A DNA stretch of 64,000 nt from assembly GCA_945876755.1 (NCBI GenBank), contig CAMCPM010000011.1:1-64000 (forward strand), read 5' to 3'. The position numbers and the translations under genes were made by a program. The notes below the pieces were generated by a model, which was given only the letters and a program-made list of their open reading frames with translations, ran no database searches and was not told the origin of the DNA. Positions 1 through 64,000 of this stretch are shown in pieces. Within the stretch, counting starts at the first letter, position 1. Each line of letters opens with the position of its first letter. This DNA is from an uncultured Clostridia bacterium (GTDB lineage Bacteria > Bacillota > Clostridia > Oscillospirales > Ruminococcaceae).

Positions 1-81
1 ACTCTAAATATTCTTTTGTTTTTTCAGCTGTCTACTTGACAGGGGGCACTTCATTGTTGTTTCCGCTTTTGATTTGCAATG

Positions 82-2046
82 TCAGTCGGTTGCAAGTCCT
101 TCGTATTCTTCCTCGGCAGGTTCCGGCTTCTTTCGTGCAAGGACGATAGTGCTTATCGCTTCAACTGTGTAGTCGTCCTCGACTGTGCGGAGGACTTCTG
201 TCCCTGCCTTGCCGCCGTCAACGTATACGCCGTATTTGCCGAATGCGTGGAGGGTTACCGGGTAGTCGTTGGGATTGAAGAAAACAACTATCTCTTCAAA
301 CTCGTTGTCGCCGGTGAGGACAAAGCCTGTCACATGTTGGGGAAGTCTGTCAATGAAGTACATATTCTTTCCCACCTGTTCGCCGTCGTACATTCTGAAT
401 GCGCTGTGCGCCTTTCTAAGGGCGATAAGTCCTTTATAGTATTCCACAACATCCTTATACTCGGACTTTCTGTCCCATTTCAGACTGTTGATGGCGTCGG
501 GAGAATTATAGCTGTTGTGGTCGAATGCTGTTCCGCCGGGGAAGGGCTTTGACCGCAGGAACTCCTGTCCTGCCTGTATAAAGGGTATGCCCTGAGCAAG
601 GAAAACCATTGCTGCTGCCATTTTATCCATTTTGATACGGGTCTCGATGCTTTCGGTGCCGTTGGTATAGTAAAGCTTATCCCAGAGGGTAAGGTTGTCG
701 TGAGCTTCAACATAGTTGACCGTCTGCACGGGAGAATCCGTCCACGCATATTTCGTAAGGTTGGGTATCTGGGGATGTGGGATACGTCCGCACATGACTT
801 CTTTGACGTACTCCTCGTTGCCGCTTGCGCCGTTTACATAGCCTTTATCACGGTTTTCAAAGTTATTGCCCTTTACCGTATCACGGAAGTCATCGCTGAA
901 AAATCCGAAATCGGGAGTATGTCTTGCGTTGAGCTTCATGGCACGCTTATTCCAGTCAAGAGGCGAATCGCCGCCTGTCCAGCCCTCGCCGTAAAGTATA
1001 ACATTGGGGTTTATCTCTTTAAGTCTTGCGGAAATTTCATTCAGTGTCTCGATATCGTAAAGTCCCATAAGGTCAAAGCGGAAGCCGTCTATCTTGTATT
1101 CCTCCGCCCAGTAGCAAAGGCTGTCGATAATGTATTTCCGTACCATTTTCCTTTCGGTGGCAAGTTCGTTTCCGCAGCCGCTACCGTTGCTGAAGGTTTC
1201 ACCGTTTTCGCCCCACAGGCGGTAGTAATATTTCGGATAGGTCTTGTTGAAGCAGGAATCTGCGGTGGCAAAGGTGTGGTTATAGACAACGTCCATAATA
1301 ACGCCTATGCCTGCTTTGTGAAGGGCGTAGACAAGCCTTTTCAGCTCGGCGACGCGCATTCTGCCGTCATAGGGGTTGGTGGAAAACGCTCCGTTGGGAG
1401 AGTTGAAGTTTCTCGGGTCGTAGCCCCAGTTGAACTGAGGTCTGTGCAGGTCGGTCTCGTCAATTCGCTCGTAGTCGAATATCGGCATAAGCTGGACGTG
1501 TGTAACGCCCATTTCTTTAAGGTGATCTATGCCTATTTTATCGCCTGCGGCATTTTTTACGCCGTTTTCAATAAAGGCGAGAAAACGTCCCTTATAGCAG
1601 AAATTTCCGCTTTTGTCAATTGAAAAATCTCTGACGTGCAATTCGTACACACAAGCGTCGGTGTAATGCTCCAGCTTGACGTAGTCCTGATTATCCCAGC
1701 CGGCAGGGTCGCAGCTTTTAAGGTCGAGGACCATTCCCATTGCTCCGTTTACCCCTGCGGAACGGGAATAGATATCAACAGTCTCCTGCTCGATGCCGTC
1801 ATAGGTCATAACATAGGTGTAGTATACCCCGTCCAGATCGCCGTAGGCGACTTTCGACCAGACTCCCTTTTGGCTTTTTGTCATAGGCAGATTGCGGTAG
1901 GGCTTTTCGTCGCGGCAGTCGTGATAAAGCCGGACGGCTGCTCCGTCCGCTTCGGGCGCCCAGACCTTGAATTCGGTTTTGTCCTTGCTGTAAAGCGCTC
2001 CAAGCTTGCCGTCATAGGCATATTTATCATCAATATGTGTAAACAA
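82..2046 (-). CDS. pulA: Type I pullulanase (GH13 debranching enzyme)
   Basis: Predicted to hydrolyse alpha-1,6 branch points of pullulan, glycogen or limit dextrins. Residue numbers are from a longer upstream in-frame ATG at 2082. An N-terminal CBM48-like region (FKVWAPEADGAAV) precedes the GH13 barrel. Visible motifs are FNWGYDP near residue 217 (the YNWGYDP signature of type I pullulanases), DVVYNH near 264, GFRFDLMG near 333 with the nucleophile Asp, YGEGW near 364 with the acid/base Glu, and VEAHDNL near 457. I prefer the TTG start at 2046 (654 aa) because AAAAGGGG lies 8 nt upstream and the ATG at 2082 has no ribosome site. No signal peptide is seen, so it is probably cytoplasmic and acts on glycogen or imported dextrins. 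Length is normal for the family. Confidence 0.93.
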   Translation of the reverse strand: MFTHIDDKYAYDGKLGALYSKDKTEFKVWAPEADGAAVRLYHDCRDEKPYRNLPMTKSQKGVWSKVAYGDLDGVYYTYVMTYDGIEQETVDIYSRSAGVNGAMGMVLDLKSCDPAGWDNQDYVKLEHYTDACVYELHVRDFSIDKSGNFCYKGRFLAFIENGVKNAAGDKIGIDHLKEMGVTHVQLMPIFDYERIDETDLHRPQFNWGYDPRNFNSPNGAFSTNPYDGRMRVAELKRLVYALHKAGIGVIMDVVYNHTFATADSCFNKTYPKYYYRLWGENGETFSNGSGCGNELATERKMVRKYIIDSLCYWAEEYKIDGFRFDLMGLYDIETLNEISARLKEINPNVILYGEGWTGGDSPLDWNKRAMKLNARHTPDFGFFSDDFRDTVKGNNFENRDKGYVNGASGNEEYVKEVMCGRIPHPQIPNLTKYAWTDSPVQTVNYVEAHDNLTLWDKLYYTNGTESIETRIKMDKMAAAMVFLAQGIPFIQAGQEFLRSKPFPGGTAFDHNSYNSPDAINSLKWDRKSEYKDVVEYYKGLIALRKAHSAFRMYDGEQVGKNMYFIDRLPQHVTGFVLTGDNEFEEIVVFFNPNDYPVTLHAFGKYGVYVDGGKAGTEVLRTVEDDYTVEAISTIVLARKKPEPAEEEYEGLATD

Positions 2047-2086
2047 ATCAACAACCCCTTTTAAAGAGTAAATAATATACAAAATA

Positions 2087-2115
2087 ATTATACACTAATT
2101 TGCTCCGATTGTAAA
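2087..2115 (-). promoter_or_regulatory. Probable sigma-A promoter of the pullulanase gene
   Basis: On the minus strand TTTACA (2115-2110) and TATAAT (2092-2087) are separated by 17 bp, about 40 nt upstream of the TTG start. This is a near-consensus vegetative promoter. Confidence 0.7.
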
Positions 2116-2181
2116 TTATGCTAACTGACAAATATTATACCGATTTTTTGTAACAGAGGATATTTGTAACTGTTTTTTCAC

Positions 2182-2210
2182 TTGACTATTTAATCTGCGA
2201 TTGTTATAAT
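2182..2210 (+). promoter_or_regulatory. Probable sigma-A promoter of the GH5-like gene
   Basis: TTGACT (2182-2187) and TATAAT (2205-2210) are separated by 17 bp. It lies 74 bp before the GH5-like start and is divergent from the pullulanase promoter; the 202-bp gap serves both genes. Confidence 0.75.
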
Positions 2211-2284
2211 TTTTATATGACAATGCCGAAGCTTGCGGAACTGTTCGGATAAGTTTAAAAAAATATATAAGGAGAATTACTCAA

Positions 2285-3427
2285 ATGAAAAAGCAAAGAT
2301 TTTGCGGAATAGTTCTTTCTGCGGTAATGGCGGCAGGACTTTTTACAGCCTGCGGCGAAAAGGATGAAAGCACAGGAACGGGTGAAGCTTCTGCGGAAAC
2401 GGTTGCTGAGGCGGCTTCGCCAAAGGTTACGGTTGAGGGAACAAAGTTCATTGTTGACGGCAAGGAGCTTATCATCAACGGCGTAAACACCCCATGGGAA
2501 AACTGGAACGATTTCGGCGGTGCAAACTTCGACCCCACATTCTGGGACAGCCACTTTGCCGACCTGCACGATATCGGCGTAAATGCGGTCCGTGTATGGG
2601 TGAACTGCGACTCTATGGTTGCTATCAAGCTTAAACCCTCCGGCGAGGTAAGAGAGGTCACCGAACAGCACTGGACGGACGTTGACAAGCTGTTTGAAAT
2701 TGCCGAAAAAAATCAGATATATCTTATGCCTACTCTCCTTTCTTTCGACCACTGCAAAAGCGGTCAGTATAAGGACAGATGGCGTTCGGTCATCACTGAC
2801 GATACTGCAATGCAGAGCTATATTGACAGCTATGTAAAGCCTTTTGCGGAGAGATACGGCTCAAACCCCTATCTGCTGGGCATTGACCTTATGAACGAGC
2901 CTGACTGGGTAATTGAGAATGCAGAGTGCGGACAGCTTCCCAAGGAAAGCCTTTCAAAGTTCTTTGCAAAGTGTACGGCGGCTGTTCACGAGACAAATCC
3001 CGACGCTCTTGTTACCGTGGGTATGGGTATGGTGAAATATAATTCCGACAATGAAAAATACATGGGCAATCTTGTTTCCGACGAGGTCATGAAGTCTTAT
3101 GCAGGCGATAATGCTTGTCTCGATTTCTATTCGCCACACTATTACGACTGGATGAGAAGCTACATGGGCTGTCCTTTTGATATGTCCCCTACTGATTTCG
3201 GCCTTGACGGAACAAAGCCTGCATTTCTTGGCGAGTTCGGTCTGGGTAACGGTCAGACTTTTACATACGCTTATGAAAATATTGTCAAAAACGGTTGGAA
3301 CGGTTCGATGATGTGGTGTTCAAACAATGTTTCCGAACACGCCGATAACTGGGCTGACATTGAAGCTGCTACAAAGAATACAGAGTCGCTTTATACCGAC
3401 AAGATTTTCCCTCTGGGCAAAAACTGA
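2285..3427 (+). CDS. GH5-like (clan GH-A) glycoside hydrolase lipoprotein
   Basis: Likely a surface-anchored endo-acting beta-glycanase (cellulase or mannanase type). The N-terminus is a lipoprotein signal: MKKQRF, a hydrophobic stretch, then lipobox LFTAC with Cys23, followed by an acidic linker to about residue 45. The catalytic domain opens with FIVDGKELIINGVN, typical of GH5. LMNEPDW places the acid/base Glu near 205 and FLGEFG the nucleophile Glu near 317. AAGGAG sits just upstream of the ATG. Substrate cannot be fixed from sequence alone; no carbohydrate-binding or dockerin module is present, so it is not a cellulosomal subunit. Confidence 0.85.
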   Translation: MKKQRFCGIVLSAVMAAGLFTACGEKDESTGTGEASAETVAEAASPKVTVEGTKFIVDGKELIINGVNTPWENWNDFGGANFDPTFWDSHFADLHDIGVNAVRVWVNCDSMVAIKLKPSGEVREVTEQHWTDVDKLFEIAEKNQIYLMPTLLSFDHCKSGQYKDRWRSVITDDTAMQSYIDSYVKPFAERYGSNPYLLGIDLMNEPDWVIENAECGQLPKESLSKFFAKCTAAVHETNPDALVTVGMGMVKYNSDNEKYMGNLVSDEVMKSYAGDNACLDFYSPHYYDWMRSYMGCPFDMSPTDFGLDGTKPAFLGEFGLGNGQTFTYAYENIVKNGWNGSMMWCSNNVSEHADNWADIEAATKNTESLYTDKIFPLGKN

Positions 3428-3462
3428 TATGGTTTTGATTTTATGCTGAAAGGAATGATTTT

Positions 3463-4293
3463 ATGAGCAGGATATATGAAAGACTTGAAAAGTGTTACAA
3501 GTGCTTTAAGGAGAAAATCGACTTTGTTCCCGATGTGGCACTGGTTCTCGGTTCGGGACTGGGCGACTATGCAGACGGGATAAAAATAGAGGCTGTTCTT
3601 GACTACGGCGATATTGAGGATTTCCCGAAATCTACGGTTGCAGGTCACAAGGGACGTTTTGTTTTCGGATATGTGGGTGACGTTAAGGTCGTTATCATGC
3701 AGGGCAGAGTGCATTATTATGAGGGATACAAGATGGAGGATGTAGTGCTGCCCATACGCCTGATGAAGATGATGGGCGCAAAAATACTGTTTCTGACCAA
3801 TGCGGCAGGCGGTGTTAATTATGATTATCACGCAGGAGATTTTATGCTGATATCCGACCAGATATGTATGGCTCCGTCGCCGCTTATCGGTGAGAACGCC
3901 GATGAGCTTGGAGTACGTTTCCCCGACATGAGCAACATTTATGACAGAGAGCTGAGGGATATTGTTCGGAATACTGCAAAGGAACTGGATATAAAATTGC
4001 AGGAGGGTGTTTATATCCAGCTTACGGGTCCGAATTACGAGTCCCCTGCCGAGATAAGAATGGTGCGCACCTTGGGCGCGGACGCTGTGGGAATGTCCAC
4101 CGCCTGCGAGGCTATTGCGGCAAACCATGCAGGTATGCGTGTTGTGGGAATTTCCTGCATATCCAATATGGCGTGCGGAATTACCGACAAGCCCCTTACT
4201 CACGCTGAGGTTCAGGAGACTGCCGACAGGGCGGCTCCACTGTTCAAGAAGCTTGTTACCGAGTCGGTTTTGAGACTTGGAAAAGAGGTTTGA
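3463..4293 (+). CDS. punA: Purine nucleoside phosphorylase (PNP-I, trimeric type)
   Basis: Cleaves inosine/guanosine (and deoxy forms) with phosphate in purine salvage, in the cytoplasm. Motifs: LVLGSGLGDYAD near residue 29 (phosphate-binding loop), a GRxHxYEGY-type segment (QGRVHYYEGYKMEDV), LTNAAGG near residue 113 and LTGPNYESPAE near 188, all characteristic of the PNP/MTAP family. Length (276 aa) is normal. It follows the GH5-like gene by 35 bp and may be co-transcribed. PNP rather than MTAP is inferred from the overall motif set. Confidence 0.9.
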   Translation: MSRIYERLEKCYKCFKEKIDFVPDVALVLGSGLGDYADGIKIEAVLDYGDIEDFPKSTVAGHKGRFVFGYVGDVKVVIMQGRVHYYEGYKMEDVVLPIRLMKMMGAKILFLTNAAGGVNYDYHAGDFMLISDQICMAPSPLIGENADELGVRFPDMSNIYDRELRDIVRNTAKELDIKLQEGVYIQLTGPNYESPAEIRMVRTLGADAVGMSTACEAIAANHAGMRVVGISCISNMACGITDKPLTHAEVQETADRAAPLFKKLVTESVLRLGKEV

Positions 4294-4303
4294 TTAAAAT
4301 GCG

Positions 4304-4326
4304 GGGGCGGATTCAATAGCCGCCCC
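4304..4326 (+). repeat. GC-rich palindromic repeat (GGGGCGG...CCGCCCC)
   Basis: Seven-bp inverted repeat GGGGCGG (4304-4310) and CCGCCCC (4320-4326) with a 9-nt loop, in the gap before the metallophosphoesterase gene. Related palindromes occur at 11641-11658, 18031-18052 and 18079-18097, so it belongs to a dispersed intergenic family in this window. Confidence 0.6.
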
Positions 4327-4370
4327 TACAATGTTAAGGAAACGCTGATTCAAAAATCGGACGGTGAATA

Positions 4371-5180
4371 ATGAACAGTAAAAAACAGAAAAGCATTTGG
4401 CACAACCGCATAACGTACATTATTCTTGGCTGGCTGCTTATCCTTGCTGCCGTTGCCTGCGATGTGGGAATAGCCGTACCTCGTTACGAAATTTTCACGG
4501 ACAAGGTCTCAAAGGACATAAAAATAGTTCTGCTGACGGATTTTCACAGCAGCAGCTATGGCGATGGCGGACAGGTGCTTATTGACGCTGTTGACAGGCA
4601 GAATCCCGATGTTATTCTTCTTGCAGGGGATATTATGGAGGATATTCGTCCTCATGAAAACAGTATGGAGCTGCTTTCGCAGCTTGGAGCTAAATACTCC
4701 TGCTATTATGTGACGGGAAACCACGAGGAATGGTCGGGTGAGGAGAAAAACATCAAGAATATCGTTCGTGAATGCGGAATTACCGTGCTGGAGGGGAATT
4801 ATGCAGATGTGGGTGATATCCGTATCTGCGGTGTGGACAACTCCCTTGGCGGCAGGCAGTTTGCGGACTGTATTGACGCAGCAGGTGAGAAATTTACGGT
4901 GCTGATGTCGCATCGTCCCGACTTTGTCGATTTTTACAGCGGAAAGGGCTTCGACCTTGTGGTATGCGGTCACGCTCATGGGGGTCAGGTCGTCATTCCC
5001 GGCATAGCAAACGGACTTTACGCTCCCAATCAGGGTATCTTTCCCGAATACGCAGGGGGACGTTACACTCTTGCGGACGGCTCTACCGAGATGATAGTCA
5101 GCCGAGGATTGTGCAAGAATATTCTGCCCCGTGTGTTCAATCAGCCCGAGGTAGTGGTTATAGAAATTCGGAGTTCGTAA
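4371..5180 (+). CDS. Membrane-anchored metallophosphoesterase (YaeI-like)
   Basis: Calcineurin-like phosphoesterase with an N-terminal transmembrane segment (about residues 14-34), so the catalytic domain is probably outside the membrane. Metal-binding motifs in order: TDFHSS near residue 57 (DxH), LAGDIMED near 80, TGNHEEW near 115, SHRPDFV near 180 and CGHAHGGQ near 199. The family includes enzymes acting on UDP-diacylglucosamine or phospholipid-like substrates; the substrate here is unknown. Its stop codon lies inside a degenerate copy of the heptanucleotide repeat that also flanks the S23-type gene. Confidence 0.85.
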   Translation: MNSKKQKSIWHNRITYIILGWLLILAAVACDVGIAVPRYEIFTDKVSKDIKIVLLTDFHSSSYGDGGQVLIDAVDRQNPDVILLAGDIMEDIRPHENSMELLSQLGAKYSCYYVTGNHEEWSGEEKNIKNIVRECGITVLEGNYADVGDIRICGVDNSLGGRQFADCIDAAGEKFTVLMSHRPDFVDFYSGKGFDLVVCGHAHGGQVVIPGIANGLYAPNQGIFPEYAGGRYTLADGSTEMIVSRGLCKNILPRVFNQPEVVVIEIRSS

Positions 5181-5196
5181 TCGGAATGCGGAATTA
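5165..5196 (+). repeat. Degenerate copy of the GTAATGC-type heptanucleotide repeat
   Basis: A 32-nt stretch of imperfect GTAATKC/GGAATKC units overlapping the 3' end of the metallophosphoesterase gene. It resembles the 33-bp arms at 9807 and 10288 and the solo copy at 14677, but is more diverged. Confidence 0.5.
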
Positions 5197-5312
5197 ATAA
5201 TACAATAAATGGCTTGAACACGGTTTTATTCATATAATTCTGCATAAAAGTGAAAATATTCATTATTTTCTGTATATTGACAAATAATTTTATAAAAATA
5301 TGCAAAAAACCC

Positions 5313-5340
5313 TTGACAAAGTGTTTTTATGGTGTATAAT
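5313..5340 (+). promoter_or_regulatory. Sigma-A promoter of argG
   Basis: Perfect TTGACA (5313-5318) and perfect TATAAT (5335-5340), 16-bp spacer, ending 53 nt before the argG start. No inverted repeat matching a clear ArgR box is visible next to it. Confidence 0.85.
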
Positions 5341-5393
5341 TAGTGTTGTACTGAAAATAACAGCAATGCTGTATAAATATGGAGGAATTTACA

Positions 5394-6623
5394 ATGGCTA
5401 AAGAAATCAAAAAAGTCGTTCTCGCTTATTCGGGCGGTCTTGACACTTCTATCATTATCCCATGGCTCAAGGAAAACTACAACAACTGCGAAGTTATCGC
5501 TGTTTCCGGCGACGTAGGACAGGGTACTGAGCTTGAAGGCCTTGAGGAAAAGGCTATCAAGACAGGCGCTTCCAAGCTTTATATCGAAGACTTGAACAAG
5601 GAATTCGTTGAGGAATTTATTTTCCCGACTGTTAAGGCTCAGGCTGTTTACGAGGGAAGATATCTTCTCGGTACTTCCTTTGCACGTCCCATTATCGCAA
5701 AGAGAATCGTTGAGATAGCTAAAAAAGAAGGCGCTGACGCTATCTGCCACGGCTGCACAGGCAAGGGCAACGATCAGGTAAGATTTGAGCTTACCATCAA
5801 GGCTTTCGCTCCCGAAATGGAGATAATCGCTCCTTGGAGAATCTGGGATATCAAGTCCAGAGATGAAGAGATCGACTATGCCGAGGCACACAATATTCCT
5901 CTTAAAATAAACAGAGAGACTAACTACTCTAAGGATAAGAACTTGTGGCACCTTTCACACGAGGGTCTTGACCTTGAGGATCCTGCTAACGAACCCCAGT
6001 ATGAGAAGCCCGGCTTCCTGGAGCTTGGCGTTTCTCCTATTCAGGCTCCCGACAAGCCTACATATGTAACTATCCACTTTGAAAAGGGTATCCCTACCGC
6101 TATCGACGGCAAGGAGCTGGACAGCGTTTCCCTTATCAAAAAGCTCAACGAGCTTGGCGGCGCTAACGGTATCGGTCTTGCTGACATCGTTGAAAACCGT
6201 CTTGTTGGTATGAAGTCCAGAGGTGTTTATGAGACTCCCGGCGGAACTATTCTTTATCACGCTCATGAGGTTCTCGAGACTATTACTCTTGACAAGGCTA
6301 CTCAGCGCATGAAGCAGAAGCTTGCTATCGACTTTGCCGACATTGTTTACAACGGTCAGTGGTACACACCTCTCCGTGAGGCTCTTTCCGCTTTCGTTGA
6401 CAAGACTCAGGAGACTGTTACAGGTGATGTTAAGCTGAAGCTTTACAAGGGCAACATCATCAACGCAGGCGTTACTTCTCCGTATACTCTTTACGATGAA
6501 GAGGTTGCTACATTCGATGAGGATCACGTTTATGACCAGAAGGATTCCGCAGGCTTTATCAATCTGTTCGGTCTGCCTATCAAGGTCAAGGCTATGCTTG
6601 ACGCTAAGAGAAACAACAAGTAA
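5394..6623 (+). CDS. argG: Argininosuccinate synthase
   Basis: ATP-dependent joining of citrulline and aspartate, the penultimate step of arginine synthesis. The P-loop-like [10 protein letters not shown] near the N-terminus is the PP-motif of the N-type ATP pyrophosphatase fold. [13 protein letters not shown] and the [20 protein letters not shown] segment are family signatures. The ATG at 5394 is chosen because GGAGG (5381-5385) sits 8 nt before it; an upstream in-frame ATG at 5379 overlaps that ribosome site. Protein is 409 aa, normal for the family. It opens the arg cluster under its own strong promoter. Confidence 0.97.
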
Positions 6624-6642
6624 TTCTCTTTAATAAATACTT

Positions 6643-6693
6643 GGGGCGAAAGGTATGATCATGCGGATTTTGCGCATAATCATGCCCCGCCCC
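6643..6693 (+). terminator. Possible terminator hairpin after argG
   Basis: GGGGCG (6643-6648) pairs with CGCCCC (6688-6693), and the inner ATGATCATGCG pairs imperfectly with CGCATAATCAT. The long imperfect hairpin is followed by only a short T-rich stretch, so termination is plausible but not certain. Confidence 0.45.
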
Positions 6694-6793
6694 TTTGTTC
6701 GTTTCCGGGAAATATGATAAATAGACTCATTAAGGATATACTATTTCAAAAAAACCGGCGGAACTGTTTACCCCGAAAGAAAGGAATAATATT

Positions 6794-7360
6794 ATGATAA
6801 AAAAATTTGCGGCGGTTTTTACCGCAGTTGTTATGACTCTGGCGCTTGCGGGCTGTTCGGGCAAGTATGTTATGACCGAGGAGGACCTGGCGCTTCAGAA
6901 GTCTATTGAGGGCTACTGGGCTGCCGATGTCAGCACGGGTTACAACACTTTTGACGAGAACGGAAATCTGACTTGCATGGTCGTAATTGAGTTTACGGAC
7001 GATTTTAATTATCTTATGCACAATTGTCTGCTTGATGAAGGATATTCGCTGTCATATTCCCCCGTTCCGTACTCCTTTGAGGATAAAATGTTCAAGGTCG
7101 TAAACGAGGGTGTTCCGTCCTATGCAAGGGTAAGCGTCAGCGAGGACGGGAACACTATGTACTGGGTAACCGACGAAAAAACGGACACATATCTGAGACT
7201 TGACAAGGAGACTGCGGCAAGTCTTGGTATTCCCGAATACACTCCCGAAATGTGGACGGAAACCGAATCGGAAACAGGCAGCGAAACGGGTGCAGGTTCG
7301 GAAACAAATGAGGAAAGTATGGAGTCTCAAACGCAGGAGTCGGGCGCTGAGAGCGAGTAA
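6794..7360 (+). CDS. Putative lipoprotein of unknown function
   Basis: 188 aa with a lipoprotein signal (MIKKFAAVF, hydrophobic core, lipobox LAGC near residue 22), so predicted to be exported and lipid-anchored. The middle (residues 40-145) has a small beta-rich, lipocalin-like or DUF4923-like feel (GYWAADVSTGYNTFDENG), but I recognise no family. The C-terminal 40 residues are a Thr/Glu/Ser-rich low-complexity tail (TESETGSETGAGSE). GAAAGGA lies 11 nt upstream of the ATG. It sits between argG and argH without an obvious role in arginine synthesis. Confidence 0.75.
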   Translation: MIKKFAAVFTAVVMTLALAGCSGKYVMTEEDLALQKSIEGYWAADVSTGYNTFDENGNLTCMVVIEFTDDFNYLMHNCLLDEGYSLSYSPVPYSFEDKMFKVVNEGVPSYARVSVSEDGNTMYWVTDEKTDTYLRLDKETAASLGIPEYTPEMWTETESETGSETGAGSETNEESMESQTQESGAESE

Positions 7361-7424
7361 TTCGGCGGAATGTATATTACCGGCTGTACCGTCGGCAAAT
7401 CAAAAAAGGAGATCATGATTTACT

Positions 7425-8801
7425 ATGGCTGATAAAATGTGGGCAGGACGCTTTTCAAAGGAGCTTGACAAGCGTGTGAACGATTTTAACTCGTCGATAT
7501 CTTTCGACGCAAGAATGTACAAGCAGGATATACGCGGCTCTATCGCTCATGCGACTATGCTGGGCGACACGGGTATCATTGAAAAATCCGAAAGCGAGAA
7601 GATAGTTGAGGGACTTACTGAAATCCTTAACGATATCGACAGCGGCAAGCTGCTGTTCGACCCCAATGCGGAGGACATTCATATGTTCGTGGAGCAGGTG
7701 CTTACCGAACGCCTTGGCGGCACGGGAAAAAGACTTCACACCGCAAGAAGCAGAAACGACCAGGTGGCGCTTGACATAAGAATGTACTTAAAGGACGAGA
7801 TAATGGAGATCGTTCCTATGGTGAGGGAGCTTATAGAGACTGTCTGCACTATTGCAGAGGATAATCTCGACACGGTAATGCCCGGGTACACTCATCTTCA
7901 GAGGGCACAGCCTATAACCTTTGCTCATCATCTTATGGCGTATGCGAATATGCTTGTCCGTGACCTTGGCAGACTTTGCGACACATATAAGAGAATGAAC
8001 TTTATGCCTCTGGGCAGCGGCGCTCTTGCTTCTACTACCTACCCTATAGACCGCAGACAGGTATCGGCTATGCTGGGCTTTGACGACATTACTCAGAACA
8101 GTCTTGACGGCGTTTCCGACCGTGATTTCTGCATTGAGCTTTGCTCGGCGCTGTCCATACTTATGATGCATCTTTCAAGATTCTCCGAGGAGATAGTTAT
8201 GTGGTGCTCGTGGGAGTTCAAGTTCGTGGAGCTTGATGACGCATACTCTACAGGCTCGTCCATTATGCCCCAGAAGAAAAATCCCGATATCACGGAGCTT
8301 ATCCGCGGCAAGACCGGCAGAGTTTACGGCGACCTTAATACCCTGCTTGTTATGATGAAGGGACTTTCTCTTGCATACAACAAGGATATGCAGGAGGACA
8401 AGGAAGCGATCTTCGACGCTGTTGACACTGTAAAGCTTTGTATAAGGACGTTTATCCCCATGCTTGCTACTATGCGTGTAAATCGTGAAAATATGCGTGC
8501 GGCGGCGGCAAGAGGATTTATCAATGCTACCGACTGTGCTGATTATCTTGTTAAAAAGGGTCTGCCTTTCCGTGACGCTTATAAAATCACCGGTACTCTG
8601 GTTGCAAAGTGCATTGAAAAGGGTACGACTCTTGAAGAACTGCCCATATCTGAGTACAAGGCGCTTTGCGATACCTTTGACGAGGACGTATATCAGGCTA
8701 TCAATCTGGAGACCTGTGTGAATATGAGAAAGGTACCGGGAGGTCCTGCGCCTGAATCTGTAAAGGCTCAGATAGAATATATACGGGAACAAATTACATA
8801 A
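7425..8801 (+). CDS. argH: Argininosuccinate lyase
   Basis: Cleaves argininosuccinate to arginine and fumarate, the last step of the pathway. Fumarase/aspartase superfamily signature GSSIMPQKKNPD lies near residue 279, with the catalytic-loop Ser; TARSRNDQVALD near 106 and GYTHLQRAQPITFAHH near 154 are further family motifs. Length of 458 aa is typical. AAAAAAGGAG lies about 13 nt upstream of the ATG, a rather long spacing. Confidence 0.97.
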   Translation: MADKMWAGRFSKELDKRVNDFNSSISFDARMYKQDIRGSIAHATMLGDTGIIEKSESEKIVEGLTEILNDIDSGKLLFDPNAEDIHMFVEQVLTERLGGTGKRLHTARSRNDQVALDIRMYLKDEIMEIVPMVRELIETVCTIAEDNLDTVMPGYTHLQRAQPITFAHHLMAYANMLVRDLGRLCDTYKRMNFMPLGSGALASTTYPIDRRQVSAMLGFDDITQNSLDGVSDRDFCIELCSALSILMMHLSRFSEEIVMWCSWEFKFVELDDAYSTGSSIMPQKKNPDITELIRGKTGRVYGDLNTLLVMMKGLSLAYNKDMQEDKEAIFDAVDTVKLCIRTFIPMLATMRVNRENMRAAAARGFINATDCADYLVKKGLPFRDAYKITGTLVAKCIEKGTTLEELPISEYKALCDTFDEDVYQAINLETCVNMRKVPGGPAPESVKAQIEYIREQIT

Positions 8802-8860
8802 TATTTTGTCAGAATGAGTTATATACATAAATTACTGCATAATTGAAAGGATCTGTTAAA

Positions 8861-9808
8861 ATGGCTTACAAGGTTTTTATAGACGGTCAGGAGGGCACTA
8901 CGGGGCTTAGGATAATTGAAAGATTTAAAAACAGGACGGACGTGGAGCTGCTTAAAATAGACGAGGATCTGAGAAAGAGCGCTCTTGAAAGAAAGCGTCT
9001 TATAAACGAATCTGACTTTACTTTTCTGTGTCTGCCCGACGCAGCTGCGATAGAGTCGGTTTCGCTCTGCGAAAACAAGAACACGAGGATAATTGACGCT
9101 TCCACGGCGCACAGGACAAATCCTGCGTGGGCTTACGGTCTGCCGGAGCTTTCAAAGCAGCACAGGGAGAAGATAGCTTCCTCAAAGAGGGTGGCTGTTC
9201 CCGGCTGTTATGCAAGCGGCTTCAATGCGGCGCTTTATCCTGTTGTGAAAGAGGGTCTTATTGCGCCCTATCACCCGATAATCTGTCATGCAGTTTCGGG
9301 ATACAGCGGCGCAGGAAAGAAAACTATTGCGGTTTATGAGGGTGAAAACAAGCCCGATGAGTACAATTCGCCGAGACAGTATTCCATGGGCAAGCAGCAC
9401 AAGCACATCAAGGAAATGATGGCTGTTTCGGGACTTTCCTACCCTCCCATATTCAACCCTATCGTGGACGACTACTACAATGGAATGGTTGTGACTATTC
9501 CTCTGCATCTGCGCGCTATGGCGAAAAAGACCTCGGCAAAGCACGTTTGGGAGGTAATGGCGGAGCATTATGAGGGACAGAATTTCGTTAAGGTAATGCC
9601 GTTTCAGGGTGAAGGCGTTCTTGCGGACGGTTTCCTTGCGGCGAATACTCTAAAGGATACCAACCTTATGCAGATATTCGTTTTCGGTAACGATGATCAC
9701 GTTCTGCTCTGCTCACGGCTCGATAACCTCGGCAAGGGCGCTTCCGGCGCGGCAATCCAGTGCATGAACATTATGATGGGCATTGACGAAACAACCGGAT
9801 TAATATAA
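8861..9808 (+). CDS. argC: N-acetyl-gamma-glutamyl-phosphate reductase, type 2
   Basis: NADPH-dependent reduction of N-acetylglutamyl phosphate to the semialdehyde. The N-terminal FIDGQEGTTGLRI is the nucleotide-binding loop of the shorter type 2 ArgC (TIGR01851-like), not the GASGYTG form of type 1. VPGCYASGFNAALYP carries the catalytic Cys. The ATG at 8861 is chosen because GAAAGGA lies upstream; an in-frame TTG at 8843 is less likely. Product is 315 aa. The stop codon overlaps the left inverted repeat of the neighbouring S23-type element. Confidence 0.93.
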   Translation: MAYKVFIDGQEGTTGLRIIERFKNRTDVELLKIDEDLRKSALERKRLINESDFTFLCLPDAAAIESVSLCENKNTRIIDASTAHRTNPAWAYGLPELSKQHREKIASSKRVAVPGCYASGFNAALYPVVKEGLIAPYHPIICHAVSGYSGAGKKTIAVYEGENKPDEYNSPRQYSMGKQHKHIKEMMAVSGLSYPPIFNPIVDDYYNGMVVTIPLHLRAMAKKTSAKHVWEVMAEHYEGQNFVKVMPFQGEGVLADGFLAANTLKDTNLMQIFVFGNDDHVLLCSRLDNLGKGASGAAIQCMNIMMGIDETTGLI

Positions 9809-9839
9809 TTCGTAATGCGTAATGCTTAATTCGTAATTA
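9807..9839 (+). repeat. Left inverted repeat of the S23-type element
   Basis: 33 bp made of GTAATGC/GTAATTC heptamers. It is the inverted partner of 10288-10320 (29/33) and supplies the last two bases of the argC stop codon. Confidence 0.8.
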
Positions 9840-9872
9840 TTGCGGGCTGTTAATTTATCGGGGAAATGTTAT

Positions 9873-10223
9873 ATGTCAGAAAATATTATTGTTGATAAAA
9901 GCAAGGCGTTTGCTTTGCGTATTATCAAGATGTATAAATTTCTTTTAAATGAAAAGAAAGAATATATACTTTCAAAGCAGGTGCTTAAAAGCGGTACAAG
10001 TATAGGAGCAAACGTAAAGGAAGCTATACGGGGTCAGAGCAAGGCGGATTTTTATGCTAAAATGAATATTGCATTAAAAGAAGCGAGTGAGACCGAATAT
10101 TGGCTTGAGCTGCTTGGGGAAAGCGGATATATCGAAAAAAGTCATTTTAACAGCATTTATTCGGATTGTCAGGAGATAATAAAGATTTTAATGTCAATAA
10201 CAAAGTCACAGAACAATATGTGA
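9873..10223 (+). CDS. Four-helix-bundle protein, S23/IVP-like family
   Basis: 116-aa all-helical protein. SKAFALRIIKMYKFL, followed by ILSKQVLKSGTSIGANVKEA and then ADFYAKMNIALKEASETEYWLELL, matches the pattern of the S23 ribosomal/intervening-sequence four-helix-bundle family. Known relatives are encoded by intervening sequences in 23S rRNA genes and include the accessory variability determinant (Avd) of diversity-generating retroelements; these are basic nucleic-acid-binding oligomers. The ATG at 9873 with GGGG upstream is chosen over an upstream in-frame TTG at 9840 inside the repeat region. No reverse transcriptase or rRNA is nearby. Function here is unknown. Confidence 0.85.
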   Translation: MSENIIVDKSKAFALRIIKMYKFLLNEKKEYILSKQVLKSGTSIGANVKEAIRGQSKADFYAKMNIALKEASETEYWLELLGESGYIEKSHFNSIYSDCQEIIKILMSITKSQNNM

Positions 10224-10287
10224 TGTCTAACAGTGCATATTTTTTAATGAAATTTATTTAATGCGATAGTAACGCAGAATGTGTAAA

Positions 10288-10320
10288 TAATTACGCATTA
10301 CGCATTACGAATTACGCATT
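10288..10320 (-). repeat. Right inverted repeat of the S23-type element
   Basis: 33 bp, the inverted partner of 9807-9839. Read on the minus strand it is a run of GTAATGC/GTAATTC heptamers and differs from the solo copy at 14677-14709 at only one position. Confidence 0.8.
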
Positions 10321-10338
10321 TAAAAAGAGGTTATGGAT

Positions 10339-11571
10339 ATGGATAGCTTTAAAATAATCGACGGCGGCGTTTGTGCCGCAAAGGGATTCAAGGCAAGCGG
10401 TGTTTACTGCGGAATCAAAGAGAATCCCACAAAGAAAAACGACATCTGTCTGATAGTTTCGGACGTTTTATGCAACGCGGCAGGTGTATACACCTCCAAC
10501 AAGGTGAAGGGTGCGCCTGTTGTGGTTACGAAAAATAATCTCGCAAAAAGCGGCGGAAAGGCTATGGCTGTTATCGCAAACTCCAAGAACGCCAACACCT
10601 GCAATGCCGACGGTGAGGAAAAGGCTATGGAAATGTGCCGCCTGACCGCCGACGCTCTGGGCATTGTTCCTGAGCAGGTGATTGTTGCGTCAACGGGCGT
10701 TATCGGTCAGATCTTGCCTATCGAGCCTATACGGGAGGCTGTTCCCAAGCTGGTTGAGAAGCTTTCCTATACGGGAAATGTTGAGGCTGCAACAGCTATT
10801 ATGACTACCGACACGGTGAAAAAGGAATATGCTGTTGAATTTACCGTTGGCGGCAAGCTTTGCAGAATGGGCGGTATGGCTAAGGGCAGCGGTATGATTC
10901 ACCCCAACATGGCGACCACGCTGAATTTTATAACTACCGACTGTGCGGTTTCGGCGGAGCTGCTTCAAAAGGCGCTTTCCGAGATAGTAAAGGTTACATA
11001 TAACTGTCTTTCCGTGGACGGTGACCAGTCCACAAACGATACCTGTATGCTGATGTCCTCGGGACTTGCGGAAAACTCCGAAATTACCGAAGAAAATGCA
11101 GATTTTGACACCTTTAAGGCGGCTCTTTATCAGGTAATGGCGAACCTCACCCGTATGCTTGCTAAAGACGGCGAGGGTGCTACAAAGCTGCTGACCTGCG
11201 TATGCTCCTCTGCGCCTGACCTTGATACTGCTATCATTGTGGCAAAGAGCGTTATCCGTTCTCCCCTGTTCAAGTGTGCGATGTTCGGTGCAGACGCAAA
11301 CTGGGGACGTGTTCTCTGCGCTATCGGTTACGCTGAGGCTGAGTTCGACATAAACAAGGTTGACGTTGACCTTGCTTCAAAGTCGGGACGTATCGCTGTT
11401 TGCAGGAACGGTGCAGGTGTTGAGTTCTCCGAGGATGAGGCTAAGAAGATACTCACTGAGGACGAGATAGAAATTTATATTGAGCTTAATCAGGGTGAGA
11501 CTTCCGCTACTGCGTGGGGCTGCGACCTTACATATGATTATGTTAAGATAAACGGAGATTATCGTTCTTAA
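10339..11571 (+). CDS. argJ: Glutamate N-acetyltransferase / amino-acid acetyltransferase
   Basis: Transfers the acetyl group from N-acetylornithine to glutamate (cyclic pathway) and in bifunctional forms can also use acetyl-CoA. The self-cleavage site is visible in KGSGMIHPNMATTL near residue 187, where the Thr starting TTL becomes the N-terminal nucleophile of the beta chain. AMFGADANWGRVLCAIGYAE is another family signature. The ATG at 10339 is preferred over 10333 because AAAGAGG ends only 2 nt before the first ATG and 8 nt before the second. Mono- or bifunctionality cannot be decided by eye. Confidence 0.96.
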   Translation: MDSFKIIDGGVCAAKGFKASGVYCGIKENPTKKNDICLIVSDVLCNAAGVYTSNKVKGAPVVVTKNNLAKSGGKAMAVIANSKNANTCNADGEEKAMEMCRLTADALGIVPEQVIVASTGVIGQILPIEPIREAVPKLVEKLSYTGNVEAATAIMTTDTVKKEYAVEFTVGGKLCRMGGMAKGSGMIHPNMATTLNFITTDCAVSAELLQKALSEIVKVTYNCLSVDGDQSTNDTCMLMSSGLAENSEITEENADFDTFKAALYQVMANLTRMLAKDGEGATKLLTCVCSSAPDLDTAIIVAKSVIRSPLFKCAMFGADANWGRVLCAIGYAEAEFDINKVDVDLASKSGRIAVCRNGAGVEFSEDEAKKILTEDEIEIYIELNQGETSATAWGCDLTYDYVKINGDYRS

Positions 11572-11658
11572 ATGCGGAAAATTAAAACGAAAGCTAAAGC
11601 TTTCGTTAGTGAAAAGTGAATAGTGAATAGTTGTTTTTATGGGCGGACAGCCGCTCCT
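11571..11658 (+). repeat. Composite intergenic repeat (heptamer remnant, hairpin, GC palindrome)
   Basis: An AATGCGGAA remnant is followed by a hairpin AACGAAAGC / GCTTTCGTT (11585-11606), then GTGAATAGTGAATAG direct repeats, then a GGGCGGACAGCCGCTCC palindrome (11641-11657). The hairpin with the same flank recurs at 14709-14731, and the GTGAA-type and GC-palindrome modules recur at 18031-18115. Confidence 0.6.
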
Positions 11659-11701
11659 ATATGGGGTAAAGGTTATTTATATAACGCTTGGGGGATCGAA
11701 A

Positions 11702-12244
11702 ATGAGAGAACAGCTTAAAATAAGTCCCAATGAGGCTCGCGAAATATTCGGTGCGGCTCTGCCCGAAACAGAAACTATCATTTCCTGCGGAGGATATGTG
11801 CAGCGCCGCATCGGGAAAACTGTTCTTTGCTTTGCGGAGCTGCTTTTCGGCATTGTCGGCACGGCGGTTTTCTTGTATATTGCCGCTTCTTTTTTGATTC
11901 GGGATAACGATATCAGCGAGGCGATCATTTCGCTGATGTTTGCCGCTCTGTTTATTGTGGCGGCAATCAAAGGTATCAGGGGTTTTATTTTTGGGAAAAA
12001 GCCTGTTTATTACGCTGTGACAAACAGGCGTGCAGTCAAGCTGTTCAAGGGTAAGGTCATTGATCGTGTTATGCTTTCTTCTGTAACAAAAACCGAAAAT
12101 GTTTTTGACGGGGAATGGGACACGGTCATTCTGCACACTACAAGCTTTACTAAAATTAAAATTCCTGTGGGCAGCGGCGGTGAAAGGCTGTGCTGTAAGA
12201 TAGATGAATGTGTGAAAAAATTATGGGAGCCTGTCAAGGACTGA
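11702..12244 (+). CDS. Small membrane protein with PH-like C-terminal domain
   Basis: 180 aa. Two hydrophobic helices (about residues 40-63 and 70-92) are followed by VYYAVTNRRAVKLFKGKVIDRVMLSSVTKTEN, which has the bacterial PH/YdbS-like pattern of strand, TNRR turn and strand. It probably sits in the cytoplasmic membrane with a cytosolic PH-like domain. The ATG at 11702 is preceded by GGGGG; a longer frame from 11639 begins inside an intergenic repeat. It lies between argJ and argB; no functional link is evident. Confidence 0.7.
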   Translation: MREQLKISPNEAREIFGAALPETETIISCGGYVQRRIGKTVLCFAELLFGIVGTAVFLYIAASFLIRDNDISEAIISLMFAALFIVAAIKGIRGFIFGKKPVYYAVTNRRAVKLFKGKVIDRVMLSSVTKTENVFDGEWDTVILHTTSFTKIKIPVGSGGERLCCKIDECVKKLWEPVKD

Positions 12245-12295
12245 TATTCCGGGCGGCATTGTTCCCGAAAAGAAATAAACAAGGAGTAAAGGAAA

Positions 12296-13180
12296 ATGGA
12301 TACAGCAAATATTTCAAACGAGGTAAAAATTGAAAATGATGTGCGTTCAAAAATTCTTATCGACGCACTTCCCTATATTCAGAGATATAACGGCAAGATA
12401 GTTGTTGTGAAGTACGGCGGAAACGCCATGACAAACGAGGCGCTTAAAGACGCTGTTATGAGCGACATCGTTCTGCTGTCGCTGGTCGGCGTAAAGGTGG
12501 TGCTTGTTCACGGCGGAGGTCCCGAAATAAATGATATGCTGAAAAGAGTCGGCATTGAAAGCAAGTTTATAAACGGGCTGCGCTACACCGATGAGGCTAC
12601 TGTGGACATCGTTAAGATGGTCCTTGCAGGAAAGGTCAACAAGGAGCTGGTTTCGCATCTTATCCAGCACGGTGGAAAGGCTCTCGGTCTGTGCGGAATA
12701 GACGGTCAGATGATAACTGCTCACAAGCTGGAGGGCGAGGTGGACCTCGGTTTTGTTGGCGAGATAGTGGATGTGAACACTACGGTCATTCACGATGCTC
12801 TTGACAACGGTTATGTTCCTGTAATTTCTACCGTTGCTTGCGACGAAGAGGGTCAGACCTACAACATAAACGCCGATACTGCTGCTGCAAGAATCGCTGC
12901 GGAGCTTGGTGCGGAAAATCTTATCCTTATGACGGACATTGTGGGTCTGCTTAAAGACAAGGACGACAGCAGCACGCTTATTCCGTCGGTACAGGTCAGC
13001 GAAGTGCCCTTTATGAAGAGACAGGGCATCATCAGCGGCGGTATGATACCGAAAATTGACTGCTGTGTTGAGGCAGTACGCCGCGGTGTAAAGAAGACCT
13101 GCATTATCGACGGCAGAGTTCCGCACTCGATACTTATTGAGCTTCTTACAAACGAGGGCGTAGGCACTCAGTTCATCTGA
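12296..13180 (+). CDS. argB: Acetylglutamate kinase
   Basis: Phosphorylates N-acetylglutamate, the second step of arginine synthesis. Amino-acid kinase fold: VVVKYGGNAM near residue 37, VLVHGGGPEINDML near 67, and GMIPKIDCCVEAVRRGVKKTCIIDGRVPHS near the C-terminus. The N-terminal helix region (about 20 residues before the first strand) is of the kind seen in arginine-inhibited hexameric enzymes, so feedback control by arginine is plausible. AAGGAG precedes the ATG. Length of 294 aa is typical. Confidence 0.97.
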   Translation: MDTANISNEVKIENDVRSKILIDALPYIQRYNGKIVVVKYGGNAMTNEALKDAVMSDIVLLSLVGVKVVLVHGGGPEINDMLKRVGIESKFINGLRYTDEATVDIVKMVLAGKVNKELVSHLIQHGGKALGLCGIDGQMITAHKLEGEVDLGFVGEIVDVNTTVIHDALDNGYVPVISTVACDEEGQTYNINADTAAARIAAELGAENLILMTDIVGLLKDKDDSSTLIPSVQVSEVPFMKRQGIISGGMIPKIDCCVEAVRRGVKKTCIIDGRVPHSILIELLTNEGVGTQFI

Positions 13181-13213
13181 TTTTCTTTTAACCTTTTAAC
13201 GGGGGTGACGGTT

Positions 13214-14671
13214 TTGTTTCTGGCGGCATTCTTATTATGGGTAATTTTTGGTGCGGCGGTGGTTGCGGACTTTTTCGATAAGCTGCCTCTTGAAAACGCT
13301 TTCGGCAGGATCATCGGCATGACGGTCCTTCCTCACGGAGTCATGATAGTGGGCGCCTGTACGGAATTATGGGCAGAAAAGCACGGTACAACAGACTGGC
13401 TTGGTATAGGCGGAGCCGTGGCTTTGCTGATACCCGTATGTCTTTTTGCGCTGTATTTTATGATAAGGCTTGCGGTAAAGCCATACAGAGTAAAATTTGA
13501 CAAGGCAACCGTAAACATAAGAATACGGGCTATGTACGGCGGAAAGATACTGCTGAAATACACGGCTATATCCCTTGCTTTTCAGACGGTTTATTACATA
13601 TTTGCAATAAAAAACAGCTTCTGGGGAGTTGGCAAGCCTGTCTGGATAACCGATGCGGTTATTGCGGGACTTATCATTCTCGGCTACGGCTTCAACGGAA
13701 TAATCCGCATTACGGTGCTTTGCAGGAGGCTGGGCATTGTCAAGAGAGTAGTATGCTTTTTCCTTTTGCCTGTGCCGATCGTTGGTATTTTTGCTCTTAT
13801 AAGTATGTACCGCACGGCAAAGGCGGAGTATGACTATGAAACTACCCGCAAAGCCTGTGAAAGTCAGCGCATCGAATCGCAGGTGTGCGCAACGAAATAT
13901 CCAATTCTGCTTGTTCACGGGCTGGGCTTCCGTGACTGGCGGTACTTCAACTACTGGGGAAGGATTCCCCGTGAGCTTATCAAGAACGGCGCAAAAATTT
14001 ACTACGGCAATCAGGAGGCGTGCGCTACCGTTGTTACCAACGCCGAAATGATACGGCAGAAGGTTCTTGAGATAATCGAAGAAACAGGCTGCGAAAAGGT
14101 GAACATTATTGCTCATTCAAAGGGCGGACTTGATGCACGTTATGCTATTGCGAAGCTTGGTATTGAGGACTATGTTGCAAGCCTTACTACAATGGGTACG
14201 CCTCATCACGGCTCGCAGGTAACAGATCTGGCAAACAAGCTTCCCGACAAGCTTTACCGAAAAGTTGCGGACTTTATGGACAGGAGATTCCGTGCGTTTG
14301 GGGATAAAAATCCCGATTTTTACACTGCTTGTCACCAGTTCAACAGCGATTATGCGGAGCAGTTCAACGAGGAGATAAAGGACTCGGAAAAGGTATATTA
14401 TCAGAGCTACGCTTCGGTAATGAAGAATATGTTCAGCTTTGACATTCTCGGGGCAACATGGCTTATGCTGAGCAGGTACGGCAAAAACGACGGTCTTGTT
14501 ACCGTTGAGTCGGCAAAGTGGGGAAACTTTAGGGGCGTATACGAAAGCAAGAGGATAAGGGGAATTTCCCACGGTGACACCATTGATCTAAAGCGTGAGG
14601 ACTATAAGGGCTACGACCCGAGAGAGGCATATGTGGAGATAGTCTCCGAGCTGAAAGAAATGGGATACTGA
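13214..14671 (+). CDS. Membrane-anchored alpha/beta-hydrolase (lipase-like)
   Basis: About 485 aa. The N-terminal 210 residues contain five or six hydrophobic helices. The C-terminal domain (about 225-485) is an alpha/beta-hydrolase of triacylglycerol-lipase type: YPILLVHGLGFRD oxyanion region near 230, the nucleophile elbow IIAHSKGGLDARY near 305 (A-H-S-x-G), TMGTPHHGS near 335, a candidate Asp in KNDGLVTVESAKW and a His in ISHGD. TTG at 13214 is chosen since GGGGG ends 8 nt upstream; a GTG at 13205 overlaps that site. Substrate unknown. Arginine genes lie on both sides. Confidence 0.8.
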   Translation: MFLAAFLLWVIFGAAVVADFFDKLPLENAFGRIIGMTVLPHGVMIVGACTELWAEKHGTTDWLGIGGAVALLIPVCLFALYFMIRLAVKPYRVKFDKATVNIRIRAMYGGKILLKYTAISLAFQTVYYIFAIKNSFWGVGKPVWITDAVIAGLIILGYGFNGIIRITVLCRRLGIVKRVVCFFLLPVPIVGIFALISMYRTAKAEYDYETTRKACESQRIESQVCATKYPILLVHGLGFRDWRYFNYWGRIPRELIKNGAKIYYGNQEACATVVTNAEMIRQKVLEIIEETGCEKVNIIAHSKGGLDARYAIAKLGIEDYVASLTTMGTPHHGSQVTDLANKLPDKLYRKVADFMDRRFRAFGDKNPDFYTACHQFNSDYAEQFNEEIKDSEKVYYQSYASVMKNMFSFDILGATWLMLSRYGKNDGLVTVESAKWGNFRGVYESKRIRGISHGDTIDLKREDYKGYDPREAYVEIVSELKEMGY

Positions 14672-14676
14672 TTTTT

Positions 14677-14709
14677 AATGCGGAATTCGTAATGCGTAAT
14701 GCGTAATTA
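14677..14709 (+). repeat. Solo copy of the S23-element inverted repeat
   Basis: 33 bp of GTAATGC/GTAATTC heptamers matching the right arm at 10288-10320 (reverse-complemented) at 32 of 33 positions, with no S23-type gene next to it. It is followed directly by the AACGAAAGC/GCTTTCGTT hairpin also seen at 11585. Confidence 0.8.
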
Positions 14710-14750
14710 AAACGAAAGCCAAAGCTTTCGTTGTTAGACCAAACAAAGTC

Positions 14751-14830
14751 CCGACGTTTTACGGTTTTGCGCTTGCGCAAAATTTCTCACTGTTATGACA
14801 GTTACGACAGGTGAGAAAAGTAAAACTCGG
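14751..14830 (+). other. Multibranched inverted-repeat structure before argD
   Basis: An outer stem CCGA-c-GTTTTAC (14751-14762) pairs with GTAAAAC-TCGG (14820-14830). It encloses the hairpin TTTTGCGC/GCGCAAAA (14765-14782) and the stem TTTCTCAC/GTGAGAAA (14783-14790 with 14811-14818). It lies in the 305-bp gap between the lipase-like gene and argD. That gap otherwise holds the solo repeat, a terminator-like hairpin and the argD promoter. Confidence 0.55.
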
Positions 14831-14831
14831 A

Positions 14832-14855
14832 AACGAACGCTTGCGCTCGTTTTTT
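14832..14855 (+). terminator. Rho-independent terminator upstream of argD
   Basis: AACGAACGC pairs with GCGCTCGTT with one mismatch and is followed by six T residues (14850-14855). It would end transcription from the argB/lipase side before the argD promoter. Confidence 0.7.
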
Positions 14856-14917
14856 GCAGGGGGACAGCCCAAAATGAAAATTGCTGCGATAAATTTGGCG
14901 GAATATTTTCCTAATGC

Positions 14918-14946
14918 TTGAAAAATTCACATAATCCTGTTATACT
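14918..14946 (+). promoter_or_regulatory. Probable sigma-A promoter of argD
   Basis: TTGAAA (14918-14923) and TATACT (14941-14946), 17-bp spacer, 30 nt before the argD start. Confidence 0.7.
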
Positions 14947-14976
14947 GGAAAGACACAGAAAAGCGAGGCAATTGTT

Positions 14977-16146
14977 ATGAGTACGATAGAAAAATTCAAC
15001 GAACACGTTATGGGTACTTACGGACGTTACCCTCTTGTTATGGAAAAGGGTGAGGGACGTACCGCTACCGACGAGGACGGCAAGGAATACATAGATTTTG
15101 GCAGCGGTATCGGTACGAACTCTCTCGGATACTGCGATAAGGACTGGGCGGACGCTGTCTGCGCTCAGGCGAGAGCCGTTCAGCACACATCAAATTACTA
15201 CTACACAAAAGTTCAGGCGGATTTCGCCGCAAAGCTTTCCGAGGTCACGGGATATGACAAAATGTTCTTCGGCAACAGCGGCGCTGAGGCTAACGAGTGT
15301 GCAATTAAAATTGCAAGAAAATATTCCTTTGACAAGTACGGCAAGGACGCAAAGCGTTACAACATTATCACTCTTGTGAACAGCTTTCACGGCAGGACGC
15401 TCACTACCCTTTCCGCTACCGGTCAGGACGTTTTTCACAACTACTTTTTTCCCTTTACAGAGGGATTCATAAATGTCCAGGCGAACAATATTGACGACCT
15501 CCGTGCGAAAATCGACGACAGCGTTTGTGCTGTAATGTTCGAGTTCGTTCAGGGCGAGGGCGGAGTTATCCCTCTTGAAAAGACGTTTGTGGACGAGATA
15601 TTCAGGCTCTGCGCCGAAAAGGATATTCTCACAATTGCGGACGAGGTACAGACAGGCGCAGGACGGACGGGAACCTTCCTTACGTCGGTGCAGTACGGTG
15701 TAAAGCCCAACATCACGACTCTTGCAAAGGGTGTTGCAGGCGGTGTGCCTGTGGGTATATGTCTTGCGGACGAAAAGTGCAGCGGCGTACTTGTGCCGGG
15801 TACTCACGGTTCGACCTTCGGCGGAAACCCTCTTGCCTGCGCAGGCGGACTTGCGGTAGTGAACAAGGTTTCCTCCGACGGCTTCCTTGATGAGGTAAAT
15901 GCAAAAAGCGATTATTTCAGAAAGAAGCTTATGGAGATACCCGAGATAGAGGGTGTGGACGGTCTTGGACTTATGCTTGGCGCAAGGCTTAAAACAAAGA
16001 CGGCTTCGGACATATGCCGCAGCTGCTTTGAAAACGGTCTGCTTATTCTGACGGCGAAAACAAAGCTCCGTTTCCTGCCGCCGCTTAATATTACATACGA
16101 TGAGATCGACAGAGGATTTGAGATACTGAGGAGGGTGCTTGAATAA
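14977..16146 (+). CDS. argD: Acetylornithine aminotransferase
   Basis: PLP-dependent class III aminotransferase converting N-acetylglutamate semialdehyde to N-acetylornithine. Motifs: GSGIGTNSLGYCD near residue 48, FFGNSGAEANECAIKIARKY near 97, NSFHGRTLTTLSATGQ near 135, ADEVQTGAGRTG near 219, and TLAKGVAGGVPVG near 246 with the Schiff-base Lys. 389 aa is the usual length. Translationally coupled to the next gene through a TAATG overlap. Confidence 0.96.
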   Translation: MSTIEKFNEHVMGTYGRYPLVMEKGEGRTATDEDGKEYIDFGSGIGTNSLGYCDKDWADAVCAQARAVQHTSNYYYTKVQADFAAKLSEVTGYDKMFFGNSGAEANECAIKIARKYSFDKYGKDAKRYNIITLVNSFHGRTLTTLSATGQDVFHNYFFPFTEGFINVQANNIDDLRAKIDDSVCAVMFEFVQGEGGVIPLEKTFVDEIFRLCAEKDILTIADEVQTGAGRTGTFLTSVQYGVKPNITTLAKGVAGGVPVGICLADEKCSGVLVPGTHGSTFGGNPLACAGGLAVVNKVSSDGFLDEVNAKSDYFRKKLMEIPEIEGVDGLGLMLGARLKTKTASDICRSCFENGLLILTAKTKLRFLPPLNITYDEIDRGFEILRRVLE

Positions 16147-16892
16147 TGTACTACGAAAAATACGGCAGCGATCTTAACCCTATTATTCTTTGCCTGCACG
16201 GAACAAACTATGTTCATTGCTTTTCAAAGCAGTGCGATTATTTTTCAAAGAATTACTGTGTGATAGTTCCGCATCTTCCGGGCTTCGGAAGAAACTGCGA
16301 CGTTACATTTTCCACTGAGCTTGCTTTGGCTCAGATAGTGGAATTTACTGCTAACCTTGGCAAAAAAGTCACGCTGATGGGATTTTCTCTGGGCGCTCAG
16401 CTTTGTCTGCCGCTTTTGTGCAGATACGGCGACCTTTTCAACGGAGCTGTTATGATAAGTCCGTGGCTTATCAAAGACCCTGCCGAGGTGGAAAAGGCTA
16501 TGAAGCAGCAGTCCGATAACGAGAAGCTTTCTAAAAACAAGCTTTTTATCGGTATCAACGGACTTGCAATGGGTCTTGACAAGGGTGAAAGGCAGGAGAA
16601 TGCCGAGTTCTGTCAAAATGTGAGCATGAACAGTATTCTTGCTTCTATCGACAACGGCATTCTGCTTTCGGACTATCCCGAATATAATACGATAGATAAG
16701 CCTATGCTGGCTTTGTGCGGTATCAAGGAGTCTGTTGACGTGAGAAAATCAGTCCGTACGCTTTCTATGCAGAATCCCCACTGTTCTTACGATATGTGGG
16801 ACGGCGCTGCGCATAACATTCCGTTCAAATACGCTTCCAGACTCAACAAGACTGTTGAGGAATTTGTCGATAAGATAAACACAAGAAAATAA
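16146..16892 (+). CDS. Alpha/beta-hydrolase family protein
   Basis: 248 aa, start codon sharing one base with the argD stop (TAATG), so coupled to argD. Alpha/beta-hydrolase signs: ILCLHGTNYVH near residue 15 (oxyanion loop), VIVPHLPGFGRN near 40, the nucleophile elbow LMGFSLGAQLCLPL near 79 (G-F-S-L-G), a C-terminal Asp region and DGAAHNIPFK with the probable catalytic His. No signal peptide. Placement between argD and argF suggests co-expression, but there is no recognised arginine-pathway role. Confidence 0.8.
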   Translation: MYYEKYGSDLNPIILCLHGTNYVHCFSKQCDYFSKNYCVIVPHLPGFGRNCDVTFSTELALAQIVEFTANLGKKVTLMGFSLGAQLCLPLLCRYGDLFNGAVMISPWLIKDPAEVEKAMKQQSDNEKLSKNKLFIGINGLAMGLDKGERQENAEFCQNVSMNSILASIDNGILLSDYPEYNTIDKPMLALCGIKESVDVRKSVRTLSMQNPHCSYDMWDGAAHNIPFKYASRLNKTVEEFVDKINTRK

Positions 16893-16909
16893 TCAGGAGG
16901 AATTTACCC

Positions 16910-17812
16910 ATGAAACATCTGCTTAAAATGCTTGACCTTTCCAAAGAGGAAATAATTGATATCCTTAACCTTGCCGACCAGCTCAAATATGAGCTGAAGC
17001 ACAATATTCCGCATCCCCACCTTAAAGGTAAATCGCTGGGTATGATTTTCCAGAAGGCTTCCACCCGTACAAGAGTTTCCTTTGAAACAGGTATGTACCA
17101 GCTTGGCGGAAATCCCCTGTTCCTGTCGTCATCCGATTTGCAGATAGGCAGAGGCGAGCCTGTTCAGGACACGGCGAGGGTTCTTTCCCGTTATCTTGAC
17201 GGCATTATGATCCGTACCTTTGAGCAGAAAGAGGTGGAGGATCTTGCAAAGTACGGAAGCATTCCTATAATCAACGGTCTTACAGATTTCTGCCACCCTT
17301 GTCAGATACTTGCTGACCTTATGACTATCCGTGAGTTCAAGGGGCAGTTCGGCGGTTTGAAAATGTGCTTTATCGGTGACGGAAACAACATGGCGAACTC
17401 TCTTATCGTTGGCTGTCTGAAGGTCGGCATGGCGGTTTCGGTGGCTTGTCCCGACGGTTATCATCCCGATCCGCAGGTAATGGAATTCGCTAAGGATTTT
17501 GACTGCTTCGAGCTGACGGATTCTCCTCTCAAGGCTGCGGAGAACGCTGACGTTGTTATTACCGACGTATGGGCTTCAATGGGTCAGGAGGGCGAAGCCG
17601 AGAAGCGCCGCATTGCTTTCAAGGGCTATCAGGTAAACGATGATATCATGGCTGCTGCAAAGAAGGACGCTATGGTACTGCACTGTCTGCCTGCTCACCG
17701 TGAGGAGGAGATAACCGAAAAGGTATTTGAGGCTCACGCAGACGAGATCTTTGAAGAGGCTGAAAATCGTCTCCACGCTCAGAAGGCGGTTATGGTCAAG
17801 CTGATGAAATAA
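16910..17812 (+). CDS. argF: Ornithine carbamoyltransferase
   Basis: Makes citrulline from ornithine and carbamoyl phosphate. Carbamoyl-phosphate site FQKASTRTRVSFE near residue 46, HPCQILADL near 128, FIGDGNNMANSL near 153, the ornithine loop VWASMGQEGE near 222 and MVLHCLPAHREEEI near 258. 300 aa is typical. AGGAGG lies just upstream of the ATG. Its stop codon is immediately overlapped by the left arm of a long structured repeat. Confidence 0.96.
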   Translation: MKHLLKMLDLSKEEIIDILNLADQLKYELKHNIPHPHLKGKSLGMIFQKASTRTRVSFETGMYQLGGNPLFLSSSDLQIGRGEPVQDTARVLSRYLDGIMIRTFEQKEVEDLAKYGSIPIINGLTDFCHPCQILADLMTIREFKGQFGGLKMCFIGDGNNMANSLIVGCLKVGMAVSVACPDGYHPDPQVMEFAKDFDCFELTDSPLKAAENADVVITDVWASMGQEGEAEKRRIAFKGYQVNDDIMAAAKKDAMVLHCLPAHREEEITEKVFEAHADEIFEEAENRLHAQKAVMVKLMK

Positions 17813-17906
17813 TACTAATTCCTAATCTCCTCATAGACAACGTCTATAAGGAGAGCTGCCTAAAAGGCGGCAAGTCAAAACCTGTGGTTTTGACGGAATT
17901 AGTATT
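17811..17906 (+). other. Cloverleaf-like structured element abutting argF
   Basis: A perfect 12-bp outer stem AATACTAATTCC (17811-17822) with GGAATTAGTATT (17895-17906) encloses three hairpins: CTCCTcATAGAC/GTCTATaAGGAG (17827-17853, one mismatch), GCTGCC/GGCGGC (17855-17871) and a perfect GTCAAAACC/GGTTTTGAC (17874-17894). The left arm overlaps the argF stop codon. It has no anticodon or T-loop features of a tRNA. It could be a structured repeat, an RNA processing/stability element or a small folded RNA. Confidence 0.7.
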
Positions 17907-17918
17907 GAACGGCTTTCT

Positions 17919-17984
17919 TGCGGCTTCGCCGCACCCACCGCAAAGCGGTGGAATCAACCTATAGACTTTGTCTATAGGTTGATT
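17919..17984 (+). other. Three further consecutive hairpins downstream of argF
   Basis: Hairpins TGCGGC/GCCGCA (17919-17933), CCACCGC/GCGGTGG (17935-17951) and a perfect 15-bp stem beginning AATCAACCTATAGAC with a TTT loop (17952-17984). None has a proper T-run, so they are not standard terminators. They continue the structured region started at 17811; the 326-bp gap up to the DUF975 gene holds these and the tandem palindromes. Confidence 0.7.
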
Positions 17985-18030
17985 AAGAAATAGTATAAAA
18001 AAGTGAAAGCTTACGTTTTCGTTTTATGAA

Positions 18031-18115
18031 CGGGCAGATATTATCCGTCTAAAGTGAAAAGTGAATAGTTATTTGTAGGGGCGGATATTATCCGCCCTAA
18101 AGTGAATATAGAATA
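18031..18115 (+). repeat. Tandem copies of a GC palindrome plus GTGAA-type repeat
   Basis: Two units about 47 bp apart. A degraded CGGGCAGATATTATCCGTCT is followed by AAAGTGAAAAGTGAATAG (18031-18068). A perfect GGGCGGATATTATCCGCCC palindrome (18079-18097) is followed by TAAAGTGAATATAGAATAG. The same modules appear at 4304 and 11608-11658. Confidence 0.65.
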
Positions 18116-18138
18116 GTGAGTGCGAAAGGGGTAACGAT

Positions 18139-18900
18139 ATGGGGTACAGTCACGAAAGAATAAAAAGCAACGCAAAGCTTTTCTACAAAAATAACACGGG
18201 CAATTCCATTTTATCAATATTAATTTTTTACGGCGTGACTTTCGGTGCGATAATGGCGCTTTATCTTGTAATGTTTATTTTCGGTCTGATATTCGGGGTG
18301 TCGGCAGGTATTGCGGGTTCGTCAGGTTCGGATTCTGCCGGGGTTGCAGCTGCGGCAGGCGGAATTATGTTCACCCTGTTTTTTATGGCGGTGTATATCG
18401 CGGTTCTGCTGGGACTTTATCCCCTTACCATCGGACTTATGGGATGGTACAGAAAGTCCATTTATGAAAAGGTTTCGCTGTCTGAAATTTTTGCTATGTA
18501 CAAGAAGCAGCACCTTATGAGCAGTATAGGAACAATGCTGCTTATGCAGGTATACATCTTTCTGTGGAGTCTGCTGTTCATTATTCCCGGAATCATCAAG
18601 TCATACAGCTATGCGCAGGCGCTTTTTATCAAGGCTGAAAACCCGAATATTTCCGCTTCGAGGGCTATTGAACTGAGCAAGATAATGATGGAGGGTCATA
18701 AAGGCGACCTGTTCTATCTGCATCTGAGCTTTATCGGCTGGATGCTGCTTTCGTCGATAACATACAACATTCTTGGTATTGTTTACGTTTTTCCGTATTT
18801 TTACGCTGCGCAGGCTTTTGCTTATGAGGAGATAAAGGCGGACGCAATTGCAAGAGGTGTTATTGACCCCGAAGAATTTGTTCCTTCGGTTCAGTATTAA
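18139..18900 (+). CDS. DUF975 family integral membrane protein
   Basis: 253 aa with about five hydrophobic segments. It starts with the family-typical IKSNAKLFYKNN and contains WYRKSIYEKVSLSEIF, IPGIIKSYSYAQALFIKAENPNISASRAIELSKIMMEGHKGDLFYL and VYVFPYFYAAQAFAYEEI, all DUF975 hallmarks. Function of the family is unknown; it is a cytoplasmic membrane protein. AAAGGGG lies 8 nt upstream of the start. Confidence 0.85.
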   Translation: MGYSHERIKSNAKLFYKNNTGNSILSILIFYGVTFGAIMALYLVMFIFGLIFGVSAGIAGSSGSDSAGVAAAAGGIMFTLFFMAVYIAVLLGLYPLTIGLMGWYRKSIYEKVSLSEIFAMYKKQHLMSSIGTMLLMQVYIFLWSLLFIIPGIIKSYSYAQALFIKAENPNISASRAIELSKIMMEGHKGDLFYLHLSFIGWMLLSSITYNILGIVYVFPYFYAAQAFAYEEIKADAIARGVIDPEEFVPSVQY

Positions 18901-18906
18901 TTTTTT

Positions 18907-19029
18907 AACGGCTTGGATTAGGGGAATGACCGTATAGAATTATGTAAGGGTACCGAGCAGAAAACTCTCGGTACTCTGTTATTTTATTACGGACTGCCAA
19001 ATGGGGCGCCCCTTCCAAGCCGTTTTTTT
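18907..19029 (+). terminator. Long branched terminator-like structure before the flagellar operon
   Basis: AACGGCTTGGA (18907-18917) pairs perfectly with TCCAAGCCGTT (19014-19024) and is followed by a run of seven T (19023-19029). Inside is a GTACCGAG/CTCGGTAC hairpin (18950-18974). The T-run at the base of an 11-bp stem fits termination, but the 96-nt interior is unusually long. Confidence 0.6.
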
Positions 19030-19348
19030 GCTTTGAAATATGAACAATTAACAATTTGTATAAAAAATATAACGCTATTCCATAGGGTATAAATCTAAAA
19101 TATTTGTTTAAAATCACTAAATTATCGGCGGATTTCGACATAATATTTGTAACAGCGTATTATTTTTTGTGAGGTTTAGGAAAATTTAATAGAAATATCG
19201 TTAAAATTTTTACGGCTGATTTGAGAATTATTTTACTGTTCCACTTGTTTTTTATGGGAAAATGTTATATACTATTATTGAATAATTATGGGGTAGTATA
19301 CCCTTTTGACCCCTGATTACGGCTTTTTGCCGGGAAAGGACTGGTTTT
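19030..19348 (+). promoter_or_regulatory. AT-rich upstream region and probable promoter of the flagellar operon
   Basis: Within this stretch TTGTTT (19245-19250) and TATACT (19268-19273) are 17 bp apart, 75 nt before flgB. The downstream leader contains GGGGT...ACCCC and CGGC...GCCG short inverted repeats, and GGGAAAGGA precedes flgB. No convincing sigma-D (TAAA-N15-GCCGATAA) site faces the operon. Otherwise I see no gene here. Confidence 0.55.
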
Positions 19349-19744
19349 ATGGGTCTTTTTGACAGCGTTACTCACAACCTCGCAGAACAGGCGCTTGACG
19401 CGACCTGGTACAAGCAGAGAGTTATTACAAACAATATCGCTAACTGTGATACGCCCGATTTTAAGGCGAAAACAGTTGAGTTCGGGCTTATCTTAAAAGA
19501 AAAATGCAAGTGCAAATACCATGAGGGTATTAAGGACGGTATTCATCATGCGGATAATGACGAGCCGCTGCGGCTGACTGTTACCACTACATATGAAACC
19601 AATACCAACCAGATACTTGACGGAAATAATGTGGATATGGAAAAGGAGCAGACCGCTCTTGCCGACGCTCAGTATCAGTACGGGGCGCTGACGGATTACC
19701 TTAACAACAACTATGCGATGATAAGAAAAGCGGTATCAAAATAA
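19349..19744 (+). CDS. flgB: Flagellar basal-body rod protein FlgB
   Basis: 131 aa proximal rod subunit, exported by the flagellar type III apparatus. Opens with the family pattern LAEQALDATWYKQRVITNNIANCDTPDFKAKTVEF. Residues 40-85 are variable and the C-terminal heptad-rich helix (NNVDMEKEQTALADAQYQYGALTDYLNNNY) pairs with the N-terminal helix in the rod. First gene of the operon. Confidence 0.93.
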   Translation: MGLFDSVTHNLAEQALDATWYKQRVITNNIANCDTPDFKAKTVEFGLILKEKCKCKYHEGIKDGIHHADNDEPLRLTVTTTYETNTNQILDGNNVDMEKEQTALADAQYQYGALTDYLNNNYAMIRKAVSK

Positions 19745-19793
19745 TCTGACCGCATGAAAAAGTACGGCTGCAAACAGTGAAAGGACGGTTGCA

Positions 19794-20294
19794 ATGTCTT
19801 TTATTAACTCGCTTGATATAAGCGCTTCGGCGCTTTCGGCGCAGAGACTGCGCTCGGATATAATTATGCAGAATATCGCCAATCAGGAGACGTATAACAC
19901 TTCTCCCGACGGCGACCCTTACTGCCGTCAGCTTGTGGTTTTTTCCGAAAAGAAAAAATTCAGCGACGTGCTTGACAAGTATGCCAACATCTCGAACAAT
20001 GATGACGGCGTAAAGCATCACCGGGGCGTTTATTACCTCAACCACAGCAACAAATACAGCTATGCGGGTGTTACCGTTGCAAAGGTTATTGAGGATGACG
20101 CGCCGTTTGTTCCCGTTTATGACCCGGACAACCCTCTTGCGGACGAGGACGGTTACATATACAAAAGCAACGTTGACAACAGCAAGGAGCAGATAGACCT
20201 GCTTGCTACTCAGCGTTCCTATGAGGCAAACGCTTCCGCTTATCAGGCGGTAAAGGCTATGCTTTCCAAGGCGATGACTCTTAGCGGAAGATAA
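19794..20294 (+). CDS. flgC: Flagellar basal-body rod protein FlgC
   Basis: 166 aa proximal rod subunit. N-terminal SLDISASALSAQRLRSDIIMQNIANQET is the flagellar rod signature, and C-terminal NVDNSKEQIDLLATQRSYEANASAYQAVKAMLSKAM is the conserved coiled-coil end. YTYVGV-like rod residues are present as YSYAGVTVAKVIED. Confidence 0.94.
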   Translation: MSFINSLDISASALSAQRLRSDIIMQNIANQETYNTSPDGDPYCRQLVVFSEKKKFSDVLDKYANISNNDDGVKHHRGVYYLNHSNKYSYAGVTVAKVIEDDAPFVPVYDPDNPLADEDGYIYKSNVDNSKEQIDLLATQRSYEANASAYQAVKAMLSKAMTLSGR

Positions 20295-20330
20295 TTTTTT
20301 ATACAGTCCGTAATATAAAGGAGATTTATT

Positions 20331-20642
20331 ATGTTTATTGTACCTATAAGCAGTGCTATTCAGCCTGTTGAATCATTTTTTGACGATAATGCTGTAAAGT
20401 CTGTAACGGAAGAGTCCGACAAGCCTCAGTTCTCGGATGTTTTCAAGGAGATATTTTCCGATGTTCAGGAGACTCAAAGAGTCGTTCAGGAGGATTCGGT
20501 ACGTCTTGCTATGGGCGAGATCGACGATCTGCACACCATATACAACAACATGACAAAGGCTTCCGTGGCGGTAGAAACTTTCGTTGCTGTCAAGGACGCG
20601 GCTGTCAACGCTTATGACAGGATACTTCAGATATCTATGTAA
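20331..20642 (+). CDS. fliE: Flagellar hook-basal body protein FliE
   Basis: 103 aa, the MS-ring/rod junction protein. The C-terminal half (MGEIDDLHTIYNNMTKASVAVETFVAVKDAAVNAYDRILQISM) matches FliE closely; the N-terminus is variable. AAAGGAGA precedes the ATG. Normal length and usual position after flgC. Confidence 0.92.
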   Translation: MFIVPISSAIQPVESFFDDNAVKSVTEESDKPQFSDVFKEIFSDVQETQRVVQEDSVRLAMGEIDDLHTIYNNMTKASVAVETFVAVKDAAVNAYDRILQISM

Positions 20643-20691
20643 AAAGCTGCGCTTTGCGCTTTACGCTTAAAAAGGAAGGAAAATTCGTAAA

Positions 20692-22320
20692 ATGGCGATT
20701 AAGGAGCAGGTTACCAAGGTCACAAAGTCATTTACGCAATTCTGGGAATCGCAGGACAAGAAACGCAGGATACTTTATGTTGCGATACTTGTAGCGGTCG
20801 TTCTGCTTGCGGTAATTGTGACGGTTGCTTTAAATAAAAAGGATTATGTCGTTCTTTATGAGGGGCTTGAGACCTCCGAGGCGGCGGAAATGGTTTCTCT
20901 TATTGAGGGAATGGGATATGAAGCGAAGCTTTCAAACGGTACTATTACCGTTCTGAAGGGTACTGAAAATTATATCACCATTCAGCTTGCTCAGCAGGAA
21001 TACCCCAAAAGCAGTCTTAATTATCCGATGACTACCGAGAAAACGGGTATGTTCACAACCGAATCTGAGAGAAACGCTTATGAAAAAATGGATACCGAAA
21101 ACAGACTCAGCGCTATTATCGGTTCTATGGAAAATATCAGCAAGGCGGTAGTTACGCTGACTGCGCCCGAGCAGAAAAATACGGTCATTACCTCAAACAA
21201 GCAGTACCCTACTGCTGCGGTGGTGGTTTACCTGGACGGTATCGAAAAGCTTTCAAACAATCAGATAACCGGTATCACACACGTTGTGAAAATGTCATGG
21301 TCGGGTCTTACGGACGAGAATATCTCGATAGTGGACGGTTACGGTATCCCTCAGATACTGAACGCCGACGGAGATTACGACCTGCTGCTTGACGAAACCA
21401 AAAAGCTTGTTTTCAAGACAAATCTTGAAAATACCATTAAGGACAAGATACTTGAGCTGCTGGTACCTATTTACGGCGAGGACGGCGTTTCCGTTGCGGT
21501 AAATATGGTTCTCAACTTTGATTCAAAAGTAAGCGAGAATACTAATTATTCCCCAGAAGGAAACACCAATGCAGGTGTTCTTCAGCACGCGGACGTTGAC
21601 AATGCAAGCGGTGGAACTACCGCTGACGGCGGCGTTGTAGGCGTTGAGGGAAATGCCGATGACACATATCCTACCGGCGACACCAACGGTTACGGCGCAT
21701 GGTCGGAGGAATCCTTCTCGAACACATATCTTGTCGATACATACAAGGAACAGATAGAAAAGAAGGGCTATGAGATAGACGGTCTTTCAATTTCGGTAGT
21801 GGTTTATACGGATTATCTTTCCGAGGCTGAAAAGCAGGATCTTGTAAAGCTTGTGGGTACTGCCGGAACGGTAAGAACAGAGGTACTTGACGATGTTGTT
21901 ACCGTTACAAACTTCAGAAAATACACCGATGTTGAAGAGGTCGGTCCCGTTGCTCCCACATATCTGTTCGGACTTACCTTTGACCAGCTCATTCTTGTGG
22001 GTGCTATACTGCTTATACTTATTCTTGTTATTCTTATCGTGCTTGCTATCGTTTCCGGCAATGCAAAGAAGAAGAGAAAGGCTTTCGAGAAGCAGGTCAT
22101 CGAAACAAGCGGTCTTTCCATTCCGGAGGGAGAAGAGCCTGTGGATACTTTCGCTTTCAGCGAGGCGGGCGAGCCTGTGGAGGTCCCGAGCCTTACAGAC
22201 GACCAGATAGAGACAAAGGAAGTCGTTATCAGAAGAGAGATCAGCGAATTTGCAAAGCACAGCCCCGAAATTGTGGCTCAGCTGCTTAAAAGCTGGATGA
22301 AGGAAGAGGAGGATAACTGA
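20692..22320 (+). CDS. fliF: Flagellar MS-ring protein FliF
   Basis: 542 aa. Two transmembrane helices (about residues 28-47 and 430-455) flank a periplasm-facing region with ring-building motifs (YVVLYEGLETSEAAEMVSLIEGMGY; NRLSAIIGSMENISKAVVTLTAPE). The cytoplasmic tail ends in an acidic FliG-binding segment (EFAKHSPEIVAQLLKSWMKEEEDN). Its TGA stop overlaps the fliG ATG (TGATG), coupling the partners. Confidence 0.95.
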   Translation: MAIKEQVTKVTKSFTQFWESQDKKRRILYVAILVAVVLLAVIVTVALNKKDYVVLYEGLETSEAAEMVSLIEGMGYEAKLSNGTITVLKGTENYITIQLAQQEYPKSSLNYPMTTEKTGMFTTESERNAYEKMDTENRLSAIIGSMENISKAVVTLTAPEQKNTVITSNKQYPTAAVVVYLDGIEKLSNNQITGITHVVKMSWSGLTDENISIVDGYGIPQILNADGDYDLLLDETKKLVFKTNLENTIKDKILELLVPIYGEDGVSVAVNMVLNFDSKVSENTNYSPEGNTNAGVLQHADVDNASGGTTADGGVVGVEGNADDTYPTGDTNGYGAWSEESFSNTYLVDTYKEQIEKKGYEIDGLSISVVVYTDYLSEAEKQDLVKLVGTAGTVRTEVLDDVVTVTNFRKYTDVEEVGPVAPTYLFGLTFDQLILVGAILLILILVILIVLAIVSGNAKKKRKAFEKQVIETSGLSIPEGEEPVDTFAFSEAGEPVEVPSLTDDQIETKEVVIRREISEFAKHSPEIVAQLLKSWMKEEEDN

Positions 22321-23330
22321 TGCCCGATATTGAAGAACTTACTTCTATGCAGAAAGCGGCGATAGTTGTTACCTCCATCGGTGCTGAAAATGCTGCTCAC
22401 GTTTATCAGCGGCTTGGGGACGAAGAGGTCGAAAAGCTTACCTTTGAGGTTTCAAGTCTGCCGTATATGGACATTGCTCAGGTTGACGCAGTTTTAAATG
22501 AATTTTACGAGCTGTGTCTGACCCAGAAGGTAATTACCGAGGGCGGTGTGGACTATGCAAGGTCTGTTCTTGAAAAGGCTTACGGTCCCGAAATGGCGCA
22601 GAAGCTGATGGACAAGGTTTCAAAGTCCATGCAGACAAAGGCTTTCGAGTTCGTAAGAAAATCCGACTACAAGAACCTGCTTGCCATTATCCAGAACGAG
22701 CATCCGCAGACTATTGCGCTGGTGCTGTCATATGTCAACTCCGACCAGGCTTCGCTTGTTCTTCAGGAGCTTCCTAAGGAAAAGCGGGTCGAGGTCGTTG
22801 AAAGAATCGCCAAGATGGAATCTGCTTCGCCGGAAACTATTAAGGCTATTGAATCCACTCTTGAAAGAAAGTTTGCGGCAGTTGTTTCCATGGACCTTAC
22901 AGAGGTCGGCGGTATCAACTATGTTGCGGACGTTCTGAACAAGGTCGACCGCGGTACGGAGAAGTACATCTTCGACGAGCTCTCTGCGAGAGACCCTGCG
23001 TTGGTGGAAGAGATCAAAAAGAAAATGTTCGTTTTCGAGGATATCCTTACTCTCGATTCCATGTCGATACAGCGTTTCATCAGAGACGTGGAAACAAAGG
23101 ATCTTGCCGTTGCTATCAAAGGCTCCAATGCCGATGTTGCCGCAACCCTTTACGCAAATATGCCGCAGAGAATGCAGGAATCTATCCAGCAGGAGATCGA
23201 ATACCTCCACAATGTGCGTATGCGTGATGTTGATGAGGCTCAGCAGAGGATTGTTGGCATTATCCGTCACCTGGAGGAAGAGGGCGAGCTCGTAATCGGA
23301 AAGAGCGGAGAGGACGAGATAATTGCTTAA
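22320..23330 (+). CDS. fliG: Flagellar motor switch protein FliG
   Basis: 336 aa C-ring protein contacting FliF, FliM and the MotA stator. It contains the EHPQTIALVLSY motif near residue 126 and the C-terminal charged torque helix (LTLDSMSIQRFIRDVETKDLAVAIKGS). Three ARM-like domains of normal total length. Confidence 0.96.
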   Translation: MPDIEELTSMQKAAIVVTSIGAENAAHVYQRLGDEEVEKLTFEVSSLPYMDIAQVDAVLNEFYELCLTQKVITEGGVDYARSVLEKAYGPEMAQKLMDKVSKSMQTKAFEFVRKSDYKNLLAIIQNEHPQTIALVLSYVNSDQASLVLQELPKEKRVEVVERIAKMESASPETIKAIESTLERKFAAVVSMDLTEVGGINYVADVLNKVDRGTEKYIFDELSARDPALVEEIKKKMFVFEDILTLDSMSIQRFIRDVETKDLAVAIKGSNADVAATLYANMPQRMQESIQQEIEYLHNVRMRDVDEAQQRIVGIIRHLEEEGELVIGKSGEDEIIA

Positions 23331-24186
23331 GATCGTTAGAGGCTTCGGCACGGGATACGAGATCGGCGAGCCTGTCAAAATCGACAACACCGTGTATATA
23401 CCCGGCGAGGACGAGGATACGGGCGAGGTTATCTCCGCTGAGGAGATGCGCAGGCGTGAGGAAGAGGAAAAAGCCGAGCAGGAGCGCCGCTTCAATGAGG
23501 CGGTGGACGAAAAGGTTCGGCAGCTGCTTTCCGAGCGCAGTGCGGCTCTTGAACAGGAGAGAGCCGACATCATAGAGCAGGCAAAAAATCAGGCGGCTTC
23601 TATTACTGCCGATGCAAAGGCAGCTACTATGGCGGTCATGGAAAAGGCTCAGAAGGAATGCGTTATCCTCAAGGAGCAGGCCAAAAATGAGGGCTTTGAG
23701 GAGGGTTTCGCAGAGGGCAGGGGCGAATCGCTTGAAAAGTATAAAAAGTACATAGACGCTGCCGGCAAGCTGCTTTCCGAGATAAATTCCCGAAAGGAAG
23801 CATATTATATTTCCAACGAGGAGGAAATGCGTGAGACCGTTTTTGAGATGGTGAAGAAAATCGTGCGCACGGAATATGATACAAATTCCGAGGTTATCGA
23901 AAACATCATCGAGGAGGCGGCTAAGAACTTCCGCAATTCCGATTATATAAAAATTACCCTTGCTGAGGACGAGATCACCGAGAGGTTCAGGACGGACGAA
24001 AAGCTTATAAAGGAGCTTATCCCGTTCGTTCCCGAAATTGAGATAGAGTTCGACGAGGACGCTGAAGAAGGTACGGTCATTCTGGACAACGGTTCCGAGA
24101 TCGTGGACGCAGGCGTTCCTACGCAGCTTGATTTCTTAAAGGAGATCTTACACAACACAAGGGGCAAGACTGAGGACGATGAATAG
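23323..24186 (+). CDS. fliH: Flagellar assembly protein FliH
   Basis: 287 aa regulator of the export ATPase FliI. A long charged coiled coil (residues about 45-140, rich in Glu, Lys and Ala with GFEEGFAEGRGE glycine repeats) precedes the globular C-terminal domain. TTG start at 23323 overlaps the fliG end by 8 nt, with GAGAGG upstream. Confidence 0.88.
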   Translation: MLKIVRGFGTGYEIGEPVKIDNTVYIPGEDEDTGEVISAEEMRRREEEEKAEQERRFNEAVDEKVRQLLSERSAALEQERADIIEQAKNQAASITADAKAATMAVMEKAQKECVILKEQAKNEGFEEGFAEGRGESLEKYKKYIDAAGKLLSEINSRKEAYYISNEEEMRETVFEMVKKIVRTEYDTNSEVIENIIEEAAKNFRNSDYIKITLAEDEITERFRTDEKLIKELIPFVPEIEIEFDEDAEEGTVILDNGSEIVDAGVPTQLDFLKEILHNTRGKTEDDE

Positions 24187-24210
24187 CCGTCCTTTACACG
24201 GAGAAACATT

Positions 24211-25530
24211 ATGAATTTTGCAGCCGTTCGCGAAGCCGTCAAGCAGGCGGATCTGTTCAGATATCAGGGTAAAATTGAAAAGATAATCGGAATGACCGTC
24301 GAAGCTTCCGGTCCGGAGGCGAATATCGGCGACGTTTGCAGAATTTTCCGCAAGGGTGAAACCGCCAAGAGCTCCGACTCGTTCATTTACGGCGAGGTGG
24401 TGGGCTTTAACAACGGCAAGGTAATGCTTATGCCTTATACCGACATTGAGGGTGTTGGTCCCGGGTCTATTGTTGACAACACGGGCAGGCAGCTTCAGGT
24501 GGGCGTGGGTGACGCTCTTGTGGGAAGAATAATAAATGCTATCGGAGAACCAATTGACGGAGGTCCTCCCATTGAAACTACCGACAGATACTCGATCGCA
24601 GGCGAGCCTGTAAATCCTCTGACAAGACCGAGAATAGACGAGATAATCCCCTTCGGGGTGAAGGCTATCGATGGTCTGCTGACTATCGGCAGAGGTCAGC
24701 GTATGGGAATCTTCGCAGGCTCTGGCGTAGGTAAATCTACGCTGCTGGGCATGATAGCCCGTGAGGTCGAGGCTGATATAAATGTTATCGCTCTTGTGGG
24801 CGAGCGTGGACGTGAGGTTCTGGAATTTATCGAGCGCGACCTTGGCGAAAAGGGTATGGCACGTTCGGTACTTGTAGTTGCTACCTCTGACCAGCCTGCT
24901 ATGATGCGAAACCGCTGTCCTATGACGGCGACTGCTATTGCGGAATATTTCAAAGACCAAGGGAAAAATGTTCTGCTGATGATGGATTCGCTGACGAGAT
25001 TTGCTATGGCGCAGCGTGAAATCGGACTTGCGGTGGGAGAGGCGCCTATCGCAAGAGGCTATACGCCGTCCATTTATACCGCTATGCCGAAGCTTCTGGA
25101 GCGTGCCGGGAATTTCGAGAAAGGCTCTATCACGGGCATTTACACGGTGCTTGTGGAGGGTGACGATACTAACGAGCCTATATCCGACACGGTGCGAGGT
25201 ATCATTGACGGTCACATTATCCTTTCAAGAAAGGTTGCGGCGAGAAACCATTATCCTGCAATCGAAATACTGGAGTCGGTTTCCCGTCTTATGTCGGAGA
25301 TCGCCGATAAGCCTCAGCGTGATGCGGCTTCAAAGCTGAGAAATCTGCTTTCGGTTTATAATGCAAACTATGACCTTGTTTCTATCGGCGCATACAAAAA
25401 GGGTACAAATCCTGCGCTGGACGAGGCTTTGAGAAAAATAGACAAGATAAACGCTTTTCTTCAGCAGGCTACCGACGAGGCTTTCTCCTTTGAGGAAACC
25501 GTGGAGATGATGAAGAATGCGGTCAAATGA
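24211..25530 (+). CDS. fliI: Flagellum-specific ATP synthase FliI
   Basis: 439 aa export ATPase, homologous to F1 beta. Walker A GIFAGSGVGKSTLLGM near residue 165, ALVGERGREVLEFI near 194, Walker B NVLLMMDSLTRFAMAQRE near 253, and the TGIYTVLVEGDDTNEPI region. Follows fliH by 24 bp. Confidence 0.96.
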   Translation: MNFAAVREAVKQADLFRYQGKIEKIIGMTVEASGPEANIGDVCRIFRKGETAKSSDSFIYGEVVGFNNGKVMLMPYTDIEGVGPGSIVDNTGRQLQVGVGDALVGRIINAIGEPIDGGPPIETTDRYSIAGEPVNPLTRPRIDEIIPFGVKAIDGLLTIGRGQRMGIFAGSGVGKSTLLGMIAREVEADINVIALVGERGREVLEFIERDLGEKGMARSVLVVATSDQPAMMRNRCPMTATAIAEYFKDQGKNVLLMMDSLTRFAMAQREIGLAVGEAPIARGYTPSIYTAMPKLLERAGNFEKGSITGIYTVLVEGDDTNEPISDTVRGIIDGHIILSRKVAARNHYPAIEILESVSRLMSEIADKPQRDAASKLRNLLSVYNANYDLVSIGAYKKGTNPALDEALRKIDKINAFLQQATDEAFSFEETVEMMKNAVK

Positions 25531-25545
25531 TCCGGAGGTTAGACC

Positions 25546-25986
25546 TTGAAACGGTTTGAATTTTCTTTAAACAGGCTTAAAGGCTACAAGCAGCAGGTGC
25601 TTGACAGAGAAAAGAACGACCTTGCTCATCTCAGGCGTCAGCAGCAGCAGTATATCGACGAGAAAAATGCTCTCGAAGAAAAGCTGAGGCGCTCAAACGA
25701 CGAATTCTGCGAAAAGTCTGCGCAGGGCATGACTATCATGCAGGTGACGACCTTCAAGGGATATCATCACTCGCTTTCAAAGCAGATAAAGGAGCTGGAG
25801 CTTTCCATCGAAAATATGGAGGTAAAAGTTCAAAGGCAGCTTGGGGTGGTCATTGAGGCTACCAAGGAGGTTTCCTCTCTTGAAAAGCTGGAGGACAAAC
25901 AGCTGGAGGAATACAACTTCAAGGCGGCTAAGGCGGAGGAACAGTTCATTTCGGAATACGTTATGAACAGTACCTATAAAAATTAA
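25546..25986 (+). CDS. fliJ: Flagellar export chaperone-like protein FliJ
   Basis: 146 aa, almost entirely coiled coil. It begins FEFSLNRLKGYKQQVLDREKNDLAHLRRQQQQY, as FliJ proteins do, and forms the stalk of the FliI ring. TTG start at 25546 with GGAGG 9 nt upstream. Confidence 0.88.
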   Translation: MKRFEFSLNRLKGYKQQVLDREKNDLAHLRRQQQQYIDEKNALEEKLRRSNDEFCEKSAQGMTIMQVTTFKGYHHSLSKQIKELELSIENMEVKVQRQLGVVIEATKEVSSLEKLEDKQLEEYNFKAAKAEEQFISEYVMNSTYKN

Positions 25987-26043
25987 TTCGGTTTAAGGCG
26001 TTTTGCGCTTTAAATATACTATTATTTTGTGAAAGGAGGGAAA

Positions 26044-27486
26044 ATGATGATGAATACTGTTATGTTTGACCTGCAGGCGGCTGTTATGGCTGCGGGGGCT
26101 TACGGAAACGGCGGCTTTAACGAGCTTACCGGAGATGGCACAAGCTTTTCCGAAGTGCTGGCGGTTCAGAAGGAAATTGTTTCCGGAGAAGCTGCAGTCC
26201 AGACCGAAGGAAATGCGGCTGTTGTTGAAGAAACAGATGCGACTGACGGAACTGTTGTTACCGGAATGACGGAGGCAAATTCCGTATTTGCGGATATTCT
26301 GAAGCAGATAGAAGAGTCTGACGACGGCATCAAAAAGGCAATTCGGCTTCTGCTGAAAACCGTTATTGACGCATTCAAAGGCTCGGACGACGGCACGGAA
26401 AGAAAGACGGATATGTTCAATATCCTTTTCGACGGCAATGCTTTGCTTGACGGCGATGAAAGCGGATTTTTCCTTACAGGCACTGAGATAATGAGCAATG
26501 CGGGAATTATGCTTGAAGCGCAGCTTGCGTCTGAAAAAAATACAGACGATATACTTGCGGAGCTTGAAAAGTTCGTGAGTGCGGTTTTTGACGGTGAGGA
26601 TGACGATACCGACGAAAACACGGCGGCAGACGTTCTGGCGGCTATGCTGAATGTTCCTGAGCAGGATATTGCTTATCTGACAGATGAGGAAAAGGCCGAG
26701 GCTGTTGAAGGTGCTGTTAAAATTCTGGAAGCTCCGAAACAGGCGGTCGCTGCGGAAATGCCCGAAAAGCTTCCCGAAATGGAAAAGCTTTATTCCGAGT
26801 TCAAGGCGGCGGTAAAACAGGACGGCAGCGAAAGTACACCGAATATTATCAAAGTCAGCTTTGCGGCACTTAAAATAAATAATGCGGCGGAGCAGGTAAA
26901 GTTTATCGGTGGTACGGAAGAAGTTGTTCCCGAGCTTGCGGCGGTCAGCGTACAGCCGGATATCGTTCCCGAAAGCGGTGTTGAGGTCGTTGAAACATTT
27001 GACGTTCCTGCGGCTGAATCGGTGGAATTTCAGATAACCGAGGCTGTTGTCGAAAAGCTTGCCGATATCAAGGGTGACGACGGAACGGAAGAGCTGGTCA
27101 TGATACTCAAGCCAGAAAATCTCGGTCAGGTGGCAGTCAAGCTCGTAAAAGAAAACGGTGCGGTAACGGTCATGCTTTCGGCTCAGTATGACGAGGTAGG
27201 AAAGCTTATGACAGAACGTGCGGCGGTTCTTGGAAGCAGTCTTGAAAACCGTAATTACGAGGTCAAGGACGTTCAGGTCGTTTCTCCGAACAATGCGGCG
27301 GAGCAGATGGGTCTGGACTTTACAAATCAGGGCTTCGGATTTATGCGGCAGCAGGGACAGGGCAGAGAGTTTTCCGGCGGAAACGAAAGCTACCGCGGAA
27401 TTGACGGAATTGACGGAATAACAGAGACGGACGCCGTAAGCGGCGATATTAAAATTAGGGAGGCGAAATTATGGACGACAGCTTAG
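26044..27486 (+). CDS. fliK: Flagellar hook-length control protein FliK
   Basis: 480 aa. The N-terminal 330 residues are acidic low-complexity sequence, typical of the FliK ruler. The C-terminal Flg_hook domain (about 345-425) shows LVMILKPENLGQVAVKLVKEN and VMLSAQYDEVGKLM, the substrate-specificity-switch domain contacting FlhB. The ATG at 26044 follows AAAGGAGGG; a GTG at 26029 overlaps the ribosome site. Its 3' end overlaps flgD by 16 nt. Confidence 0.9.
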   Translation: MMMNTVMFDLQAAVMAAGAYGNGGFNELTGDGTSFSEVLAVQKEIVSGEAAVQTEGNAAVVEETDATDGTVVTGMTEANSVFADILKQIEESDDGIKKAIRLLLKTVIDAFKGSDDGTERKTDMFNILFDGNALLDGDESGFFLTGTEIMSNAGIMLEAQLASEKNTDDILAELEKFVSAVFDGEDDDTDENTAADVLAAMLNVPEQDIAYLTDEEKAEAVEGAVKILEAPKQAVAAEMPEKLPEMEKLYSEFKAAVKQDGSESTPNIIKVSFAALKINNAAEQVKFIGGTEEVVPELAAVSVQPDIVPESGVEVVETFDVPAAESVEFQITEAVVEKLADIKGDDGTEELVMILKPENLGQVAVKLVKENGAVTVMLSAQYDEVGKLMTERAAVLGSSLENRNYEVKDVQVVSPNNAAEQMGLDFTNQGFGFMRQQGQGREFSGGNESYRGIDGIDGITETDAVSGDIKIREAKLWTTA

Positions 27487-29006
27487 GCTTGTCAAGCTTG
27501 GGTGTATACAGCAAATATTCAAACTCGTACTTTGACACCACAAGCAGTAAAGACGACGAATCAAACAGCTATATGGATTTTGACGGATATCTTAAGCTTC
27601 TGGTCTCACAGATGCAGAATCAGGACTTCAATGACCCTATGAAAGACTCGGAAGTTCTTAATCAGATGGCTCAGTACTCGATGCTTGAGGGTATCAAGAA
27701 TATGACTCAGCAGTCGAATATCAGCTATGCTACGTCCCTTGTTGGCAGAGTGGTTACCGTAAACAACGGCAGCGCTTATCACACGGGAAAGGTAGAGTCG
27801 GTATCTGTTTCAAATGGCGTTCCGTCGCTTATGATAGACGGCAGAGCTTTTGAAAGCAGCGCTGTTTCGGATATTGTAGACCCCGATATTTATGCGAAGC
27901 TTTCAGAAATGAAGGGCAAGACCGTTAAGGTAAATACTACCGGCGGTGAGGCTCCTTTTACAGGAAAAGTTACCGATGTGGTTTTCTTCGGCGGAGAGGC
28001 ATATGTTGCGGTTGGCGACAAGATCGTTCTTGCGGACATGGTCGAGATCGTTGAGGAAATCGGCGAAGCTGCAGAGGAAAATAAAGAAAGCACCGAAACC
28101 GGAACAGAAGAGAACAATACTGAAGAGACTTTTGTTACAGATGTGTCCGAGGTACAGACATATTCGGCAAAGTCACAGGCACTTGTTGATATTCTCATGA
28201 AAGAACTGGACGAGGCTGAAAAGGCTTCTCAGGCTGACAGCAGCACCGAAAAGGCAGACAGTGTATCGGGTGTATCCGGCGTCAGTGCGGTTACGGATGA
28301 TTATGTTATTGAAACTGCTATGCTTGAGGTCCCCGATTACGGCGCAGGCATTTATGCTGATACAGGCGTTGTTACAGGTACGGCTTCACTCAGCAATGTT
28401 GACAACACTTACGGAAGCATTGCAGGAACTGTTTCTCTCAGCGAATACAACAGCAGCAGGGGCGTTGATCTTGATCCCGAAACGGCAGAGCGTACATCAG
28501 ACGGAAAGCTCAAGGGTGTTACTGTACCGCCTTCATCTTCTGCAAGCGATTGTGTTCCTCACAGGATCTCAGTTGAGGCTTATCCCGAGGAGGCTGCTCT
28601 CGCAGACAAGCTCGGAACAAGAATGTATGACATTAGATTTATCAACAACAGAGCCATTACTTCAAGAATAAAGACCGATGAGGTCATCGGACATACTAAA
28701 AGCGGAAAGGCTATCACCGAGATAGGATACAGCGGTGTGGGTCAGCTTGGCGAGGTCGTTACTTTTTCGGACGGTACTCAGAGAGTTGAGATTCTTCTCA
28801 AAAGCGGCAAGTCCACTTGGCTTATGACTTCGGGAAATCTTACTCTTGACGAGATATGCACAAGAACGGGCGCACCCGGTTCTCTGACAGGAAAGCTTAC
28901 ACCTGAGGAGGCTGCTATCAGACATTTCTCGCATCCTACCGAGAATCTTGACCAGACTGCTCTTAATGCCTTCAAAAACCAGCTTTTAGCTCAGGGCAGT
29001 GTATAA
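27471..29006 (+). CDS. flgD: Flagellar hook assembly scaffold FlgD with long C-terminal extension
   Basis: 511 aa, more than twice a minimal FlgD. Residues about 34-80 carry the FlgD core (YLKLLVSQMQNQDFNDPM, LNQMAQYSMLEGIKNM), followed by two beta-rich repeats with GKVESVS and GKVTDVVF (residues 85-190), as expected for the hook-cap domains. The remaining ~300 residues are a Ser/Glu/Thr-rich linker (190-350) and an unrecognised, possibly folded domain (about 355-505; ADKLGTRMYDIRFINNR, EIGYSGVGQLGEVVTFSDG). FlgD role is secure; the extension is of unknown function. AGGGAGG precedes the ATG. Confidence 0.88.
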   Translation: MDDSLGLSSLGVYSKYSNSYFDTTSSKDDESNSYMDFDGYLKLLVSQMQNQDFNDPMKDSEVLNQMAQYSMLEGIKNMTQQSNISYATSLVGRVVTVNNGSAYHTGKVESVSVSNGVPSLMIDGRAFESSAVSDIVDPDIYAKLSEMKGKTVKVNTTGGEAPFTGKVTDVVFFGGEAYVAVGDKIVLADMVEIVEEIGEAAEENKESTETGTEENNTEETFVTDVSEVQTYSAKSQALVDILMKELDEAEKASQADSSTEKADSVSGVSGVSAVTDDYVIETAMLEVPDYGAGIYADTGVVTGTASLSNVDNTYGSIAGTVSLSEYNSSRGVDLDPETAERTSDGKLKGVTVPPSSSASDCVPHRISVEAYPEEAALADKLGTRMYDIRFINNRAITSRIKTDEVIGHTKSGKAITEIGYSGVGQLGEVVTFSDGTQRVEILLKSGKSTWLMTSGNLTLDEICTRTGAPGSLTGKLTPEEAAIRHFSHPTENLDQTALNAFKNQLLAQGSV

Positions 29007-29047
29007 AAACATAAAATAAAAATTGAATTTAAAGGACTGACGCGGCT

Positions 29048-29467
29048 ATGTTAATCAGCGAGTATTTACAGCTCCGCAATTTGCAGGTAACAACAGGCAA
29101 GGCGCAGGGTTTGCCGCAGACGCAGCAGAACGGCGGTCAGGCGGCTGGTCCGCAGGAAAGCGGCTTCGCAAAAGAGCTGAAAAGTCAGCTTGAGGCGCTT
29201 AATCAAAGCAGCGGAGTTCAGTTTTCAAAGCACGCTATGGAAAGGATAAATGAAAGAAACATCGACCTTTCCGAGGATAACAGGCTGGACAGACTGAACA
29301 GAGCAGTCGAGCTTGCGGGCGAAAAGGGTTCGGACGACACGCTTGTTATGATAGATACCACGGCGTTTCTTGTCAGTGTAAAAAATAACAAGGTCATCAC
29401 AACTCTTACTGCGGATGATATGCAGGGCAATATTTTCACAAATATTGATTCAACGGTCATTATGTAA
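29048..29467 (+). CDS. TIGR02530-type flagellar operon protein
   Basis: 139 aa. A Gln-rich N-terminus is followed by FSKHAMERINERNIDLSEDNRLDRLNRAVELAGEKGSDDTLVMIDTTAFLVSVKNNKVIT, the conserved core of the small protein found between flgD and flgE in Gram-positive flagellar operons. Function is not established; position suggests a hook-assembly role. Confidence 0.85.
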   Translation: MLISEYLQLRNLQVTTGKAQGLPQTQQNGGQAAGPQESGFAKELKSQLEALNQSSGVQFSKHAMERINERNIDLSEDNRLDRLNRAVELAGEKGSDDTLVMIDTTAFLVSVKNNKVITTLTADDMQGNIFTNIDSTVIM

Positions 29468-29491
29468 CAATTTTTGCCGGCTATACGGTTG

Positions 29492-29543
29492 GACCGAAAG
29501 GAAACCGTTCCGTCCCGAACGATTGAAGGACGGATATTCGGTC
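29492..29543 (+). promoter_or_regulatory. Nested inverted repeats in the flgE leader
   Basis: GACCGAA (29492-29498) pairs with TTCGGTC (29537-29543) and, inside, CCGTCC (29510-29515) pairs with GGACGG (29528-29533). It ends about 37 nt before the flgE start. Could tune hook-protein expression; no terminator T-run. Confidence 0.5.
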
Positions 29544-29580
29544 GGCGCAAACTTTATTTTTAAAGGAGTGCTGAAATCAA

Positions 29581-30936
29581 ATGATTAGATCACTTTATTC
29601 CGGTGTTTCGGGTCTTACAACGCACCAGTCAAGAATGGACGTTATAGGCAACAACATCGCTAACGTTAATACTTACGGCTTCAAGGCTTCAAGAACCACA
29701 TTCCGCGATATTTATTATCAGACATCTATCAGTGCTACAAGCGGTCAGGCAACTTATGCCGGAAACAACCCGGCAGAGGTAGGCTACGGCGTTCAGCTTG
29801 GCTCTATCGACAAGGATATGTCACAGTCTAACGGTCAAAGCACAAACAAGATCTGGGACATGATGATAAACGGCGACGGCTTCTTCATGACTGCAAAGTT
29901 CGACAGCATGAATCTTTCTTCCTCAAAGCCTGCTTCAAGCGTTACCTTTACAAGAATGGGCAACTTCGGCATTGACAGCGTCGGAAATCTCGTTGCCGGC
30001 GGAAATACCTTTGTTGTCGGCTCCCGCAACTCACTGAAGGGACTTCTCAGCACGGGCGATTACAGTAATTCCTACCTGAGCCAGGTTGAAATAAAGGACC
30101 TGAACGGTGACAACGCTGTAAGCTCCAATGACGTTACATATAAGAATACTATTAACCTTAACGATCTTGTTCAGGCTGCTTTCAACGTATTTACAGATGA
30201 ATACGGTTATATGTACGGTTATGACTGGAACGCTATTGTTGCAGCAGAGGGCGATCTTACCGGTAACGATCACGTTGTATATGATTTTGACGGAACATCT
30301 ACTGAGTGGGATGCGTTAACTGCTGATGAAAAAATGCAGTATATTGATGTTCAGCAGACATTGAAGAATCTTAACGATCCTGCTAATGTTGACGATGTAG
30401 TTGCTGCAAATTACAGATATTACTGCGATAAAAACGGCGAGGAAATTCTTGATTCGACAGGTGCAAGGATCGGTTATGCTACCCTTTATGCTGCTATAAA
30501 GGCTGCTACAACACCCGATGATAAGGATGCTGCAATTGCAGCAGCTAATTCCGATGGTGCTATTATCGGAAAGCTTTCTTATGCTGATATGACAAGCGCT
30601 AACGTAAGTGCCGACGGTACTATCCAGGTCGGCTATAACGGTGAGCTTAAATATCTTGCAAGGATCGAGCTTGCTGTATTCGACAACCCTGACGGCCTTT
30701 CTCAGGATGGAAACACTTCCTTTGCGGACAATGCTTCTTCCGGTATGGCTAAGATCAAAAAGCCCGGCGAACCCGGCGCAGGCGAGGTAAAGTCAAAGTA
30801 CCTTGAAATGGCTAACGTTAACCTTGCAAACGAGTTCTCGGATATGATCGTTACCCAGAGAGGCTTCCAGGCTAACGCAAGAATCATCACCACTTCAGAC
30901 TCTATGCTTGAAGAGCTTGTAAACCTCAAGAGATAA
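29581..30936 (+). CDS. flgE: Flagellar hook protein FlgE
   Basis: 451 aa. N-terminal rod signature SLYSGVSGLTTHQSRMDVIGNNIANVNTYGFKASR, MMINGDGFFM near residue 96, and C-terminal NVNLANEFSDMIVTQRGFQANARIITTSDSMLEELVNLKR. The middle (about 200-340) is a variable surface domain with lower-GC, Ala/Asp-rich sequence. AAAGGAGTG precedes the ATG. Confidence 0.95.
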   Translation: MIRSLYSGVSGLTTHQSRMDVIGNNIANVNTYGFKASRTTFRDIYYQTSISATSGQATYAGNNPAEVGYGVQLGSIDKDMSQSNGQSTNKIWDMMINGDGFFMTAKFDSMNLSSSKPASSVTFTRMGNFGIDSVGNLVAGGNTFVVGSRNSLKGLLSTGDYSNSYLSQVEIKDLNGDNAVSSNDVTYKNTINLNDLVQAAFNVFTDEYGYMYGYDWNAIVAAEGDLTGNDHVVYDFDGTSTEWDALTADEKMQYIDVQQTLKNLNDPANVDDVVAANYRYYCDKNGEEILDSTGARIGYATLYAAIKAATTPDDKDAAIAAANSDGAIIGKLSYADMTSANVSADGTIQVGYNGELKYLARIELAVFDNPDGLSQDGNTSFADNASSGMAKIKKPGEPGAGEVKSKYLEMANVNLANEFSDMIVTQRGFQANARIITTSDSMLEELVNLKR

Positions 30937-30959
30937 AATAATTTGAAATTATACGGTTT

Positions 30960-30983
30960 GCGGAACGGCTTCGGCTGTTCCGC
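30960..30983 (+). other. Hairpin downstream of flgE
   Basis: GCGGAAC pairs with GTTCCGC around a GGCTTCGGCT loop that itself has GC/GC around TTCG. No T-run, so more likely an RNA stability or processing hairpin than a terminator, between flgE and flbD. Confidence 0.55.
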
Positions 30984-31059
30984 AGCGCCGTGATTTTAAG
31001 AAAATACAAAATGTAGAAACAAAGAGGATTATACTTAAAGAAATAAAGGGAGAATGTGC

Positions 31060-31251
31060 ATGATACAATTAACACGAATCAACGGAACGGTTCTTCTTGT
31101 AAATGAAAAATTTATCGAAATTGCGGAGCAGACTCCCGATACGGTAGTGACAATGCAGAACGGTCACAGATACATCGTTAAGGAAACTATTGACGAAATT
31201 ATCGAAAAATCCGCACAGTTCAGACGGGAAAGCTTCCCTGTCATTCAATAA
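31060..31251 (+). CDS. flbD: Flagellar protein FlbD
   Basis: 63 aa small protein of the FlbD family: MIQLTRINGTVLLVNEKFIE then IAEQTPDTVVTMQNGHRYIV, and a C-terminal helix. Lies between flgE and motA as in Bacillus and Clostridia. The ATG at 31060 is chosen because AAAGGGAG ends 7 nt upstream; the ATG at 31054 is too close. Exact function unresolved. Confidence 0.9.
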   Translation: MIQLTRINGTVLLVNEKFIEIAEQTPDTVVTMQNGHRYIVKETIDEIIEKSAQFRRESFPVIQ

Positions 31252-31332
31252 GAAAAAACGGCTTTTGCCTTGACAATATACAAATAATATTTGAGTGCGC
31301 TTTCGGGCGGACTCTGAAAGGACGTTAACTTT

Positions 31333-32133
31333 ATGAATATTTCCGGTGTTATAGGTCTTGTTCTTGCTTTCGGACTTATCGTCTGGGGCATTATGAGCGG
31401 CGGCGATCTTATGGGATTCTGGGACCCTGCTTCCGTTGCTATCGTTTTGGGCGGTACGATCGGTGCTGTCGTATTTACATTTCCGCTCTCTACTCTTGCA
31501 AAAATACCCAAAATGCTGAAAATTGCATTTCTGCCTCCCAAATACGACCCGGACAAGTACATAAACGATATGGTGGATTACTGCAAAACTGCTCGTATGA
31601 AGGGTATCCTTGCTCTTGAAGAGGCGGCAAACGCTTGTCCCGACCCGTTTATGAAGACTTCGCTCATGCTTATCGTTGACGCAAACGATTCGGACAAGGT
31701 TCAGACTATGCTTGACGACGCTATCAACTTCACTTGTGAACGTCATGAAAGCAACTTTGCTATTTGGCCTAAGGCTTCGGCTATCGCTCCTGCCATGGGT
31801 ATGATAGGTACGCTGGTCGGTCTTATCAACATGCTTGCCAGCCTTGACCCTACCGACCCGAACTCTGCTGCAACGCTGGGTGCGAGTATGTCAACTGCGC
31901 TGGTTACTACGTTTTACGGATGTATTCTCGCTCACCTTATCTTCTCGCCTATCGGCAACCTTTGTAAATATAACCACAATCAGGAGATACTTTGTCTTCA
32001 GATAATTGAAGAAGGCACGCTTGCTATCATTTCGGGCGCTAACCCCCGTTATGTTGAGGAAAAGCTCAGAATGATGCTTCCTTCTTCCCACAAGCCTAAA
32101 AAGTCATCTTCTTCATCGGGCGACGGAGAATAA
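31333..32133 (+). CDS. motA: Flagellar stator protein MotA
   Basis: 266 aa inner-membrane stator subunit. Four transmembrane segments; VIGLVLAFGLIVWGIMSGG at the N-terminus, the cytoplasmic loop with charged residues contacting FliG, and APAMGMIGTLVGLINMLASLDPT (TM3). Serine-rich tail KKSSSSSGDGE. Confidence 0.95.
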   Translation: MNISGVIGLVLAFGLIVWGIMSGGDLMGFWDPASVAIVLGGTIGAVVFTFPLSTLAKIPKMLKIAFLPPKYDPDKYINDMVDYCKTARMKGILALEEAANACPDPFMKTSLMLIVDANDSDKVQTMLDDAINFTCERHESNFAIWPKASAIAPAMGMIGTLVGLINMLASLDPTDPNSAATLGASMSTALVTTFYGCILAHLIFSPIGNLCKYNHNQEILCLQIIEEGTLAIISGANPRYVEEKLRMMLPSSHKPKKSSSSSGDGE

Positions 32134-32236
32134 CATTAAACGGATTTTTGGGTCAATTATCCGTGTTAATGTGCAATATTACTAAAAGCAGACTGAAATT
32201 TCCGTTTTGTTATTTCAGATAATTTTCAAAAATATG

Positions 32237-32265
32237 CTTTAATTTTGTTAAAATATATGTTATAA
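32237..32265 (+). promoter_or_regulatory. Weak internal promoter candidate before motB
   Basis: A TATAAT box lies near 32260-32265 in a very AT-rich stretch, with only a poor -35 match (TTTAAT) about 17 bp upstream. Possible additional start for motB-fliM transcription. Confidence 0.35.
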
Positions 32266-32334
32266 TAATTAAATCAAAATTTACGATGCGCTTTTGCAGT
32301 ACCGTAAAACCGATTCCGAAAGGGGGAACAGGCT

Positions 32335-33267
32335 TTGGCTAAAAGACGACCGTCGCAGGAAGAAGAAGGCGGCAGCTGGATGGACACCTACGGCGATATG
32401 ATAACTCTGGTGCTTACGTTCTTTGTTCTGCTGTATTCAATGTCTTCCATGGACTCAAGCAAGTGGCAGTATATTGCCGAGGCTTTTTCAAAGGGTAAGA
32501 TCTCCAATACCGAAGTTCAGGTAGTCGGCGAACCTAAACCCGAAAATGACCCCACGGCGGTTTATGACGATACTGTTCCCGAGGTCGAGGAATATGATGA
32601 GATCGTTGATTTTGAGGATTTCTTTATGTACCTTAAAGAGGTCATCGTTACAAATAATTTGCAGGAAAGCGTAAGCGTTGAAATGTCCAACACGGGCGTT
32701 TATATGCGATTCCGCGACAATATCTTCTTTGCCGGCGACAGCGATGTTCTGCTGGACGAGGGCAAATATATTCTTGATATTATTTCCGACGGTATCAGAA
32801 GCGTAAACGAAAGAATACACGCCATCAAGGTCAGCGGTCATACCGCAGGCGCGGCTAATTCGGACGTTAACGAATGGACGCTTTCTTCGGGACGCGCCAC
32901 ATCGGTTATCAACTATATGCTGAGTCTTGACGCTTGCGACCCCGATAAGTTCTCTGCGGCGGGTTACGGAAAATACCGTCCTGTTGACGACAACGACACC
33001 GAAGAGGGCAGACGTCAGAACCGGCGTGTTGAGATCGTGTTTATCAGAAACGATGTTGATTTTACGAATCCCGAGGTCATTCAGGAGCTGTTCAATATGG
33101 AATACGGTCAGGATTTTGTTCAGTATTCCGACGCTGACGGCGGCTCAATGTCGGGAGGCGACGCTCCTGCCGATGAAGCTGTACCTGAGGATGACGGACG
33201 TTCCGATCCGGACAGAGTTTACGTTTCAAAGGAAGATATGCTTGCTTCTCTCAGGGACGGGGATTGA
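32335..33267 (+). CDS. motB: Flagellar stator protein MotB
   Basis: 310 aa. One N-terminal transmembrane helix with the proton-binding Asp in SWMDTYGDMITLVLTFFVLLYSMSSMD. The C-terminal OmpA-type peptidoglycan-binding domain includes IKVSGHTAG, LSSGRATSVINYML and GYGKYRPVDDNDTEEGRRQNRRVEIVF. Acidic, low-complexity C-terminal tail. TTG start at 32335, AAAGGGGG upstream. The 200-bp AT-rich gap before it may hold an internal promoter. Confidence 0.94.
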   Translation: MAKRRPSQEEEGGSWMDTYGDMITLVLTFFVLLYSMSSMDSSKWQYIAEAFSKGKISNTEVQVVGEPKPENDPTAVYDDTVPEVEEYDEIVDFEDFFMYLKEVIVTNNLQESVSVEMSNTGVYMRFRDNIFFAGDSDVLLDEGKYILDIISDGIRSVNERIHAIKVSGHTAGAANSDVNEWTLSSGRATSVINYMLSLDACDPDKFSAAGYGKYRPVDDNDTEEGRRQNRRVEIVFIRNDVDFTNPEVIQELFNMEYGQDFVQYSDADGGSMSGGDAPADEAVPEDDGRSDPDRVYVSKEDMLASLRDGD

Positions 33268-33316
33268 TACAAAATTCAAATAACTGCAAACAACGTCTGC
33301 GTTGTTTTAAACATAT

Positions 33317-33361
33317 GGAAAGGAGTGCATTTTCCCGGTCGGGGAAATGGTTGTAAGTATG
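33317..33361 (+). promoter_or_regulatory. SD-hairpin-AUG leader of fliM
   Basis: GGAAAGGAG (33317-33325) is followed by a 9-bp hairpin CATTTTCCC/GGGGAAATG with loop GGTC (33328-33349, one T-G pair), then 9 nt, then ATG at 33359. The linear SD-to-AUG gap is 33 nt; folding reduces it to about 11 nt. The 3' arm ends in an in-frame ATG at 33347. Confidence 0.7.
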
Positions 33362-34375
33362 GCTGACGTATTGTCGCAAAGCCAGATAGACGCACTGCTG
33401 AACAGCTTCTCGTCCGAGGGTTCAAAGGCCTTTGAGGAAATAGAGGAACAGGCTAAGGAGCAGAAAATAAAGAACTATGACTTCAAGATGCCCAAAAAGT
33501 TTACCAAGGAACAGCTTAAAGTCATAGACGGTATTTTTGAAAACTACTCCAGAGTGCTTTCCTCATATCTGACAGGTCTGATGAGAATTTACTGCAAGGT
33601 CGAGGTCCTTCAGATAGAGGAGCAGCTTTATTACGAGTTCAACAATGCGCTTCCTGACTATGTTATGATGTCAATGATAAATATGGGTATCACCGATGAC
33701 GATGTGCTTGAAACAAGCTGTATCATGCAGGTGTCCAACCCCATTGCCTTTTCAATGATGGACCGTCTTATGGGCGGCGGCGGTTCTTATGTTGAGCAGA
33801 ACAGGGACTTTACTGAAATTGAAGTGGGTCTGTTCTCAAACGTATTGGGCAAGATGGCTGGGCTGCTGAAAGACCCTTGGGGAACTTACATAGACATTAA
33901 TCCTACAATTACTACAATAGAAACAAACGCAAGAGTCATGCAGTCTATTTCTCCAGACGAGGTGGTTATTCTAGTTGTGCTGGAAATGGAGATAAAGGAT
34001 GTTAAAAATACTATGACGTTCTGTATCCCTGCAATGAACCTTGAATCCATAATGGCTAAGTTCGGCGACAGATGGTCAAGAACTACCAAAAAGCTCGATC
34101 CGAAAAAGGAAAGAGAAAGACGTGTATCGCTCCTTGAGGCTATCAAGGATTCGGAGCTTAAGATCGACGCTGTTTTGTGTGAAACAAAGCTGGATCTGTA
34201 CGATGTTCTTACAATGCAGCCGGGCGATGTTATTCCGCTTAATATGCCTATCGACAGCAATGTTACCGTTAAAATAGGAGATAATCTGTGGTTTGACGGT
34301 AAGCTTGGTATAAAAAATAAAAAGAAAGCTGTTAAAATAGACAATATCTACAAAGATCTGGGCAAGCAGACGTAA
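33359..34375 (+). CDS. fliM: Flagellar motor switch protein FliM
   Basis: 338 aa C-ring protein. The N-terminal CheY-P-binding peptide MADVLSQSQIDALLNSF matches the EIDALL motif. The middle CheC-like domain includes MMSMINMGITDDDVLETSC and MDRLMGGGG, and the C-terminal SpoA/FliN domain includes LDLYDVLTMQPGDVIPLN. The start at 33359 gives the canonical N-terminus. FliL, commonly encoded between motB and fliM, is absent. Confidence 0.95.
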   Translation: MADVLSQSQIDALLNSFSSEGSKAFEEIEEQAKEQKIKNYDFKMPKKFTKEQLKVIDGIFENYSRVLSSYLTGLMRIYCKVEVLQIEEQLYYEFNNALPDYVMMSMINMGITDDDVLETSCIMQVSNPIAFSMMDRLMGGGGSYVEQNRDFTEIEVGLFSNVLGKMAGLLKDPWGTYIDINPTITTIETNARVMQSISPDEVVILVVLEMEIKDVKNTMTFCIPAMNLESIMAKFGDRWSRTTKKLDPKKERERRVSLLEAIKDSELKIDAVLCETKLDLYDVLTMQPGDVIPLNMPIDSNVTVKIGDNLWFDGKLGIKNKKKAVKIDNIYKDLGKQT

Positions 34376-34403
34376 TCAGCTCTGCCGGGATCATCCGCAG
34401 AAC

Positions 34404-34566
34404 GGAAAGGAAGGATATAAGTTTGAAAATCTCTGATTTTCAAACATGAGTTTTGTTTTTCAGGACTATGACTGAACAAGTTCAGTTGTCCGAAATTTTC
34501 AAGTGAAAACCACAAAACATCGAGAGAGGAGGACATTTTCCCTACGGGAAAATGGTCATAAAAATG
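34404..34566 (+). promoter_or_regulatory. Structured composite leader of fliY
   Basis: In order: purine-rich SD-like GGAAAGGAAGG (34404-34414); perfect 11-bp hairpin GTTTGAAAATC/GATTTTCAAAC (34421-34445); a 9-residue mini-ORF MSFVFQDYD (34446-34475); long-range stem GTTTTGT-TTTTCA (34450-34462) with TGAAAA-cc-ACAAAAC (34504-34518) enclosing GGAC/GTCC and ACTGAAC/GTTCAGT (34463-34491). Then come AGGAGG (34527-34532), a perfect 9-bp hairpin CATTTTCCC/GGGAAAATG (34534-34554), 9 nt, and ATG at 34564. Confidence 0.7.
34446..34475 (+). CDS. Possible leader mini-ORF upstream of fliY
   Basis: ATG to TGA encoding MSFVFQDYD. The start follows directly after the 34421-34445 hairpin, with an SD-like AGGAAGG 6 nt before that hairpin. 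Whether it is translated is unknown. Confidence 0.3.
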   Translation: MSFVFQDYD

Positions 34567-35907
34567 AGCGATGATAAACTTACCATTGACGGATTCGGCG
34601 ATGTGGAAATGGATGCCATCGGCGAAATAATGAATATAACCATGGGTTCGGCTGCGACCGCAGTTTCAAATATGCTTTCTGCTAAGGTCTGGATAACCAC
34701 GCCCAAGGTCAATATTATCAAGTCCGATGAGCTGTCATTCCCGGAGCTTGAACCGTCTATAATGGTCAGAATAAAATATACCCAGGGCGTTACGGGACAG
34801 AACGTTCTCATTCTCAAGCAGAATGATGTTCAGCTTATCCTTAACCAGCTTATGGGTCTGCCGCTGGAGGTAACGGACGATTTCAAGTTCGACGAAATGA
34901 ACATCTCGGCGGTTTGCGAGGTTATGAATCAGATGATGGGAGCGTCCGCTACGGCGCTTTCGGAAATCATTGAAACTACTGTTGATATTTCCACTCCCGA
35001 AGCGATAGTTCAGGACGGAAGCGTCGAACAGGTCAAGGAGGAAATTTACGAGCTTACCGGTCAGGATTATGTCTGCACGGTCAAGTTTGACCTTACCATC
35101 GACGGTGTTATAAACTCGGAATTCATATCTGTGCTTACCATCGACCTTGCCAAGGAAATGGCTGAAAAGATGATGGCAGGATATAACAATATCATGGACA
35201 GCATTGAGGAGGCTGCTCCTGCACCTGCTTCGGAGCCTGCACCTGCTCCTGCTCCGTCATCGGGCGGCGGCGTGCTTTCTCAGGAGGAAATTGAAAAGCT
35301 TCTCAGCGGCGGTTCCGCTGCGGCAGAACAGCCTGCGCCTGCTCCTGCACCTCAGCCTGTTCCGCAGGCTCAGCCCATGCAGCAGCCTATGCCCGGTGCA
35401 ATGCCCCAGATGCCTTACGGTCAGCCCGGTCAGTTCGGTCAGCCTCCTATGCCTGACCCGAATATGTCGGCTATGTACGGTATGTATCCGCAGCAGGGTA
35501 TGTACCCTCAGCAGGGATATCCGCAGCAGGGAATGTATCCGCAGCAGAATATGATGCCTCAGCAGCCTGCTGTTAATATTCAGCCCGTTCAGCTTCAGAA
35601 TTTTGCTTCATATCAGAATTCAAGCCTTACTCAGGAGCAGAACGACAACTTGAAGCTGCTGATGAATGTTCCGCTGAATGTTACCGTTGAAATAGGCTCG
35701 GCTGTGAAAAAGGTCAAGGAGATACTTGAGTTCACGCAGGGTACTATTATTGAGCTGGAACGTCAGGCAGGCGCTCCCGTTGATATTATCGTAAACGGAA
35801 ATCTTATCGCAAAGGGCGACGTTGTTGTTATCGATGATAACTTTGCGGTCAGAATTACCGAAATAATCAAGTCAAAATTCCTTGAGACCCTCGGTGGAAA
35901 GGAATAA
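34564..35907 (+). CDS. fliY: Flagellar motor switch phosphatase FliY
   Basis: 447 aa. The N-terminal CheC-like domain has both phosphatase centres intact: D-x3-E-x2-N in DAIGEIMN near residue 17 and S-x3-E-x2-N in SAVCEVMN. A long Pro/Gln/Met-rich linker (about residues 218-360, including MYPQQG repeats) joins the C-terminal FliN/SpoA domain (NVPLNVTVEIGSAVKKVKEIL, LERQAGAPVDIIVNGNLIAKGDVVVID). Inside the linker, VLSQEEIEKLLSGG resembles the CheY-binding N-terminus of FliM. The protein dephosphorylates CheY-P at the C-ring. Confidence 0.93.
   Translation: MSDDKLTIDGFGDVEMDAIGEIMNITMGSAATAVSNMLSAKVWITTPKVNIIKSDELSFPELEPSIMVRIKYTQGVTGQNVLILKQNDVQLILNQLMGLPLEVTDDFKFDEMNISAVCEVMNQMMGASATALSEIIETTVDISTPEAIVQDGSVEQVKEEIYELTGQDYVCTVKFDLTIDGVINSEFISVLTIDLAKEMAEKMMAGYNNIMDSIEEAAPAPASEPAPAPAPSSGGGVLSQEEIEKLLSGGSAAAEQPAPAPAPQPVPQAQPMQQPMPGAMPQMPYGQPGQFGQPPMPDPNMSAMYGMYPQQGMYPQQGYPQQGMYPQQNMMPQQPAVNIQPVQLQNFASYQNSSLTQEQNDNLKLLMNVPLNVTVEIGSAVKKVKEILEFTQGTIIELERQAGAPVDIIVNGNLIAKGDVVVIDDNFAVRITEIIKSKFLETLGGKE
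35482..35547 (+). repeat. Short tandem repeat encoding MYPQQG units in FliY
   Basis: Three to four near-identical 15-18-nt units of the type TATCCGCAGCAGGGA in the fliY linker, coding for YPQQGM repeats. Prone to length change between strains. Confidence 0.7.
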
Positions 35908-35997
35908 ATACATAGAATTAATCAGGGAAACGGTTCCGCCCGACGGTTCCCGAAGATATAAATCAATATTTCCGAGGCGGAGAAACGGAGTATTATT

Positions 35998-36360
35998 ATG
36001 GATAAGAAAATCATGCTTGTTGACGACGCGGCTTTCATGCGTATGATGATCAAGGACGCTCTCACAAAGAACGGCTATACAAATATTCTTGAGGCTGCCG
36101 ACGGCGAGATCGCCTGCAATACATATGCTGCCGAAAAGCCCGACCTTGTTATCATGGATATCACAATGCCTAACAAGACAGGCATTGAGGCTCTCAGAGA
36201 TATCAAGGCTTCAGACCCTAACGCTAAGATCGTTATGTGTTCCGCTATGGGTCAGGAATCTATGGTTGTTGAAGCTATCAAGCTGGGTGCTCTCGACTTT
36301 ATCGTTAAGCCCTTTAAGGCTGACAGAATCCTTCAGACTGTTCAGAAGGTTCTCGGCTAA
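35998..36360 (+). CDS. cheY: Chemotaxis response regulator CheY
   Basis: 120 aa single receiver domain. Acidic pair in MLVDDAAFMRMM, phosphoacceptor Asp in DLVIMDITMPNKTG near residue 53, the conserved Ser/Thr region CSAMGQ and Lys in IVKPFK. No output domain. Lies between fliY and fliO as in Gram-positive operons; it would bind FliM and FliY. Confidence 0.95.
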   Translation: MDKKIMLVDDAAFMRMMIKDALTKNGYTNILEAADGEIACNTYAAEKPDLVIMDITMPNKTGIEALRDIKASDPNAKIVMCSAMGQESMVVEAIKLGALDFIVKPFKADRILQTVQKVLG

Positions 36361-36363
36361 AAA

Positions 36364-36777
36364 ATGTTTGATGAGATTTTTACCGTTATCTGTGCGCTGC
36401 TTGGAATAATCGGTCTGCTTTTTCTGACTTTTTATGCTGCAAGTTGGCTCAACAAGCGCTATCATACAGGCGGCTTTGGTATGCAGAGCCGTCTGATAAA
36501 AATCGTTGAGTGTATCGGTGTGGCTCAGGATAAGCAGCTTATGATCGTTACCGTGGGAAGCAAAAAAATGCTTATCGGGGTAACGCCTAATTCTGTGAAC
36601 AAGATCTGCGATCTGGACGAGGAGGATCTTATTCTTCCCGAAAACAGCGATACGCCTGTCGAAAACGGTTTTATGCAAAGCCTTAAAAAGGCGTTTGCTG
36701 AGAGAAACAGGACGGACGCAGGTGCGGATACCCTTGAAAAAAAAGAGGACGGACGGAATGAAAATGATGATTTTTAA
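36364..36777 (+). CDS. fliO: Flagellar biosynthesis protein FliO
   Basis: 137 aa. One N-terminal transmembrane helix (ICALLGIIGLLFLTFYAASWL), then the cytosolic FliO domain (LIKIVECIGVAQDKQLMIVTVGSKKMLIGVT). Assists FliP ring assembly. Only 3 nt after cheY; overlaps fliP by 20 nt. Confidence 0.88.
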   Translation: MFDEIFTVICALLGIIGLLFLTFYAASWLNKRYHTGGFGMQSRLIKIVECIGVAQDKQLMIVTVGSKKMLIGVTPNSVNKICDLDEEDLILPENSDTPVENGFMQSLKKAFAERNRTDAGADTLEKKEDGRNENDDF

Positions 36778-37702
36778 GAAACTTGTCAAGGCTTCGGCAG
36801 GTATTCTCTGCGCTGCGGCAATGGCTGTTTCTGTTTCCTCCGTGACTGCTTTTGCCGTTCCGGATGATGAGGAGACGACATCGGGTATTGTGACCACGAT
36901 ACCGAATGTTGAAACTACCGTTCCTCAGACGGAACAGACTATGCCCTATACGGCTGCGCCCGATGAAGAGGTAACTACGGGGACTCTCCCTTATAACGAG
37001 CCTGTTACCGACGGTGACGGCGATGCGGAAAATCTGCTGGAGCAGCTTGGCATAAATGAAAGCTCTACGACTATCGATCTTATTATTTTAATAACGATAC
37101 TTTCTCTTGCACCGTCGATTCTGGTAATGCTGACCTGCTTTACGCGGATCATCATTTCCTTTTCGCTGCTGAGAAATGCGATGGGCGTTCAGCAGACTCC
37201 CCCCAATCAGGTCATGATAGGTCTGGCGCTGTTTTTGACGCTGTTTATTATGACTCCTGTTCTGAATGAGATGAACGAGGTCGCTTATGTGCCTTATAAA
37301 AACGGCGAGTATACCTCCGTTGAGGCAGTGCAGGCGGCGTCCGTTCCCCTTAAAGAATGGATGCTGAAAAACACAAGCAACGACTCTATGGACTTTATCC
37401 TCGGACTTACCGGTACTGAGATAGAGGCTGAGACCGAAGAGGAGTTCCTGAAGGAAGTCAGCTTTGTGGCGGTTGTGCCTGCATTTATTTTAAGCGAAAT
37501 AAAAATCGGATTTGAGATAGGCTTTCTGCTGTATATCCCGTTCCTTATCATAGATATTATAGTTTCAACGCTTCTGATGTCAATGGGTATGATGATGCTT
37601 CCGCCTACTACGGTATCAATACCGTTTAAGCTGCTGCTGTTTATACTCTGCGACGGCTGGACGCTTCTTATCGGCTCGCTTGTTACCGGTTTTAACACTT
37701 AG
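36758..37702 (+). CDS. fliP: Flagellar export gate protein FliP with Thr/Glu-rich N-terminal region
   Basis: 314 aa. A signal peptide (about residues 1-32, ending VTAFA) is followed by a ~75-residue Thr/Glu/Pro-rich exported segment (TTSGIVTTIPNVETTVPQTEQ). The FliP core follows: LIILITILSLAPSILVMLTCFTRIIISFSLLRNAMGVQQTPPNQV, and C-terminal LPPTTVSIPFKLLLFILCDGWTLL. Start ATG 36758 lies within the fliO end. Core of the FliPQR export gate; the long exported N-terminal segment is unusual. Confidence 0.93.
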   Translation: MKMMIFKKLVKASAGILCAAAMAVSVSSVTAFAVPDDEETTSGIVTTIPNVETTVPQTEQTMPYTAAPDEEVTTGTLPYNEPVTDGDGDAENLLEQLGINESSTTIDLIILITILSLAPSILVMLTCFTRIIISFSLLRNAMGVQQTPPNQVMIGLALFLTLFIMTPVLNEMNEVAYVPYKNGEYTSVEAVQAASVPLKEWMLKNTSNDSMDFILGLTGTEIEAETEEEFLKEVSFVAVVPAFILSEIKIGFEIGFLLYIPFLIIDIIVSTLLMSMGMMMLPPTTVSIPFKLLLFILCDGWTLLIGSLVTGFNT

Positions 37703-37751
37703 AGTCATACGTTATAAGCTTTAAAATCCGTGTACATTGAGGTGATAGTTT

Positions 37752-38039
37752 ATGCTGACTGAAGCGCTTGTGCTTGAAATTTTCCGTGAGGCGCTTGTGC
37801 TGGCAATAAAGCTTGCCGGGCCTCTTTTGCTGATAAGTATGCTTGTGGGTCTGGTTATCGCTATTCTTCAGGCGGCGACTCAGGTCCATGAGCAGACCCT
37901 TACGTTTGTTCCCAAGGCGCTGACTATCGTTGTTCTGCTGCTGCTTATGGCGCCTATGATGATAAGCGCCTGCAACGAGTTTGTACTGCATATTTTTGAT
38001 ATTATTAATCAGATAAGCAGTCAGACCGTATTGAGCTGA
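37752..38039 (+). CDS. fliQ: Flagellar export gate protein FliQ
   Basis: 95 aa with two transmembrane hairpin helices: VLEIFREALVLAIKLAGPLLLISMLVGLVIAILQAATQVHEQTLTFVPK is nearly diagnostic. Part of FliPQR. Confidence 0.95.
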   Translation: MLTEALVLEIFREALVLAIKLAGPLLLISMLVGLVIAILQAATQVHEQTLTFVPKALTIVVLLLLMAPMMISACNEFVLHIFDIINQISSQTVLS

Positions 38040-38063
38040 CCCGGCTGACGAAAGGAGCAGGCT

Positions 38064-38849
38064 TTGGATTTCTTTGTTGTTCTCTTCCGGAGCTTTGAGA
38101 CCAATCTTCTGGTTTTTGCCCGGATACTGGGAATATTTATCTTTAACCCTATTTTATCAAGACGTAATATTCCGACAATTGTAAAAATTACAACGTCGGT
38201 TTTTATTACATATATAGTTCTGCTTGTTGTTCAGCCCGAGCCTGTTGACACGGGTACGCAGGCAGGCGAATACTTGTTTATGATACTGCGCGAGAGCTTT
38301 ATCGGACTGGTCATCGGTTTTATTACCGACCTGTTTTTCTATTCGGTACAGGTTGCCGGAGAGGTCATGGATATGCAGTCCGGTCTGGGTATGGCGAAGG
38401 TTTTCGACCCCGAATCCAACGTGCAGATGTCAATTATGGGTTCGTTCATCAGCTTTATGATGTATCTTTACTTTTTTGTGACAAACGCGCATCTGACATA
38501 CATAAAGCTTTTTGTGATGTCATATGACATACTTCCGATAGGAAGCGGCGGTTTCAATCCCGATCTGGGATATAACATTGCGGCGTATTTTTCCGTGGTG
38601 CTGGCGCTGGTGATAAAGCTTGCGATGCCCATTATTGCGGCAGGATTTATACTTGAGTTCTGCATGGGTGTGCTGATGAAATCGGTGCCTCAGATACAGA
38701 TAATGGTGGTGAATATCCAGCTGAAGGTGGCATTCGGTTTCATTATGCTGTTTTTGACGGCGATCCCTCTGTCGGAATTTATTGACAGCTACCTTGACAA
38801 GTGGCTTGCGGCTCTTGAGTCGTTTATTTCGGCTATGCCTGCAGTATAG
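38064..38849 (+). CDS. fliR: Flagellar export gate protein FliR
   Basis: 261 aa with six or seven hydrophobic helices; FARILGIFIFNPILSRRNIPTIVKI, ESFIGLVIGFITDLFFYSVQVAGEVMDMQSGLGMAKVFDPES and CMGVLMKSVPQIQIMVVNIQLKVAFGF are FliR hallmarks. TTG start, AAAGGAG upstream. Confidence 0.94.
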   Translation: MDFFVVLFRSFETNLLVFARILGIFIFNPILSRRNIPTIVKITTSVFITYIVLLVVQPEPVDTGTQAGEYLFMILRESFIGLVIGFITDLFFYSVQVAGEVMDMQSGLGMAKVFDPESNVQMSIMGSFISFMMYLYFFVTNAHLTYIKLFVMSYDILPIGSGGFNPDLGYNIAAYFSVVLALVIKLAMPIIAAGFILEFCMGVLMKSVPQIQIMVVNIQLKVAFGFIMLFLTAIPLSEFIDSYLDKWLAALESFISAMPAV

Positions 38850-38913
38850 CGAAATAACATTTAGTATAACAGATAATCTTGATTACTTTAAGTATACATA
38901 AAGGAAGGTTTCT

Positions 38914-40002
38914 ATGCCCGAAAGCAGCGGTGAAAAAACCGAAAAGGCGACCCCCCATAAGCTGCGTGAACAGCGTAAAGAGGGCAACGTTATGCAGAGC
39001 AAGGACGTCGTTACGGCGGCGTTTATTCTGCTGACATTTTTCATTCTGAGGCTGATGGCAAAATTTATGTATCAGACCGTTTCAAACAGCATGACCTACT
39101 GGCTGAGTATGGCAGGCGGCGGTATGGGCGGTTTGAAAATAGACGGAATGGAGCCTGTTCCCAAGCTTATTCTTGAAATAGGCAGGGCGGTGCTTTTTAC
39201 CGCAGGACCTATTCTTCTGGCTTCAATTTTGATTCCTGTTATTGTGACGGGGATTCAGACAAAATTTATCTTTTCAAAAAAATCCATACAGTTTAAATTA
39301 GACAAGCTGAATCCGTTTCAGGGTATAAAAAAGATGTTTTCCATAAGCTCTCTTTTCGAGCTGGCGAAATCTATTGCAAAGCTTGTTATTCTTATTGCCG
39401 TGGTTTACGGCGAAATAAAAGACCGTGTGGTGGACTTTGCAAGGCTTATGCAGATGGATGTTGTTTCCGGTATGCTTTATATGGCGGAGGCGGTATTTGC
39501 TATCTGTATGAAAATTGCAGCGGTTTTTGTTGCGGTGGCGGCTATCGACTTCCTTTTCCAGAAGTACAAGTGGGACAAGGACATGAGAATGACCAAGCAG
39601 GAGGTCAAGGAAGAATACAAACAAATGGAGGGCGACCCTCAGATAAAAAGCAAGCGCCGTCAGAAACAGCAGCAGATGGCTATGAGCCGTATGATGCAGG
39701 ACGTTCCCCAGGCGGACGTGGTCATAAGAAACCCTACTCACTTTGCGGTTGCAATAAGATACGATGAAAACAGAGACCGCGCGCCTGTGGTGGTTGCCAA
39801 GGGTGCGGACAAGGTCGCTTTCAGAATTATAGAAAAGGCGGAGGAAAACGGAGTTTCCGTTGTTGAAAATGTTCCGCTGGCAAGAGGACTTTACAAGTCC
39901 GTTGATATAGGCAGGGAGATTCCCTATGATTTTTACCACGCCGTTGCTGAGGTTCTGGCTTTTGTTTACGATATGAAGGGCAAAAAGCCGAAGGGTCTTT
40001 AA
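38914..40002 (+). CDS. flhB: Flagellar export switch protein FlhB
   Basis: 362 aa. N-terminal SGEKTEKATPHKLREQRKEGNVMQSKDV, four transmembrane helices, and the autocleavage motif NPTH in VVIRNPTHFAVAIRYDENRDRAPVVVAKGAD near residue 272. The cleaved C-terminal domain contacts FliK and sets export specificity. Confidence 0.96.
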   Translation: MPESSGEKTEKATPHKLREQRKEGNVMQSKDVVTAAFILLTFFILRLMAKFMYQTVSNSMTYWLSMAGGGMGGLKIDGMEPVPKLILEIGRAVLFTAGPILLASILIPVIVTGIQTKFIFSKKSIQFKLDKLNPFQGIKKMFSISSLFELAKSIAKLVILIAVVYGEIKDRVVDFARLMQMDVVSGMLYMAEAVFAICMKIAAVFVAVAAIDFLFQKYKWDKDMRMTKQEVKEEYKQMEGDPQIKSKRRQKQQQMAMSRMMQDVPQADVVIRNPTHFAVAIRYDENRDRAPVVVAKGADKVAFRIIEKAEENGVSVVENVPLARGLYKSVDIGREIPYDFYHAVAEVLAFVYDMKGKKPKGL

Positions 40003-40037
40003 CGGTGTTCAGATAGAAAGGCAGGCTGCGTTATACC

Positions 40038-42113
40038 GTGAAAAAAATAATGAATAACATGGTAACGGTATTCGTTATCCTGGCTATATTCCTGATAATC
40101 ATTCCGCTGCCCACATGGCTGCTGGATATGCTTTTCGTTGTGAATATTGCTCTTTCACTTGTTATTCTGCTTATTACAATGTACATCAAGGAGCCGCTGG
40201 AGTTCTCTATTTTCCCGTCTATGCTCCTTATTACTACAATTTTCAGGCTGGGTCTTAATATTTCCTCGACCCGTCTTATTCTGTTCCAACAGGGTTATGC
40301 CGGACAGATAGTTAAGTCCTTCGGCGAATTTGTTATGAAGGGCAACGCTCTTATCGGTTTTATCGTTTTTATACTTATTACGGTAGTTCAGATGCTTGTC
40401 GTTACCAAGGGTGCGGAAAGAGTTGCTGAGGTTACTGCAAGATTTACTTTGGACGCTATGCCCGGTAAGCAGATGGCTATTGACGCTGACCTTAACTCCG
40501 GTATCATTACCGAGGACGAGGCTAAGCTGAGACGTGCCAAGATACAGCGTGAATCCGATTTCTTCGGCGCTATGGACGGTGCTTCCAAGTTCGTAAAGGG
40601 CGACGCTACGTTCTCTATCGTTGCGGCTATCGTTAACCTGCTTGGCGGTGCTGTTGTAGGTCTTGTTTTTGACGGTCTGGACTTTATGACAGTCCTTTCC
40701 ACATATACGATATCAACTGTCGGTGATGGTCTTTGCTCCCAGATACCTGCTCTGCTGATATCTACGGCGATGGGTATGATAGTTACCCGTTCCGCTTCTG
40801 AGGACAGTCTCAATATCGACATCAAGAACCAGTTTACATCGCAGCCTTTGGTACTTATCATTGCAGGTATCGTTATGCTTGTAATGATGCTTATTCCGGG
40901 ATTCCCGAAAATTCAGCTTATCGTTTTGGGCGGCGTGCTTCTTGCGCTGGGAATCATTCTTATGCGTGATCAGCGGCAGCTTGCAGCTGAGACGGATTCT
41001 GTGGCTCAGGAAATGGCAGACAACAAAGAAGCGCTTTCCGAGATGGAGTATTACAAGGATATTGACAATGTGTACAAGCTGCTTAACGTTGAGCCTATCG
41101 AAATGGAGTTCGGCTACAGCCTTATACCTCTTGCGGACGAAAGCTCCGGCGGTACGCTTATCGAACGTGTGGTTATTTTCCGAAAGCAGTTTGCTATGGA
41201 TATGGGTATGGTTTTCCCGTCGGTAAGAATGACCGATAACCAGCACATAAATCCGAATCAGTATGTAATAAAGATAAAGGGCGAGATCGTGGCTCATGCG
41301 GAGATACTTATGGACCACTACCTTGCACTTGACAGCGGAAGCGTTACGAGAGAGGTGGACGGTATCGACACCGTTGAGCCTGCCTTTAACATTCCCGCAA
41401 AGTGGATCTCCGAGCAGAACAAGCTTCAGGCGGAGATCGCAGGCTACACGCTTATTGACCCGACTTCGGTAATTATTACCCATCTGTCGGAAATTATAAA
41501 AAATTACGCTCACGAACTGCTTTCAAGGCAGGATGTGAAAACTATGCTTGACAAGCTCAAGCAGACAAATCCCTCGGTCGTGGAGGATATCGTTCCGAAT
41601 ATCGTTTCACCTGCTTATTTGCAGAAGGTGCTTTGCCTGCTGCTTAAAGAGGGTGTGCCTATCCGCGATCTGCAGACAATTCTTGAAACTATCGCCGACA
41701 ACCAGCACAATATGAAGGACGTTGACATTACAACAGAGTATGTTCGTCAGGCACTGAAGCGTACCATCACAAGACGGTTCTCGGACGGCGGACAGATAAG
41801 AGTTCTTACTCTTGACACCGAAACGGAAAACAAGATAGTGGCTTCAGTGAAAAAGTCCGAGCAGGGTTCTTATCTTGCCATGGACCCTCAGACGATACAG
41901 CAGCTTATTGCTTCTCTTAACGAGCAGATCGACAAGGTCAAGGACGTTGTTCCTATGCCTATCGTTCTCACCTCGCCTATCGTGCGTATTTACTTCAAAA
42001 AGCTGATAGACCAGTTTATACCGAATGTTACGGTTCTTTCATTCAGCGAAATTGACAACTCCGTTCAGATCCAGGCGGTGGGAAATGTTGCGCTTGACTC
42101 GGTTGAAGTTTAA
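40038..42113 (+). CDS. flhA: Flagellar export apparatus protein FlhA
   Basis: 691 aa. Eight hydrophobic N-terminal helices (to about residue 310), including the FHIPEP-type region (FSIFPSMLLITTIFRLGLNISSTR; VKGDA FSIVAAIVNLLGG), then the large cytosolic nonamer domain. GTG start at 40038. Directly followed by fliA: flhF and flhG are missing. Confidence 0.96.
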   Translation: MKKIMNNMVTVFVILAIFLIIIPLPTWLLDMLFVVNIALSLVILLITMYIKEPLEFSIFPSMLLITTIFRLGLNISSTRLILFQQGYAGQIVKSFGEFVMKGNALIGFIVFILITVVQMLVVTKGAERVAEVTARFTLDAMPGKQMAIDADLNSGIITEDEAKLRRAKIQRESDFFGAMDGASKFVKGDATFSIVAAIVNLLGGAVVGLVFDGLDFMTVLSTYTISTVGDGLCSQIPALLISTAMGMIVTRSASEDSLNIDIKNQFTSQPLVLIIAGIVMLVMMLIPGFPKIQLIVLGGVLLALGIILMRDQRQLAAETDSVAQEMADNKEALSEMEYYKDIDNVYKLLNVEPIEMEFGYSLIPLADESSGGTLIERVVIFRKQFAMDMGMVFPSVRMTDNQHINPNQYVIKIKGEIVAHAEILMDHYLALDSGSVTREVDGIDTVEPAFNIPAKWISEQNKLQAEIAGYTLIDPTSVIITHLSEIIKNYAHELLSRQDVKTMLDKLKQTNPSVVEDIVPNIVSPAYLQKVLCLLLKEGVPIRDLQTILETIADNQHNMKDVDITTEYVRQALKRTITRRFSDGGQIRVLTLDTETENKIVASVKKSEQGSYLAMDPQTIQQLIASLNEQIDKVKDVVPMPIVLTSPIVRIYFKKLIDQFIPNVTVLSFSEIDNSVQIQAVGNVALDSVEV

Positions 42114-42145
42114 CAGCGTAAGAACAGCTAACGGAGGTGAGTTTT

Positions 42146-42910
42146 GTGGCTGATAACGAAAAAGAGGCTAAGGCGCTTCTGCTCCTCAGATATAAGGAAA
42201 CCGGCGACAAGGCTCTCAGAAACGGCGTTATTTTGGCTTATATGAACATTGTTAAATACGCGGCGCTTTCCACGAGAAATATGTATATCAAATTTGCCGA
42301 TACCGATGACGTCATCAACGAGGCGACTCTCGCTCTGATGAGTGCGGTGGACAGCTTTGACCCCAAAAAGGGTGTTAAATTTGAGACATATGCTTCGATA
42401 AAGGTGCGCGGCGCTATTATAGATTTTATCAGGCGGCAGGACTTTGTTCCCCGTAACATAAGACGCTTTGCAAAGGAATATGATTCGGCATATTCCGCCC
42501 TTTACGGCGAGCTTGACAGAGAGCCTACGCCTCAGGAGATGGCGGACTATATGAAGCTTCCGCTGGAAAAGCTTGAAAGCTGTACGGCTCAGGCTGCGGC
42601 GGCTCAGACCCTTTCCTTTGAGGAGATGGTCATGGACAGCGGCTTTGATATTCCCGACAAGGCTGATGAGGACGGAATGTGGTCCCCCGAGGCTTCTATC
42701 CACCGGCAGGAAAAAATGCAGTATCTTGCGGAGGCGATAAAGTCTCTGAAAGAACGGGAAAGACTTGTAATTACGCTTTATTACTACGAAAAGCTGAGAT
42801 TTTCAGACATAGGAAAGGTTCTGGACGTATCGGAAAGCCGTGTGTGCCAGATACATTCACAGGCAGTCCAGAAGATGAAGAAATTCATGAGCGATTACCT
42901 TAACAGATAA
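42146..42910 (+). CDS. fliA: Flagellar sigma factor (FliA/SigD, sigma-28 family)
   Basis: 254 aa group 3 sigma factor. Region 2 (DVINEATLALMSAVDSFDPKKGVKFETYASIKVRGAIIDFIRRQDFVPR), region 3 (LDREPTPQEMADYMKLPLEKL) and region 4 (IKSLKERERLVITLYYYEKLRFSDIGKVLDVSESRVCQIHSQAVQKMK). Expected to transcribe late flagellar genes, none of which (flagellin, fliD, flgM) lie in this window. GTG at 42146 chosen, with GGAGG 8 nt upstream. Confidence 0.93.
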   Translation: MADNEKEAKALLLLRYKETGDKALRNGVILAYMNIVKYAALSTRNMYIKFADTDDVINEATLALMSAVDSFDPKKGVKFETYASIKVRGAIIDFIRRQDFVPRNIRRFAKEYDSAYSALYGELDREPTPQEMADYMKLPLEKLESCTAQAAAAQTLSFEEMVMDSGFDIPDKADEDGMWSPEASIHRQEKMQYLAEAIKSLKERERLVITLYYYEKLRFSDIGKVLDVSESRVCQIHSQAVQKMKKFMSDYLNR

Positions 42911-42921
42911 GGAGGATTTTT

Positions 42922-43674
42922 ATGCTGAGAGGTTATTATACCGCGGCAAACGGTATTATCAACGAGCAGAGAATACTTAACGTTATCACTAACAACATCG
43001 CAAACGCAAAGACAGCAGGCTACAAGGCGGATGAGGCTATACCCACTACCTTTGCCGAGGAGCTGCTGCTTATAAACAGCAGAAAAAGTGCGACGGGTAC
43101 TATACGCTACCGCACAATTGACTATACAAATACAAACCTTGAGCAGGGCTCTTTTGAAAACACAGGCTCGCGGCTTGACGCTGCACTGGTCGGCAACGTT
43201 TATTTCAATATCGAGGAGCGCAGGACAGGCGAGACTCTTCTCAGCAGGAACGGTCAGTTTACTATAAATGCAGAGGGCTATCTTACTCTCGGTACCACAG
43301 GATATGTTCTGGACGAAAACGGCGAGAGAATACAGCTTGGCACTGCCGATTTCCAGATGGACCGCTTCGGAAATATTACTACGGGCGACGGCAGGACCTT
43401 TGCTCTGGGGCTTAGCTATATCGCTCCCGATACCGACGTTGAAAAGGTTGATGATAACCTTATGAGACCTTATGAGGACGCTCCTATCGGAAACATTCCC
43501 GAGGGCGAATCCTATCAGGTAAAGCAGGGCTGGTTTGAGCGTTCCAACGTTGACGTTGCTGAGGAAACTATCAGGGCTATGGACGCTCAGCACGTTTTTA
43601 CGGCGTGCAGCTCGGCACTTAAAATCGCAAACAGCATAAATCAGATCGCTGCAAACGATCTGGCGAAAATATAA
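42922..43674 (+). CDS. flhO: Flagellar hook-basal body protein (FlhO/FlgF-like)
   Basis: 250 aa distal rod protein: LRGYYTAANGIINEQRILNVITNNIANAKTAGYKADEAI at the N-terminus and ERSNVDVAEETIRAMDAQHVFTACSSALKIANSINQIA at the C-terminus. Paralogue of the next gene. FlhO versus FlgF naming follows Gram-positive usage. Confidence 0.88.
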   Translation: MLRGYYTAANGIINEQRILNVITNNIANAKTAGYKADEAIPTTFAEELLLINSRKSATGTIRYRTIDYTNTNLEQGSFENTGSRLDAALVGNVYFNIEERRTGETLLSRNGQFTINAEGYLTLGTTGYVLDENGERIQLGTADFQMDRFGNITTGDGRTFALGLSYIAPDTDVEKVDDNLMRPYEDAPIGNIPEGESYQVKQGWFERSNVDVAEETIRAMDAQHVFTACSSALKIANSINQIAANDLAKI

Positions 43675-43701
43675 ATTAAACGGAAAGGAAGTTGATATTT
43701 T

Positions 43702-44433
43702 ATGGGTAAGATAGGTTATCATACTGCCGCTTCGGGCGTTATCAGCTATCAGCTTGCTATGGATATTACTGCAAACAACCTGGCAAATGTCAATACAAAC
43801 GGCTTCAAGGCTTCAAGACCTTCCTTTGCCGACCTGATATACACTGAGAGAAACAATAACAATGAGGAGACACAGTTCGGTCACGGTGTAAGAGTTCAGA
43901 AAACCGACATGATGTTCGAGCAGTCGCAGCTTCGTGAGTCCGGAAGAGAGCTTGATTTTGCGGCTCTGGATGAAGGCTTCTTTGCTGTGCTTACTCCCGA
44001 GGGAAACATAAGCTACACCAAGGACGGCGCATTTTATATGTCGCAGAATGCAGAGGGTGTTTGGGAGCTTTGCAACGAGTACGGCGCTTATGTGCTTGAT
44101 TATGACGGCAACAGGATAGAAATTCCTTTTGTTGAGGGTACAACGGATATTGATTCTGCTGCTCTTGCGGAAAAGGTAGGCGTTTACACATTTGAAAATC
44201 CATACGGACTTGACCAGATAGGTGACAACTACTTTGCCGCTACGGCTTCAAGCGGCGAGGCTGTTTCAAATCCCGAGGCTCGCAAAAAGCAGAAATGGCT
44301 GGAGGCTTCATCCACTAACATTGCAAACGAAATGTCAAAGGTTATCGAATATCAGAGAGCTTTTCAGCTTAACGTGAATATGGTCAAGACCCACGACCAG
44401 CTGGAGGATATTATAAATAATCTGAGAAACTGA
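43702..44433 (+). CDS. flhP: Flagellar hook-basal body protein (FlhP/FlgG-like)
   Basis: 243 aa distal rod protein. N-terminal YHTAASGVISYQLAMDITANNLANVNTNGFKASRPSF and C-terminal KWLEASSTNIANEMSKVIEYQRAFQLNVNMVKTHDQLEDIINNLRN flank a FlgG-type central domain (DEGFFAVLTPEGNISYTKDGAF). Confidence 0.88.
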   Translation: MGKIGYHTAASGVISYQLAMDITANNLANVNTNGFKASRPSFADLIYTERNNNNEETQFGHGVRVQKTDMMFEQSQLRESGRELDFAALDEGFFAVLTPEGNISYTKDGAFYMSQNAEGVWELCNEYGAYVLDYDGNRIEIPFVEGTTDIDSAALAEKVGVYTFENPYGLDQIGDNYFAATASSGEAVSNPEARKKQKWLEASSTNIANEMSKVIEYQRAFQLNVNMVKTHDQLEDIINNLRN

Positions 44434-44495
44434 TTTTGGATATGCTTTATACGGGTATGCAGCGCAGGATACGGAATTGATTTTGGAGGTAAATA

Positions 44496-45119
44496 ATGGC
44501 TATACAGAACGTTGAACAGCTTCAGGATATGCATCTTGACGTGCTGAAAGAAATAGGAAATATAGGGTCGGGAAATGCCGCAAGCGCCCTTTCCGAGCTT
44601 TTGCAGTGTGAAACGGATATTACCGTTCCGTCGGTAAAAATGCTTGATTTCGACGAGGCGGTGAATTTTCTCGGCGGTCCCGAAAATATTGCCATCGGTA
44701 TGCTTGTGGGAATTAAGGGCGATATTAACGGAATGATGCTTTATGTGCTTCAGCAGTCCTTTGCAAGTAAGATGACAAGTACGCTCTTCGGCAGCGAGAT
44801 CGAAGATCTTACCAACATGAACGAAATGGAAACGTCGTTTATTTCCGAGGTGGGAAATATTATGGCGGCTTCTTACATGAATGCGCTGGCTTCTTTGACG
44901 GGCATGATGATAGATATTTCAGTTCCCGTTATGACGGTGGATATGGTAGGCGCAATTTTAAGCGTGCCTGCGGTTGAATTTGCTCAGGTGGGAAACAAGG
45001 TTCTTTTTATTGACGACAGCTTTATAATCGGCAGCGGCGAAATCAAAAGCAATATGATACTCGTTCCCGAAATGCAGTCGCTTGAAACTCTTTTCACAAG
45101 ACTGGGAGTGAGTGTATAA
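44496..45119 (+). CDS. cheC: Chemotaxis phosphatase CheC
   Basis: 207 aa. Two phosphatase signatures: D-x3-E-x2-N in DVLKEIGNIGSGNAASALSE near residue 13 and S-x3-E-x2-N in SFISEVGNIMAASYMNALAS near 112, so both sites appear intact. Dephosphorylates CheY-P and binds CheD, whose start overlaps the cheC stop (TAATG). Confidence 0.94.
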   Translation: MAIQNVEQLQDMHLDVLKEIGNIGSGNAASALSELLQCETDITVPSVKMLDFDEAVNFLGGPENIAIGMLVGIKGDINGMMLYVLQQSFASKMTSTLFGSEIEDLTNMNEMETSFISEVGNIMAASYMNALASLTGMMIDISVPVMTVDMVGAILSVPAVEFAQVGNKVLFIDDSFIIGSGEIKSNMILVPEMQSLETLFTRLGVSV

Positions 45120-45598
45120 TGGCTAATGTTACGGTCGGTATTGCAGACCTCAATGTGGTAAAATCGCCTGACGCACTTATTACATATGCGCTGGGTTCAT
45201 GTGTTGGAATATGCCTTTATGACGCCGAAAAGAAAATAGCGGGAATGGCGCACATAATGCTTCCTCTCAGCAAGGAGGCGGCTCAGGGCGTTGATAACAA
45301 GCGCCGTTATGCTGATACCGGAATAATGGAGCTTATCCAGACGATGAATTTGCAGGGTGCTTCGACTTCAAGGCTGACTGCTAAAATTGCAGGCGGAGCC
45401 CAAATGTTCAGCGTTAATTCGGCGGTTTTCAACATCGGTGAGAGAAATGTTGCTGCGGTAAAAAGAATACTCGCGGCGTATAAGATAAGAATAGTTGCTG
45501 AGGAAACAGGCTCAAACTTCGGACGTACTGTATTGTTTCATGCAGATACGGGTATGATGGAGGTTCGTGCAGCAACAAAGGAAACTAAATTTGTGTAA
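45119..45598 (+). CDS. cheD: Chemoreceptor glutamine deamidase CheD
   Basis: 159 aa. Catalytic Cys in YALGSCVGICLYD near residue 28 and His in GMAHIMLPL near 45, plus NIGERNVAAVKRIL. Deamidates receptor Gln residues and is inhibited by CheC, its coupled neighbour. Last gene of the flagellar operon; cheA, cheW, cheB and cheR are not in this window. Confidence 0.95.
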   Translation: MANVTVGIADLNVVKSPDALITYALGSCVGICLYDAEKKIAGMAHIMLPLSKEAAQGVDNKRRYADTGIMELIQTMNLQGASTSRLTAKIAGGAQMFSVNSAVFNIGERNVAAVKRILAAYKIRIVAEETGSNFGRTVLFHADTGMMEVRAATKETKFV

Positions 45599-45604
45599 AA
45601 AAAG

Positions 45605-45630
45605 CGCAGGCTGTTCGAGAACAGTCTGCG
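45605..45630. terminator. Bidirectional terminator between cheD and the cyclase gene
   Basis: CGCAGGCTGTT pairs with AACAGTCTGCG (one G-T pair) around loop CGAG, with A-rich sequence before and T-rich after (TATTTTATATTTT). Serves convergent genes on both strands. Confidence 0.85.
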
Positions 45631-45646
45631 TATTTTATATTTTCTG

Positions 45647-47578
45647 TTAAATTCTCCTGCGGCAATATCCGGTATGCTTGCGGTGAACAGATTTCTGGTC
45701 ATACATACGCTCGTCTGCCGCTTTGATAAATTCGTCGATAGTCTTGCCTGTTGCCGGAACAAGTGAGTATAATCCGCAGCTTGCTTCTACAAGATATGGC
45801 TTGCCGGAGTTTTTATTATAGTTGTCAAGATATTCCTTGACGCGTGTGACAAAATTTTCGGCATAACTTTCTGAAACACATATTCCGGCAGTAATATATT
45901 CGTCGCCGCCGAAACGGGCGTTGATATCGTATTCGTTTGAAGCGGAACGCAGTGCGTCGGCTACTGTAATTATCGCATTATCGCCCTCATGATGGCCATA
46001 AGTATCATTGATACCCTTAAGGTTGTCAAGGTCGATGGAAACTATCATAAAGCCTACGCCGTCTGAAATGCACTTGTTGTATATCTGCGGTGCAAGCTGA
46101 TAGAAGCCTCGGCGGTTGTAAAGATTTGTCATCGAGTCATGGATATACATATCTTCAAGACGGCCTACTACAGCTTTCAGCTCGGATTGGATACGGGCAT
46201 TCTCCAGCACCTTGCTTACATTTGTAACAAGCGAACGCAATATGTGGTAATTCCTTTCGGAAAATGCAAATTCAAATCCTATATAGCCGATGGCTCTCTT
46301 CTGGAAATGAAGCGGCAGGAACATTATGTTATTATACTTTTTAAATATCATATCCAGCTCGGGGAGCATTTTTTCTGACTTGAACGGCGGCAGAAAATCA
46401 AATTTTTTGTCATCAATACCGTGAAGAACATATCCCATTACATCGCTGTAGCCTTCTGTGCGGTAGGAATTCTGTGATTTGAACACGTCTTCAAGGGTAT
46501 TTGCGCTTGAAATAAAGTCGTTGCAGATACAGAGCCAGCATTCCTTTGTCCATACATTTTTCAGGAAAAGCGTGATCTTATCAAGCGTTTCTTCAAAGGA
46601 ATAATTTCCCGTTGCAGCTTCAGACATTTGAATAATTGAATCTGAAAAGCCGTTCCATAATTCTACCTGACCGTACAGATCATGCTTCTGTTTGTTATCA
46701 TCTATGGAAAGCCTTACAGGCTCACAGCCGCAGGATTCACGGTATAGAATAGTGCCGTCAACGGTTTCTTTTCCTACGGGGGAAAGCTCTCCGCTGAATA
46801 TCTGTGAAAGTCTTAGGGCGGCAGTTCTGCCGGCTTCGCTCACATCCCTCATAAGAGTCGTTATTGACGGGATATGGGTATTGCCCTCGGGTATACCGTC
46901 AATTCCGGTCACGATAACGTCATCGGGAATTTTATAGCCAAGCTCGTTCAGCTTTGAGCATACTCCGACTGCCATGGAATCGTTTGCGCAGACAAACGCA
47001 TCGGGCATTGAGCCGAATTTGTCATAATGACGCTGAACCGCGTCTGCGGCGGATGACCACCAGAAATATCCGTAATCTATATTGTCCTCTCCGCATTCAA
47101 GGCCGTATTCCTTCATAACATTGCAGAAAACGGCTTCTCTTGCATCGGAAGCGTCATTGCCTTTATCTCCGCCGATAAATTTTATATTTCTTGCTCCGTG
47201 TTTTGTAATAATATGGCGGATAACCTCTTCAAGAGCCCTTTCATATCCCAGTGATATCGAATATGCAGCTTCAATATCCTCATCAATTGAAATTACGGGG
47301 ATATTTTTTTCTTTTGCCTTTTTTATAAGTGCATATGCCACGTCGTCGGCTTTAAACGTCATTGTCATTATAACAAGGGCGTCGATGAGGTCAAAATTTA
47401 TCAGGTTAAATATATTCATTTCGCCTTCATCGCGAATTTCATCATTGAATTTTCCTGACAGGGACTGAAACCACAAAACGCGAAAATCGAGTTCTTTGCA
47501 GGTATCAACAAAGCTTTGAGAAAACGGGTTATGGTATGATTCGTCGATATCGCAGGAAACGAGTGCTATCGTTTTCAT
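45647..47578 (-). CDS. Diguanylate cyclase with periplasmic-binding-protein-like sensor
   Basis: 643 aa. Residues about 1-275 form a LacI/ribose-binding-protein-like domain (ALVSCDIDESYHNPFSQSF; DAFVCANDSMAVGVCSKLNELGYKIPDDVIVTGIDG) without a DNA-binding helix-turn-helix or signal peptide. A middle GAF-like region (about 300-480) precedes a GGDEF domain (about 490-640) with active-site ARFGGDEY (Tyr in place of Phe, usually tolerated). No inhibitory RxxD is present at the usual spot (NEYD instead). Likely makes cyclic di-GMP in response to a small molecule in the cytosol. AAAGGAGGGA precedes the ATG at 47578. Confidence 0.87.
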   Translation of the reverse strand: MKTIALVSCDIDESYHNPFSQSFVDTCKELDFRVLWFQSLSGKFNDEIRDEGEMNIFNLINFDLIDALVIMTMTFKADDVAYALIKKAKEKNIPVISIDEDIEAAYSISLGYERALEEVIRHIITKHGARNIKFIGGDKGNDASDAREAVFCNVMKEYGLECGEDNIDYGYFWWSSAADAVQRHYDKFGSMPDAFVCANDSMAVGVCSKLNELGYKIPDDVIVTGIDGIPEGNTHIPSITTLMRDVSEAGRTAALRLSQIFSGELSPVGKETVDGTILYRESCGCEPVRLSIDDNKQKHDLYGQVELWNGFSDSIIQMSEAATGNYSFEETLDKITLFLKNVWTKECWLCICNDFISSANTLEDVFKSQNSYRTEGYSDVMGYVLHGIDDKKFDFLPPFKSEKMLPELDMIFKKYNNIMFLPLHFQKRAIGYIGFEFAFSERNYHILRSLVTNVSKVLENARIQSELKAVVGRLEDMYIHDSMTNLYNRRGFYQLAPQIYNKCISDGVGFMIVSIDLDNLKGINDTYGHHEGDNAIITVADALRSASNEYDINARFGGDEYITAGICVSESYAENFVTRVKEYLDNYNKNSGKPYLVEASCGLYSLVPATGKTIDEFIKAADERMYDQKSVHRKHTGYCRRRI

Positions 47579-47706
47579 AACTTGGGCAGTCCCTCCTTTT
47601 ACACGGATGATGTACAAAATAAGTATAACACATTTCCTCATTTATAATAATGTGCAAATAATTTCTAAATTAAAAACAATATTTTAATTTGCATAATTAG
47701 TGCAAC

Positions 47707-47744
47707 AAAAAGCACAGAACTAAAATAAAAGTTCTGTGCTTTTT
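47707..47744. terminator. Strong bidirectional terminator
   Basis: AAAAAGCACAGAAC pairs perfectly with GTTCTGTGCTTTTT around a 10-nt loop, with A and T runs on the two flanks. It ends the small gene at 47768 (minus strand) and separates it from the cyclase gene. Confidence 0.9.
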
Positions 47745-47767
47745 GACTAAATATTACGGACTGATAT

Positions 47768-48076
47768 TTATTTCCTTGAAAGCCATGCATAAGCGATATC
47801 AAGAGCCTCATAAAGGCTGTTCTTTTCGCTCTGCTTTACGATAGCTTCGATTGGATTAAGCTTTTCGTCTGTAGCCATTTTGTATATTTTTACCTTGCTT
47901 GCCACGTTCATATCGCCGATCTTTGTTTTTTCTGTTATCTGCATCCAGACAACGTATTTATCGGTCATGTTGCCATAATAAATTTCGTCCTTATTTCTTA
48001 CAAGAGGGTAGCCCTTATAGCGGAGAAAGCTGTTCTCCTTGTTTTCTGCACTTGCCTGTATTGTATTTTCTGCCAT
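47768..48076 (-). CDS. Small conserved-looking hypothetical protein
   Basis: 102 aa, no signal or membrane segment. FLRYKGYPLVRNKDEIYYGNMTDKYVVWMQI, then a helix-rich C-terminus ending LDIAYAWLSRK. I do not recognise a function. AAAAGGAGGA lies 7 nt upstream of the ATG, and it has its own promoter and terminator, so it is a well-supported monocistronic gene. Confidence 0.8.
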   Translation of the reverse strand: MAENTIQASAENKENSFLRYKGYPLVRNKDEIYYGNMTDKYVVWMQITEKTKIGDMNVASKVKIYKMATDEKLNPIEAIVKQSEKNSLYEALDIAYAWLSRK

Positions 48077-48190
48077 TGCATATCCTCCTTTTCAGTATTG
48101 CGTTTCCGCATTTTGCCGCATAGAATTATGTTAAATATTTTAATTGATGGCTGTTTTGAAAATACAGCACATAATAATTTTTATATACTT

Positions 48191-48219
48191 ATTATACCAT
48201 AAAATATTCATAAAATCAA
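48191..48219 (-). promoter_or_regulatory. Probable sigma-A promoter of the 102-aa gene
   Basis: On the minus strand TTGATT (48219-48214) and TATAAT (48196-48191), 17-bp spacer, about 115 nt before the start codon, leaving a rather long leader. The rest of the 246-bp gap shows no gene. Confidence 0.65.
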
Positions 48220-48322
48220 GAGAAAATGTTAAAAATGCGGAAAAATATTATAGTATGTTTTTAACAGCCTTAATATTGTACCATATCGGCGCTGAAAAGC
48301 GGGTCGAAACGTGTACCGGCAT

Positions 48323-49786
48323 TTACCAGTTAGCAACGATATCCTCGCCCTTTTCATAAAGCTCAAGGTTTTTGATAAGTCTGTCGGCATAGGCTGCTGC
48401 GCATTTATAGGTTGATTTTCCGTTAAGACGGATTATCGTCTGTCTGTTTTCAGCGGGTATAAATTCGATAAGGTCGCCGCCGCTTGCGGTTTTCACGTTA
48501 ATTGTGAGTATCGGTTCCGCAGTTGTCTCTTCAAAGTAAAGCTCACTGCTGGGCGCACGGAGAATGAACTGGTACAGGTCCTTGAACAGGTCTGTATCGG
48601 TATCGCTGCCGTTAAGCTTTACGGCAAAGTCGTCGGCGCTGCTGCCTGTTATTGTGAAGTTAAGCTCCTTGCCCTCGCAGGTGATATCAAGAGCCGTAAG
48701 ACTGTATATATAGTTGCTTGTAAACATTGTTGTTACAATTTCAAGGGGCATAACGTCAAGCCAAGGAAGGCTGCTTTCGTCAAAGATATAGATAATGCTT
48801 ATGCCGTCGGCATAAACATATCTGCCGTCCTTTTTGCCGTCCTCGTTGATAAATTCGTTGCCGATAACGAAATGCAGGGTGTCTCCGCCGTTTATCTCAG
48901 CGGTGACCTCTGCGGCAGGTTCGGTGAGACCGCAGGCTGCCATGTCGTTTTCGTTGGGGTTAACGATGGCAAGCTCTCTTGCCGAGAGTCCGAAAATGCC
49001 GTCCATGACCGTACTTGATTTTTCGGGGTTAAGGTCGCGGAAAATAGGCTCGGAAATTACATAGCTTGACGAGTTTGCAACCATAAGGCTCTCGTCATCA
49101 AGACGGACGTCGTATTCGATAACGATATCGTAATCAATATCGGGACGCTTGATAGTCATTTTGTTTATTCTGGTGTAATCGGTAGTATCGCTTTCGCTTG
49201 CCGCAGCTTTTGCAGTATATATCGTCTTGTTTACCACGTCGTACTTATCGTTGAGGAAGCAGCTTACTGCTGTATTGTAAACGGTATAAACATTGGGGTC
49301 GCCCTCAAGCATAAGGTAACGGTTTCTGCCATCGGGAGCAAGGTTGCCGATGATAAGCGTTTTAACGGTGTTGGAGCTGTCTGTAAAGGTGGCTGTGACC
49401 GTTGCAGAGGGGGCGTCAAGACCGTAAATTGAGATATCCTCGGCGTTTTCAACGACTGTCTGCTGTGCGGTAAGAGTTGAAGCGTTTTCAATAAGAGTAC
49501 CCAGAGTGGTATTGTTCATGGGAAGATTAACGATATCCATGATAGTCCAGAGAGATTTTTCGCCCTCTCCGATACGGACTATCTCATATTCCCCGTGTTC
49601 ATTTTTGATTTTAACGGAGGAAATATCGTAGGGGTCCTTATCGTAGAGGAGAGAGGTTTTTACCTCTTCCTCCGCAGTAGTTTTTTCCTCTTCTTCGGGA
49701 GCTGTAAGCTTGAGGAAGACCAGCAGTCCCGCAAGGACGGCAACCACTGCGCAAATAATGATAATAAGCTTGATATTTTTTTTCAT
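48323..49786 (-). CDS. DUF4340 domain protein of an ABC exporter-like system
   Basis: 487 aa. N-terminal transmembrane helix (KLIIIICAVVAVLAGLLVFL) and acidic segment, then repeated DUF4340-type beta-rich units (DISSVKIKNEHGEYEIVRIGEGEKSLWTI; YGLDAPSATVTATF; LIIGNLAPDGRNRYLML; CGLTEPAAEVTAEI; FVIGNEF). Exported face anchored in the membrane. Last gene of a four-gene operon with ATPase, permease and GldG-like protein. Confidence 0.85.
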   Translation of the reverse strand: MKKNIKLIIIICAVVAVLAGLLVFLKLTAPEEEEKTTAEEEVKTSLLYDKDPYDISSVKIKNEHGEYEIVRIGEGEKSLWTIMDIVNLPMNNTTLGTLIENASTLTAQQTVVENAEDISIYGLDAPSATVTATFTDSSNTVKTLIIGNLAPDGRNRYLMLEGDPNVYTVYNTAVSCFLNDKYDVVNKTIYTAKAAASESDTTDYTRINKMTIKRPDIDYDIVIEYDVRLDDESLMVANSSSYVISEPIFRDLNPEKSSTVMDGIFGLSARELAIVNPNENDMAACGLTEPAAEVTAEINGGDTLHFVIGNEFINEDGKKDGRYVYADGISIIYIFDESSLPWLDVMPLEIVTTMFTSNYIYSLTALDITCEGKELNFTITGSSADDFAVKLNGSDTDTDLFKDLYQFILRAPSSELYFEETTAEPILTINVKTASGGDLIEFIPAENRQTIIRLNGKSTYKCAAAYADRLIKNLELYEKGEDIVANW

Positions 49787-49830
49787 TGCAATTTACTCCC
49801 TACGGGAGCGCGACTCCTTTCACGGTTTAA

Positions 49831-51321
49831 TTATTTATTTCTCCTTCTGAGCCATACTGTTATACCTATTGCCGCAACGATGGCAGGGATAACAAACATG
49901 AATACAACTCTCAATGTGGAAACCTGGGCGTTGGTCGCCTGGTAGGTCGTACCGGAAAGGTCCTTGGCAACAATGTAAATGCCGTTTTCCTTGCCGGATA
50001 TCTTGTTTACGATGGACATGAAATAGTCGCCGTTGTTGAAGTAGGTCTGGCTTGTGAGTCCGGAGTTGAGCATCTCGTCTGAGCCGAACACAACGATATT
50101 TGAAAGTACCTGAACATTGTCGATAAAGGTATACTTGTTTGCAAGTGCCATTATCGTTACGGGCTGTTCCTCAAATGTTGGCGCAACGCCTGATTCGATG
50201 TATTCCTGCATCATTTCGGTAGTGATAACAACGCCTGTTTCAGATGTGTCAAGCAGAGATGTTGTATAAACATTGCCCTGAACGTCGAAAAGCCGTTCAA
50301 CGGGACGGACATTATAAGCCGCAACGGGATTTGAAAGAGTTTCCGATGGAATGCCGCCTGTATAATCGTTGCTTTTGAGGTAAGAAGCGAAGGCATATCC
50401 GCCTGAGCCGGAAAGGATATTCTGCTCGTTGTTTTCGCTTACTATGCCGTTGCCTACCTTGATGCCCCATTCGGCAAGGAATGCGTCAATGTTGGGGGTC
50501 GAATTCTGTGAAACGCCTGCAAGATATATCATGTTCTTGCCGTAGTTTCCTTCGTTCTCCATAAATGCGTAGATCTTGTCAACAAGGTCCTGTGAAAAGT
50601 CGTTCAGAGGAGCGTTGATGACCATAAGGTCGGCGTCCATGGGTATCTCTTCTGTAAGAGGGTCTACCGTAACAACGTCGAAGCCGTTGGAGTCAAGCAG
50701 GGTCTTGATGTTTGAACCGTTTGCGCTCTGTGTTAAAACGTCAAGATAAACGGCGGTCTTGGGGTTCGGGTCGGTGATATACATAAGCGCCGAGGTAAGG
50801 ACCTGCTCCGCCTTTGAAGAAACTATGCTCTGAGACATGGTGTAATAGTTTATCTCGGTGTTGAAAAGCTCGTTTACCGAAATTACCTTGATACGTTTTG
50901 TATCGGCGTTGAAAATGATTATGCTGTTTTCGGTAATGCTTCCGCTGTAATACTGCTTGTATTTTTCAACATATGTGGGGTTAACGGTCATATCTACAAA
51001 GTTAAGGGAAATTTTATCGCTGTTCTGAGTGTACTTTTTAAGTACCTCGTATGCCTGACGGAAATACTTGCTTTCGGTAGTTTGGAAAACAAGCTCGTCG
51101 ACTGTTGTGCATATCTCGACGTTTTCGGTTATGGAGGAAACATAATCCTTTGTTTCCTGACTTATCTCAAAATCTCCGCCCGGAGTAAGGTCAAAGCTCA
51201 TGTTGTATCTGTCCGCAAAGGCGGCAACGATAACGTTGAGCAGGATGACTGCGGCAATTACGGCAACGGTTATTACCGCTGCAACGGAGCCGTATTTAAG
51301 CTTCTTTTTATTTATCTTCAT
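49831..51321 (-). CDS. GldG-like ABC system auxiliary protein
   Basis: 496 aa. N- and C-terminal transmembrane helices (about 14-34 and 465-488; VVFMFVIPAIVAAIGITVWLRRR) enclose an extracytoplasmic domain with LTPGGDFEISQETKDYVSSI and a DPNPKTAVYLDVLTQSANGSNIKTLLDSNGFDV segment, matching the GldG/ABC-type uncharacterised transport family. Partner of the DUF4340 protein and permease. Confidence 0.87.
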   Translation of the reverse strand: MKINKKKLKYGSVAAVITVAVIAAVILLNVIVAAFADRYNMSFDLTPGGDFEISQETKDYVSSITENVEICTTVDELVFQTTESKYFRQAYEVLKKYTQNSDKISLNFVDMTVNPTYVEKYKQYYSGSITENSIIIFNADTKRIKVISVNELFNTEINYYTMSQSIVSSKAEQVLTSALMYITDPNPKTAVYLDVLTQSANGSNIKTLLDSNGFDVVTVDPLTEEIPMDADLMVINAPLNDFSQDLVDKIYAFMENEGNYGKNMIYLAGVSQNSTPNIDAFLAEWGIKVGNGIVSENNEQNILSGSGGYAFASYLKSNDYTGGIPSETLSNPVAAYNVRPVERLFDVQGNVYTTSLLDTSETGVVITTEMMQEYIESGVAPTFEEQPVTIMALANKYTFIDNVQVLSNIVVFGSDEMLNSGLTSQTYFNNGDYFMSIVNKISGKENGIYIVAKDLSGTTYQATNAQVSTLRVVFMFVIPAIVAAIGITVWLRRRNK

Positions 51322-51336
51322 GGCAGTTACCTCCTA

Positions 51337-52044
51337 TCAAGCCCAGCGGCGCTTTTCAAGCACACGCACGGTAAGAAAGTTGAAAATGAAAATTACGCTT
51401 GCAAAGAAGATAACGCTGGGAATATTGAAAAGTCCGGTTGAAAATTCGGAATATCTTGTATAGAAGCCCAGAGAAGCCATAATGTTTCTCAGCCAGCTTA
51501 TCTGAACGTTTCCTGCAAGCATATCTATAAGGTAGAAAGCCATATTGATGATAAAGCTGAGAATTGCGGCTACGACCTGATTTTCCGTAGTAGCGGAAAC
51601 AAAGGTACCGATGGAGATAAAGCTTGCGCCAAGAAGCAGCAGAGCAATAAGGTTTCCGATAACGGTAGCCCATGCCACCGAGCCTGCAAGCGCAACGAGG
51701 GTTATAACGTAAACAACGTAGATAGCCATTGCGCAGAGGAAAATACAGGTAGCTGAAAGAAATTTGCCCATAACGATGGAGAAAAGATTAACGGGCGCAG
51801 TCAGCAGGCACTGGTCGGTGCGGAGACGGCGTTCCTCGGTGAAAAGTCTCATGGTCAGAAGCGGCAGAAGTATCATCATGATAACGAATGCGCTTGTGAA
51901 AACATAGGACATATCGGCGGTGCCGTACAAAAGATTGTAATTTACGAAATATGTTGCCGTGTAGATATAGAATACGGCAATGAAAATGTAAGCGACAGGC
52001 GAGGTAAAATAAGCCTTCAGCTCACGTCTGAAAATTGCGCCCAT
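51337..52044 (-). CDS. ABC-2 type permease (GldF-like)
   Basis: 235 aa with six hydrophobic helices; FRRELKAYFTSPVAYIFIAVFYIYTATYFVN and LTMRLFTEERRLRTDQCLLTAPVN are typical of GldF/NosY-type permeases. Its start shares one base with the ATPase stop (TAATG), showing translational coupling. Confidence 0.9.
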   Translation of the reverse strand: MGAIFRRELKAYFTSPVAYIFIAVFYIYTATYFVNYNLLYGTADMSYVFTSAFVIMMILLPLLTMRLFTEERRLRTDQCLLTAPVNLFSIVMGKFLSATCIFLCAMAIYVVYVITLVALAGSVAWATVIGNLIALLLLGASFISIGTFVSATTENQVVAAILSFIINMAFYLIDMLAGNVQISWLRNIMASLGFYTRYSEFSTGLFNIPSVIFFASVIFIFNFLTVRVLEKRRWA

Positions 52045-53069
52045 TATTCCTCATCCTCCTTTTTATTTGTTTCGGCTGTTTCGTCAGCCTCGGCAGTTGT
52101 TGCTTCGGCGTCCTTCTTCTTTGTTTTGATAACAACGTTGTCGCCCATGGTGATTTTAAGGAAGATATCCTCAAGGGTCATTTCGGTAGTTTTAAGTCCG
52201 AGGATCACCCAGTTCCTTGCAACGATGCGCTTGAACAGCTCTCGGCGGATATCGGAGCCCTCACGGGTCTCGATCTCGTAGTCGTAGATGCCCGGCTCAC
52301 GCTCCATGTCCGCAACGACGGAGATAACGCCCGGAATGTTCTTGATAGTCTTGAGTATTTCCTCTCTTGAACCGTCGATACGGGCTATTATCCTGTGGTC
52401 GGTGGAGATGTTCTTCGTCAGGTTTTCCGTTGTATCATCAGCGGCAATCTGTCCGTGGTTGATGATTATAACTCTGTCGCAGACTGCCTGTATCTCGGAA
52501 AGAATGTGAGAGGAAAGAATTACCGTATGTTTTTTGCCCAGCTTTTTGATGAGAGTTCTTATCTCAATTATCTGCTTGGGGTCAAGACCAACGGTAGGCT
52601 CGTCCAGAATGAGGATAGGGGGATTTCCGATAAGAGCCTGCGCAAGACCTACTCTCTGCTTATAGCCCTTTGAGAGGTTGCGGATAATTCTGTTGTACAC
52701 GTCCTTTATCATAACAAGGCTGCAAACGTCCTCAAGGTGAGCCTTTCGGGGAAGCTTGCACTTTTTCAGGTCGTAGATAAAATTAAGATAATCCTTAACG
52801 GTCATATCAAGGTAAAGGGGAGGAATTTCGGGAAGATATCCGATATTCTTCTTTGCTTCGATAGGGTCGTCCAGAATGTCAATGCCGTTGATGAGAGCCT
52901 TTCCCGATGTAGAGGAAATATATCCCGTAAGCATATTCATAGTAGTTGATTTACCTGCGCCGTTCGGTCCGAGAAAGCCTAATATCTCGCCGTCGTTGAC
53001 GGTAAACGAGAGGTCGTCCACGGCTTTTTTTGCACCGTACTGCTTGGTAAGGTTCTGAACTTCAATCAT
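52044..53069 (-). CDS. ABC transporter ATP-binding protein (GldA-like)
   Basis: 341 aa. Walker A GFLGPNGAGKSTTMNML near residue 34, signature LSKGYKQRVGLAQAL near 133, Walker B ILILDEPTVGLD near 154, and His in ILSSHIL. A DUF4162-like C-terminal domain is followed by an acidic Ala/Glu/Thr tail (about 25 residues). Energises the export-type complex with the three downstream genes; substrate unknown. Confidence 0.93.
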   Translation of the reverse strand: MIEVQNLTKQYGAKKAVDDLSFTVNDGEILGFLGPNGAGKSTTMNMLTGYISSTSGKALINGIDILDDPIEAKKNIGYLPEIPPLYLDMTVKDYLNFIYDLKKCKLPRKAHLEDVCSLVMIKDVYNRIIRNLSKGYKQRVGLAQALIGNPPILILDEPTVGLDPKQIIEIRTLIKKLGKKHTVILSSHILSEIQAVCDRVIIINHGQIAADDTTENLTKNISTDHRIIARIDGSREEILKTIKNIPGVISVVADMEREPGIYDYEIETREGSDIRRELFKRIVARNWVILGLKTTEMTLEDIFLKITMGDNVVIKTKKKDAEATTAEADETAETNKKEDEE

Positions 53070-53183
53070 TTGACGTTACCACCTTTCGGTTTTTCATACG
53101 CTTTGTGCGCACACTTCAATGTTATTTTATCGGTCCAATGTGATTGTTTTGTGATAAAGCAATAAAATTCGCCGATATTTTTA

Positions 53184-54644
53184 TTATGCCAGCATTTCAA
53201 GAGCTTTTTTTATTCTTGCGATACTCTCGTTTTTACCGAGAACAGCTGCAAGCTCGATTCCGCCGCCGGGGGTGAGAGCCTTTCCTGAAAGCGCAACTCT
53301 TACAGGCCAGAGCATCCAGCCGTTTTTAACGCCCTGCTTTTCAATTTCCGCAAATACTGCTCCGTGGATATTTTCCTCGTTCCAATCGGATTCGGGGATA
53401 GCCTCCAGCACGGGAAGCACCGCATTAAGCGCAGGAACAGCGGTCTCGGCGTTGGTCTTCATTTTCTTATTGAAGTAAAGGTCGCTGCTGTATTCGGGCA
53501 GAACGTCAATAAAATCAACCTTTTCGGGAATATCCGTCAGCAGCTCGGTGCGTGGCTGGAGGGTCTTTACAAGCACATCAATATTGATATCCTCACGCTT
53601 GCAGGTCTGTCTGATATATGGCAGGGCAAGCTCCTTGAATTCTTCGTGGGAAAGTCTGCGAAGCCATTCTGCGTTGATAGCGGTCATCTTTACCGGGTCG
53701 AAAATTGCCGGAGACTTGGAAAGTCCGCTGATGTCGAACTCCCGAACAAGCTCGTCAAGGGTGAATATCTCCTGCTCGCCTTTTGGAGCCCAGCCAAGAA
53801 GTGCGATATAGTTGAGGATAGCGGGGATATAGTAGCCCTTTTCAACGAAGTCGCCGAAGTAGGCGTCGCCGTCACGCTTGGAAAGCTTATGGGTAGCATC
53901 GCGCATGATATGCTCAACGTGGATATATGTGGGGACTTCCCAGCCGAAGGCCTCATAGAGCAGGTTGTATTTCGGTGCGGAAGCAAGATATTCGTTTCCT
54001 CTTACAACGTGGGTAATGCCCATAAGATGGTCGTCTACAACGTTTGCAAAGTTGTATGTGGGCATACCATCGGCTTTGAGCAAAATTTGGTCGTCAAGGT
54101 CGGCGTTGGGTACGGTAATGTCGCCGTAAAGCTCATCGTGGAAGGTTGTCGTTCCGTCAAGAGGGACTTTCTGGCGAATAACATAGGGAACGCCTTCGGC
54201 AAGAAGCCTGTCTATCTCCTCTTTAGGCAGGTCTCGGCAGTGGCGGTCATAGGTGGGAGTAATACCCTTTGCACGCTGCTCCTCGTGGACCTGCTCCATG
54301 CGCTCCTTGGTACAGAAGCAGTAGTAAGCATGTCCCGATTTTACAAGCTGCTCAGCATACTCCTTGAAAATTCCCATACGCTCGGACTGAACATATGGAC
54401 CGACCGGACCGCCTATATCGGGTCCTTCGTCCCAGTTAAGACCGCACTTGCGGAGCGTATCGTAAATGACCTCGGTAGCGCCTTCTACAAAGCGTCCCTG
54501 GTCGGTGTCCTCAATACGTAGGATAAATTTACCGCCGTATTTTCTTGCGATGATGTAGGTATAAAGCGCAGTTCTGAGGTTGCCGATGTGCATATATCCC
54601 GTTGGGCTGGGAGCAAATCGGGTTCTCACATTTGAAGTATTCAT
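53184..54644 (-). CDS. gltX: Glutamyl-tRNA synthetase
   Basis: 486 aa class I synthetase. HIGH-type motif FAPSPTGYMHIGNLRTALY near residue 11 and the KMSKS-type HKLSKRDG near 252. Canonical length. Discriminating versus non-discriminating (charging tRNA-Gln as well) cannot be judged by eye. It follows ribF by only 23 bp, so it is probably the last gene of the rimP-nusA-infB operon. Confidence 0.95.
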   Translation of the reverse strand: MNTSNVRTRFAPSPTGYMHIGNLRTALYTYIIARKYGGKFILRIEDTDQGRFVEGATEVIYDTLRKCGLNWDEGPDIGGPVGPYVQSERMGIFKEYAEQLVKSGHAYYCFCTKERMEQVHEEQRAKGITPTYDRHCRDLPKEEIDRLLAEGVPYVIRQKVPLDGTTTFHDELYGDITVPNADLDDQILLKADGMPTYNFANVVDDHLMGITHVVRGNEYLASAPKYNLLYEAFGWEVPTYIHVEHIMRDATHKLSKRDGDAYFGDFVEKGYYIPAILNYIALLGWAPKGEQEIFTLDELVREFDISGLSKSPAIFDPVKMTAINAEWLRRLSHEEFKELALPYIRQTCKREDINIDVLVKTLQPRTELLTDIPEKVDFIDVLPEYSSDLYFNKKMKTNAETAVPALNAVLPVLEAIPESDWNEENIHGAVFAEIEKQGVKNGWMLWPVRVALSGKALTPGGGIELAAVLGKNESIARIKKALEMLA

Positions 54645-54667
54645 ATTATCTATCCTTTCGGAGTAAT

Positions 54668-55633
54668 TTACATATTATCGGACGAGCATCTGCATCTTGT
54701 ATACAGATACTTGCTTTCCGGGATAGCCATAACGGCTGCGGTATCTTCCGCTATCTGACGTTTAAGCTCGTCCATTCCGTCAAATTTAATTTCGGGGCGG
54801 ATAAAGGCTATAAGCGAGACCTTTGCCGTTTCGCCGTAAAGCTCCTCGCCGCTGTAGCCGATTATGTAGGTTTCCGCAAGCGGAGCGTCGCTTCCCACGG
54901 TAGGCTTTACGCCGATGTTGGTCACGCTTTTGTATATTCTTCCGCAGACCTCGGTTTTTGAGGCGTAAACGCCGTATTTGGGAGTTACCTGCCTTTTGGG
55001 AAGATACTGGTTTATGGTAGGGAAATCAATAGTTCTGCCAAGCTGTTTTCCGTATGCAACGGGCAGCTTCAGCGTAAACTGGGAGCCGAGAAGCATATTT
55101 GCTGTTTCGATTTTTCCGTCCCTGATAAGCTCTCTTATCATTGTGGAGGATATTCTCTCGCCCCTGTTTTCACGAACGGGCGGAACGACATAAAGCTTAA
55201 CGCCCTGTTTTCTGCAAAGCCTGTCAAGCTCCTTTACGCCGCATTCAGCACCCTTTCCAAAGCGGAAATCCTCGCCGCATATCACAAATTTTGCAGCAAG
55301 CTTGTCGCAGATAACAAGCTCTACGAACTCCTCGCCGGTAAGGTCCTTAAAGTTCATAAAGTCGGGGGAGTAGATATATCGCACTCCCAGAGCCTCGATA
55401 AGCTCGAATTTCATATCTCGCGAAAGTATGCACTCCACGCCGCCTGCTCCCTTGGACGTAACGCTTGCCGTATCAAAGGTAAACACGGCAGGGTCTGTGC
55501 CGGGGTTCTGCTCTGCAATGTCTATTGCATAGCGGATGACCGTTCTGTGTCCGTAATGAAGTCCGTCGAAAAGTCCCATAGCAACGGCAGTGAAGTTTTT
55601 CGGAACGTCGTTTGTTCCGGTAAGGTCAACCAT
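54668..55633 (-). CDS. ribF: Bifunctional riboflavin kinase / FAD synthetase
   Basis: 321 aa. N-terminal nucleotidyltransferase: AVAMGLFDGLHYGHRTVI near residue 15 (HxGH-type motif as HYGH) and SSTMIRELIRDGKIETANMLLG. C-terminal flavokinase: GKQLGRTIDFPTINQYLPKRQVTPKYGVYAS (PTxN motif) and the catalytic region AETYIIGYSGEELYG. Makes FMN and FAD. Usual place after truB. Confidence 0.95.
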   Translation of the reverse strand: MVDLTGTNDVPKNFTAVAMGLFDGLHYGHRTVIRYAIDIAEQNPGTDPAVFTFDTASVTSKGAGGVECILSRDMKFELIEALGVRYIYSPDFMNFKDLTGEEFVELVICDKLAAKFVICGEDFRFGKGAECGVKELDRLCRKQGVKLYVVPPVRENRGERISSTMIRELIRDGKIETANMLLGSQFTLKLPVAYGKQLGRTIDFPTINQYLPKRQVTPKYGVYASKTEVCGRIYKSVTNIGVKPTVGSDAPLAETYIIGYSGEELYGETAKVSLIAFIRPEIKFDGMDELKRQIAEDTAAVMAIPESKYLYTRCRCSSDNM

Positions 55634-55666
55634 CTGTGTCGCTTCCTTTCAGCGGTTTGTTTACTG

Positions 55667-56563
55667 TTAGATAAAAAAATTCCTGTCGATTTTCAGTACG
55701 CCGTTTTCCCTGTCGGGAACGGCAGTTCCTATAAATCCGCTTTCGCCGTATACTCTGATACGCTCTGCGGCTATATCTGTTTTTATCCTGTTAAGGTCAA
55801 GCTTTATCCCGTTGCGGTACATTCTTTCCTGTGCGCCATGAAGCTTCAGCATGGGCAGGTCTGCGAAAACCTCTTCAACGGGTTTAAGATACTGCACAAA
55901 ATTTCTTTCCGAATCCGCTTCACGCTGCAATTCTTCAATTGTAACGCAGTCGTCAAGTGAAAATCCGCAGGCTGTTGTCCGCACAAGGGAGGTCATTATA
56001 CCTCCGCAGCCGAGAGCTTCTCCGATATCGTTTATAAGCGTTCTGATGTATGTTCCCTTTGAGCAGGAAACTGTCAGTACGCCGCAGTGAGCAGCTTCGT
56101 CATATTCTTCAAGCTCAAGGCTGTAAATCGTTACGGGTCTTGCTTCGCGCTCGACCTCGATACCCTGACGGGCAAGGTCGTAAAGACGTTTGCCGTTTAC
56201 CGATACTGCCGAGTACATAGGCGGTATCTGCATTATATCTCCGCGGAAATTCTTCAAAGCAGCAGAAACCTTCATAGTGTCCGCACCGGAAGGGTCACGC
56301 TCTTTTGTAATTGTGCCGGTGCTGTCCTGCGTATCGGAAGTTACTCCAAGCCTGAAGCCTGCACGGTATATCTTGTCGTGGTCGGGAAGAATATCGCACG
56401 CCTTTGTGGCACGTCCGACGAAAACAGGCAGAACGCCCGTTGCCATAGGGTCGAGAGTTCCTGCGTGGCCAAGCCGCTTCATTTTAAGTATGCCTCTCAG
56501 CTTTGCGATAACGTCAAAGCTTGTGAAGCCTTCTGGCTTGTTCACGCAGATTATCCCGCACAT
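55667..56563 (-). CDS. truB: tRNA pseudouridine(55) synthase
   Basis: 298 aa. Starts MCGIICVNKPEGFTSFDVI, as TruB proteins do; GHAGTLDPMATGVLPV carries the catalytic Asp near residue 37. YSAVSVNGKRLYDLARQGIEVER and SCSKGTYIRTLINDIGEALGCGG complete the family pattern. ATG at 56563 chosen over an upstream GTG that would overlap nrnA; the ribosome site is weak. Confidence 0.94.
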   Translation of the reverse strand: MCGIICVNKPEGFTSFDVIAKLRGILKMKRLGHAGTLDPMATGVLPVFVGRATKACDILPDHDKIYRAGFRLGVTSDTQDSTGTITKERDPSGADTMKVSAALKNFRGDIMQIPPMYSAVSVNGKRLYDLARQGIEVEREARPVTIYSLELEEYDEAAHCGVLTVSCSKGTYIRTLINDIGEALGCGGIMTSLVRTTACGFSLDDCVTIEELQREADSERNFVQYLKPVEEVFADLPMLKLHGAQERMYRNGIKLDLNRIKTDIAAERIRVYGESGFIGTAVPDRENGVLKIDRNFFI

Positions 56564-56586
56564 TTCCGTCTCGGACGTTTTAACGC

Positions 56587-57552
56587 TTACGCCAGCCACA
56601 GGTCGAACCCCATAGCAGGAGCTATTCCCGAAAGCAGACGGAGCTTTACGTCGTCAAGAGAGCCTTCAAGAGAACAGCCTGCTGCCTTCACATGACCGCC
56701 GCCGCCGAATTTGGCGCATATTGCGGACACGTCTATGTCAGAAGCCGAACGCATCGAGACCTTGAATTTTCCCTCGTCCTTTTCCTTGATGATAACGCCT
56801 ACCTGAACGCCTTCAAGCTGGACGCTCATTCCTGCGATACCCTCAAACTCCTCCTGCGCAAGACCTGTCTTTTTAATAGTATCAAGAGTGACCGCCGCCA
56901 TTGCGCATTTGTCGTCAAGGTAATATTCCATTGCCGAGTTGATATACTGCTCTACTTTTAATCGTGCCTTGCTTTTTATATCGAACATTTCACGGTTTAT
57001 CTGTTCTATATTTATGCCGTACTCCATAAGCTTTGCGGTAATTGTGTGGGCAAGCTGGGTCGTATTTGCATACTTAAAGCAGCCTGTATCGGTTGCAATA
57101 CCTGTATAAAGACACTCGGCGATTTGTTTGTCGGGTTCAAAATCCATTTCGCAAAGTACACGGTAAAGAACCTCGCAGGTCGCCGAAGCGTCCGGATAGA
57201 CCAGAAGCTTTTCGGCGTAGTCCTCGTTGGAAACGTGGTGGTCTATGCAAAGATCTACATAATCGCCGTACTGCGCAAGCTTTGACCCGAGAAGCTTTCT
57301 GTCGGCAACGTCAACGGCAACAATTGTTTCGGGGGAGAATTTCTGCGGCTCATAGCCCTCATACATAAAATGATATCTTTTCGGGAACTCGTCTGAGCAG
57401 AGAACATTAGCTTTTTTGCCGCTTTTGCGTAGAGCATAGCACAAGCCGAAGCCGCTTCCCATAGTGTCGCCGTCGGGACTCTGATGGGTCAGGATATAAT
57501 AATTGTCGTGGCTTTTGAGAAATTCCGCGGTTTCTTTCAGATTTATCTGCAA
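56587..57552 (-). CDS. nrnA: Bifunctional oligoribonuclease / PAP phosphatase (DHH family)
   Basis: 321 aa. DHH-superfamily metal motifs: LTHQSPDGDTMGSGFGL near residue 21, VAVDVADRKLLG near 78, and CIDHHVSNEDYAEKLL with the DHH near 103. DHHA1 C-terminal signature CAKFGGGGHVKAAGC near 285. Degrades nanoRNA and 3'-phosphoadenosine-5'-phosphate, and may finish pGpG breakdown in cyclic di-GMP turnover. Confidence 0.95.
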   Translation of the reverse strand: MQINLKETAEFLKSHDNYYILTHQSPDGDTMGSGFGLCYALRKSGKKANVLCSDEFPKRYHFMYEGYEPQKFSPETIVAVDVADRKLLGSKLAQYGDYVDLCIDHHVSNEDYAEKLLVYPDASATCEVLYRVLCEMDFEPDKQIAECLYTGIATDTGCFKYANTTQLAHTITAKLMEYGINIEQINREMFDIKSKARLKVEQYINSAMEYYLDDKCAMAAVTLDTIKKTGLAQEEFEGIAGMSVQLEGVQVGVIIKEKDEGKFKVSMRSASDIDVSAICAKFGGGGHVKAAGCSLEGSLDDVKLRLLSGIAPAMGFDLWLA

Positions 57553-57591
57553 TGAGCATTCTCCTTTCTCATTTTTCGGGCAGACGGCTTA

Positions 57592-57954
57592 TTATTCTCC
57601 GTCGCTGTTTTCCTCGATCTTTTCAAGCATTTTTGCAATTTCTGCGGAATGCTCGATAGAATTGTCTGCAATGAATTTCAGCTCGGGACATTTTTTCAGA
57701 TGAAGCTTGTTGGAAATACTGCGCTTCATCATTCCCGACGCGCTTTCAAGACCCTTTACCGCAGTTTTTGCAGCTTCGACTCCGTCAAAGCTGGAGATAT
57801 ATACCTTACAGTGGGAATTATCTCCCGACAGCTCGGTCCTTACGACCGAGATAAAGCTGCCGTTTACTCTGGGGTCTTTTATCTCCTCACGGATAAGCGC
57901 TGAAATTTCACGCTTTATATCTTCGGACAACCGTCCGTTTCTGAAATTAGGCAT
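57592..57954 (-). CDS. rbfA: Ribosome-binding factor A
   Basis: 120 aa. RLSEDIKREISALIREEIKDPRVNGSFISVVRTELSGDNSHCKVYIS and RSISNKLHLKKCPELKFIADNSIEHSAEIAKMLEKI match RbfA over its whole length. A 30S maturation factor, encoded just after infB. Confidence 0.95.
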   Translation of the reverse strand: MPNFRNGRLSEDIKREISALIREEIKDPRVNGSFISVVRTELSGDNSHCKVYISSFDGVEAAKTAVKGLESASGMMKRSISNKLHLKKCPELKFIADNSIEHSAEIAKMLEKIEENSDGE

Positions 57955-58009
57955 ATAAAACTCCTTTCAGAATTTATTGCTGTGCTGTTAATTATATTCG
58001 GAACCGTTC

Positions 58010-60640
58010 TTAATCGGGACGGTACTCCTCCATAAAGTATGCCTCGAAAATGTCTCCCACATGAACGTCGTTGAACTTTTCAAGAGTGATACCGCACTCG
58101 TAGCCCTCGGCAACTTCCTTGACGTCGTCCTTGAAGCGCTTGAGGCTGGACATTTTATCATCTGCAATGATGATACCGTCACGGACAACTCTTATCTCGG
58201 CATTTCTTGTTATCTTGCCGTTCAGAACGTAAGAGCCCGAAACAGTACCGACGTTGGATATCTTGTATACCTGACGAACTTCGACACGTCCCAGATTTAC
58301 CTCACGGAACTTAGGCGCAAGCATACCCTTCATAGCGGTGGTTATCTCTTCGATTGCGTCGTAAATGATCCTGTAAAGACGGATATCAACGCCGTCTCTT
58401 TCGGCATTATCGGCAGCAACGGGGTCGGGACGTACGTTAAATCCGACGATAATTGCATTTGAAGCGCTTGCGAGCATTACGTCGCCCTCGGAAACAGCGC
58501 CTACTGCGCCGTGGATAACTCTTACGCGGACTTCATCATTGGAGAGCTTTTCAAGGGACTGCTTAACTGCTTCAACAGAGCCCTGAACGTCAGCCTTGAC
58601 GATAATGGGAAGCTCCTTGATCTCACCCTGTTCGATCTGACTGAACAGGTTGTCGAGAGTAACCTTCTGGTACTGCTTGAACTGCTCCTGTTTAGCTTCG
58701 TGCTTACGCTGGTCAACAAGCTCTCTTGCAAGGCGTTCGTCCTCAACGGCGTTGAATACATCGCCTGCGGAGGGAACTTCTGCAAGACCTGTTATTTCAA
58801 CAGGATATGAAGGTCCTGCTTCCTTTACTACTTTGCCCTTGTCGTTGGTCATTACGCGGACGCGTCCCACAGCTGTACCTGCAATGATGATATCGCCTGT
58901 ACGGAGAGTACCGTTCTGAACCAGCAGCGTTGCGATAGGTCCTCTGCCCTTGTCAAGTCTTGCTTCGATAACAGTACCCTTTGCAAGACGGTTTGGATTA
59001 GCTTTAAGCTCGGCAACTTCGGCAACGAGAAGAACATTTTCAAGCAGTTCTTCGATACCCATGCCCGTCTTTGCGGAAACGGGAACGCAGATAACGTCGC
59101 CGCCCCATTCTTCGACAACAAGGTCGTATTCGGTAAGCTTCTGCTTGATAGCGTCGGGGTTTGCGCCCTCTTTATCCATCTTGTTGATAGCAACGATAAT
59201 GGAAACGCCTGCTGCCTTTGCGTGGTTGATAGCTTCGACTGTCTGGGGCATGATACCGTCGTCGGCAGCAACGACAAGGATAGCGATATCCGTTACGGAC
59301 GCACCTCTTGCACGCATTGATGTGAATGCTTCGTGACCGGGAGTATCGAGGAATGTGATCTCCTTGCCGTTGCAGGTAACGCGGTAAGCACCGATATGCT
59401 GAGTGATACCGCCTGCTTCGGTGGAGGTAACGTTAGCGTTTCTTATCTTATCAAGGAGAGAAGTTTTACCGTGGTCAACGTGACCCATTACAACAACTAC
59501 GGGAGCACGCTCTTCGCCCTCGCCGTCGTCGTCGGAATCGTCAATAAGACGTTCCTCAATGGTAACGATGACTTCCTTTTCGACCTTTGCACCCAGTTCC
59601 TCGGCAACGAGTGAAGCTGTATCAAAGTCGATGACCTGATTTATTGTACACATTTCGCCAAGCTGCATAAGCTTTTTGATAACCTCTGTTGCGGCTACCT
59701 TCAGTCTTGATGCAAGTTCGGAAACCACGATCTCATCGGGAATAAGAACTTTAAGCTGCTGCTTTCTCGCACGTTCAAGTTCAAGTCTGCGGAGCTTCTC
59801 GGTCTCAGTCTCACGCTTGTTTGAATACTGCTGGCTCTTTCTCTGCTGGGACTTCTGAGTAAGCTTCTGCTTCTTGGAGAAGTTGTCTTTCTTTCTGTTG
59901 CCGCCGCCGGACGCATTTGCCATGTTGTCGTACTTTTCGTTGTACTTATCCATTTCAACATATGAGCCTCTTGTATCGACGGTGTGTATCTTCTGGTCAA
60001 CAACGGCAGAGCTGTCGGCAAATTTTACGTCCAGCTTTTTCTTGTTGGACTGCTCGGCAGGCTTGTTCTGAGGCTTCTGCTCAGGCTTTTTCTTCTTGTC
60101 GCTGCTGAGTACCTGCTGTGCGTTGAAGCGGTCATTTTTGTTCTGCTGCTGATTATTTGCAGGCTTTACAGGATTAACGGGCTTTGCTTCCTGCTTCGGC
60201 TCGGATTTTGTCTCGGACTTGACTTCCTGCTTTGGAGCAGGCTTAGTCTCTGTCTTGGCAGCTTCCTTTTTGGCAGCTTCTTTCTTGGGTGCTTCCTTTT
60301 TAGCTTCTGCCTTTTCAGCCTTTGGCTTTTCTTCCTTAGCCGCAGTTTTAGGCTCGGACTTCTTTGCAGGCTTCTTTTCAGCCTTTGGCTTTTCCTCCTG
60401 CTTGGGCTGCTCGGGCGCAGGCTGATTTCTTGTTGCAAAATATTCGTCGAACGATTTCACCTGATTGTTCTGTGAAAACGCTTCAAGGACGTAGTTCATC
60501 TCGTCCTCGGTAAGCGACGCAGTCGGCTTCTTTGTCACGTCGAGCTTTTCCTTTAAAAAATCGGCAAGCTCCTGACCCGTAACGTTCAGATCCTTGGCAA
60601 CGTCGTTTATTTTAAGCTTTGTCTGTTTTGGTGTACTCAT
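58010..60640 (-). CDS. infB: Translation initiation factor IF-2
   Basis: 876 aa. An N-terminal IF2-N module (residues 1-60) is followed by a Lys/Ala/Glu/Pro low-complexity region (about 78-200) and a second IF2-N module ([29 protein letters not shown]). GTPase motifs: [16 protein letters not shown] near 383, [18 protein letters not shown] near 428 and VAINKMDK. C-terminal domains bind fMet-tRNA. CGGAGGG lies upstream of the ATG. Confidence 0.97.
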
Positions 60641-60669
60641 AGGCTGTATACCCTCCGTTTTGATGAGTT

Positions 60670-60993
60670 TTATTTCATGTTACCTGTATCAATTTCTTTT
60701 TCGCAAAGGCTAAGTGCTTTGTCGGCAAAGCCTTTGTCGCATATTGTGATGATCCCCGCTTTTTTCCCAAGCGCATAGTAGATACCGTCAAGCGTAAGCT
60801 CTGTTTTTACGGCGGGAACGTTATGCTTTCCCGAAAAGAAGCGGACTTCTTTTTCGGTTTTAGGCGAAATATCCGATGCGATAATGACCGCACAGGCTTT
60901 TCCGTCAGAAAGAGCGTCCTTCATGGGGTCGAAGCCCATAACAAGCTTTCCGGCTTTGCGGCATATTGTAAGCAGACCGGTCAGATTACTCAT
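60670..60993 (-). CDS. ylxQ: L7Ae-family RNA-binding protein YlxQ
   Basis: 107 aa, L7Ae/L30e/S12e fold: [25 protein letters not shown] and [29 protein letters not shown]. Kink-turn RNA binding is the family role; the Bacillus homologue binds RNase P RNA. Start set at 60993 ([16 protein letters not shown]) as in homologues, although the SD lies 32 nt upstream across a hairpin (see leader). Lies between ylxR and infB as usual. Confidence 0.92.
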
Positions 60994-61136
60994 TGTCGTA
61001 ATCATGCTCCCGACAGGGAGCATATCCTCCTTTTCGGCGTTTTGTGCGGTTTTGCGTGCAAAATGAGTGACGGCAGTCACTCAAGCGCAAAACCCGTACC
61101 TTGAAAATCATTGATTTTCAAGGTTCAACTCCTTTT
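60991..61136 (-). promoter_or_regulatory. Structured composite leader of ylxQ
   Basis: Reading on the minus strand: AAAAGGAG within the ylxR end; 12-bp hairpin ACCTTGAAAATC/GATTTTCAAGGT spanning the ylxR stop (61124-61098); long-range stem GGTTTTGCG (61094-61086) with CGCAAAACC (61056-61048) around hairpin GAGTGAC/GTCACTC (61082-61065). Then AAGGAGG (61032-61026), a 9-bp hairpin TATGCTCCC/GGGAGCATG with loop TGTC (61024-61003, one T-G pair), 9 nt, and ATG at 60993. Same layout as the fliY leader. Confidence 0.68.
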
Positions 61137-61386
61137 CCATACTGTCGTAAACTTCTTCGGAGATCATGCAGGAGAAGTTCTTTTCAAATTTTCTCGCCTT
61201 GCGTGCCTTGCGGAAGCATTCGGTGCTTCTGCATATATAAGCGCCTCTGCCGGATTTCTTTCCCGTCAGGTCTATCGAAATATCGCCTTCGGGGGACTTT
61301 ACCGCGCGGATAAGCTCTTTCTTAGGCTTCATTTCTCCGCAGCCGAGGCACATTCTCATAGGTATTTTCTTTACGCCTGCCATCAT
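61108..61386 (-). CDS. ylxR: YlxR family RNA-binding protein
   Basis: 92 aa. RMCLGCGEMKPKKELIRAVKSPEGDISIDLTGKKSGRGAYICRSTECFRKARKARKFEKNF is the full YlxR (DUF448) pattern; relatives bind RNase P RNA or act as nucleoid-linked regulators. The last codons (EKELNLENQ) lie in the first hairpin of the ylxQ leader. Confidence 0.93.
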   Translation of the reverse strand: MMAGVKKIPMRMCLGCGEMKPKKELIRAVKSPEGDISIDLTGKKSGRGAYICRSTECFRKARKARKFEKNFSCMISEEVYDSMEKELNLENQ

Positions 61387-61398
61387 ATCACAACCTTA

Positions 61399-62445
61399 TT
61401 ATTCGATGGGATTTTCGGGCTTGATGTCGATCTTATAGCCCGTAAGTCTTGCGGCAAGCTTTGCGTTCTGTCCCTTGTTGCCGATAGCAAGAGAAAGCTG
61501 GCTGTTGGGAACAATTACCGAGCAGGACTTCTGCTCGCCCTCGTCAACTGTCACGCTGATAACTTCGGCAGGAGCAAGAGCGTGTGCAACAAATACCGCA
61601 GGGTCTTCGTCGTAAACGATAATGTCGATCTTTTCGCCGTTAAGCTCGTTTACGATATTCTGGATACGGCTGTGCTTGGGACCGATGCATGAACCTACGG
61701 GGTCAACGTTCTTATCCTTTGACCAGACTGCAATTTTTGTTCTGGAGCCTGCCTCACGGGAGATAGCCTTGACCTCTACCGTACCGTCGTAAATTTCGGG
61801 AATTTCAAGTTCAAAAAGGCGCTTTACCAAATCCTTGTGAGTACGGGATACCTTTACCATAGGACGTCTGTCCGGGTTGATGATATCAACGATGTAAAGC
61901 TTGACGATGTCCCCCTCTTTGAGAGTTTCTCCGGGGATCTGTTCGTTCTTGAATAAGTATACCTCGTTTTTGTCGATAGTAAGCGTAGCGTTGCCGCTTT
62001 CGGGTTCGATTCTCTGTACCGTAGCGGAAACCGCTTCATGTATCTTGTCGCTGAACTGGTTGATGTACTTTTCACGCTCAAAGCCTTTAAGCTCAGTTCT
62101 GATAGCCTGCTTTGCGTTCTGTGCGGCAACTCTGCCGAATTTTGCGGTAGAAAGCTTGAACGGAACAACATCTCCGACTCTTGCCTTTTTGGTGCATACC
62201 GCAATTGCCTCGTCGATGTTTATCTCGCTCATGTCGATAGGCTCGCCCTCAACGACTGTTCTCATAAGACAAACCTCAAATTTTTTCTTTTCCGGGTCGA
62301 TATCAACAATATAGTTTTCGCAGTCGGGGTATTCCTTTTTAACTGCTCTTGCGATACCCTGCTGGATCTTCTCGATAAGAAGCTCCATAGGTATACCGTT
62401 TTCCTGCGCCAGCAGTTCAAGCGCTTCAAAAAATTCCTTGTTCAT
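61399..62445 (-). CDS. nusA: Transcription termination/antitermination factor NusA
   Basis: 348 aa. N-terminal RNAP-binding domain, S1 domain ([26 protein letters not shown]), and two KH domains ([61 protein letters not shown]). No C-terminal acidic repeats, as is normal in Firmicutes. AGGAGG-type site upstream of the ATG. 12 bp before ylxR. Confidence 0.96.
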
Positions 62446-62516
62446 TTTTATGAATTCCTCCTAAATGCAAAATGCGTTAAGCTGTTTTCTATATAAACTT
62501 TAAAACTTACCGTTCG

Positions 62517-63020
62517 TTATTCGCCGTCATCGGCAAAAAGCTCGTCGGGGTCGTCGTCAAAAAGACGTATAAACGCCGTGTCGGAAATCTGAATTTCCTT
62601 GTCGCCCTCCTCGGTGATCACCGAAACTGTGTCTTTAGTATAGCCCTTTAGAATAGCGATAAACTCCTTCTGACCATCAGTCTCACGGATATAGCGTATT
62701 CTCACGGGACATTCAAGAAACTCCTCAAAATGTTCGGGCTTTTTAAGTTCACGTCCCAGACCGGGTGAGCCGACTTCAAGCATATAGCTTTGCTCAATTG
62801 GGTCAGCCTCGTCAAGAGCCTTTGAAAGCGGACGGGTCATTGCCTCGCAGTCCTCCATATCGAGAGCGCCATCAATTTTGTCGATATAGACTCTCAGATA
62901 CCAGAGTGCGCCTTCCTTTTCAAAAGCCACGTCCCAGATTTTAAGACCCAGCGAATCCGCAATGGGTTTGGCGATGTCATAGACCTTTGCAACGGTATTA
63001 CCGCCTTTTTTTCCTGCCAT
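62517..63020 (-). CDS. rimP: Ribosome maturation factor RimP
   Basis: 167 aa. IADSLGLKIWDVAFEKEGALWYLRVYIDKIDGALDMEDCEAMTRPLSKALDEADPIEQSYMLEVGSPGLGRELKKPEHFEEF is the complete RimP signature. 30S assembly factor, first gene of the operon, with GAAAGGA upstream of the start and an acidic C-terminal tail. Confidence 0.95.
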   Translation of the reverse strand: MAGKKGGNTVAKVYDIAKPIADSLGLKIWDVAFEKEGALWYLRVYIDKIDGALDMEDCEAMTRPLSKALDEADPIEQSYMLEVGSPGLGRELKKPEHFEEFLECPVRIRYIRETDGQKEFIAILKGYTKDTVSVITEEGDKEIQISDTAFIRLFDDDPDELFADDGE

Positions 63021-63051
63021 TTGATCATTCCTTTCAGTGCCTTATACAACA

Positions 63052-63079
63052 CAAAAGACCGGAATGTTCCGGTCTTTGT
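63052..63079 (-). terminator. Hairpin in the rimP-nusA leader (possible attenuator)
   Basis: An 11-bp perfect stem AAAGACCGGAA/TTCCGGTCTTT (core 63054-63077), followed on the minus strand by TTTTGTG. It lies between the promoter at 63104-63132 and the rimP start, so it could end transcription early. Confidence 0.6.
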
Positions 63080-63103
63080 GAATCTATTCATAATGCTGTA
63101 TAT

Positions 63104-63132
63104 ATTATACCACTTAATTTCCGAAATTGCAA
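63104..63132 (-). promoter_or_regulatory. Probable sigma-A promoter of the rimP-nusA-infB operon
   Basis: On the minus strand TTGCAA (63132-63127) and TATAAT (63109-63104) with a 17-bp spacer, about 84 nt before rimP. Confidence 0.75.
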
Positions 63133-63146
63133 GGGGTTTTTGAAAA

Positions 63147-63737
63147 TTATTTTCCAACTATCTTTGTAACGGTTCTGTTTAAATCATTAAAACAACTTTT
63201 TACAGCGCCAAGTTTAATCAATGCAGATAATGATATGCTTTTTTGCAATGGTACTTTGGAATTTAATATTCCTGTACTGATAACGTAAAAATCCCATTGA
63301 GAAATATCAAGAGGATTAATCGTTTGCATATCTGTATGATTATGTACGCAAAATACATAAACGTCAGATTGCCTTTTACATACATCATCATATAAATTTG
63401 TGTTTTTGTCCCACCCGTATGTAGGACGTATACTGAATATAATTTTAGATAACTCATTTTGATTCCATGATTGTAAATATGCTGATGCTTTTACTTCTAC
63501 TTTAATATTATCAGAAGTAAGAATATCATATTTATCCCATTCAGTTCTGGTCTCGTTAACTGCATTTAATGCTTTTGCTACAAGCCATTCTGCAAAGATA
63601 CCTCGTTGCGAATTATTCATTAAATCTGAATACGCCCATTGCCAAAAATCGAGTAAATGAGCATTGTCGACACCTAAAATTATTTCATTCCCATTTTTCT
63701 TTAATGGAATGATTGCCGGATATGTGTAATTATTCAT
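63147..63737 (-). CDS. PD-(D/E)XK nuclease-like conserved hypothetical protein
   Basis: 196 aa. NAHLLDFWQWAYSDLMNNSQRGIFAEWLVAKALN is followed by KYDILTSDNIKVEVKASAYLQSW, giving Glu (FAEW), Asp and E-x-K (EVKAS) in the order of a PD-(D/E)XK nuclease core. Residues after 100 (QSDVYVFCVHNHTDMQTINPLDISQWDFYVI) are typical of a widespread hypothetical family. Base composition is clearly more AT-rich than its neighbours, suggesting recent acquisition. The ATG at 63737 follows GGGGTGA, 6 nt after the dUTPase stop. Activity is inferred only. Confidence 0.72.
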   Translation of the reverse strand: MNNYTYPAIIPLKKNGNEIILGVDNAHLLDFWQWAYSDLMNNSQRGIFAEWLVAKALNAVNETRTEWDKYDILTSDNIKVEVKASAYLQSWNQNELSKIIFSIRPTYGWDKNTNLYDDVCKRQSDVYVFCVHNHTDMQTINPLDISQWDFYVISTGILNSKVPLQKSISLSALIKLGAVKSCFNDLNRTVTKIVGK

Positions 63738-63742
63738 ATCTT

Positions 63743-64000
63743 TCACCCCGTACTCCCAAAGCCGCCGGTCCTCTCGCCGTCGGCGTTGTCGTCAACGGTG
63801 ATGCCGAAGGGCAGGAAGACCCCCTGTGCAAAGCCTTTTCCCGATTCCAGCAAAAGGGTCTTGCCGTTCCTTCCGTCGTTGGTGACCTTTATCATAATGT
63901 GTCCCTCATTTGCCGCATTGTAATAATCACTATCAATTATACCTATGGTATTGTCAAGCTGCAAGCGGAACTTAAATCCAAGACCGCTTCGGGGGTAAAT
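63743..64000 (-). CDS. dut: Deoxyuridine 5'-triphosphate nucleotidohydrolase (partial, 5' end beyond window)
   Basis: Hydrolyses dUTP to dUMP, limiting uracil in DNA. Only the C-terminal part is present; the reading frame stays open to the window edge with YPRSGLGFKFRLQLDN (motif 2, RSGL). Then come IGIIDSDYYNAANEGHIMIKV (motif 3), FAQGVFLPF (motif 4) and the C-terminal RTGGFGSTG (motif 5). All visible motifs are intact. Confidence 0.92.
   Translation of the reverse strand: MYPRSGLGFKFRLQLDNTIGIIDSDYYNAANEGHIMIKVTNDGRNGKTLLLESGKGFAQGVFLPFGITVDDNADGERTGGFGSTG

Follow-up and report, generated by a model that had tools for sequence, protein, structure and literature searches.

A dispersed structured repeat of gut Oscillospiraceae inserted between the SD and the start codon of fliY, and its candidate role as a carrier of a split ribosome-binding site

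In this work we ask why fliY, in a 64-kb stretch of DNA (64,000 nucleotides, hereafter the window), is preceded by a leader in which a strong SD is held away from the start codon by a perfect hairpin, and in which a further purine run and an elaborate structure lie upstream. The first-pass annotation had listed a purine run, hairpins, a mini-ORF, a long-range stem, an AGGAGG and an ATG in this leader, all of which are present (Table 1), and had read the whole as a dispersed structured element that makes initiation depend on folding. The dispersed structured element stands; what that reading overlooked, and what empty sites in related genomes reveal, is that the leader was inserted between the native SD of the gene and its native ATG.

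Table 1. Features of the fliY leader and of related sequences elsewhere in the window
Feature	Position	Strand	Basis
Native SD of fliY, stranded 5' of the element	34406..34414	+	Empty sites in relatives read GGAAAGGAAGGTTACATATA-ATG
Inserted element	34419..34561	+	Ends +/- ~3 nt; R1 match 34421-34566, 98 bits; empty sites
Hairpin I, 11 bp perfect, loop TCT	34421..34445	+	Sequence; fold; family covariation
Mini-ORF TTG...TGA	34423..34449	+	Sequence; frame not preserved in other copies
Three-way-junction domain, closed by long-range stem	34447..34523	+	Folds; R2 match 34421-34523, 79 bits
Replacement SD AGGAGG, element-borne	34527..34532	+	Sequence; comparison of copies
Hairpin III, 9 bp perfect, in the new SD/start spacer	34534..34554	+	Fold; covariation; chance control
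Native start codon ATG of fliY, in frame	34564..34566	+	Relatives' alignment starts 1 base before
SD-hairpin-ATG remnant before fliM, without 5' part	33317..33361	+	R1 29.6 bits; scan; relatives read GGAAAGGATGGTTGCAAAGATATG
Second copy, before ylxQ	60991..61123	-	R1 70.5 bits; empty in G011, G017; filled in G000, G003
Native SD AAAAGGAG of ylxQ, inside the end of ylxR	61136-61129	-	Empty in G011, G017
Family-B relative in free intergenic DNA, limited to hairpin I and junction, without SD end	14729..14852	-	R1 49.9 bits, R2 54 bits

The long-range stem of the fliY leader is of the TGAGTTTTGT / ACAAAACATCG type and encloses a hairpin, and the last three bases of the 3' arm of hairpin III (34552-34554) form an ATG in frame with the fliY start. 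The region 34404-34575 has a predicted folding energy of -47 kcal/mol, compared with -33.7 +/- 3.8 for shuffled sequences (z -3.5; 0 of 200 as low). From GGAG to ATG the distance is 32 nt linearly and 11 nt with hairpin III left out, in agreement with the earlier claim that the SD lies too far from the start when unfolded and near it when folded. An SD, a hairpin with a stem of at least 9 bp and an ATG occur together at three of the 1876 ATG triplets in the window, namely at the starts of fliY, ylxQ and fliM, and the same search in 20 whole-window dinucleotide shuffles found none (with stems of at least 8 bp, a mean of 0.1 and a maximum of 2). The layout had previously been noticed in front of ylxQ, where the copy proves genuine; the third site, at the fliM start (33359), had been missed. 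A looser scan (stem of at least 6 bp, 676 candidate starts) yielded two weaker sites besides, at 4371 and 49786, the latter being a 6-bp stem on the minus strand ahead of a 487-aa ORF.

BLAST searches of 41 genomes matched the fliY leader 10 times in the genome of the window itself, and other genomes of the genus had up to 21 matches. The copies, some 120-150 nt long, share a common plan, in which an SD-like run is followed by hairpin I and by a three-way junction that GUUUUGU/ACAAAAC closes, and a strong SD and hairpin III then lead to the start codon some 9 nt further on. The closest pair within one genome differs at 3 of 124 columns between unrelated flanks. A covariance model of the element (R1) found 83 matches spread over 82 loci (E of 0.001 or lower), and a second model restricted to hairpin I and the junction, holding no SD, hairpin III or ATG (R2), gave 122 matches in 138 loci, 120 of them distinct and 7 belonging to a family B that has no SD end. 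Copy numbers are lower bounds, since the scans scored part of the candidates: 150 of 3150 with R1 in the window's own genome, where the copy at 14729 was missed, and 30 per genome elsewhere. Such comparison establishes that the fliY leader is one copy of a dispersed structured repeat of the window's genus (gut Oscillospiraceae/Ruminococcus MAGs). Family-B relatives, at L045, L046, L047, L059 and at 14729-14852 of the window, have a AACGAAAGC-type hairpin I and a GTTTTAC/GTAAAAC stem, and runs such as AATTACGCATTACGAATT flank several of them.

The covariance-model search of related genomes that the first-pass annotation had proposed thus found recurrence, and it also found strong covariation. 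Over the whole structure, 38 of 49 pairs changed on both sides, with 338 cells so changed compared with 67 in shuffles and none of 500 as high, in an alignment that was fitted to the model and hence leans towards the structure. Nine of the 10 modelled pairs of hairpin I changed on both sides, as did all 9 modelled pairs of hairpin III across 83 copies, with 98.8% of cells paired; by this measure hairpin III is kept as a pairing and not as a sequence, changing freely with compensation. Extra inner hairpins in the junction domain, such as ATCGAGTGAAACTCGAT or TGACATTTATGTCA, were seen in L124, L117 at 4603, L122, L127 at 4703, L103 and L111.

Comparison of filled and empty sites demonstrates the insertion. 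Many relatives align with the window only from about one base before the fliY ATG onwards (BLAST, 41 genomes), and where they read GGAAAGGAAGGTTACATATA-ATG the window reads GGAAAGGAAGGATATAA-(element)-ATG. Judged by these relatives, the first purine run, GGAAAGGAAGG at 34404-34414 in front of hairpin I, is the original fliY SD. Two insertions in G006 have empty counterparts in sister genomes: the first reads AGGGAGGCAA(element)AAATG, with AGGGAGGCAAAAATG in G008 (flanks 94% identical) and GGAGGCAGAAATG in G007, which is also empty (94-95%), and the second reads TTCGGAGGTA(element)TATTTATG, with TTCGGAGGTATTTTATG in G008 (flanks 93% identical on the left and 85% on the right). A third, in G011, reads CGGAGGTA(element)AAAATG; its empty alleles read CGGAGGTAAAAATG in G000 and G002 (70-77% flank identity) and CGGAGGTCAAAATG in the closer G003 (88-90%). 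At these three best-matched sites no target sequence seems to have been lost; a target duplication is not clear at any of them and could span no more than some 2 nt.

A gene with the element in one genome lacks it in most of the sisters. Of 18 genomes read at hisA, G002 alone is filled; the regulator site is occupied in G000 and G011 (19 of 20 places read) and the ylxQ site in G000 and G003 (16 of 21 places read). A three-protein tree of 17 genomes joins G003 and G017 as sisters, with G011 next to them and G000 outside, and each double filling therefore arose either by two gains or by a single gain followed by losses; hairpin III differs in sequence between the two copies at each such site. 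As a separate observation, at the L118 gene the start in L242 (G009) is preceded by an SD and a different hairpin (AGATTTTTCC TC GGAAAAATCT) with no 5' part, and G007 and G008 are empty there.

This patchy occupancy bears on a proposal raised by the first-pass annotation, that of a switch or a temperature- or protein-responsive sensor. A dispersed cis-regulatory RNA (riboswitch, thermosensor or protein-binding leader), in which the folding of hairpin III co-regulates a set of genes, would accord with a conserved, covarying structure situated directly at initiation sites. However, the element is absent from the same gene in most sister genomes, hairpin III changes freely and may be missing altogether, with short spacing instead, and the downstream genes show no functional theme, which speaks against a riboswitch. 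Among 62 downstream proteins, from 106 downstream frames, 113 Pfam families were matched, 104 of them in a single protein each, the commonest being ABC_tran with 6. Nor did Rfam match the element: there were no matches in the window at gathering thresholds, and at E up to 1 six loci gave 5 weak matches, none on element copies. We consider co-regulation by such an RNA very unlikely. The downstream genes include those for tRNA synthetases, an Obg-type GTPase, IspD and a YidC-type protein, and genes of these kinds are often essential.

The placement of the copies points instead to the initiation site itself. Removing 2 duplicate places, the 7 family-B copies and 2 copies at a contig end from the 122 R2 matches leaves 120, 113 and finally 111, and 101 of these 111 assessable cores are immediately followed by an SD and a start codon, although most census loci were first found by a query containing the SD end and ATG. 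The script had classed 78 copies as hairpin plus start, 15 as hairpin-less and 20 as other, and re-reading by eye gave 78 + 14 + 9. Among the ten exceptions, two adjoin an apparent tRNA gene (L287 and L318, judged by eye), and in some, such as L115 and L144, the gene's own SD lies further on; two copies away from a gene start, L028 at 4488 and L037, have a broken SD. An exact core pattern that demands neither SD nor ATG matched 33 records, 6 of them chance matches in other phyla and 27 from Oscillospiraceae, Ruminococcus and Clostridia MAGs, and 25 of these 27 precede an SD and start. On the upstream side, an SD-like run was found within 15 nt of 99 of 111 copies (a different set, 111 copies whose left flank reaches 80 nt or more), compared with a mean of 26.4 and a maximum of 39 in 200 random draws, and a stricter SD motif in 83, compared with 13.7 and 22. 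By these counts the element usually resides in the SD-to-start spacer of a gene, a compartment roughly estimated from the window at a tenth of intergenic DNA. A binomial for this placement presumes that insertion is uniform across intergenic DNA and that the copies are unrelated. Neither strictly holds, and many copies share ancestry; we do not rely on it. We infer that targeting, and not selection alone, puts the element in these spacers; selection favouring harmless places could contribute to the bias.

How, then, would translation start on such a leader? Among the 78 hairpin copies, the linear distance from GGAG to the start is 27-38 nt in 76 (typically about 32), the effective distance with hairpin III left out is 9-13 nt in 66, and in 64 copies 8-10 nt separate the hairpin's end from the start codon, the few spacing outliers being start codons wrongly chosen by the script. 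Where copies were classed as hairpin-less, the element's SD lies 5-12 nt from the start in 12 of 15; the other three comprise a gene with its own SD further on, a mismatched hairpin and a TTG start passed over by the script. One gene, which we take from its N-terminus to encode glutamate racemase, occurs in both forms, with hairpin III in G006 and with AGAGGAGATAATTATG and no hairpin in G008 and G009. Copies with and without the hairpin back the earlier suggestion that hairpin III would bring SD and AUG to a working distance, and translation probably uses the new SD with hairpin III folded. At another gene the full element is present in G011 and only the SD and hairpin III in G000 (L136 and L025), and the fliM leader of the window looks like such a decayed remnant; therefore the 5' part of the element seems to decay and the part needed for translation to stay.

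The geometry, with an SD that is far away linearly, a hairpin in between and a normal distance when folded, is that of T4 gene 25. In the available portion of the published account, T4 genes 25 and 38 have SD-AUG distances of 27 and 22 nt linearly, which intervening structure brings to 11 and 5 nt, and destabilising that structure lowers initiation (PMC3014915). These are split ribosome-binding sites like the one proposed here, in which structure shortens the SD-AUG distance; unlike the element, a dispersed insertion known from sequence, they are, in the same portion, single phage genes tested at the bench (PMC3014915).

Alternatively, the ribosome could start on the ATG that ends the 3' arm of hairpin III, which would lengthen the protein by a few N-terminal residues of the MVI-M kind. 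The two ATGs are 9 nt apart, and hence in frame, in 51 of the 56 copies in which the script found a second ATG before the last, and at L080 the usual ATG reads AAG with the hairpin ATG still open. Against this, the hairpin ATG is base-paired, and unfolding would place it some 20 nt from the SD; several hairpins have no ATG there and hairpin-less copies start at the usual codon, so that we regard initiation there as highly improbable. L080 (near 7186-7260) and L092 (near 923-1000) are the same gene in two MAGs, and the former, in which the hairpin ATG is open in frame, perhaps represents a start-codon shift.

We attach a similarly small likelihood to coupled translation, in which the native SD would drive a short frame from the TTG of hairpin I that stops near the start codon. 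That TTG closely follows the native SD, and its frame stops at the element's 3' end in 21 of 111 copies; however, it stops inside the core in 37 and in the SD/hairpin part in 13, reads into the gene in 12 and lacks a TTG in 28, and the fliY frame is already closed at 34449, a long way short of the start codon. That the element encodes a peptide was rejected, as the frame from the TTG is not preserved among the 111 copies.

Beyond the genus, R2 matches were found in 16 of 148 genomes of the family, two of these from the window's genus, in a lossy scan that scored 30 candidates per genome. Loci read in G146, G069 and G118, of other genera, lack hairpin III but have the native SD, hairpin I, the junction, the new SD and the start, while one locus each in G148 and G144 has a hairpin between the new SD and the start, and copies in G132 and G119 are family-B-like, with no SD end. 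Given the other-genus copies that lack hairpin III or the SD end, the core may be an older repeat that later gained an SD end. Neither IMG/VR, searched by exact pattern, nor phages or plasmids gave a match to the element at the settings used.

IS200/IS605-derived and REP elements have hairpins near both ends and no clear target duplication, as does the element; unlike theirs, its host genomes mostly (17 of 21) have no Y1 transposase. A Y1 transposase (IS200/IS605, REP-RAYT) was accordingly rejected as the mover, with no match in those 17 of 21 genus genomes, G000, G001 and G002 included, and so was a reverse transcriptase (retroelement, group II intron), which gave no match in 14 of 21, G000 among them; the two enzymes occur in 4 and 7 of the 21, several of these genomes being incomplete. 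Neither was found in G000, G001, G002, G006 and G010, some of them incomplete, each of which has at least 10 BLAST matches. Among the copies read, none proved to be an autonomous relative sharing the element's ends, as might be expected beside a MITE.

Short, non-coding and present in many copies with unrelated flanks and with both filled and empty sites, the element has the properties of a small interspersed repeat. It resembles BOX, RUP and SPRITE of Streptococcus pneumoniae, small structured interspersed repeats without genes of their own which, in the available part of their description, are enriched downstream of genes, whereas the element lies between SD and start and carries an SD (PMC3049150). 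It likewise resembles ERIC/RU of enterobacteria, which are about 100-170 bp, intergenic and highly structured, with mobility inferred; the portion of that account available to us describes neither SD-start placement nor a replacement ribosome-binding site (PMC2759123). Full-text literature searches, with most subscription journals outside their reach, found no description of the element, a real repeat whose parts have precedents in small interspersed repeats and in the T4 split ribosome-binding site. We know of no precedent for its SD-start placement or for its built-in replacement ribosome-binding site.

Comparison of sequences from genomes that include metagenome assemblies leads us to propose, with a probability of roughly three in four, that this is a small structured insertion element of the SD-start spacer carrying a split ribosome-binding site. 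Insertion would strand the native SD in front of hairpin I, the element's 3' end would supply a new strong SD and hairpin III, and hairpin III would fold out the extra distance, leaving the new SD about 9-13 nt from the native AUG. With such a replacement split ribosome-binding site, insertion even before important genes would therefore be tolerated. Movement would depend on a putative factor acting in trans, whose recognition might act on RNA or on single-stranded DNA around the start codon. Somewhat less firmly, we favour the view that the element represents a class of mobile elements which target the translation initiation site, bring a replacement split ribosome-binding site as cargo and are near-neutral when inserted before important genes.

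Annotation, too, is misled by the element. For both fliY and fliM of the window the longest ORF starts at the hairpin III ATG (34552 and 33347, respectively), and gene finders may therefore add a false N-terminal extension of the MVI-M kind to both. Furthermore, the copies and their matched empty alleles would constitute a natural library of split ribosome-binding sites, in which spacing, hairpin and expression are directly comparable. If our reading is true, these gut bacteria harbour a mobile element that spares its host by rebuilding the ribosome-binding site it splits.
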